Below are positions 1-32,168 of a stretch of 32,168 bases of DNA, one piece after another. Numbering within the stretch: the stretch's first letter is position 1; the number at the start of each line of letters is the position of its first letter. The DNA is from Actinomycetota bacterium (GTDB lineage: Bacteria > Actinomycetota > Thermoleophilia > Gaiellales > F1-60-MAGs149): contig CANJXE010000009.1 in NCBI GenBank assembly GCA_947478745.1, positions 1-32,168 on the forward strand. The letters are read 5' to 3'. The notes under the pieces are model-generated. The model was not told the DNA's origin and did not search any database. It was given only the letters and a program-made list of their open reading frames with translations. The position numbers and the translations under genes are program-made.

Positions 1-210
1 ACGATCGGGGCCTCGTTCGGCGTGGACCGCTGGTGGTTCGGAGCCGGGGCCGCGGTGGCGAGCATCGTCTGGTTCGCCGCGCTCGGCTTCGGCGCCCGCC
101 TGCTCTCGCCGCTGATGTCCCGCGCCGTCACGTGGCGCATCCTCGATGCCGTGATCGGCGTCGTGATGCTGGTGATCGCGTTCGCACTGGTGCGCTCCGT
201 CCTCGGATAG
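1..210 (+). CDS. LysE/ArgO-family amino-acid exporter, C-terminal part (truncated by window start)
   Basis: Open frame from window start to TAG at 208-210; hydrophobic C-terminus '...TWRILDAVIGVVMLVIAFALVRSVLG' resembles the last TM helices of LysE-type exporters. Confidence 0.65.
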   Translation, partial: TIGASFGVDRWWFGAGAAVASIVWFAALGFGARLLSPLMSRAVTWRILDAVIGVVMLVIAFALVRSVLG

Positions 211-219
211 GCTCCGCCC

Positions 220-606
220 ATGCATGACTCCGGCCCCGCCCACGACATCGCCGATCCCGACATCACCGTCGAACCGCGCGCCGCGCACGTGGTGATCCGC
301 CTCGGCGAGACCGTGCTCGCCGACTCCCAGAGCCCGTCCGTGGTGCGGCAGTCGAGCTCCGGCGTGGCGCGCTACTACCTGCCGCCCGACGACGTGCGAC
401 GCGACCTGCTGGAGCCGAGCGAGACGACGACCCACTGCCCGTACAAGGGCGATGCGGCGCACCACTCGGCCCGCATCGACGGCGTCCTGCACGAGGACGT
501 CGCGTGGAGCTACGACGAGCCGCTGCCGGCCGCAGTCGACGTCGCCGGCTGGTTCTCGTTCTACGACGACAAGGTCTCGATCGCGATCGGGCCGCTGCCC
601 GAATAG
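220..606 (+). CDS. DUF427 domain protein
   Basis: 128-aa ORF with 'ETTTHCPYKGDAAHHS' and 'VAWSYDEPLPAAVDVAGWFSFYDDKVSI', characteristic of DUF427. Confidence 0.85.
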   Translation: MHDSGPAHDIADPDITVEPRAAHVVIRLGETVLADSQSPSVVRQSSSGVARYYLPPDDVRRDLLEPSETTTHCPYKGDAAHHSARIDGVLHEDVAWSYDEPLPAAVDVAGWFSFYDDKVSIAIGPLPE

Positions 607-656
607 CGGCGCACGCTCCCGAGTTCGCGCCCCCGGATACCAAGTACCGTGTGGGC

Positions 657-1922
657 ATGTTCGAACTCGAGACTCTGCCCAACGGCGCCCGCATCCTCAG
701 CGCCCCCATGCGCGACGCGGCCAGCGTCGCCGTCGTCATCTCCGTCGCCGCCGGCTCGCGCTGCGAGACGCCCGAGGTGGGCGGCATCGCGCACTTCTCG
801 GAGCACATGTTCTTCAAGGGCACCGAGCGGCGGCCGACCGCGCGCGACATCTCCGCGGAGATCGACGGCATCGGCGGCGAGTTCAACGCCTTCACCGGCA
901 AGGAGATGACCGCGTACTACGTGAAGTGCGCGGCCGCCGACGCCGGCACGGCGGTCGACGTCCTCAGCGACATGTTCCTCCACTCGAAGTTCGACGAGGA
1001 GGAGCTCGAGCGCGAGAAGGGCGTGATCGTCGAGGAGATCAACATGTACACCGACACGCCGCGCGACATCGTCGGCCAGGTGTACGACACGGCCCGCTAC
1101 GGCGATTCGCCGATCGGCCGCCCGATCATCGGCACGAAGGAGACCGTCCGCGCGGCGACCCGCCAGACGTTCCTCGACTACCTCGGCGCCTGGTACCGGC
1201 CCGAGCGCATCGCGATCGGGCTCGGCGGCAACGTCACCGACGCGCTGCTCGCCGACGTCCGCGATCGCTTCGGCGCGCTCCCCGGCGACCCCACGCCGCC
1301 GCTGCCCGAGACCGTCATCCCGCAGATCACCGAGCCGCTCGTCTCGATCGAGCGTCGCGACGGCGACCAGGCGCACATCATCCTCGGCGTCGACGGCATG
1401 CGCTCGAACGACGAGGATCGCTACGCGATGGCCGTCTGGCAGGCCGTCATCGGCGGCGGCATGTCGTCGCGCCTGTTCACCGAGGTGCGCGAGCGCCGCG
1501 GCCTCGCGTACTACGTCTTCGGCCGCAACGCCGCCTACACCGACACGGGCTCGTTCGCTGTGCAGGCCGGCGTCGACATCAACCGCGCCAACCTCGCCGT
1601 CGAGGTGATCGCGCAGGAGCTGCGCCGCATGGTCGAGGAGCCGATCCCCGCCGAAGAGATCCAGAAGGCCAAGCGCTACCTGATTGGCCACACCGTCCTC
1701 AACCAGGAGGACCCCAGCGGCCGCATCTTCTTCGGCCTGCGCCGGGAGCTCCTGGACGGCGGCTGGGTCGATCTCGACACCGTCATCAAGGGCCTCGAGG
1801 CGGTCACGCCCGAGGATCTCCAGCGCGTCGGCCGCCGCGTCGTCACGCTCGACCGCGCGGTCCTCGCCGGCGTCGGCCCCCTCGACGACACCGACGGCCT
1901 GCGCGCCGCGCTCGGCGTCTGA
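657..1922 (+). CDS. M16 family zinc metallopeptidase (pitrilysin/MPP-like)
   Basis: ATG 657; 'GGIAHFSEHMFFKGTERR' contains HxxEH; downstream GGGMSSRLFTEVRERRGLAYYV is typical of M16 peptidases. Confidence 0.92.
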   Translation: MFELETLPNGARILSAPMRDAASVAVVISVAAGSRCETPEVGGIAHFSEHMFFKGTERRPTARDISAEIDGIGGEFNAFTGKEMTAYYVKCAAADAGTAVDVLSDMFLHSKFDEEELEREKGVIVEEINMYTDTPRDIVGQVYDTARYGDSPIGRPIIGTKETVRAATRQTFLDYLGAWYRPERIAIGLGGNVTDALLADVRDRFGALPGDPTPPLPETVIPQITEPLVSIERRDGDQAHIILGVDGMRSNDEDRYAMAVWQAVIGGGMSSRLFTEVRERRGLAYYVFGRNAAYTDTGSFAVQAGVDINRANLAVEVIAQELRRMVEEPIPAEEIQKAKRYLIGHTVLNQEDPSGRIFFGLRRELLDGGWVDLDTVIKGLEAVTPEDLQRVGRRVVTLDRAVLAGVGPLDDTDGLRAALGV

Positions 1923-1942
1923 ACCCGGATACAGTGGCGAGC

Positions 1943-3103
1943 GTGGAACTGCATGAGGAAGTCGCGCGCGTCTTCGCGCGCATGGATGCGCTGATCGACG
2001 AGCTCGGCGGCACCGGCCTTCGCATCGACGCGCACACGCACCTCGGCCTCGACGAGGACCGCATGGCCCAGACGCTCGAGGAGCTGATCGGCCACCTCGA
2101 CGCGCACCGTATCGAGCGCGCGGTGACCTTCCCGCTGCACGACCCGGATCGCGGCGAGAACTACACCGTCCCCAACGACCGCGTGCTCGAGTGGTGCGCG
2201 CAGTCGAACGGCCGCGTCGTCCCCTTCTGCCGCCTCAACCTGACGGGCGATCCGCTCGCCGAGGCCGAGCGCGCGATCGGGCTCGGTGCCCGCGGGATCA
2301 AGCTGCATCCGCGCGCCCAGGCCTTCAGCGTCGATGACGAGCGCCTCGATCCCGTCTTCAAGATCGCCGCCGAGCATCGCCTGCCCGTGCTGATCCACGC
2401 TGGTCGCGGCATGCCGCCGATCGGCGAGGCCCTGGCCACCGCCGCCGAGCGCAATCCCGAGGCGACGCTGATCCTCGCGCACGCCGCGATCGTCGATCAG
2501 GACCGCATCGCCACGCTCGTCGCCGGGCGCCCGAACGTCGTCTTCGACGCCTCGGCCTGGAGCCCGATCGATCTGCACGGGCTGCTGACGCGCGTCCCGC
2601 CGGAGCAGCTCGTCTGGGCCTCCGACCTGCCGTACGGCACGATCCGCGAGAGCCTCTTCGCGACGCTGGCCGTGCTCTGCGAGGTCGGCGCCGATCGCGC
2701 GACGACCGACGCCGTCCTCGGCGGCACGATGCAGCAGCTGCTCGACGGTCGGCACCCGACCCTGTCGGCCGCGCCGATCGCCCCGCGCGATCGCGTCGTC
2801 AACCTCGCACGCCAGCGCCTCGGCGGCTATATCACCGCGCTGCTGCCGGCGATCTGGGCACGTCGCCCCGACGTCGTCGGCCATTTCGGCCTTGCCGCCG
2901 CGGTCTGCCGCGACGAGGAGGACCAGCTCGGCTCGCTCGGCGACCTGATCCGCCTCGCCGAACGCCGCTGGGATTTCGCGCTCGCCGCCGGCGAGCGTCC
3001 GACCCTCGAGGATGTCCGCGAGACGTTCGAGCTCGTGCTCGCCGTATGGGTCCTCGCCTACTCGCCCGCCACGCAGGCGCGCTGGAATGAGCTGCCCCTA
3101 TGA
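1943..3103 (+). CDS. Amidohydrolase-family TIM-barrel metal-dependent hydrolase with C-terminal extension
   Basis: 'RIDAHTHLGLD', 'GIKLHPRAQAF', 'PVLIHAGRG', 'VWASDLPYG'. GTG 1943 preferred over GTG 1934 because TACAGT (1930-1935) lies 7 nt upstream. Confidence 0.82.
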   Translation: MELHEEVARVFARMDALIDELGGTGLRIDAHTHLGLDEDRMAQTLEELIGHLDAHRIERAVTFPLHDPDRGENYTVPNDRVLEWCAQSNGRVVPFCRLNLTGDPLAEAERAIGLGARGIKLHPRAQAFSVDDERLDPVFKIAAEHRLPVLIHAGRGMPPIGEALATAAERNPEATLILAHAAIVDQDRIATLVAGRPNVVFDASAWSPIDLHGLLTRVPPEQLVWASDLPYGTIRESLFATLAVLCEVGADRATTDAVLGGTMQQLLDGRHPTLSAAPIAPRDRVVNLARQRLGGYITALLPAIWARRPDVVGHFGLAAAVCRDEEDQLGSLGDLIRLAERRWDFALAAGERPTLEDVRETFELVLAVWVLAYSPATQARWNELPL

Positions 3104-3870
3104 TCGCCACCGTTGTCCTCGCCGCTGGGCGCTCCGAGCGCTTCGGCTCGCCCAAGCTCCTCGCCGAATGGTGGGGCCGCCCGCTGGTCGAGCGTGCCCT
3201 GGAGATCGCTCCGCCGGGTCTGAAGATCGCCGTCGTCGGCACGCACACGGCGAAGCTGCTGCCGCTCTTCCAGGCGCACGGCTTCCAGTGCGTCCGCAAC
3301 CCGAAGCCCGCGCAGGGGCAGTCGTCATCGTTGCGCCTCGCACTCGACGTGATGCCCGCCCAGGTCGATGCCGTGCTCGTGCTGCTCGGTGATGCCCCGG
3401 CCGTGCCTCCGGTCGTCGTCGATCGCATCCTCACGGAGTACCGTCGGCTCAACTGCACCGTCACCGCCGAGTTCGGCGATCGCACGGCCCCGCCGATCGT
3501 GATCCCGCGCTCCGACTGGGACAAGATCGCCGCCACCGGCGACAATCCGGGCGAGGCACTCGAGCCCGTCTCGATCGACATGAGCGACCTGCTCGAGGGC
3601 GACGAGGACGTCGATACCCCTGAGGACCTCTTCCGCCTGGCGGCCCGTCGCGCCGGCGTCGAGCTGATCGAGCCGATGGACACCGCCATCCTCGATGGCC
3701 GCCTCGACGACCCCGAGCCCTTCGCCGTGCGCCTGCGCCGCCGCGCCTCGGCGACCGCCGACCGCCCGTCCGTCACGCCGCTCGCCCTGGAGAAGCTCGC
3801 CATCGAGCACTTCCGCGGCACCGAGGTGATCGCCCGCGTCGGCGACGAGTACGTCGCCCTGCTCGGCTGA
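3100..3870 (+). CDS. MobA/MocA-like nucleotidyltransferase (molybdenum cofactor cytidylyltransferase family) with C-terminal extension
   Basis: 'VVLAAGRSERFGSPKLLAEWWGRPLVERAL', 'LLGDAPAVPPVVVDRIL', 'DVDTPEDL'; 4-bp overlap with preceding CDS. Confidence 0.85.
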   Translation: MIATVVLAAGRSERFGSPKLLAEWWGRPLVERALEIAPPGLKIAVVGTHTAKLLPLFQAHGFQCVRNPKPAQGQSSSLRLALDVMPAQVDAVLVLLGDAPAVPPVVVDRILTEYRRLNCTVTAEFGDRTAPPIVIPRSDWDKIAATGDNPGEALEPVSIDMSDLLEGDEDVDTPEDLFRLAARRAGVELIEPMDTAILDGRLDDPEPFAVRLRRRASATADRPSVTPLALEKLAIEHFRGTEVIARVGDEYVALLG

Positions 3871-3926
3871 GGACCGCACAGTCCGCTGACGCCGTCTCAG
3901 GTACGCGTCCGCGCTTCAGAGTGAGG

Positions 3927-3956
3927 TGACATTTTGGGCCCGGGCCCAAAATGTCA
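3927..3956. repeat. 30-bp perfect palindrome TGACATTTTGGGCCC|GGGCCCAAAATGTCA in a convergent intergenic gap
   Basis: Exact reverse-complement arms of 15 bp with no spacer, between stops at 3870 (+) and 3991 (-). Confidence 0.95.
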
Positions 3957-3990
3957 GTAGACCGGCACGGCAGGCCGGAATCGCGCTCTT

Positions 3991-4950
3991 CTAGCAGGCT
4001 GCGTGCTTCTCGAGCAGCTGCATCAGGTCCACGAGGAACGCATCGCGCTGGCGCTGCAGGTCCGAGATCGAGCGGCCGGCCGCCTCCTGCTCGCAGCCGG
4101 CGACCATCTTGTCGCGCAGGTCCTTCGTCAGCTCCGGCGCCACAAGGCGCGTCCACGGCTCGAGCAGCGAGTCGCCGAAGTGGTCGAGCATGTGGCCCAT
4201 GCCACCCTCGCCGCCGGCCAGGTGGAACGTGAGGCCGACGCCCATCTGCGCCCAGCGCACGCCGGGGCCGTAGACCAGCGCGACGTCGCACTCCTCGACC
4301 GTCGCCTCGTCGTTGGCGACCATGTGCAGCAGCTCGCGCCAGACGGCATCCTGCAGGCGGTTGGCGACGAAGCCGGGCAGCTCGTTGGAGCAGCGCAGCG
4401 CCTTCTTGCCGGCGCGTGTGTAGAAGTCGAGCGTCCAGTCGACGACGGCCGGATCCGTCAGCTCGCCGCCGACGACCTCGACGAGCGGCACGAGGTACGG
4501 CGGGTTGAAGGGGTGGCCGACGACGAGGCGCTCGGGGTGCGCGGCACCACCCGCCATGTCGGTCATGCGGTAGCCCGAGGTGCTCGACAGGATCGGCACG
4601 CCAACGGGGGCCGCGGCGTCGATGCGGGCGAGCATGTCGATCTTGAGGTCGAGGACCTCCGGGCAGCTCTCCTGGATGACGTCGGCTTCGGCCGCGACCT
4701 CCTCGAGCGTGGCGACCAGGCGCAGGCGGTCGCGTACCGCGCCGGGTGCGAGGCCGAGCTGCTCGAGGGCGGGCCAGGCGATGTCGTGCAGGCGCTGGAG
4801 CTTCTCGGCCGCATCGGGCGCCGGATCCCACGCGATCACGTCGTAGCCCTGCGCCAGGAACTTCGCGGCCCAGCCGCCGCCGATCACGCCCGTGCCGATC
4901 ACGCCGACGGTCGTCACGGCGTCAGGGGTGGTCTTGGGCGTCCAGCGCAT
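3991..4950 (-). CDS. 3-hydroxyacyl-CoA dehydrogenase / L-carnitine dehydrogenase-like NAD-binding oxidoreductase
   Basis: 'TVGVIGTGVIGGGWAAKFLAQGYDVIAWDPAP', 'VVGHPFNPPYLVPLVEVV', 'GFVANRLQDAVWRELLHMV'. ATG at 4950 with upstream GGAGG. Confidence 0.87.
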   Translation of the reverse strand: MRWTPKTTPDAVTTVGVIGTGVIGGGWAAKFLAQGYDVIAWDPAPDAAEKLQRLHDIAWPALEQLGLAPGAVRDRLRLVATLEEVAAEADVIQESCPEVLDLKIDMLARIDAAAPVGVPILSSTSGYRMTDMAGGAAHPERLVVGHPFNPPYLVPLVEVVGGELTDPAVVDWTLDFYTRAGKKALRCSNELPGFVANRLQDAVWRELLHMVANDEATVEECDVALVYGPGVRWAQMGVGLTFHLAGGEGGMGHMLDHFGDSLLEPWTRLVAPELTKDLRDKMVAGCEQEAAGRSISDLQRQRDAFLVDLMQLLEKHAAC

Positions 4951-4994
4951 GCGAATCCTCCGACGTCGGCCGTCACGCGACGGTCGGGCGGAGC

Positions 4995-5246
4995 CTACTC
5001 GCAGTCGCAGTCGTCGCAGATGCGACGGAGCTCGGCGCGCAGCGCGTCGGGGCACGGCTCGTCGCACGCCTTGCGCATGACGCTGCGCACGCCGACCTCG
5101 AGGCCGTAGCACTTGACGCAGCACGGGCAGACGGCCAGATGCTGATCGACGATCGCGACCTGCTCGGCCGGGAGCGTGCGGTCGACGTACTCCTGCACGC
5201 ACCGCTGCGCGTGCAGGCACTGCTCGGAGCGGACGTGCGCGCTCAT
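4995..5246 (-). CDS. rsrA-like: Zinc-binding anti-sigma factor, RsrA-like (ZAS), unusually Cys-rich
   Basis: 'DQHLAVCPCC' fits HxxxCxxC; 83 aa; start overlaps the sigma factor stop by 4 bp. Confidence 0.88.
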   Translation of the reverse strand: MSAHVRSEQCLHAQRCVQEYVDRTLPAEQVAIVDQHLAVCPCCVKCYGLEVGVRSVMRKACDEPCPDALRAELRRICDDCDCE

Positions 5247-5812
5247 GCGGTCTCTCCCCCGGCGTGATCGGCGAGGGCCTTCTTGAGCACGCGGCGACCA
5301 CGATGCAGGCGGCTCATGACGGTGCCGACGGGAATCTCAAGGACGTCCGCGGCCTCCTGATACGAGAGGTCGCCGAGGTCGACGAGCACGACGACCTCGC
5401 GGAAGGGCAGCGAGAGCTGACCGAGGGCCTCGAGGACGGGTCCGGGCGAGAGACGCTCGACGAGGCGATCGACGTCGGCGACCGTGGGGCCACCGAGACG
5501 GTCGTAGAGGTAGTAGTCATCGGCCTCGAGCCCGAGCTGCTCGGGCTGGCGCTGCTGCTTGCGGGCGTTGTCGATGGCGAGGTTGTGGACGATGCGGAGC
5601 AGCCAGGCGCGCAGGTTCGTGCCCGGCGTGTACTGCTTCCACGAGCGGAAGGCGCGCGTGTACGCCTCCTGCATCAGATCCTCAGCGGCCTGGGGATCGC
5701 GCGTCAGGCGACGGGCGACACGCCAGACGTCGTCGGCGAGCGCCAGCGCCTGCTCGTCGAAGACGAGGCGCGCGGGATCGGTGACGGGGGCTTCGGCGGT
5801 CTCGTCGGCCAC
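5243..5812 (-). CDS. sigR-like: ECF RNA polymerase sigma factor, SigR-like (short isoform from GTG 5812; possible extended isoform from ATG 5878)
   Basis: Region 2 'AEDLMQEAYTRAFRSWKQYTPGTNLRAWLLRIVHNLAIDNARKQ', region 4 'LSLPFREVVVLVDLGDLSYQEAADVLEIPVGTVMSRLHRGRRVLK'; paired with RsrA-like gene. Confidence 0.93.
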   Translation of the reverse strand: MADETAEAPVTDPARLVFDEQALALADDVWRVARRLTRDPQAAEDLMQEAYTRAFRSWKQYTPGTNLRAWLLRIVHNLAIDNARKQQRQPEQLGLEADDYYLYDRLGGPTVADVDRLVERLSPGPVLEALGQLSLPFREVVVLVDLGDLSYQEAADVLEIPVGTVMSRLHRGRRVLKKALADHAGGETA

Positions 5813-5818
5813 GGTCCG

Positions 5819-5824
5819 AGCGTA
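5819..5824 (-). promoter_or_regulatory. Putative -10 hexamer TACGCT for the sigma gene (leaderless short form)
   Basis: Minus strand TACGCT-cggacc-GTG(5812): 6 nt to start codon. Confidence 0.55.
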
Positions 5825-5887
5825 CCACCCGCGCGAGGCTCGGCTCGACGGACGGGGAGGGGTGGCGGCGGCCTGCATGTAGCGGAG

Positions 5888-5913
5888 AACGCGCCCGGGG
5901 ACTACGGCATTCC
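5888..5913 (-). promoter_or_regulatory. Putative SigR-type autoregulatory promoter GGAAT-N18-GTT
   Basis: Minus strand GGAAT (5913-5909), 18-nt spacer, GTT (5890-5888), then 9 nt to in-frame ATG at 5878. Confidence 0.7.
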
Positions 5914-5938
5914 GCCCATCTCGGTGATACTGCAGCCA

Positions 5939-6847
5939 ATGCGCGCGTTCCTGAACCGCATCACCGGCCCCAGCTCCTTCCGTCCGCTGGCCGTGATCAC
6001 GCTGATCGCGCTGTACGTCAACATCGTCTCGGGCGCGCTCGTGCGCGTCACGAACTCGGGTCTCGGCTGCCCCGATTGGCCGCTCTGCGAGGGCAAGCCC
6101 ACGCCGCCCCTCCAGTTCCACGGGCTGATCGAGTTCACGAACCGCGTGCTCGCGCTGTTCGTAATCGTGATCGCGGTCATCTTCGCCGTCTCCGCCTACC
6201 GCTCGATCCGACGGACGTCGCCCTGGCTCTGGCGCGGCGCGCTCTGGATCGGGATCCTGACCTTCATGCAGGGCCCCCTCGGCGGCATCACGGTGCTCGT
6301 GAACCTGAATCCGATCGCTGTGCTGAGCCATTTCGTGCTGGCGCTGATCATCTTGCTGATCAGCGTCGTGATCGTGCTGGAGACCTTCGGCCTCGTCGGC
6401 GGCTTCTCGCCGCGACCGGCCGCCTGGGTGCCGTGGGCCGGGATCGTCACGGCGCTGTGGGCCGGGGCGACGATCCTCTCCGGCGGTGTCGCCACGATGT
6501 CGGGCACGCATCCGGGCAGCGACAACGTGCCCCGCATGTGGAATCTGGTCGACGCGGTCTACCTGCACGTCCGCGTTGCGGCGAGCTTCATCGTCGTGAT
6601 CGCGATCCTGCTGATCATCCTGTCGCGCGTGATCAAGCCCCCGCGCATCGTCACGCGCCTCGCCTGGGCGCTCGTGATCACCGTCGCCGCGCAGGTCGCA
6701 GTCGGCGAATGGCAGTGGCGGACGCAGCTGCCGTGGTACGCCACGCTGCTCCACGTCGCGATCGGCTCGCTGGCGCTCGCGATCGCCGCCGCCTTCGGCT
6801 GGTCGCTCGCTGTGGCTCGCCGAAAGGCGCCTCCTGCCACCGACTGA
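5939..6847 (+). CDS. ctaA: Heme A synthase, COX15/CtaA family
   Basis: 'ALVRVTNSGLGCPDWPLCEGKPTPPLQFHGLIEFTNRVLA' and multiple TM helices. Confidence 0.92.
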   Translation: MRAFLNRITGPSSFRPLAVITLIALYVNIVSGALVRVTNSGLGCPDWPLCEGKPTPPLQFHGLIEFTNRVLALFVIVIAVIFAVSAYRSIRRTSPWLWRGALWIGILTFMQGPLGGITVLVNLNPIAVLSHFVLALIILLISVVIVLETFGLVGGFSPRPAAWVPWAGIVTALWAGATILSGGVATMSGTHPGSDNVPRMWNLVDAVYLHVRVAASFIVVIAILLIILSRVIKPPRIVTRLAWALVITVAAQVAVGEWQWRTQLPWYATLLHVAIGSLALAIAAAFGWSLAVARRKAPPATD

Positions 6848-6873
6848 CCGCCGTCTGCGATGATTGGTTGCGG

Positions 6874-8325
6874 GTGGATGGGATTCTGATTCCGATCGCG
6901 GGCGTCGTCGCGGCGCTCGGCGTTGCGCTGCTGCTGGCCACGGGCACGACTGCGCCCCGCGTCGCCGGCGCCGTGCTGGCCGGACTCGGCGGAATTCCGC
7001 TCGTGCTGTCGCGCACCTCGCAGGCGGACACGCTGCTCGATCGTCCGGCGCTGCTCGGCGTCGGCGTGGTCGCCGGCGTGGTGGCGCTCGCGGTGCTGAC
7101 GCTGCTCTTCATGCGCTATCCGTGGCTCGTGCTGCCGATCGCGCTGGTGATCGGGCTGCGCATCCCGCTGCGCAATCCGCCCAGCCCGACCGATCACCTG
7201 CTGCCGCTGTACCTGGTGCTGGCGGCGGGCACGCTCGCGCTGGTGCTGCGCTCGGTCCGTGGCACTGGCACGCCCAACCGGCTCGGCTACGTCGGCTACG
7301 CGCTCGCGGTCTACGTCGTGATCGCCGCGGCCAGCCTCGCCTGGACCGCCGACCACGATGCCACCGCCTATGCCGTCGTGGCCTTCACCCTCCCGCTCGG
7401 GCTGCTGGCGGCGCTGACGGGCACGCTGCTGCCGCTGCCGCCGCTGACGAAGGTGCTGCCGTGGCTGCTGATCGTCGTGGCGCTGATCCTCGCCGTCGTG
7501 GCGCTGTGGCAGTGGCACTCGCACGACATCTTCTGGAACGACAAGCTGATGCGCACGAACGCGTACGGCGGCTACTTCCGCACGAACTCCCTGCTGTTCG
7601 ATCCCAGCCTCTTCGGTCGCGTCGAGGTGCTCGCGCTGGTGACGATCGTGGGGCTGCTCGCGCTGTCGCCACCGCGTCGCATCCTGATCCTCGCCGCGCT
7701 CGCCGCCATCCCGATCTTCCTCGGGCTCGCGACGTCGTACTCGCAGTCCTCGCTGGTCGCGCTGTGCGTGGGCATCCTCGTGATCGCCTGCGTCGTCTGG
7801 CGCTGGAAGGCGATCATCGCGATGGGCGTGATCCTGCTGATCATCGCCGTCGGTGCCGTCGCCACGCCGCAGGGCCGCACAATGCTGCACGAGCCGGCAC
7901 AGAAGGCCTCGAGCGCCCGCCTCGGCCTCGTCCAGCGCTCGATCGACCTGTTCGAGGCGCACCCGATCGAGGGCAGCGGCCTGGGCGCGTTCGCGACGGC
8001 GACGGACAAGAAGAAGGCGGCGCCCCACAACGTCCTCGCCGGCACCGCCGCCGAGCTCGGCATCCTCGGCGGGCTGGCGCTCCTCGCCGTCCTGCTGAGC
8101 GTCCTCTGGGCGGTTCGCCACCGTCGCCCCGACGCCGATCGGCCGACGCACATCATCCTCGGTGCGCTGTTCGCGACGATCCTCGTGCACGCGCTGGTCT
8201 ACGACAACTTCTTCGCCGACCCGTCGATGTGGGTGATCGCCGCGCTGCTCGCCACGGGTGCGGGCCTGCTGCCGCTCGAGGGCGAGCCAGAGCCTGGCGA
8301 CTGGATCGCGAGGCGCCCGGCATGA
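6874..8325 (+). CDS. O-antigen ligase/polymerase-like polytopic membrane protein
   Basis: Many TM helices; 'GSGLGAFATATDKKKAAPHNVLAGTAAELGILGGLALLAV' resembles the Wzy_C region. Start codon uncertain (GTG 6874 or TTG 6868). Confidence 0.75.
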   Translation: MDGILIPIAGVVAALGVALLLATGTTAPRVAGAVLAGLGGIPLVLSRTSQADTLLDRPALLGVGVVAGVVALAVLTLLFMRYPWLVLPIALVIGLRIPLRNPPSPTDHLLPLYLVLAAGTLALVLRSVRGTGTPNRLGYVGYALAVYVVIAAASLAWTADHDATAYAVVAFTLPLGLLAALTGTLLPLPPLTKVLPWLLIVVALILAVVALWQWHSHDIFWNDKLMRTNAYGGYFRTNSLLFDPSLFGRVEVLALVTIVGLLALSPPRRILILAALAAIPIFLGLATSYSQSSLVALCVGILVIACVVWRWKAIIAMGVILLIIAVGAVATPQGRTMLHEPAQKASSARLGLVQRSIDLFEAHPIEGSGLGAFATATDKKKAAPHNVLAGTAAELGILGGLALLAVLLSVLWAVRHRRPDADRPTHIILGALFATILVHALVYDNFFADPSMWVIAALLATGAGLLPLEGEPEPGDWIARRPA

Positions 8326-9647
8326 GCATCACCCGCGATCGCCTCGGACTCGCGCTGCTCGGCGTGCTGATCGGCCTCGTGCTGATCGACGTACCGTGGC
8401 TCGGCGTCGATGCCTGGGCCTTCGTCGCGCCGGACGCCGCGACGGGTGGACTGCTCGGGCCGCTCGTGCGCGCGGCCGACGGCCAGTGGGATCTCGGCAT
8501 CGTGCGCGCGCCGGCGCTCCTGGCCGGCGTCCTCGTGGCGGTGCTGGCGTTGGTCCTGCCGGCGCGCCAGCCGCTGCGGCGCATCCTGCTCGTGCTGGCG
8601 ACGGCGGGCGTCGTCCTGTCCCTCCTGGTCCCCGCGACGCTGCTGCAGGTCGGGCTGCGCGAGGGCACGTCGCCGTGGTTCCACACCAATGACGCCGCGT
8701 ACCAGGTCGAGCTGGCCGGCAGCCGGATCATCCATGGCGATAACCCGTACGGCTTCGACTACACCGGCACCGGCCTCGAACGCTTCTACTCCCTCGACGG
8801 CACGCCCGTCCTCGACGGCCGCGTCGAGACCGTCGCCCTCCAGCATCTCGCGTACTTCCCCGGCCTGCCGCTGATCGGCGCCGTCAGCGCCGCGCTGCCC
8901 GGGCCGCTCGGCGACGTGCGCATCCTGATGCTGCTGTTCGCGCTGGCGCTCGTGCCCGCGGCGCTGCTGCTGCCCGGGCCGCTCGAGCTGCGCCTCGGCG
9001 TCGGTGCGCTGCTGGCGGCGAATCCGCTGCTCCTGCGCAGCACGTGGTTCGGGATCCTCGACGCCCCCGTGGTGCTCGCGCTGGTGCTCGCCTTCGCACT
9101 CGCGCTGCGGGGCCGCTGGGGCTGGACCGGTGCGCTGGTGGCGCTGGCGCTGGTGGAGAAGCAGTACGCCTTCGTCGCGATCCCGTTCCTCGCCGTCGCC
9201 GCCTGGCAGGCGGGCGGCCGCGACGCGCTCGTGCGCGCGGGTGCCTGGCTGATCGGCGTGACGGCCGTCGTCACGCTCCCGTTCCTGCTCTGGGGGCCGC
9301 GCGCCTTCATCGACGACACGCTCGTCTACGGCACGAGCGCGTATCGCATCGTGGGCTACGGCCTCAGCGGGATCCTCGTCGACCTGCACGTGGTGACCCG
9401 CGACGGCGCCTACCCCTTCGTCATCGTGGCGCTCGTCATCTGGCTCCCGCTGACGATCATCGCCCTGCGCCGCCAGTGGCTCGCGCCCGCCGCGTGGCGC
9501 GCAGCACTGGGCTTCGCGCTGTCGTTCCTGCTCCTGGCGTGGATCGCACGCTACTTTCAGACCTCCGGCTTCGTCTACCCGCTGGCCGGCCTGCTCGTGG
9601 CCGCAGCAATCGCGCTGGCTCCGACCCTCACCAAGGACACCGCCTGA
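8322..9647 (+). CDS. Polytopic membrane protein, GT-C/GT87 (DUF2029)-like glycosyltransferase
   Basis: Multi-TM; 'DAAYQVELAGSRIIHGDNPYGFDY' loop typical of such proteins; ATGA overlap with preceding CDS. Confidence 0.65.
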   Translation: MSITRDRLGLALLGVLIGLVLIDVPWLGVDAWAFVAPDAATGGLLGPLVRAADGQWDLGIVRAPALLAGVLVAVLALVLPARQPLRRILLVLATAGVVLSLLVPATLLQVGLREGTSPWFHTNDAAYQVELAGSRIIHGDNPYGFDYTGTGLERFYSLDGTPVLDGRVETVALQHLAYFPGLPLIGAVSAALPGPLGDVRILMLLFALALVPAALLLPGPLELRLGVGALLAANPLLLRSTWFGILDAPVVLALVLAFALALRGRWGWTGALVALALVEKQYAFVAIPFLAVAAWQAGGRDALVRAGAWLIGVTAVVTLPFLLWGPRAFIDDTLVYGTSAYRIVGYGLSGILVDLHVVTRDGAYPFVIVALVIWLPLTIIALRRQWLAPAAWRAALGFALSFLLLAWIARYFQTSGFVYPLAGLLVAAAIALAPTLTKDTA

Positions 9648-10273
9648 TGCACACTCCCCTCCTGCTCGCCCGCCACGGCCAGGCCACCAGTGGCCCCGAC
9701 CATCGCTGGGACGCCTCCGACCCGCTGACCGAGATCGGCCTCGCGCAGGCCCGGGAGCTGGGCATCGCCGTCGCGGCGAGGGAGCCCCGACCCGACCGCA
9801 TCGTCGCGAGCCCCGCCGTGCGCGCACAGCAGACGGCGCAGGCCTGCGCCGACGCCCTCGGCCTGCCGATCGAGACCGACGCCCGCCTGATGGAGTTCGG
9901 CAGCGGCGCCCTGAGCCCGTTCACCCTCGCCGAGATGATCGAGAGCGCGCCCTACGACGACATCTGGCACCCCGACGATGCGGCCTGGGATGGCGAGACG
10001 ATCGGCGCCTTCTACGGCCGCACCGGCGAGGCGGCCGAGGCGATCTGGCGGACGGGTGGCCGCCCGCTCGTGGTCTCGCACGTGGGCACCATCCAGGGGC
10101 TCCTGCGCTGGTCGATGCGCATCCCGCCCGACGCACCCGACTCGTTCTCCCTGTTCGTCGGCAACGCGAGCCTGACCGACGTCGTCGTGCGCGTGGACCG
10201 GCACGACCGGCGGCGAGCGGATCTCCAGCGGCTCGGGGCGACCGACCACCTGACAACCGCCACCGAGATCTGA
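9647..10273 (+). CDS. Histidine phosphatase (phosphoglycerate mutase) family protein
   Basis: 'LLLARHGQATSG' RHG motif, 'RIVASPAVRAQQTAQ', 'PLVVSHVGTIQGLL'. Confidence 0.92.
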   Translation: MHTPLLLARHGQATSGPDHRWDASDPLTEIGLAQARELGIAVAAREPRPDRIVASPAVRAQQTAQACADALGLPIETDARLMEFGSGALSPFTLAEMIESAPYDDIWHPDDAAWDGETIGAFYGRTGEAAEAIWRTGGRPLVVSHVGTIQGLLRWSMRIPPDAPDSFSLFVGNASLTDVVVRVDRHDRRRADLQRLGATDHLTTATEI

Positions 10274-10306
10274 CCGCCATCGCCCGTGTTTGGTAGCGTC
10301 GCCTCG

Positions 10307-11068
10307 ATGGCCGATGACAGCGACACCGGGATCAGGGGCGACCTCGGCGGGGTCTTCGCGCCGGTGCGCACCGCCAACGCGTTCGAGCAGACCGTCGAGC
10401 GGCTGGGGCGTGCCATCCGCATGGGGCTGCTCGCGCCCGGTCAGCAGCTGCCGAGTGAGCGCGACCTGGCCCAGCACCTCGCCCTCTCGCGCTCGACCGT
10501 GCGCGAGGCGCTCCGCGTCCTGCAGGAGTCCGGCTACCTCGAGGCGCGCCGCGGCCGTGGCGGCGGGACGTTCGTCTGCGAGACGCTCCCGTCCGACGAG
10601 GACCGGCCACCCGAGGACGGCGTCCGCGATCTGCGCGGCGAGGAGCTGGCCGCGCTGCTGCGCTACCGCCGCGTCCTGGAGCTCGGCGCGGCCGAGCTCG
10701 CCGCCGAGCACTCGACCGCCGCCGACCGCGAGCGGCTGGCCGAGCTCGTCGACGAGATGAGCACGTGCCACCTGTCCGACTACGGCACCTACCGCGGCAT
10801 CGACTCGCGCTTCCACATCGCGCTGGCCGGCGTCGCGCGCTCGCCCGACCTCGTGACGGCCACGACCGCCACCCAGGCCGCGCTCAGCGACGTGCTCAAC
10901 GCCGTTCCGCGCTCGGAGGAGTCGATGATCAACTCCCAAGAGCAGCACCGTCGCATCCTGGCGGCCCTCGAGGCACACGATCGTGACGCCGCGCGCGTCG
11001 CCATGCGCGAGCACCTCGAAGGCATCGAGCACCTGCTCGCGGTTCTGATGCCCACGGGCACCGCGTAG
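10307..11068 (+). CDS. GntR-family transcriptional regulator, FadR subfamily (FCD domain)
   Basis: 'LGRAIRMGLLAPGQQLPSERDLAQHLALSRSTVREALRVLQESGYLEARRGRGGGTFV' wHTH plus FCD-like C-terminus. Confidence 0.93.
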   Translation: MADDSDTGIRGDLGGVFAPVRTANAFEQTVERLGRAIRMGLLAPGQQLPSERDLAQHLALSRSTVREALRVLQESGYLEARRGRGGGTFVCETLPSDEDRPPEDGVRDLRGEELAALLRYRRVLELGAAELAAEHSTAADRERLAELVDEMSTCHLSDYGTYRGIDSRFHIALAGVARSPDLVTATTATQAALSDVLNAVPRSEESMINSQEQHRRILAALEAHDRDAARVAMREHLEGIEHLLAVLMPTGTA

Positions 11069-11104
11069 CGTCGGAATCTGCGCCAGCCCTGTAGGCTGCC
11101 GCGT

Positions 11105-12175
11105 ATGGAAGTCAAGGGACTGGTCCTGTCGGGCGGTGCCGGTACGCGTCTGCGACCGATCACCCACACCCGCGCCAAGCAGCTCGTGCCGGTCGCCGGC
11201 AAGCCCGTGCTGTTCTACGGGCTCGAGGCGATGGCCGCTGCGGGCATCACCGAGGTCGGCATCATCATCGGCGACACGGGCGATGAGATCCGCGCGGCCG
11301 TCGGCGACGGCTCGCAGTTCGGGCTCGCGGTCACCTTCATCCCGCAGGACGCCCCGCGCGGGCTCGCACACGCCGTCCTGACCGCCGAGGACTTCATCGG
11401 GGACAGCGCCTTCTGCATGTACCTCGGCGACAACCTGCTGCGCGATGGCGTGGCGGGCTTCGTCGACGAGTTCCGAGCCGGCGATGCCGACGCGATGATC
11501 CTGCTCCAGCACGTGCCCAACCCGTCGGAGTACGGCGTCGCCGAGCTGGACGCCTCCGGCGCCGTCAAGCAGCTGGTCGAGAAGCCGAAGGAGCCCAAGA
11601 GCGACCTCGCCCTCGTCGGCGTCTACCTGTTCACCAGCGCGATCTTCGACGCCGCGCGCGCGCTCGAGCCGTCGTGGCGCGGCGAGTACGAGATCACCGA
11701 CGCGATCCAGGGCATGGTCGACAGCGGCCTGCGCGTCGAGCCGCACGTCGTCACCGGCTGGTGGAAGGACACGGGCCAGCTGGTCGACATGCTCGAGGCC
11801 AACCGCCTCGTCCTCGACGCCATCGAGACCGACATCCAGGGCACCGTGATCGACAGCAAGATCGAGGGCCGCGTGGTGATCCAGGCCGGCGCGACCGTCG
11901 AGCGCTGCCACATCCGCGGCCCGGTCGTGATCTGCGCCGGGGCCACAGTCCGCGACGCCTACATCGGCCCGTACTCGGCGATCTCCGAGGACGCCCTGGT
12001 CGAGCGCGCCGAGATGGAGCACGCGATCCTGCTCGAGCGCTCCAGCATCGTCGGCATCGACACCCGCATCGAGGATTCGCTGATCGGCGCCGACTGCGAG
12101 ATCCGCCGCTCCGACGCCATCCGCTCTGCCAACCGCCTGCTGGTCGGAGACGGCTCGCGCATCGAGATCCTGTGA
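11105..12175 (+). CDS. rmlA: Glucose-1-phosphate thymidylyltransferase (long form)
   Basis: 'GLVLSGGAGTRLRPITHTRAKQLVPVAGKPVLFYGLEAM', 'YLGDNLL', C-terminal left-handed beta-helix-like repeats; followed by rmlC, rmlD, rmlB. Confidence 0.92.
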   Translation: MEVKGLVLSGGAGTRLRPITHTRAKQLVPVAGKPVLFYGLEAMAAAGITEVGIIIGDTGDEIRAAVGDGSQFGLAVTFIPQDAPRGLAHAVLTAEDFIGDSAFCMYLGDNLLRDGVAGFVDEFRAGDADAMILLQHVPNPSEYGVAELDASGAVKQLVEKPKEPKSDLALVGVYLFTSAIFDAARALEPSWRGEYEITDAIQGMVDSGLRVEPHVVTGWWKDTGQLVDMLEANRLVLDAIETDIQGTVIDSKIEGRVVIQAGATVERCHIRGPVVICAGATVRDAYIGPYSAISEDALVERAEMEHAILLERSSIVGIDTRIEDSLIGADCEIRRSDAIRSANRLLVGDGSRIEIL

Positions 12176-12681
12176 GCCCGACGCCGCAGACCACGCCGAT
12201 CGACGGCGCCCTCGTCGTCCCGCTGACCAAGCATGAGGACTCCCGCGGCTGGTTCCTCGAGGCCCGCAAGGAGTCGTGGTTCACGCAGCTCGGCGGCAAG
12301 TCGAGCCAGCAGACGAACATCGTCTTCTCCCGCCAGGGCGTGATCCGCGGCCTGCACTTCCACGAGCTCGGCCAGGACGACCTCTTCTTCTGCGCGCAGG
12401 GCATGGTCCGCGTCGTGCTGTTCGATCGCCGCGAGGACTCGCCGACGCACGGCGTCGCGTGGAGCATCGACATCGGCGAGGACAATCCCTGCGCCGTCTA
12501 CGTGCCCGGTCGCACCGCCCACGGCTACGAGTCGCTCACCGATTGCCTCTTCTGCTACCACGTCACGCACGAGTACAACCCGGACGACGAGAACACGTTC
12601 CCCTGGAACGACGAGCGCGTCGCGCACCTCTGGTCGACGGACTCGCCGATCCTGTCGGCCCGGGACGTGATGGACGGATGA
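12172..12681 (+). CDS. rmlC: dTDP-4-dehydrorhamnose 3,5-epimerase family protein
   Basis: 'HEDSRGWFLEARKESW', 'QTNIVFSRQGVIRGLHFHELGQDDLF', 'VYVPGRTAHGYESL'; GTG start overlapping rmlA stop. Confidence 0.88.
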   Translation: MSPTPQTTPIDGALVVPLTKHEDSRGWFLEARKESWFTQLGGKSSQQTNIVFSRQGVIRGLHFHELGQDDLFFCAQGMVRVVLFDRREDSPTHGVAWSIDIGEDNPCAVYVPGRTAHGYESLTDCLFCYHVTHEYNPDDENTFPWNDERVAHLWSTDSPILSARDVMDG

Positions 12682-13508
12682 CCGTGCTCGTCACGGGTGC
12701 GGGCGGCCAGGTCGGCCGCGCCGCCCTGCGCGAGCTGGGCGACCGCGGCATCGGCCTCCGACGCGCCGAGCTGGACGTCACCGATGCCGCCGCCGTGCTG
12801 GCCGCGGCCGAGCGGCACCGCCCCACGCTGATCCTCCACGCCGCCGCCTGGACCGACGTCGATGGCGCCGAGACCGACCACGAGGGTGCCACGCGCGCCA
12901 ACGTCGACGCCAACCGCCACGTGGCCGAGGCCGCCAAGGCGGTCGGGGCGAGGCTCGTCACCCTGTCGACGGACTTCGTCTTCGACGGCGCCAAGCGCGA
13001 GCCGTACCTCGAGTCGGACCCGACCAACCCGCTGTCGTTCTACGGCGAGACCAAGCTGCTCGGCGAGCAGGCCGCCCTGGCCGCCCACCCCGAGGGCACG
13101 TGGGTCGTGCGCACCGCGTGGGTCTACGACGAGGCGGGCACCAACTTCCCCCGCCTGATCATGCGCCTGTCGGAGACGCGCGACACCCTGCGCGTCGTTG
13201 AGGACCAGATCGGCAGCCCGACCTACGCCGGCCACCTCGCACCGCTCCTGCTCGCGCTGCCCGATCAGGTGCCGCCGGGCATCTTCCACATCGCCGGCTC
13301 GGGCGCCGCCACACGGCGCGAGTGGGCCGAGGCCGTGCTGGCCGCCGCCGGCCGCTCGACGATCGTCGAGGGCGCCACCAGCGACGAGTTCCCCACCCCG
13401 GCGCGACGTCCCGCCTACTCCGCGCTGACCTCCGAGCACGCCACTACGCCGGTGCTGCCGCCGTGGCGCGTCGGCGTGGAGGCCTGCATGGCAGGATTCA
13501 TCGCATGA
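12678..13508 (+). CDS. rmlD: dTDP-4-dehydrorhamnose reductase
   Basis: 'MTVLVTGAGGQVGRA', 'LILHAAAWTDVDGAE', 'STDFVFDG', 'SFYGETKLLGEQ'. Confidence 0.93.
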   Translation: MTVLVTGAGGQVGRAALRELGDRGIGLRRAELDVTDAAAVLAAAERHRPTLILHAAAWTDVDGAETDHEGATRANVDANRHVAEAAKAVGARLVTLSTDFVFDGAKREPYLESDPTNPLSFYGETKLLGEQAALAAHPEGTWVVRTAWVYDEAGTNFPRLIMRLSETRDTLRVVEDQIGSPTYAGHLAPLLLALPDQVPPGIFHIAGSGAATRREWAEAVLAAAGRSTIVEGATSDEFPTPARRPAYSALTSEHATTPVLPPWRVGVEACMAGFIA

Positions 13509-14512
13509 GAAGAGTCCTCGTCTCCGGCGGCTGCGGCTTCATCGGCTCCCACCTCGTGCGGCGCCTGCTGCGCGAGCACGCCGACCTCCACGTCGTCAAC
13601 ATCGACCTGCTGACCTACGCGGGCCGCCCCGAGAACGTCCGCGACCTCGAGAACGACGCCCGCTACACGTTCGTCCACGGCGATATCGCGAGCGTCGAGG
13701 ACGTCGCGCGCGCCGCGGAGGGCTGCACCGGCATCATCAACGTCGCCGCCGAGAGCCACGTCGATCGCTCGATCATGGGCGGCGATGAGTTCATCACCAC
13801 CAACGTCTTCGGCACCAAGCGCCTGCTCGACCATGCCCGCCAGCACGACCTGCGCTACCTCCAGGTCTCGACCGACGAGGTCTACGGCGACGTCGATGCC
13901 CCGCACCGCTCGCAGGAGGGCGATCCGCTGCACGGCTCGAGCCCGTACGCCGCCTCGAAGGCCGCCGGCGACCTGCTCGTGCAGTCCTACGCGCGCACCT
14001 TCGGCCTCAACGCCTCGATCACCCGCGGCTCGAACACGTACGGCCCGTACCAGTTCCCCGAGAAGCTGATCCCGCTGTTCACGACGAACGCCTTCGACGG
14101 CAAGGACCTCCCGCTCTACGGAGACGGCATGCAGGTCCGCGAGATGCTCTTCGTCGAGGATCACTGCGCCGCGATCGACCTCGTCTTCCACGAGGGCAGG
14201 CCCGGCGAGGCCTACAACGTGGGCGCCGAGCACGAGGTGCCGAACATCGAGACGGCTCGCAAGATCATCGCGCTGACGGGCGCCGATCCGGCCACGCTGA
14301 AGAGCGTCGCCGATCGCCCCGGCCACGACCGCCGCTACGCGCTCGACTGCTCGAAGCTGCGTGCGATCGGGTGGGAGCGGCACACCGACTTCGACACCGG
14401 TCTGGCCTTGACGGTCGAGTGGTTCCGCGAGAACCGCCCGTGGTGGGAGGCGATCAAGAGCGGCGAGGCCTTCGCCGACTACGCCTCCAAGAACTACGGC
14501 GCGCGCGGCTAG
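13505..14512 (+). CDS. rmlB: dTDP-glucose 4,6-dehydratase
   Basis: 'VSGGCGFIGSHLVRRLL', 'NVAAESHVDRSI', 'QVSTDEVYGDVDAPHRSQEGDPLHGSSPYAASKAAGDLLV', 'RPGHDRRYALD'. Confidence 0.95.
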   Translation: MRRVLVSGGCGFIGSHLVRRLLREHADLHVVNIDLLTYAGRPENVRDLENDARYTFVHGDIASVEDVARAAEGCTGIINVAAESHVDRSIMGGDEFITTNVFGTKRLLDHARQHDLRYLQVSTDEVYGDVDAPHRSQEGDPLHGSSPYAASKAAGDLLVQSYARTFGLNASITRGSNTYGPYQFPEKLIPLFTTNAFDGKDLPLYGDGMQVREMLFVEDHCAAIDLVFHEGRPGEAYNVGAEHEVPNIETARKIIALTGADPATLKSVADRPGHDRRYALDCSKLRAIGWERHTDFDTGLALTVEWFRENRPWWEAIKSGEAFADYASKNYGARG

Positions 14513-14515
14513 CGC

Positions 14516-15178
14516 GTGCGCGTCCTCGTCGCCCGCTGCTCGATCGGGTACTCGGGACGCCTGACTACGCGCCTGGCGAGCGGCGACCGGATCATCATCT
14601 TCAAGGACGACGGCTCCGTCTGCGTGCACGGGCCGAAGGGCTTCAAGCCGATCAACTACATGTCCGGCCCGACGGCGATGACGGAGGTTGACGGCCTGAT
14701 CACGATCCGTCGCCCCGAGACCGGCGAGACGCTGCTGATCGAGGTCGAGCAGGTGATCAGCGACGACGCCCACGGTCTCGTGGATACCGCCGTGCTGGAG
14801 CGCGAGGGCCGCGAGCTCGAGCTCCACGCGCTCCTCGAACGGTCGCCCCACCTGATCGAGGAGGGCCTCGAGATCCTCGAGCGCGAGCGCTCCACCGACG
14901 TCGGCCCCGTCGACTTCCTCGCCAAGGACACCGAGGGCCGCATCGTGCTGGTCGAGGTCAAGCGCGTCAAGGCCGTCGTGGCGGCCGTCGAGCAGGTCGT
15001 CCGCTACCGCGAGCACATCGAGAAGGACGCCGCCTACGCGGGTGCCCGTGCGCTCGTCGTGGCACCCGAGTTCGCCCCCCAGGCGCGCAAGCTGGCCGAG
15101 CGCCGCAACGTGGAGTGCGTAGTGCTCGACGTGGCCGCCCTCTATGCGGGAACGGAGCACGACCCGACGCTCTTCTGA
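14516..15178 (+). CDS. nucS: Endonuclease NucS (EndoMS), mismatch-specific DNA repair nuclease
   Basis: 'VLVARCSIGYSGRL', 'KPINYMSGPTAMTE', nuclease core 'VDFLAKDTEGRIVLVEVKRVKAVVAAVEQVVRYREHI'; GTG start 3 bp after rmlB stop. Confidence 0.93.
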   Translation: MRVLVARCSIGYSGRLTTRLASGDRIIIFKDDGSVCVHGPKGFKPINYMSGPTAMTEVDGLITIRRPETGETLLIEVEQVISDDAHGLVDTAVLEREGRELELHALLERSPHLIEEGLEILERERSTDVGPVDFLAKDTEGRIVLVEVKRVKAVVAAVEQVVRYREHIEKDAAYAGARALVVAPEFAPQARKLAERRNVECVVLDVAALYAGTEHDPTLF

Positions 15179-15218
15179 CGCCGCTCCGCCAACGCATGTC
15201 GATTGGTCCTCGCCAGCG

Positions 15219-15232
15219 CCGCGCAGGCGCGG
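15219..15232. repeat. Inverted repeat CCGCGC-ag-GCGCGG adjacent to putative -10 TACCGT (15233-15238)
   Basis: Perfect 6-bp arms, 2-nt centre; -10-like hexamer starts at the next base. Confidence 0.6.
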
Positions 15233-15285
15233 TACCGTTGCCACAGGCGAGGATCATTCGCCATGAACCGGGAGAGGAATCGGGA

Positions 15286-15954
15286 ATGCGGGTTGTGGTG
15301 CTCGACGACGAGCCGTTCTTCCGCCACCTGCTGGTGCGCGCGTTGGACGCGCAGGCGGGGATCGACGTGGTCGGCGACTACGCCACCGCCGCCGACCTGC
15401 TCGACGCGCTCTCCGAGACGCGGCCGGATGCCGCAGTGCTGGACCTGGTGCTGGAGCCGGGGCAGGCCCTCGACGGCCCCGGCGGCGGATTGGCTGCGGG
15501 CCTCGACATTCGCCGGGTCCTCCCGGGCTGCGGCATCGTCCTGCTCTCCAACCACGCTGGGGCAAGCGTGCTGGCCCGCCTGCCCGAGTGCGACAGCGGC
15601 GGCTGGGCCTACCTGCTCAAGCGCCGTACCGACGACGTCGCCGAGCTCGTCCATGCCCTGCAGCTGACGATCGCGGGCGAGACGATGATCGACCCGGAGA
15701 TCCTCGCCGAGGTCGACGCCCCGGCGACGATCACATCGCTGCTCTCCCCGCAGGACTCGAGGGTGCTGATGCTGCTGGTCGGCGGTGCGAGCAACATTGC
15801 GATCGCCAATCAGCTCGGCGTCACCACGAAGTCCGTCGAGCACTCCATCACCGCGATCCTCAGCACCATGGAGATCGACGCGAGCGACGCGGCCAGCAAT
15901 GCGCGAGTGACAGCCGCCATCGCGGGCATCCGCCTGCTCGGCCAGACGTCGTGA
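15286..15954 (+). CDS. LuxR/NarL-type response regulator
   Basis: Receiver 'MRVVVLDDEPFFRHLLVRAL...AAVLDLVLEP...AYLLKRRTDD' and HTH 'SNIAIANQLGVTTKSVEHSITAIL'. Confidence 0.9.
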   Translation: MRVVVLDDEPFFRHLLVRALDAQAGIDVVGDYATAADLLDALSETRPDAAVLDLVLEPGQALDGPGGGLAAGLDIRRVLPGCGIVLLSNHAGASVLARLPECDSGGWAYLLKRRTDDVAELVHALQLTIAGETMIDPEILAEVDAPATITSLLSPQDSRVLMLLVGGASNIAIANQLGVTTKSVEHSITAILSTMEIDASDAASNARVTAAIAGIRLLGQTS

Positions 15955-17996
15955 ACCGCATCGACGCCCGCCGGCCGCTGCGCGTCTGGCTCACGTTCGG
16001 GCTGTCCCGCATTCCGGGGCGCTATGGCGTCGGCGTCATCCCCTGGCTCGTCTCGCTGCTGTTCAGTGCCGGCTCGGTCAGCGTGCCGACCGCTGGCCCC
16101 TACGAGGCGCAGTGGATCCGGGCGGCGATCATCATCAGCCTCTGCGCATCGCTCGCGCAGGGAATCGCCGTGCTGCTCGTGCGTCCCCGCGCGCGCCGTC
16201 TGCCGCCGACCATCGCCGGCGGGCTGTCCACGCTGGCCGTCTTCGCGCTGCTCGGCGCCGTTGGCGGTACGGTCGGCGTGATCGGGTACCACTTCGTCGA
16301 CCTCCCCGATCGCCCCGGCTTCTTCATGCCCGTCCCCGTCTTCGTGATGGCCGTGACGACGTGGGTCTGCGTCGGCTCGATCGTCTCGATCAGCTTCTCG
16401 TGGCGCGATCATCTTCGCGATTCCCTTGCCGTCGCAGCCGCGCGCGTGGCGGCCAAGCACGCCGTGCTGGATCATTCCCTCGAGCTCGATGCGCGCCAGC
16501 GCACCGTCGCGATCCGCACGTTGACCGAGCGCGTCATCCCCCAGCTTCGACTGCAGCTGATCGCGCTGCGCACCCCGGCTGCCGCCAGGAGCGAGCGCGA
16601 TGGGCAACGAAACCTGATCGCCGACCGGATCGAGCACATCGCCCGGCACGACATCCGCGGCGTCTCCCACCTGCTGCACCCGGATGGTGCGACACCGGAC
16701 CTCGCGTCCGCGCTCGCCGACATCACGCGCCTGTACGACCCGCTCGTCGAGCTGCGCGTGCTGCACGACTCGGTCCAGGCCCCGGTCCCGGCGAGCGTCC
16801 TGTGCGAGGCCGCTGTCGCGCTGGCCGAGGCGCTGAGCGACCTCAGCGGCGAGGGGTCCACGGTCCCGGCGACGGCAGTTGCCCGCCAGTCCGCAACGTC
16901 CATCTCGCTGGTCATCGAGCGCGGTCCGGAGACCCGCCGTGTCGAGCTGCCGATCATGCCGGTGCCGCCGCCGGACCCAACCTCGAACGCGAGTCCGAAG
17001 TGGTACCGCGTGGCTCCCGCTCCGTACGGCATGCCGTGGGTCGCGATCTCGATCATCAACGCCTTCAGCGTGCTCTTCGCGACGGCCAACGCGGGCACGG
17101 GCAAGTGGGCTGCGGCCGGCGCGGACATCGCGGTGATCACGATCGGCACGTACGGGCTCGACCTGCTGCTGCGGCTCGCCCCGGTTCGTCGCTGGCGCGT
17201 GCGCAGCCAGTGGCTGCTGATCGGGGGCTACGTCGGCGCGCTGGGCGCGCTGGCCGGCGCCGTCTGGGGCACGGCGATTGGCGGCGAGACCATCAGCCTC
17301 GCTGTGATGGGCCTCATCTGCGCCTTCAGCATGGGCATGTTCCTGCCGGCACGCCGCGTCTGGTCCGGCGAGACGAGACGGCTCCGGCAGGAGCTGCGGC
17401 TGACCGAGCTGAGCCTCGAGTCGGAGACGGTCACCGCCCATGCACACGCGCGGGACCAGTGCGAGGCCGCCGCCAACGCCCTCCATTCGATCGTGCAGAG
17501 CCGGCTGCTCGGCATCGCCGGCTCCGTCGACGCGCACGCTCCGGACGACCTGCGCAGCGCGGCGATCACGACCCTCGCCGACCTGATCGAGCAGGAGTTG
17601 CCCGACATCGTCGCGAGCCTTCAGGCCACGGCGACGCCACAGGTGCAGCCGTTGTTGACCGAGCAGATGCTGAAGACCGTCTGGCCTGCAACTCAGCTGC
17701 ACGTGAGCGCGACTGCCCCGGTGCCACAGCCCGCCGTGCCCCTCATCAACACCCTCATCGTGGAGGCCATCGGCAACGCCATCGCGCACGGTCGGGCAGA
17801 CGAGATCTCCGTCACGGCCACGGTCTGGCCGGGCGCGGTCGAGCTGACCATCGACGACAACGGGACCGGCGTCCCGCCGCACGCCCAGCGCGGTCTGGGA
17901 CTCTCCGTGATGCAGGCGGCCACCAGCGACTGCTCGCTGACGGCACGCTCGGCAGGTGGCACGCGCCTGCACCTGCGGGTTCCGTACCTCGCGTAG
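15951..17996 (+). CDS. Membrane histidine kinase with two apparent sensor/kinase modules (internal duplication; N-terminal module degenerate)
   Basis: GTG overlaps response regulator stop; HATPase motifs 'VEAIGNAIAHG', 'DDNGTG', 'RGLGLSVMQ' at C-terminus; two sets of about 4 TM helices. Confidence 0.85.
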   Translation: MNRIDARRPLRVWLTFGLSRIPGRYGVGVIPWLVSLLFSAGSVSVPTAGPYEAQWIRAAIIISLCASLAQGIAVLLVRPRARRLPPTIAGGLSTLAVFALLGAVGGTVGVIGYHFVDLPDRPGFFMPVPVFVMAVTTWVCVGSIVSISFSWRDHLRDSLAVAAARVAAKHAVLDHSLELDARQRTVAIRTLTERVIPQLRLQLIALRTPAAARSERDGQRNLIADRIEHIARHDIRGVSHLLHPDGATPDLASALADITRLYDPLVELRVLHDSVQAPVPASVLCEAAVALAEALSDLSGEGSTVPATAVARQSATSISLVIERGPETRRVELPIMPVPPPDPTSNASPKWYRVAPAPYGMPWVAISIINAFSVLFATANAGTGKWAAAGADIAVITIGTYGLDLLLRLAPVRRWRVRSQWLLIGGYVGALGALAGAVWGTAIGGETISLAVMGLICAFSMGMFLPARRVWSGETRRLRQELRLTELSLESETVTAHAHARDQCEAAANALHSIVQSRLLGIAGSVDAHAPDDLRSAAITTLADLIEQELPDIVASLQATATPQVQPLLTEQMLKTVWPATQLHVSATAPVPQPAVPLINTLIVEAIGNAIAHGRADEISVTATVWPGAVELTIDDNGTGVPPHAQRGLGLSVMQAATSDCSLTARSAGGTRLHLRVPYLA

Positions 17997-18094
17997 GCAC
18001 ACCGAGCCCTCTCACGCATCCACCGGCCCCGCGGCGCCGGACCGCACCGGAACTGCGGCAAACGGCTGACCTGGTCGCCTTCGTCAAGGCAACC

Positions 18095-18514
18095 ATGGCG
18101 ATCATGGACCGTCGCGTCACCCGCCTGCTGCTCCTCCCCGTGCTCCTGCTGCTGTCGGCCTGCGGCGGTGCGGCCACGAACCTCGGCGCCGCGCCAGCTG
18201 AGACGATCGCCCAGCAGACTGCGCTGGCCGACGCGGATCTGGTCGGCAGCGTCGGGCCGGGCTTCACGATCGAGCTCACCCGAGACGGCAGCGACGTGAC
18301 CGAGCTGAAGGCCGGGAGCTACTCGCTGTCCGTCGTCGACGCCGCGGCGACGCATAACTTCGCGCTGAAGGGACCCAACGGCACGGTCACGCAGATCACC
18401 GACGTTCCGTTCACCGGCACGAAGACAGCCACCGTCGTGCTGACGCCCGGGCTCTGGACCTTCTTCTGCCAGCCGCACTCGACCCAGATGACCGGGTCGT
18501 TCACGGTCAGTTAG
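18095..18514 (+). CDS. Cupredoxin-like lipoprotein
   Basis: Lipobox 'LLSAC'; 'THNFAL' and 'FFCQPHSTQMTGSFTV' supply His/Cys/His/Met type-1 copper ligands. Start may be ATG 18095 or 18104. Confidence 0.82.
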   Translation: MAIMDRRVTRLLLLPVLLLLSACGGAATNLGAAPAETIAQQTALADADLVGSVGPGFTIELTRDGSDVTELKAGSYSLSVVDAAATHNFALKGPNGTVTQITDVPFTGTKTATVVLTPGLWTFFCQPHSTQMTGSFTVS

Positions 18515-18518
18515 GCGA

Positions 18519-19280
18519 CTACAGCCCCATCGCGTGGTAGCCGGCGTCGACGTAGGCGACCGTGCCGGTCACGTTCTCGGCGTCCAGCAGGTACGCCGCG
18601 GCCTTGCCGACGTCGCCCTGATCCACGTTGCGCTTGAGCGGGGAGCGCTCCATGACGAGCTCCTCCATCACCGTGAAGCCCGGGATCGAGCGGCCGGCGA
18701 GCGTGCGCACCGGACCGGCCGAGACAGCGTTGACGCGGATGTTCTTGGGCCCGAGATCGGCGGCCAGATAGCGCATCGAGGAGTCGAGGGCCGACTTGGC
18801 GACGCCCATCACGTTGTAGCCGGGCACCGCGCGCTCGCCGCCGAGGTACGTCATGGTCACGATCGAGCCGCCGCCGCGCGCCTCCATGTGGGGCTCGGCC
18901 TCGCGCGCCATCGCCACCAGCGAATAGGCCGACACGTCGAGGGCCAGCCAGAAGTCCTCGCGCTTGGTCTCGATGAAGCGCTGCTGCAGGTCGTGGGACT
19001 GCGCGAACGCGATCGAGTGGACGAGCAGGTCGAGGCCCCCGAGCTTGCCGACGACCGCGTCGAAGGCCGCCTTGATCGAGCCGTCATCGCGCGCGTCCAT
19101 CTCGACGCAGATGTCGGAGCCGACCGTCGCCGCGAGATCGCGGACGTTCTTCTCGACGCGCTCGCCCTGGTAGGTGAAGGCGAGCTTGGCGCCCTGGCGG
19201 TGCAGCTCCTCGGCGATTCCCCACGCGATCGAGCGCTTGTTCGCGACACCGGCGATGAGAGCGAGCTTGCCTTCGAGCAT
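18519..19280 (-). CDS. fabI: Enoyl-[acyl-carrier-protein] reductase FabI
   Basis: 'MLEGKLALIAGVANKRSIAWGIAEELHRQGAKLAFTYQGE', 'YNVMGVAKSALDSSMRYLAADLGPKNIRVNAVSAGPVRTLA'. Confidence 0.95.
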   Translation of the reverse strand: MLEGKLALIAGVANKRSIAWGIAEELHRQGAKLAFTYQGERVEKNVRDLAATVGSDICVEMDARDDGSIKAAFDAVVGKLGGLDLLVHSIAFAQSHDLQQRFIETKREDFWLALDVSAYSLVAMAREAEPHMEARGGGSIVTMTYLGGERAVPGYNVMGVAKSALDSSMRYLAADLGPKNIRVNAVSAGPVRTLAGRSIPGFTVMEELVMERSPLKRNVDQGDVGKAAAYLLDAENVTGTVAYVDAGYHAMGL

Positions 19281-19318
19281 GGGGGCCTCCGAGGGTTCCG
19301 AGTTCCGGGCAATCGTAC

Positions 19319-19348
19319 GGGGTCGGGCGCCTCGCAGCGCCCGACCCC
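19319..19348 (-). terminator. Strong hairpin between coxM-like and fabI (GGGGTCGGGCGC-ctcgca-GCGCCCGACCCC); likely terminator, no U-tract
   Basis: Perfect 12-bp arms, 6-nt loop, 8 bp downstream of the stop at 19356 on the minus strand. Confidence 0.65.
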
Positions 19349-19355
19349 GTCCCGA

Positions 19356-20171
19356 CTACCGGCTGCTCGCCTCGGCGTGCGCCTGACGGGCGAGGACGCC
19401 GAGCAGGTGCTTCTTGTACTCAACCGAGCCGTCGAGGCCGGCATGCGGCTCGACGCCCTCGGCGATCCGGGCGATCGCGTCGTCGAGCGACCCGCCGCCG
19501 TTGAGGACCTCCTCGAACGCCGACAGGCGCACGGGCCGGTCGGCCACGCCGGTCGCTGCGGCCCGCACGCCGTCATCGCCGATGCAGATGGCGACGCCGA
19601 CGATCGTCCAGTCGATCGCGCGGCGGTGGAACTTGGCGTAGGCCGAGTGGTCGTCGCCCTTCGGGATCCGGACCTGCGTGATGATCTCGCCCGGCTCGAG
19701 CGTCGTCGTCAGATAGGTCGTGATCAGGTCCTCGACGAGGATGCGGCGCTCGCCGTTCGGCCCCCGTACGAGCACGGACGCGCCCGCCGCGATCAGCGTG
19801 GCGGGCATGTCGCTGTGCGGATCGGCATGCCCGAGCGAGCCGCCGATCGTTCCGCGATTCCGCACCTGCGGGCTGCCAATGCCGGCCGCCGCGTCGGCGA
19901 CCAGACCGGCGTGTGCGCGGATCAGCTCGCTCGCCGCGACCTCGCGGTGGATCGTCATCGCGCCGACGGCGATCTCGTTCTCGTCCTCGCAGATGCCGAC
20001 GAGTTCGGGAATGCCGCCGAGATCGACGATCGCCTCGGGCGCGGCGAGGCGCAGGCGCATCATCGGCATCAGCGACTGCCCGCCGGACAGCGGCACGGCC
20101 CCCGCCGCCACGGCGGCGACCGCCTCGTCGATCGACGAGGCCTTCGTGTATGCGAGCGTGGACGGGATCAC
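19356..20171 (-). CDS. FAD-binding subunit of xanthine dehydrogenase/CO dehydrogenase-family molybdenum hydroxylase (CoxM-like)
   Basis: 'AAGAVPLSGGQSLMPMMRLRLAAPEAIVDLGGIPEL', 'NRGTIGGSLGHADPHSDMPA'. Confidence 0.93.
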   Translation of the reverse strand: MIPSTLAYTKASSIDEAVAAVAAGAVPLSGGQSLMPMMRLRLAAPEAIVDLGGIPELVGICEDENEIAVGAMTIHREVAASELIRAHAGLVADAAAGIGSPQVRNRGTIGGSLGHADPHSDMPATLIAAGASVLVRGPNGERRILVEDLITTYLTTTLEPGEIITQVRIPKGDDHSAYAKFHRRAIDWTIVGVAICIGDDGVRAAATGVADRPVRLSAFEEVLNGGGSLDDAIARIAEGVEPHAGLDGSVEYKKHLLGVLARQAHAEASSR

Positions 20172-22528
20172 GACGTTGCCTCCTGAATGACGTTCCAGAT
20201 ACGCGCCGGCTGCATCGGCATCTCGATGTGCCGGACGCCGAGCCCCGAGAGCGCATCGACGGCGGCGTTGACGATCGCCGCCGAGGCGCCGATCGTGCCG
20301 GCCTCGCCGATGCCCTTGACGCCCAGCGGGTTCGAGGGCGACGGGGTGACGGTCCGTGCCAGCGTCATCGGCGGGACGTCCGCCGCGCTGGGCACGAGGT
20401 ACTCGACCAGGGTCGGCGTCAGCATCTGCCCATCCTCGCTGTAGACCGTCTCCTCGAAGAGCGCCTGGCCGAGGCCCTGGATGACGCCGCCGTGGACCTG
20501 TCCATCCACGATCAGCGGGTTGATCACGTTGCCGCAGTCGTCCACGGCGGTGTAGTTGAGAACCTCGACGCGACCCGTGTCCGGATCGATCTCGACCTCA
20601 CAGACGTGCGTGCCGCTCGGGAACGTGAAGTTCGGCGGATCGTGGAACGTCGTGGCCTCGAGCACCGGCTCGAGGCCCTCCGGCAGCGACGCCGACGTCC
20701 AGCCCGCGTAAGCGAGCTCCTGGATCGTCTTGGCGCGATCCGGCGAGCCCTTCACCTGCCACGAGCTGCCGGTCCACTCCAGATCGTCCATCGAGCATTC
20801 GAGGAGATGCGCCGCGAGCTCGCGGGCCTTCTCGCGGACCTTGCCGAGCGAGCGGTACAGCGCGATGCCGCCGACGGCCAGCGAGCGGGACCCGTAGGTC
20901 CCGAGGCCGTACGGCTGGAAGGCGGTATCGCCGTGGATCACCTCGACGTCCTCGAACGGGATGCCGAGCTCGGTCTGGGTGATCTGCGACCAGCTGGTGG
21001 CGTGGCCCTGACCGTGCGGCGAGGTGCCCGTGATCACGGTCGCCTTGCCCGTCGGGTGCAGACGCACGGTGGAGTGCTCCCAGCCCGGCGCGCCGATGCC
21101 GAGGGCAGCGGTGACGGCACTCGGGGCGAGGCCGCAGACCTCGACGTACGTCGAGAGCCCGATGCCGCGGTACTTCCCGTTGGCCTCGCTCTCGGCGCGC
21201 CGGGCTGCGAAGCCGGCGTAGTCCGACAGCTCGAGCGCCTTGTCGAGGTTCATCTCGTACTCGCCCGAGTCGTAGACCAGCCCCGTCGCCGAGCTGTACG
21301 GGAACTGGTCCGGCTGGATGAAGTTGCGCCGGCGGATCTCCACGGCGTCGATGCCGAGGTCGTCGGCGATCGCATCCATCAGCCGCTCGATGCCGTGCGT
21401 GGCCTCCGGCCGTCCGGCACCGCGATAGGCGTCGGTCGGCGTCGTGTTCGTGAACGTCTGCCGGATCCTGATCGAGATGTCCTGGATGTCGTAGAGCCCC
21501 GGCACCATGAACAGCGTCAGGTGCGAGATCGACGGCGTCAGCAGCATGTTGTAGGCGCCGTTGTTCTGGACGGCGTCGAACTTGAGCGCGACGATCCTGC
21601 CCTCGTCGGTCACACCGGCCTCGTAGTACTGGACCTGCGCTCGGCCGTGGATGGTTGCGACCCCGGCCTCCGTGCGGTCCTCGATCCACTTGACCGGGCG
21701 GCCGACGACGTGCGATGCGGCGCACACCGCGAACTCCTCGCGGTACGTGTTGAGCTTGGCGCCGAAGCCGCCGCCCACGTCCGGGGTGACCACACGGACC
21801 TTCGCCTCCGACGTACCGCAGACGATGCTCACGAACGTGCGGACGAAGTGCGCGACCTGCGTGGAGGTGTAGAGCGTCACCTCGCCGGTCGCCTCCTGCC
21901 AGTCGCCGATGCAGCCGCGGGTCTCCATCGCCGACGGCGTCAGGCGCTGATTGTCCACGCGCAGCTTGATCACCTTCGAGGCCTTCGCCATCGCGTCGTC
22001 GAAGCCGTCGGTGACGTGCTCCAGCGTCTTGACGAGGTTGCTGTCGTACTCGGCATGCACGAGCGGCGCCCCGGGCTCGAGGGCCTGCTCGGCGTCGACC
22101 ACGACCGGGAGGGGGTCGTACTCGACGTGCACGAGGTCGGCACCGTCGCGAGCCAGGTAACGGTCGTCTGCAATCACCATCGCGACGGGCTCGCCGACGT
22201 AGCGGGCGAACTCCTTGGCGAGGATGGCCTGCTCGGGGTGGCGGACATCGCCACCGGGGTTCGAGGCGCTGAGCACCCCCGTCTCGACCGGGAGCGTCGC
22301 GTGCGTGAGCACTGCGTGCACGCCGGGCAGCGCGAGCGCCGCGGTGGCATCGATCGACGTGATGCGCGCGTGGCCGAACGACGAGCGCACGAAGGCGGCA
22401 TGCAGCATGCCGGGTAGCTTGAGATCGTCCACGTAGCGGCCTTCGCCCGTGACGAACTTGCGGTCCTCCTTGCGCAGCACCGCATCGCCGATGCCGCCGG
22501 TGGTCTGGGTCGTGTAGTCAACGGCCAT
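20168..22528 (-). CDS. Molybdopterin-binding large subunit, form II CoxL-like aldehyde oxidase/xanthine dehydrogenase family
   Basis: 'GGGFGAKLNTYREEFAVCAAS', active-site loop 'DAYRGAGRPEATH' (form II type), 'SPHGQGHATSWSQI', 'GVKGIGEAGTIGASAAIVNAAVDAL'. ATG 22528. Confidence 0.95.
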   Translation of the reverse strand: MAVDYTTQTTGGIGDAVLRKEDRKFVTGEGRYVDDLKLPGMLHAAFVRSSFGHARITSIDATAALALPGVHAVLTHATLPVETGVLSASNPGGDVRHPEQAILAKEFARYVGEPVAMVIADDRYLARDGADLVHVEYDPLPVVVDAEQALEPGAPLVHAEYDSNLVKTLEHVTDGFDDAMAKASKVIKLRVDNQRLTPSAMETRGCIGDWQEATGEVTLYTSTQVAHFVRTFVSIVCGTSEAKVRVVTPDVGGGFGAKLNTYREEFAVCAASHVVGRPVKWIEDRTEAGVATIHGRAQVQYYEAGVTDEGRIVALKFDAVQNNGAYNMLLTPSISHLTLFMVPGLYDIQDISIRIRQTFTNTTPTDAYRGAGRPEATHGIERLMDAIADDLGIDAVEIRRRNFIQPDQFPYSSATGLVYDSGEYEMNLDKALELSDYAGFAARRAESEANGKYRGIGLSTYVEVCGLAPSAVTAALGIGAPGWEHSTVRLHPTGKATVITGTSPHGQGHATSWSQITQTELGIPFEDVEVIHGDTAFQPYGLGTYGSRSLAVGGIALYRSLGKVREKARELAAHLLECSMDDLEWTGSSWQVKGSPDRAKTIQELAYAGWTSASLPEGLEPVLEATTFHDPPNFTFPSGTHVCEVEIDPDTGRVEVLNYTAVDDCGNVINPLIVDGQVHGGVIQGLGQALFEETVYSEDGQMLTPTLVEYLVPSAADVPPMTLARTVTPSPSNPLGVKGIGEAGTIGASAAIVNAAVDALSGLGVRHIEMPMQPARIWNVIQEATS

Positions 22529-22530
22529 GA

Positions 22531-23013
22531 TCAGCTCCTCGCCATCTGGTCGGCCGCGGCGCGGATGCTCGCGACGATGTTCTGGTAGCCGGTGCAGCGG
22601 CAGAGGTTGCCCTCGAGCGCGGCGCGGATCTCGTCGTCTGTGGCATTTGGCTGCTGCTCGATGATGCCGAGCGCGGCCATCATCATGCCCGGCGTGCAGA
22701 AGCCGCACTGGAGGCCGTGGTTCTCATGGAACGCCTGCTGGATCGGATGCAACGAGCCGTCCGCGGCCTGCAGGCCCTCGACGGTGCGCACCTCGCGACC
22801 ATCGCACTGGACGGCAAGCGTCGAGCACGACAGGACGGCGTCGCCGTCCAGGTGCACGGTGCAGCAGCCGCACGTCGACGTGTCGCAGCCGATGTGCGTG
22901 CCCGTCATGTTCAACTGCTCGCGCAGGAAGTGCACGAGCAGCGTGCGGTGCTCGACCTCGGCGGTATGGACCGTGCCGTTGACGGTCACGGTGATGGTCT
23001 GACCCATCGTCAT
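22531..23013 (-). CDS. 2Fe-2S subunit (CoxS-like)
   Basis: 'GTHIGCDTSTCGCCTVHLDG' and 'LQCGFCTPGMMMAALGIIEQQPNATDDEIRAALEGNLCRCTGYQNIVASI'; ATG 23013 preceded by AGGAGGAGG. Confidence 0.96.
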   Translation of the reverse strand: MTMGQTITVTVNGTVHTAEVEHRTLLVHFLREQLNMTGTHIGCDTSTCGCCTVHLDGDAVLSCSTLAVQCDGREVRTVEGLQAADGSLHPIQQAFHENHGLQCGFCTPGMMMAALGIIEQQPNATDDEIRAALEGNLCRCTGYQNIVASIRAAADQMARS

Positions 23014-23130
23014 CTCCTCCTCCTGGCGCCTGCGGTGCAGGTGCTTCGTGGGCACGATCCTAGTCCTCTGCCGGCAAGAACGCCAGAGCCGCACGCAGGT
23101 CACACGGACGACCCGCAGCGGGCGATCCAC

Positions 23131-23136
23131 TAGGCT
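23131..23136 (+). promoter_or_regulatory. Putative -10 TAGGCT of thrB (7 nt to GTG)
   Basis: TAGGCT-cccggcc-GTG(23144). Confidence 0.55.
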
Positions 23137-23143
23137 CCCGGCC

Positions 23144-24025
23144 GTGACCGAGTCCCGCGCAACCGTCGATGTCCCCGGCTCGTCCGCCAACCTCGGGCCC
23201 GGCTACGACTGCCTCGCGATCGCGCTGCCCTTCCGGCTGCGCGTCGAGGTCGAGCGCCGCCCCGGCCCGCTCGGCGTGCGCGTGCACGGCGAGGGTGCCG
23301 ACGCGCTGCCCGCGGACGCCACGAACCTCGTCGTCGCGACGCTCCTGCAGGAGCTCGACGAGCGCGGCGACGACCTCGCGGTCGATATCCGCAACGACAT
23401 CCCGCTCGGTGCGGGCTGCGGCTCGTCGGCGGCTGCGATCGTGGCGGCGCTGGCCGCCGCCGACCTCCTGCGCGGACGCGAGCTCGGCAACGCGAGCCTG
23501 ATCCTGCGCGCCTCCGCGATCGAGGGCCACCCCGACAACGTCGCCGCCAGCGTGCTCGGCGGCATCACCATCGCCGCCGGCGATCCCGCCATCGCGCGTC
23601 GCATCGATCCACCGGCCGCCCTCGGCCTCGTGGTGGCCGTCGCCAACGAGCGCGTCGCCACCCGCGATGCCCGTGCCGCGCTCACCTCCGAGGTACCGCG
23701 CAGCAGCGCCGTCTGGAACCTCCAGCACAGCGCGCTGCTCGTGCACGCGCTGCACGCCGGAGCGCTCGACGACGTCTCGGTTGCCCTGACCGACCGCCTT
23801 CATCAGGACGCACGCGAGCCGCTGATGCCGACCTTCGCCGCGCTGCGCAACCATGCGGCCGAGCTCGGCGCGCTGGGCATCACGCTGTCCGGTGCCGGCC
23901 CGTCCGTCCTCGTCTGGTGCAGCATCGACGCCATGGATCAGGTCGCGAGCGCCGTGCGCGCGATCGCACCGACCGCCGCCGTGCACGCCGTGCGCCCCGA
24001 GGCCGACGGCCTCGTCTGCTCCTAG
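23144..24025 (+). CDS. thrB: Homoserine kinase
   Basis: 'VDVPGSSANLGPGYDCLAIAL', 'IPLGAGCGSSAAAIVAALAA', 'GHPDNVAASVLGG', 'GITLSGAGPSVLVW'. Confidence 0.93.
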   Translation: MTESRATVDVPGSSANLGPGYDCLAIALPFRLRVEVERRPGPLGVRVHGEGADALPADATNLVVATLLQELDERGDDLAVDIRNDIPLGAGCGSSAAAIVAALAAADLLRGRELGNASLILRASAIEGHPDNVAASVLGGITIAAGDPAIARRIDPPAALGLVVAVANERVATRDARAALTSEVPRSSAVWNLQHSALLVHALHAGALDDVSVALTDRLHQDAREPLMPTFAALRNHAAELGALGITLSGAGPSVLVWCSIDAMDQVASAVRAIAPTAAVHAVRPEADGLVCS

Positions 24026-24094
24026 CCGACGGCGCTGGGCGCTCCACCGCCCCCAACCCACGCCGGACGTCTCGCAGACACAGGCGCAGAACAG

Positions 24095-24568
24095 CTAGGC
24101 GCAGGCGGCCTTGGCAGTCGTAAGATCCTGCGAGAGCTGCTGGATCGCGTTCGAGATCTCGGCGGGGAGCGCCTCGGCGGCCTGTTCCGTGGTCGGCGAC
24201 GCAGCGTCCTTGCCGTCCAGCAGGCTGGCTCCGTCGATTGCCGTGCCGACCGCGGCCTGGCACTCGGAGCTGCCGAGCTTGTCGAGGATGCCCAGCGCGG
24301 CGCCGACGGGCGCCCAGTCGGCGGCGACCTTCGCCAGCGCCTCCTTGGCGCAGGCAGCCTGGGCGGTGTTCCCCCTCGCCGTGTTGGTGCAGTCCTGCAG
24401 CGCGAGGGCGTACTTGGGTCCGTTGGCGGCGAAGCTCTGCGCCGCGTCGTTGGCGGCCGTCCAGGCCCCCGCGGCATTGCGCGACGAGGACTCGGAGCCG
24501 CAGCCGGCGAGCACTGCGGCGACGAGGGCGAGCAGGAGCAGCGGGGCGAGGCGCAAGGTGGTGTTCAC
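24095..24568 (-). CDS. Hypothetical lipoprotein
   Basis: Signal peptide with lipobox 'VLAGC'; GTG start with TAGACT -10-like hexamer 6 nt upstream. Confidence 0.72.
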   Translation of the reverse strand: MNTTLRLAPLLLLALVAAVLAGCGSESSSRNAAGAWTAANDAAQSFAANGPKYALALQDCTNTARGNTAQAACAKEALAKVAADWAPVGAALGILDKLGSSECQAAVGTAIDGASLLDGKDAASPTTEQAAEALPAEISNAIQQLSQDLTTAKAACA

Positions 24569-24577
24569 GCGCGGAGT

Positions 24578-25504
24578 CTAGTAGGCGACAACGCGGCTGC
24601 CGCCCTCGGCAGCGAGGCGCTGCTCCTCGGCGCGATAGCTCGAGCGCACGAGGGGGCCGGCAAAGACGCTGCCGAAGCCGAGCTCCATGCCGGCCTCGCG
24701 GAAGCGGCGGAACGAGTCGAGCGGCACCCAGCGATCGAGCGGCAGGTGCTTCTCCGTCGGCTGCAGGTACTGCCCGATCGTGACGACGTCGACGTCGTGG
24801 GCGCGCAGGTCGCGCAGCGTCTCGATGACCTCGTCGTCGGTCTCGCCCATGCCGACGATGATGCCGCTCTTGGTCAGCAGCGGCCCGCGATCGGGGTAGT
24901 GCTCGATCCACAGCTCGCGGGCACGGCGCAAGATGTGCAGCGCGCGGTCGTAATCGCCCTTGATGCGCACCTTCGGCTGGATCCGGCGGACGGTCTCGAT
25001 GTTGTGGTTGTAGACGTGCGGCTCGGCCTCGAGCAGCGTCAGCATCCCCCGGTCCTCGTCGCCGAGGAAGTCGGGCACCAGCACCTCGACCTGCAGGTCG
25101 GGATTGCGGCGGCGCAGCGCGCGGATCGTCTGGGCCCAGTGCGCGGCACCGAGGTCCGGCAGGTCGTCGCGGTCCACGCTCGTCACGACGATGTGACGGA
25201 GCCCCATGCGCGCCGCGGCCGCAGCGATCTTGGCCGGCTCGAGCGGATCGATCTCCTCGCCGCGCTTGGCGCTGTTGACCGCGCAGTAGCGACAGGCGCG
25301 CGTGCAGGTGTCGCCGAGGATCTGGAAGGTCGCCGTGCCGCGGCCCCAGCACTCGCCGATGTTCGGGCAGCCGGCCTCCTCGCAGACGGTCGTGAGGCCG
25401 CCCTCGCGGACGATGCTGTCGAGCTCGGCGAAGCGCGAGCCGGGGCTCGCGGCGCGCACGCGCATCCAATCGGGCCGGTTCTTGGCTTCCGGGCCCCAGG
25501 GCAC
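24578..25504 (-). CDS. lipA: Lipoyl synthase
   Basis: 'CEEAGCPNIGECW' and radical-SAM 'CTRACRYC'; 'VYNHNIETV'. Confidence 0.97.
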   Translation of the reverse strand: MPWGPEAKNRPDWMRVRAASPGSRFAELDSIVREGGLTTVCEEAGCPNIGECWGRGTATFQILGDTCTRACRYCAVNSAKRGEEIDPLEPAKIAAAAARMGLRHIVVTSVDRDDLPDLGAAHWAQTIRALRRRNPDLQVEVLVPDFLGDEDRGMLTLLEAEPHVYNHNIETVRRIQPKVRIKGDYDRALHILRRARELWIEHYPDRGPLLTKSGIIVGMGETDDEVIETLRDLRAHDVDVVTIGQYLQPTEKHLPLDRWVPLDSFRRFREAGMELGFGSVFAGPLVRSSYRAEEQRLAAEGGSRVVAY

Positions 25505-25505
25505 G

Positions 25506-25865
25506 CTAGGCCTCCCGCAGCTCGAACAGCACGCCGTCGGGGTCGGCGAGACCCGTCACGCGCTTGCCGTCGGGCAGCTCGTTGACATCGTCGAGGAACG
25601 GCGCCTCGCGCTCGATCAGCTCGGCCAGCAACGCGTCGAAATCGTCGGCGACGATCGTGATGTAGAGCCCGGCCTCACCGAGCCAGGTCTTGCCGAGCTT
25701 GCGGCGCTTGGCCCCGCCCTCGACGACGAACTCCAGCTCGTCGCGGTGCGCGGTGAAGCCCATCTCGGTGACGTTGTCGACACGGCAGCCGAGCTGCTGC
25801 TCGTAGAAGTGGCGGGAGCGCGGAAGATCGCTCGCGAAGATGGTGAAGCGGTAGCCGGTGATCAT
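25506..25865 (-). CDS. VOC (glyoxalase/bleomycin-resistance) superfamily protein
   Basis: 'YRFTIFASDLPRSRHFYEQQLGCRVDN...GLYITIVADDFDALLAELIEREAPF...GLADPDGVLFELREA'; overlaps lipB stop by 4 bp. Confidence 0.88.
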   Translation of the reverse strand: MITGYRFTIFASDLPRSRHFYEQQLGCRVDNVTEMGFTAHRDELEFVVEGGAKRRKLGKTWLGEAGLYITIVADDFDALLAELIEREAPFLDDVNELPDGKRVTGLADPDGVLFELREA

Positions 25866-26542
25866 GAGGGCAGCAACTCCCAGGTTCGGTTGAAGCGCTC
25901 GCCGAGGCGCTCGAGCAGGACGGGCTGCGCGTCGGCGCGCGTGATCGGGCGGCCGGCCTCGATCGATGCGGTCGTGTAGCGCGTCTCCTGCAGGCCGCAG
26001 CCGACGAAGAGGTCGAACGGCTCGAGGTCGCAGTCGAGGTTGATGGCGAAGCCGTGCGTCGTGATCCACGAGGCGACGTGCACGCCGATCGAGGCGATCT
26101 TGCGATCCTCGACCCAGACGCCGGTGTGCTCCTCGCCCTCGCGCGCCTCGGCATTGATGCCGAGATCACCGAGCGCGTCGATCATCGCGCCCTCGAGCAT
26201 CTCGACGTAGGCCCGCAGATCGCGGCCCATCGCGGACAGGTCGAGGATCGGATAGCCGACCAGCTGGCCGGGCCCGTGGTACGTGGCGCGGCCACCACGG
26301 GCGACCTCGACGACCGGGATGCCGCGCTGCTCGAGCAGCGCAGGGTGCGGAAGCTCCGTGGCGACGTCCGTCCGGGTGCCGAGCGTGACGACGGGCTCAT
26401 GCTCGAGGAGCATCAGGACGTCGGCAATGGCCTGCTGGGAACGGGCGCCGGCGAGGTTCTCCATCAGCTGGAGCCCCTCGTCGTAGGGCGTCAGCCCCGG
26501 CAGATCCATCAGGTAGGCCGCGGTGGCGGCGGTGGCGCTCAC
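25862..26542 (-). CDS. lipB: Octanoyltransferase (lipoyl(octanoyl) transferase)
   Basis: 'RGGRATYHGPGQLVGYPILDL', 'GVWVEDRKIASIGVHVASWITTHGFAINLDCDL'. Confidence 0.96.
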   Translation of the reverse strand: MSATAATAAYLMDLPGLTPYDEGLQLMENLAGARSQQAIADVLMLLEHEPVVTLGTRTDVATELPHPALLEQRGIPVVEVARGGRATYHGPGQLVGYPILDLSAMGRDLRAYVEMLEGAMIDALGDLGINAEAREGEEHTGVWVEDRKIASIGVHVASWITTHGFAINLDCDLEPFDLFVGCGLQETRYTTASIEAGRPITRADAQPVLLERLGERFNRTWELLPS

Positions 26543-27948
26543 GCCCCGTACGCCTCCTCGTCCCAGCTCTCGAGGTTCTGCTTGACCTGTGCCATGAACT
26601 GCGACGCGTAGGCGCCGTCGATCAGGCGATGGTCGAAGCTGAGGGAGATGTACATCATCGGGCGGATCGCGATCGCCTCCGAGCCCTCGGGGCCCTGGAT
26701 GACCATCGGCCGGCGCACGATGGCACCGGTATCGAGGATGCCGACCTGGCCGACCGGGATGATCGGCGTGCCGTACAGCGAGCCGAACACGCCCGGATTG
26801 GTGATCGTGAACGTGCCGCCCATCAGGTCGTCGATGCCGAGCTTCTTGGAGCGTCCGCGCACCGCGAAGTCGGCGACGGCCTGCGCCAGACCGAGCAGGT
26901 TGAGCGACTCGGCGTTCTTGATCGACGGCACGAGCAGGCCCTTACCGTCATCGACGGCGACGGCCATGCCCAGGTTGACGTAGCGCTTGATGACGGCGTC
27001 GCCGGTGCGGACCTCGGCGTTCATCCACGGCCACAGCGCGAGCGCATCGACGGTGGCGCGCATGATGAACGGCAGGAACGACAGGTTGACGCCGTGGTTC
27101 GCCTTGAACTTGGGCTTCAGCTTGCCGCGGATCTCCGTGACGCGACCGAGGTCGACCTCCCACACCTGCGTGACATGGGCGGCGGTGTTGATCGACTCGC
27201 GCATGTGCTTCGCCGTGACCTGACGGACGCGGGAGAACGTGTAGATCTCCTCGCCGGCGCCTGCGGCGGCCGGTTCTGCGGCTGCAGCCGGAGCGGCCGG
27301 AGCGGCCGGCGTGACCGGAGCCGCGGGTACCGGCACGGCGATCGGGGCCACCACGACGGGCGCGGGCGGCGCAACCGCCGTGGGCTCGGAGGACGGCGCT
27401 GCGAGCGCGCCACCGGAGGCACGGGCCGCGAGGGCGTTCTCGACGTCCTTCTTGGTGACGCGGCCACCACGGCCGCTGCCGGTGATCTGCGTGATCTCGA
27501 GGCCGTGCTCGACCAGCATGCGCGCGACGACCGGCGAGACGAAGGCACGGCCCTCGCCATCCTCGATCGAGGCGATCGGCGCAGGCGCAGCAGCCGGCGG
27601 TGCGGCGGCAACGGGCGCCGGAGCGGCCGCGACCGGGGCGGCGACGACGGGCTCGGGCGCGGCGGCGACAGGCGCAGCGGCCGTCGGCGTGGCCGAGAGG
27701 TCCGTGGAGAGCACGGCGATGCGCGTGCCGACCTCGACGGTCACTCCCTCGGCGACGAGGATTTCGATGACGACGCCGGTGGCCGGCGACGGCACCTCGG
27801 TATCGACCTTGTCGGTCGAGATCTCGACGATCGTCTCGTCGGATTGGACCGTCTCGCCGACCTGCTTCAGCCACCGCGAGATCGTTCCCTCGGTCACGCT
27901 GGACCCCATCTGGGGCATTACAACATCAATCGTGCTCGCGACAGCCAT
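26539..27948 (-). CDS. Dihydrolipoamide acyltransferase (E2) of a 2-oxoacid dehydrogenase complex
   Basis: Lipoyl domain 'VEISTDKVDTEVPSPATG', E3-binding domain 'FVSPVVARMLVEHGLEITQITGSGRGGRVTKKDV', catalytic 'SFDHRLIDGAYASQFM'. Confidence 0.95.
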   Translation of the reverse strand: MAVASTIDVVMPQMGSSVTEGTISRWLKQVGETVQSDETIVEISTDKVDTEVPSPATGVVIEILVAEGVTVEVGTRIAVLSTDLSATPTAAAPVAAAPEPVVAAPVAAAPAPVAAAPPAAAPAPIASIEDGEGRAFVSPVVARMLVEHGLEITQITGSGRGGRVTKKDVENALAARASGGALAAPSSEPTAVAPPAPVVVAPIAVPVPAAPVTPAAPAAPAAAAEPAAAGAGEEIYTFSRVRQVTAKHMRESINTAAHVTQVWEVDLGRVTEIRGKLKPKFKANHGVNLSFLPFIMRATVDALALWPWMNAEVRTGDAVIKRYVNLGMAVAVDDGKGLLVPSIKNAESLNLLGLAQAVADFAVRGRSKKLGIDDLMGGTFTITNPGVFGSLYGTPIIPVGQVGILDTGAIVRRPMVIQGPEGSEAIAIRPMMYISLSFDHRLIDGAYASQFMAQVKQNLESWDEEAYGA

Positions 27949-28055
27949 CGCAGGACCTCCGTAGGGGGCGAAGCGGCGTTTGGCTGAACCCTAGCGCCCC
28001 TTCTGCCGGACCGCAGAATGCAGCCGCCCCGGGCCGTTTGCCGAATACTCTGCAT

Positions 28056-28946
28056 ATGTCCGAAGTCGCGCAGATGGTTGGGGTCACGAAGCGCTTCGGC
28101 GACTTCGCCGCGCTCGACGCGATCCACCTGACCGTCTCGCCAGGCGAGATCCGCGGCTTTCTGGGCCCCAACGGGGCCGGCAAGACGACGGCGATGCGGA
28201 TCCTCGTCGGCCTGCTGCACAGCACCGAGGGCGAGACCCGCGTCTTTGGCGGCGACCCCTGGTCGCAGCCCGAGGTGCGCGCCGACATCGGCTTCCTGCC
28301 CTCCGATCCGGGCTTCTACGGCCGCATGACCGGCAAGGCGCTGCTCGACCACTTCGCCGCCCTGTCCCGCCGCGAGCCGGTGCTCCGCGAGCACGCCTGC
28401 ACCCACCTGCGCATGAGCGACGCCGACCTCAAGCGGCAGGTGCGTCACTACTCCAAGGGCATGCGCCAGAAGCTCGGCGTCCTGCAGGCCGTCCAGCACG
28501 ATCCGCAGCTCCTGATCCTCGACGAGCCCGGCGAGGGCCTCGACCCGCTCGTCCTCAACGGGCTGATCGCGCTGCTGCGCGAGCGCCGCGACGCGGGCCG
28601 CGCGATCCTCTTCTCGAGCCACGTGCTGGCCGAGGTCGAGGCGCTCTGCGACCAGGTCACGATGATCCGCGCGGGTCGCATCATCGGCGAGGGCACGATC
28701 AGCGAGCTCGCCCAGCATCGCGCCCGCCAGGTCGTCGTCGATCTGGCGGACCCCGCGCTGGAGATCCACCTGGCGGGGGGCGAGCTGATCGACAGCACGG
28801 GCGCCCGCCGCACGTTCTCGCACCACGGTCCGATCCAGCCATTGCTGGCGGAGCTCGCGGCGCTGCCCGCGCTGGACGTGAAGATCCAGGAGGCCTCGCT
28901 CGACGAGGTCTTCATGGAGTACTACGGCGATGCGGAGCACGCATGA
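28056..28946 (+). CDS. ABC transporter ATP-binding protein
   Basis: Walker A 'GPNGAGKTTAM', 'YSKGMRQKLGVLQAVQHDPQLLILDEPGEGLDPL'. Confidence 0.95.
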   Translation: MSEVAQMVGVTKRFGDFAALDAIHLTVSPGEIRGFLGPNGAGKTTAMRILVGLLHSTEGETRVFGGDPWSQPEVRADIGFLPSDPGFYGRMTGKALLDHFAALSRREPVLREHACTHLRMSDADLKRQVRHYSKGMRQKLGVLQAVQHDPQLLILDEPGEGLDPLVLNGLIALLRERRDAGRAILFSSHVLAEVEALCDQVTMIRAGRIIGEGTISELAQHRARQVVVDLADPALEIHLAGGELIDSTGARRTFSHHGPIQPLLAELAALPALDVKIQEASLDEVFMEYYGDAEHA

Positions 28947-29740
28947 GCGGCCCGCTGATCCACCGCCTGATCGCGGAGCAGCGCGTGCGGCTGCCGCTCG
29001 AGTTCCTGTTCGTGACGCTCTGGGGCTTCCTGCTCGTGGCGCTGTTCGCGACGTCATCGACGTTCAATGCCATGCTCGAGCAGCAGGCGCAGCTGCTCGG
29101 CCCGGTCTACAAGCTGATGGACCTCGATCCGCTCGCCCAGTGGGCGTCGATCGGCGTGCAGCACCCGCTGTTCTACGTCGGCGGCGGCCTGTTCGCCATC
29201 GGCCTCGGCGTGCGCGCGATCGCGGGCGAGCTCGAGGACGGCTCGCTGGCGCTGGCGATCACGCGCCCGATCTCGCGCCGCAGCTGGTTCCTCTCGCACG
29301 TCGCCGTGATGGTGCCGGGGTCGATCCTGCTCGGCGTGATGTATGGCGTCGGGTGCCTCGTTGCGGCGCTGCTGACCTCGCCCACGGGCCACCTGCACGC
29401 GACGTGGATGCTGCTCGCCGGCGGCGAGGCCGGCCTGGTCCTGCTGTCGTTCGGCGCGATGGCGCTGATGTTCTCGTCGTTCGCCTCCGAGCGGGGCCGC
29501 GCTCTGGCCTGGTCGGTCGGCGCGCTCGTCGTGATGTACGCGCTCAGCTACCTGCTGCCGCTGTGGTCGGTCGCGGAGAACGCCGCCAAGCTGACGCCGT
29601 TTGGCTGGTTCCGTCCGGGCGACCTGATCCAGCACGGCACGATTCCGTGGGGCGACGTGCTCGCCCTGGTGCTCTTCTCGCTGGTGCCGCTCAGCGTGGC
29701 TGCTTGGCAGTTCGCGCGCCGTGACCTCGCGGGCGGCTGA
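28943..29740 (+). CDS. ABC-2 type transporter permease
   Basis: Multi-TM; overlaps ATPase stop by 4 bp; 'GELEDGSLALAITRPISRRSWFLSHV' typical of ABC-2 permeases. Confidence 0.88.
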   Translation: MSGPLIHRLIAEQRVRLPLEFLFVTLWGFLLVALFATSSTFNAMLEQQAQLLGPVYKLMDLDPLAQWASIGVQHPLFYVGGGLFAIGLGVRAIAGELEDGSLALAITRPISRRSWFLSHVAVMVPGSILLGVMYGVGCLVAALLTSPTGHLHATWMLLAGGEAGLVLLSFGAMALMFSSFASERGRALAWSVGALVVMYALSYLLPLWSVAENAAKLTPFGWFRPGDLIQHGTIPWGDVLALVLFSLVPLSVAAWQFARRDLAGG

Positions 29741-29978
29741 CCTCAGGCGCACGCAGCGGACCGCGCCGGGTGCGCGCCCGACCGGGACCGGGGCGCCACG
29801 GGCGCGGACGCAGCCGGCTACCGCCGTCGCCGTCGTCGGACTCCTCAACGTCGTCCTCATCCTTGCCCAGCATCATCCACGTCACGAAGCCGAACAGGCC
29901 GAGGCCGAGCAGGAGATGCATGCCACCGAAGATCACGAAGAGCCAGCCCATGCGGAGCATCGTTGGCCGGGGTGGCAT
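29691..29978 (-). CDS. Small membrane protein with acidic then Arg/Pro-rich tail
   Basis: 'MGWLFVIFGGMHLLLGLGLFGFVTWMMLGKDEDDVEESDDGD...'; convergent 50-bp overlap with permease 3' end. Start uncertain (internal Met codons). Confidence 0.55.
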   Translation of the reverse strand: MPPRPTMLRMGWLFVIFGGMHLLLGLGLFGFVTWMMLGKDEDDVEESDDGDGGSRLRPRPWRPGPGRARTRRGPLRAPEVSRPRGHGARTAKQPR

Positions 29979-30057
29979 CGGAAGTCAAGGCGGGAGGCGT
30001 CCGAAAGGTGATTGCCCCCAGTCCTGGCCGCGGATCGGCCGCATGGTGCAGCCTCTC

Positions 30058-30108
30058 GGTGGATCAACGTTGCTTGGGGGTCTGACCCCTCAGCAACGTT
30101 GATCCACC
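30058..30108. repeat. 51-bp near-perfect palindrome (16-bp perfect outer arms, GGGGTC-T-GACCCC core)
   Basis: ggtggatcaacgttgc (30058-30073) / gcaacgttgatccacc (30093-30108); core 30077-30089. Confidence 0.95.
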
Positions 30109-30114
30109 TACGCT
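30109..30114 (+). promoter_or_regulatory. Putative -10 TACGCT of the zinc-ribbon gene (6 nt to ATG)
   Basis: TACGCT-ctcggc-ATG(30121); directly abuts the palindrome. Confidence 0.55.
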
Positions 30115-30120
30115 CTCGGC

Positions 30121-30426
30121 ATGGACAAGGACGACAAGCGACGCGTCCTGGGCGACGCGATCATCCTCTGCGGCACCTGCGGCTTCGCCAAGCGCTACAT
30201 GGAGCTGGAGGGACCGCCGGACGATCTTGACAACTGCCCCGACTGCGGCAGCGCGATGATCAAGGACTGCCCCGCGTGCCACGCGCCGATGCGGTCGATC
30301 ATGCAGGTTGACTGCCGCGTGTGCGGCGAGCCGATCCGCGAGGGCGAGCTGTTCGGCGTGCCGATCCGCCGCAAGGCAGAGCCGCGCGACAAGGGCCCGG
30401 TCCAGCTGCCCACCGACGACGACTGA
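30121..30426 (+). CDS. Zinc-ribbon protein with four CxxC/CxxC-like knuckles
   Basis: 'CGTC', 'CPDC', 'CPAC', 'CRVC' in 101 aa. Confidence 0.82.
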   Translation: MDKDDKRRVLGDAIILCGTCGFAKRYMELEGPPDDLDNCPDCGSAMIKDCPACHAPMRSIMQVDCRVCGEPIREGELFGVPIRRKAEPRDKGPVQLPTDDD

Positions 30427-30530
30427 CCAGCGCACCAGCAGCTCGGAACCACCGGGGCACCGCCCCCCGACCGCCGATCACCGGTTCTCCGTGTTGCATA
30501 CCGCCGACGCGGGACGCTGGCGACAGCGCG

Positions 30531-31769
30531 TCACCTGATGCCGAGCACGCGCCTGACTGCCCGGCGGACTGTCGGTGTCTCGAGCCGCGGCCGGAGCCCG
30601 CTCGGGACGTGCACCCACACTGACGGAAGCCAGATGTCGACAAGCGCGCGACGCGGTCGGAGCGACGCGTCTTCGATCTCGTTGATCGCTTGATCGGCAC
30701 GATTGCGCACATCCCATGTGCCGGGCCTGCGCTCGACCCACGGCCGCAGGGCCGACCACGGCCGCAGGTACAGCGCATACTGGAGATCTCGCGGATACAT
30801 GTGGACGATCGTGCCCCCCCGACTCCCAAGATGCGGACGCACCGGCTCCGCTGGCGGTGCCGGAGCCGACATCAGCGCCGCCCAGTCCACCCCCAGTCGC
30901 GGACCGTGCTGATGCCAGACGTTCGGACGGCAGTCGACCTCGAACAGGAGATGCTCCGGCACACCCGGCGAGCGGATGAATGCGGTGCTGGCGAAGCCGT
31001 GGAGGCCGGCCATCGTGCCCACAAGCTGCAGCGCCTCGACGAAATCGAGGCTCGGCGGATCGCAGTAGCGACGGACGCGCGAAGGGCCAAACCGTCGCAC
31101 TCCGTCGATCACCTCGGAGTAGAGCCAGCCCACCAGCCTGCCCTGCCGGAACAGGGCTTCGACGGACACCTCCTGCCCCTCGACCGCCTCCTGCACGATG
31201 ACGGGGAACCACTCCTCGGGGATGCTCCGAGCCCAGCCCTGCGGACGACTCCGCACGACGCGCAGAGCTCCACCGCCCCCGCCCGCATCGGCCTTTACGA
31301 ACACGGGGCTTGTCCAACCGGCCACGTCGGCGGCGAGCTCATCGCCGGATCGCGCCACGCGTGTCCGCGGCATGCGCGCACCGGCGGTATCGCACACCTC
31401 GAACTGCCCGACCTTGGAACCCAGCATCTTGAGCCCCACCTCCGCTCGTGCAGGGAGCATGGTCAACGTGATCTCGAGAGGCAGCGCGCTGTGGGCGAGC
31501 TCGGCCATCAGATCGTCGCTCGATACGATCGTCCACTCCGGGAGCGCCGCCAGCACGTCGGGTGCGGCGATCAGCGCCCTGCCGAAGCTGGCAGGATCGT
31601 CTGCCGATCCGATGGGAATGAAGCGATCGACGAAGGCGCTGCGACGAAAGGCGCTGTCGGGCAGTCCGATGGCTGTGATCGAGACGCCAGGACGGCGGAG
31701 GATCTCGGGAAGGCGCGCGGTCAGTCCCGGCTGAGCACCGACGATCGCGATGTCGAGCGTCCGCGGCAT
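30531..31769 (-). CDS. ATP-grasp superfamily enzyme (carbamoyl-phosphate-synthase-like/carboxylate-amine ligase fold)
   Basis: 'SPVFVKADAGGGGGALRVV', 'VIVQEAVEGQEVSVEALF', 'LLFEVDCRPNVWHQHG'. Confidence 0.78.
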   Translation of the reverse strand: MPRTLDIAIVGAQPGLTARLPEILRRPGVSITAIGLPDSAFRRSAFVDRFIPIGSADDPASFGRALIAAPDVLAALPEWTIVSSDDLMAELAHSALPLEITLTMLPARAEVGLKMLGSKVGQFEVCDTAGARMPRTRVARSGDELAADVAGWTSPVFVKADAGGGGGALRVVRSRPQGWARSIPEEWFPVIVQEAVEGQEVSVEALFRQGRLVGWLYSEVIDGVRRFGPSRVRRYCDPPSLDFVEALQLVGTMAGLHGFASTAFIRSPGVPEHLLFEVDCRPNVWHQHGPRLGVDWAALMSAPAPPAEPVRPHLGSRGGTIVHMYPRDLQYALYLRPWSALRPWVERRPGTWDVRNRADQAINEIEDASLRPRRALVDIWLPSVWVHVPSGLRPRLETPTVRRAVRRVLGIR

Positions 31770-31783
31770 ACGAGCTGCGACCG

Positions 31784-32168
31784 CTAGAGCATCACGTCGC
31801 CGCGGCCGATGCGGCCGAGGGCGGACGAATCCTCCTCGCCGTAGCCAGCCGCGATCAGCGCGTCCTGCCACTCGGCGACGAGGCGCGTCAGGCGCAGCTC
31901 GAGGCCGACGGCCTCGCCCTCGCTGATCGCGATGCCGAGGTCCTTGCGATGCAGGACCGTGCGGAAGCCCGCCGTGTACTCGTGCGAGAGGTACTTGGCG
32001 GAGCGCGAGCTGAGGATCCACGAGCCGGCAGCGCCTCCGGACAGCGCCTCCACGAGCTCCTCCATCGGCAGCCCCGCCTGCTCGGCGTAGGCCAGACCCT
32101 CGCCGACCGAGGCGTAGGTGCCGCTGATGATGATCTGGTTGACGGCCTTGGCGGCCTGCCCCGCACCC
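31784..32168 (-). CDS. 3-hydroxyisobutyrate dehydrogenase-family NAD(P)-dependent oxidoreductase, C-terminal part (truncated by window end)
   Basis: Minus-strand frame to window end reads 'GAGQAAKAVNQIIISGTYASVGEGLAYAEQAGLPMEELVEALSGGAAGSWILSSRS...HRKDLGIAISEGEAVGLELRLTRLV'. Confidence 0.88.
   Translation of the reverse strand, partial: GAGQAAKAVNQIIISGTYASVGEGLAYAEQAGLPMEELVEALSGGAAGSWILSSRSAKYLSHEYTAGFRTVLHRKDLGIAISEGEAVGLELRLTRLVAEWQDALIAAGYGEEDSSALGRIGRGDVML

Follow-up and report, generated by a model that had tools for sequence, protein, structure and literature searches.

A SigR-RsrA-type locus of a freshwater Gaiellales bacterium with a predicted compact, leaderless two-promoter arrangement

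Genes and elements of the locus

The window analyzed here, a stretch of 32,168 nucleotides in its entirety, comes from a bacterium of the order Gaiellales whose relatives of the same genus are metagenome assemblies from lakes and other freshwater. It carries a gene for an ECF sigma factor, a small anti-sigma factor gene behind it, and ctaA on the other side (Table 1). The 189-aa sigma factor contains both sigma-70 region 2 and region 4. Its top NCBIfam match is TIGR02947 (SigH_actino, 3.5e-43), with 147.6 bits against a cut-off of 251.55, which places it at the family level only, and its top PDB match is Mycobacterium tuberculosis SigH (5zx2, 1.1e-31). The 83-aa product of the neighboring gene matches TIGR03988 (2e-10, 40.6 bits, short of the cut-off of 62.5) and the structure of RsrA (PDB 5frf, 7e-4). 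An HX3CX2C motif can be read directly from its sequence as HLAVCPCC, and its Cys10 aligns with a cysteine that lies close to the N-terminus of the RsrA chain in 5frf. Both proteins score under the curated cut-offs, which is to be expected of divergent members of their families, and that is what we take them to be.

Table 1. Positions of genes, promoter elements, and start codons discussed in the text
Feature	Position	Strand	Basis or remark
Zinc anti-sigma factor resembling RsrA (83 aa); gene overlaps the stop codon of the sigma gene	4995..5246	-	TIGR03988, PDB 5frf, motif
ECF sigma factor of the SigR/SigH type, 189 aa; short isoform starting at GTG 5812	5243..5812	-	Profile and structure matches
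Extended -10 TGG-TACGCT of p1 (TGGTACGCT)	5819..5827	-	TANNNT conservation, codon constraint
N-terminal extension of 22 codons (MQAAATPPRPSSRASRGWYART), sharing the reading frame of the sigma gene	5813..5878	-	Whole-codon length variation
Start codon (ATG) of the predicted extended isoform, 9 nt past GTT, at the predicted p2 +1	5876..5878	-	Conserved in-frame start
-10 element (GTT) of p2, after a spacer of exactly 18 nt	5888..5890	-	Sequence and orthologs
-35 GGAAT of the SigR-type autoregulatory promoter p2 (predicted)	5909..5913	-	Sequence and orthologs
Divergent ctaA (heme A synthase, PF02628)	Start 5939		GGAAT of p2 about 25 nt away

Clear orthologs of the sigma factor are almost confined to its own order; a search of the class (299 genomes, threshold 1e-25) found four weak ones elsewhere. 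The arrangement with ctaA recurs in 11 of 12 loci of the genus. A GATACT lies at 5926-5931, 7 nt 5' of the ctaA ATG, and its -35 zone would fall inside p2; given this overlap, the ctaA promoter and p2 may be mutually exclusive.

Two candidate promoters upstream of the sigma gene

Read along the minus strand, the region opens with GGAAT (5913-5909), followed by an 18-nt spacer (GCCGTAGTCCCCGGGCGC), GTT (5890-5888), a further 9 nt (CTCCGCTAC), and ATG 5878. The initial annotation, made from the letters of this DNA, had given the same order, and every one of its coordinates proved exact on direct reading. It had also noticed by eye no other such site in the window, and our search agreed, finding GGAAT-N17..19-GTT once. 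Against an expectation of 0.28, with at least one match in 22 of 100 shuffles, a single match is about what chance would give, so it is conservation, not the count in the window, that carries the case for p2.

That conservation is extensive. Comparison with relatives, with loss of the site as the outcome to look for, had been suggested along with the annotation; the motif GGAA[TC]-N17-19-GTT was present upstream of the sigma gene in 88 of 90 Gaiellales orthologs, with the spacer exactly 18 nt in 84 of them, and in all 15 loci of the window's own family. Of the two loci without p2, one (L083) has no match and the other (L092) has a match at -226 only, outside the distance limit used. The preference for this spacing extends to whole genomes: exact-spacing counts in the window's own genome are 18 for N18, 6 for N17, 7 for N19, and 3 for N20, and in one relative 11 of 14 GGAAT..CGTT matches have exactly N18. 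These enrichment figures derive from pattern searches; a "reversed pattern" control was dropped in favor of exact-spacing counts because TAAGG contains a stop-like word that is rare in GC-rich DNA. If the motif, being short and degenerate, merely happened to stand next to an open frame in a GC-rich genome, that would be in keeping with how readily shuffled windows yield it, and the frame here is indeed open well beyond the motif. Such an accident would not explain a near-fixed N18 in 88 of 90 orthologs or the recurrence of the same motif before redox genes in relatives. We regard chance as ruled out by the conservation, with a probability close to nil.

The position of p2 also allows its transcription start to be predicted. 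In Corynebacterium glutamicum, the last base (T) of GGAAT lies at -31 (PMC10012870). With the T at -31 and a spacer of 18 nt, the tenth nucleotide past GTT would be +1; this is the A of ATG 5878, and by this analogy the first nucleotide of the p2 transcript is predicted to be the first nucleotide of a start codon.

The second candidate promoter, p1, lies within the stretch between the two start codons. TACGCT (5824-5819) is followed by 6 nt (CGGACC) and then GTG 5812, a spacing that the initial annotation had reported and that holds; it had missed the TGG at 5827-5825, which makes the element an extended -10 (TGN-TANNNT). One count finds TANNNT 6 to 8 nt ahead of an in-frame start in 79 of 88 loci, another in 80 of 90, and TGN precedes it in 63 of those 80. 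M. tuberculosis has many promoters of the TANNNT type and many leaderless mRNAs (PMC3898074).

Since the p1 element also translates, as W-Y-A/P-R, its conservation might belong to a protein rather than to a promoter. ATG 5878 would then be the sole start, TACGCT would be no promoter, and the gene would encode a single, longer sigma factor in which WYAR is a conserved motif, as the occurrence of WY[AP]R in all 15 family loci would lead one to expect. The codons and the wider distribution argue otherwise. Throughout the family, the Ala/Pro codon in the element is invariably GCT or CCT, which are rare in the same genes (GCT in 9 of 379 Ala codons, CCT in 8 of 127 Pro codons); an invariant rare codon indicates that the constraint acts on the DNA. 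TANNNT at a spacing of 6 to 8 nt is moreover found in other families too, and in other frames. A single long protein therefore seems to us very improbable.

An upstream start codon and its distribution in Gaiellales

ATG 5878 and GTG 5812 are 66 nt apart in the same frame, which bears out the earlier claim that the upstream ATG would add 22 residues. We rejected the open frame in itself as evidence for an extension, since hundreds of codons are open upstream regardless (a 503-aa ORF from 6754, and 621 aa from stop to stop). The behavior of the start codon among relatives is more informative. An in-frame ATG or GTG stands at GTT+9, +11, or +13 in 15 of 15 family loci and at +8 to +13 in 19 of 19 loci of the clade that encloses the family, and where the upstream ATG is replaced, it is by GTG only. 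Within the family, GTT and the short start are 72, 63, 75, 64, 50, and 59 nt apart, distances that cover all residues modulo 3, and the matching offsets of the upstream start are 9, 9, 9, 13, 11, and 11, so that the frame is retained every time. The upstream start thus shifts with promoter spacing, and the frame is kept: disruption of the frame, the second thing to be looked for in relatives, occurred in none of the 15 family loci in spite of their changes in spacing. Starts at +11 and +13 would leave a leader of 2 to 4 nt.

The extension itself differs in length among relatives, always by whole codons, and its peptide is little conserved. In a codon-position test for coding of the extension, third positions are favored only slightly, with 26 of 60 changes in subgroups A4, B, and C together (p=0.068); the value of p=0.004 for the three-species subset A3 alone belongs to a subset picked after the data were seen. 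In two sub-clades, the extension has Cys and Pro near its N-terminus (VEACCP, MECPTL), and a Streptomyces-like SigR' (MGSTICPSR) likewise has Cys and Pro near its own.

Beyond the family and its clade, the upstream start is not universal, and to this extent its conservation stops short of the order. The 88 loci with p2 divide into 43 with an in-frame start, 41 lacking any start codon at that position, and 4 in which it is out of frame or closed off from the gene. By genus, 14 of the 36 sampled have the in-frame start and 22 do not (19 with none or with no p2, and 3 out of frame or closed). When genus majority states are compared, 14 in frame at +8 to +13 stand against 3 out of frame or closed (p=5e-5 against 1/3), a test that includes four genera (g18, g19, g29, and g30) whose in-frame codon lies only 3 or 4 codons before the short start; such 3- to 4-codon extensions arise in part because the GTG belongs to the TAGTGT -10 itself. 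Placed on the protein tree, the presence of an in-frame start requires 7 changes. The extended form would therefore appear to be clade-wide in the window's family and in family f3, to occur also in genus g36, and to be patchy elsewhere.

Since 22 of 36 genera are without the in-frame start, the long form is evidently not needed for the circuit in general. This leads to the most serious alternative, that p2 is truly autoregulatory but its mRNA is translated from GTG 5812, the upstream ATG being incidental and the short protein the only product. The weak conservation of the extension peptide is in keeping with it, as is the absence of the start from those genera. An incidental codon would hardly be retained in frame at +8 to +13 in 19 of 19 clade loci, however, with an offset that moves to hold the frame and with ATG giving way to GTG alone. 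We consider this alternative unlikely, and favor the reading in which the upstream start is used: an in-frame start is available to the p2 transcript in all 15 family loci, and its use is predicted.

Predicted regulon, proposed switch, and relation to known systems

In related genomes, sites of the same kind precede genes for thioredoxin reductase (trxB), thioredoxin (trxA), glutaredoxin, Fe-S assembly, and Lon (lon has the upstream motif in G007 and G009). Further genes behind GGAAT-N18-GTT sites encode ThiF-rhodanese, MBL-rhodanese, DUF4395, glyoxalase, and DEAD helicase proteins. This set resembles the Streptomyces SigR regulon as described (PMC5472188), and that the sites constitute a SigR regulon in these bacteria is a prediction only. 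The gene starts lie at +9 from GTT for glutaredoxin and DUF4395 and at +11 for glyoxalase; the +9 starts suggest that this sigma factor usually gives rise to leaderless messages in these bacteria. In several species, an rpoD-type sigma gene also has an upstream GGAAT-N18-GTT, and a group 1/2 sigma factor may perhaps be raised by SigR as well.

The locus thus shows the components of a SigR/SigH-RsrA system: a SigH/SigR-family ECF sigma factor, an adjoining zinc anti-sigma factor with HX3CX2C and a trigger cysteine, a predicted GGAAT-N18-GTT autoregulatory promoter, and a redox and proteolysis regulon predicted from motifs. The SigR-like identity proposed in the initial annotation is supported by the RsrA-like neighbor, by the SigH structure match, and by the redox genes downstream of other sites. 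Taken as a whole, we judge the locus likely to be the sigR-rsrA of a freshwater Gaiellales bacterium.

How such a locus might operate can be outlined from the arrangement of its elements. Transcription from p1, which is probably always on, would give an mRNA beginning at GTG 5812 and the short sigma factor, which would be held by the RsrA-like anti-sigma factor. Thiol stress would free the sigma factor to read its own p2, so that p2 would be switched on by the sigma factor itself. The p2 mRNA would begin at or very near ATG 5878 and, translated as a leaderless message, would yield the same protein with 22 additional N-terminal residues. Because the internal GTG would normally be a leaderless start, an in-frame start at the 5' end probably is what lets the p2 message be translated, and the extension would follow from it.

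The elements, their conservation, the keeping of the frame, and the regulon-like set of sites are observed. As the best explanation of these observations overall, a compact, leaderless version of the SigR/SigR' arrangement, which the initial annotation had proposed, has our clear, if not complete, confidence. It is possible, though we hold this further proposal only tentatively and think it rather doubtful, that both sigR promoters are leaderless and the stress promoter can be translated only with its own in-frame start at +1. The extension would then be, in the first place, a consequence of leaderless translation, gained or lost several times in Gaiellales and nearly always in whole codons where present, and only later would it have come to serve as an unstable timer.

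The two-promoter, two-isoform logic of SigR would be extended by these results from Streptomyces to a distant actinobacterial class, and in its Gaiellales form the coding change would follow directly from the position of the transcription start. The order also offers a natural comparison between lineages that share these promoters and this sigma factor but differ in whether a start codon stands where p2 transcription is predicted to begin. This comparison lets one ask whether selection favors the extended form for being unstable or whether the extension is simply what leaderless translation costs.

Among known systems, SigR/SigR'-RsrA of Streptomyces coelicolor is similar in that a zinc anti-sigma gene follows the sigma gene, a downstream p1 serves the short form, and an upstream, SigR-dependent p2 serves the N-terminally extended form (PMC4921905, PMC5472188), an order of promoters that is here predicted from sequence. 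A GGAAT-N18-GTT-type promoter and redox and proteolysis genes in the regulon are likewise shared with S. coelicolor SigR (PMC4921905, PMC5472188), here as predictions from motifs. The differences lie in the upstream start and what it adds. Streptomyces SigR' starts from an ATG within a leadered p2 transcript and has an extension of 55 to 58 residues that is recognized by Clp proteases (PMC4921905, PMC5472188), whereas the extension in the window's family has 13 to 22 residues and its start coincides with the 5' end predicted for the mRNA rather than lying well inside it. In the Streptomyces-like genomes that we obtained, with mycobacteria-like ones, by a phylum search with RsrA, the ATG of the conserved N-terminus lies about 48 to 60 nt after GTT in most and 88 nt in one. 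The short form starts from GTC in Streptomyces, compared to a GTG 6 nt after an extended -10 here. Instability of the long form has been shown in Streptomyces; a less stable long form in Gaiellales is suggested by analogy only.

SigH-RshA of M. tuberculosis provides the closest solved structure (5zx2) and shares a SigH-type upstream autoregulatory promoter with a second promoter downstream (PMC4921905). Among the mycobacteria-like genomes sampled, those in which an upstream motif was found show GGAAC, unlike the GGAAT here, and no start codon conserved at a fixed offset from GTT was seen. M. tuberculosis sigE is likewise an ECF sigma gene with one leaderless promoter and an isoform that depends on the promoter (PMC10027907), but SigH drives its stress promoter P3, and the isoforms made from this promoter are shorter (PMC10027907). 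No work on Gaiellales SigR turned up in the collection of papers searched. In sum, the two-promoter SigR logic is known from Streptomyces, whereas its occurrence in a distant lineage, in compact and leaderless form, appears to be new.
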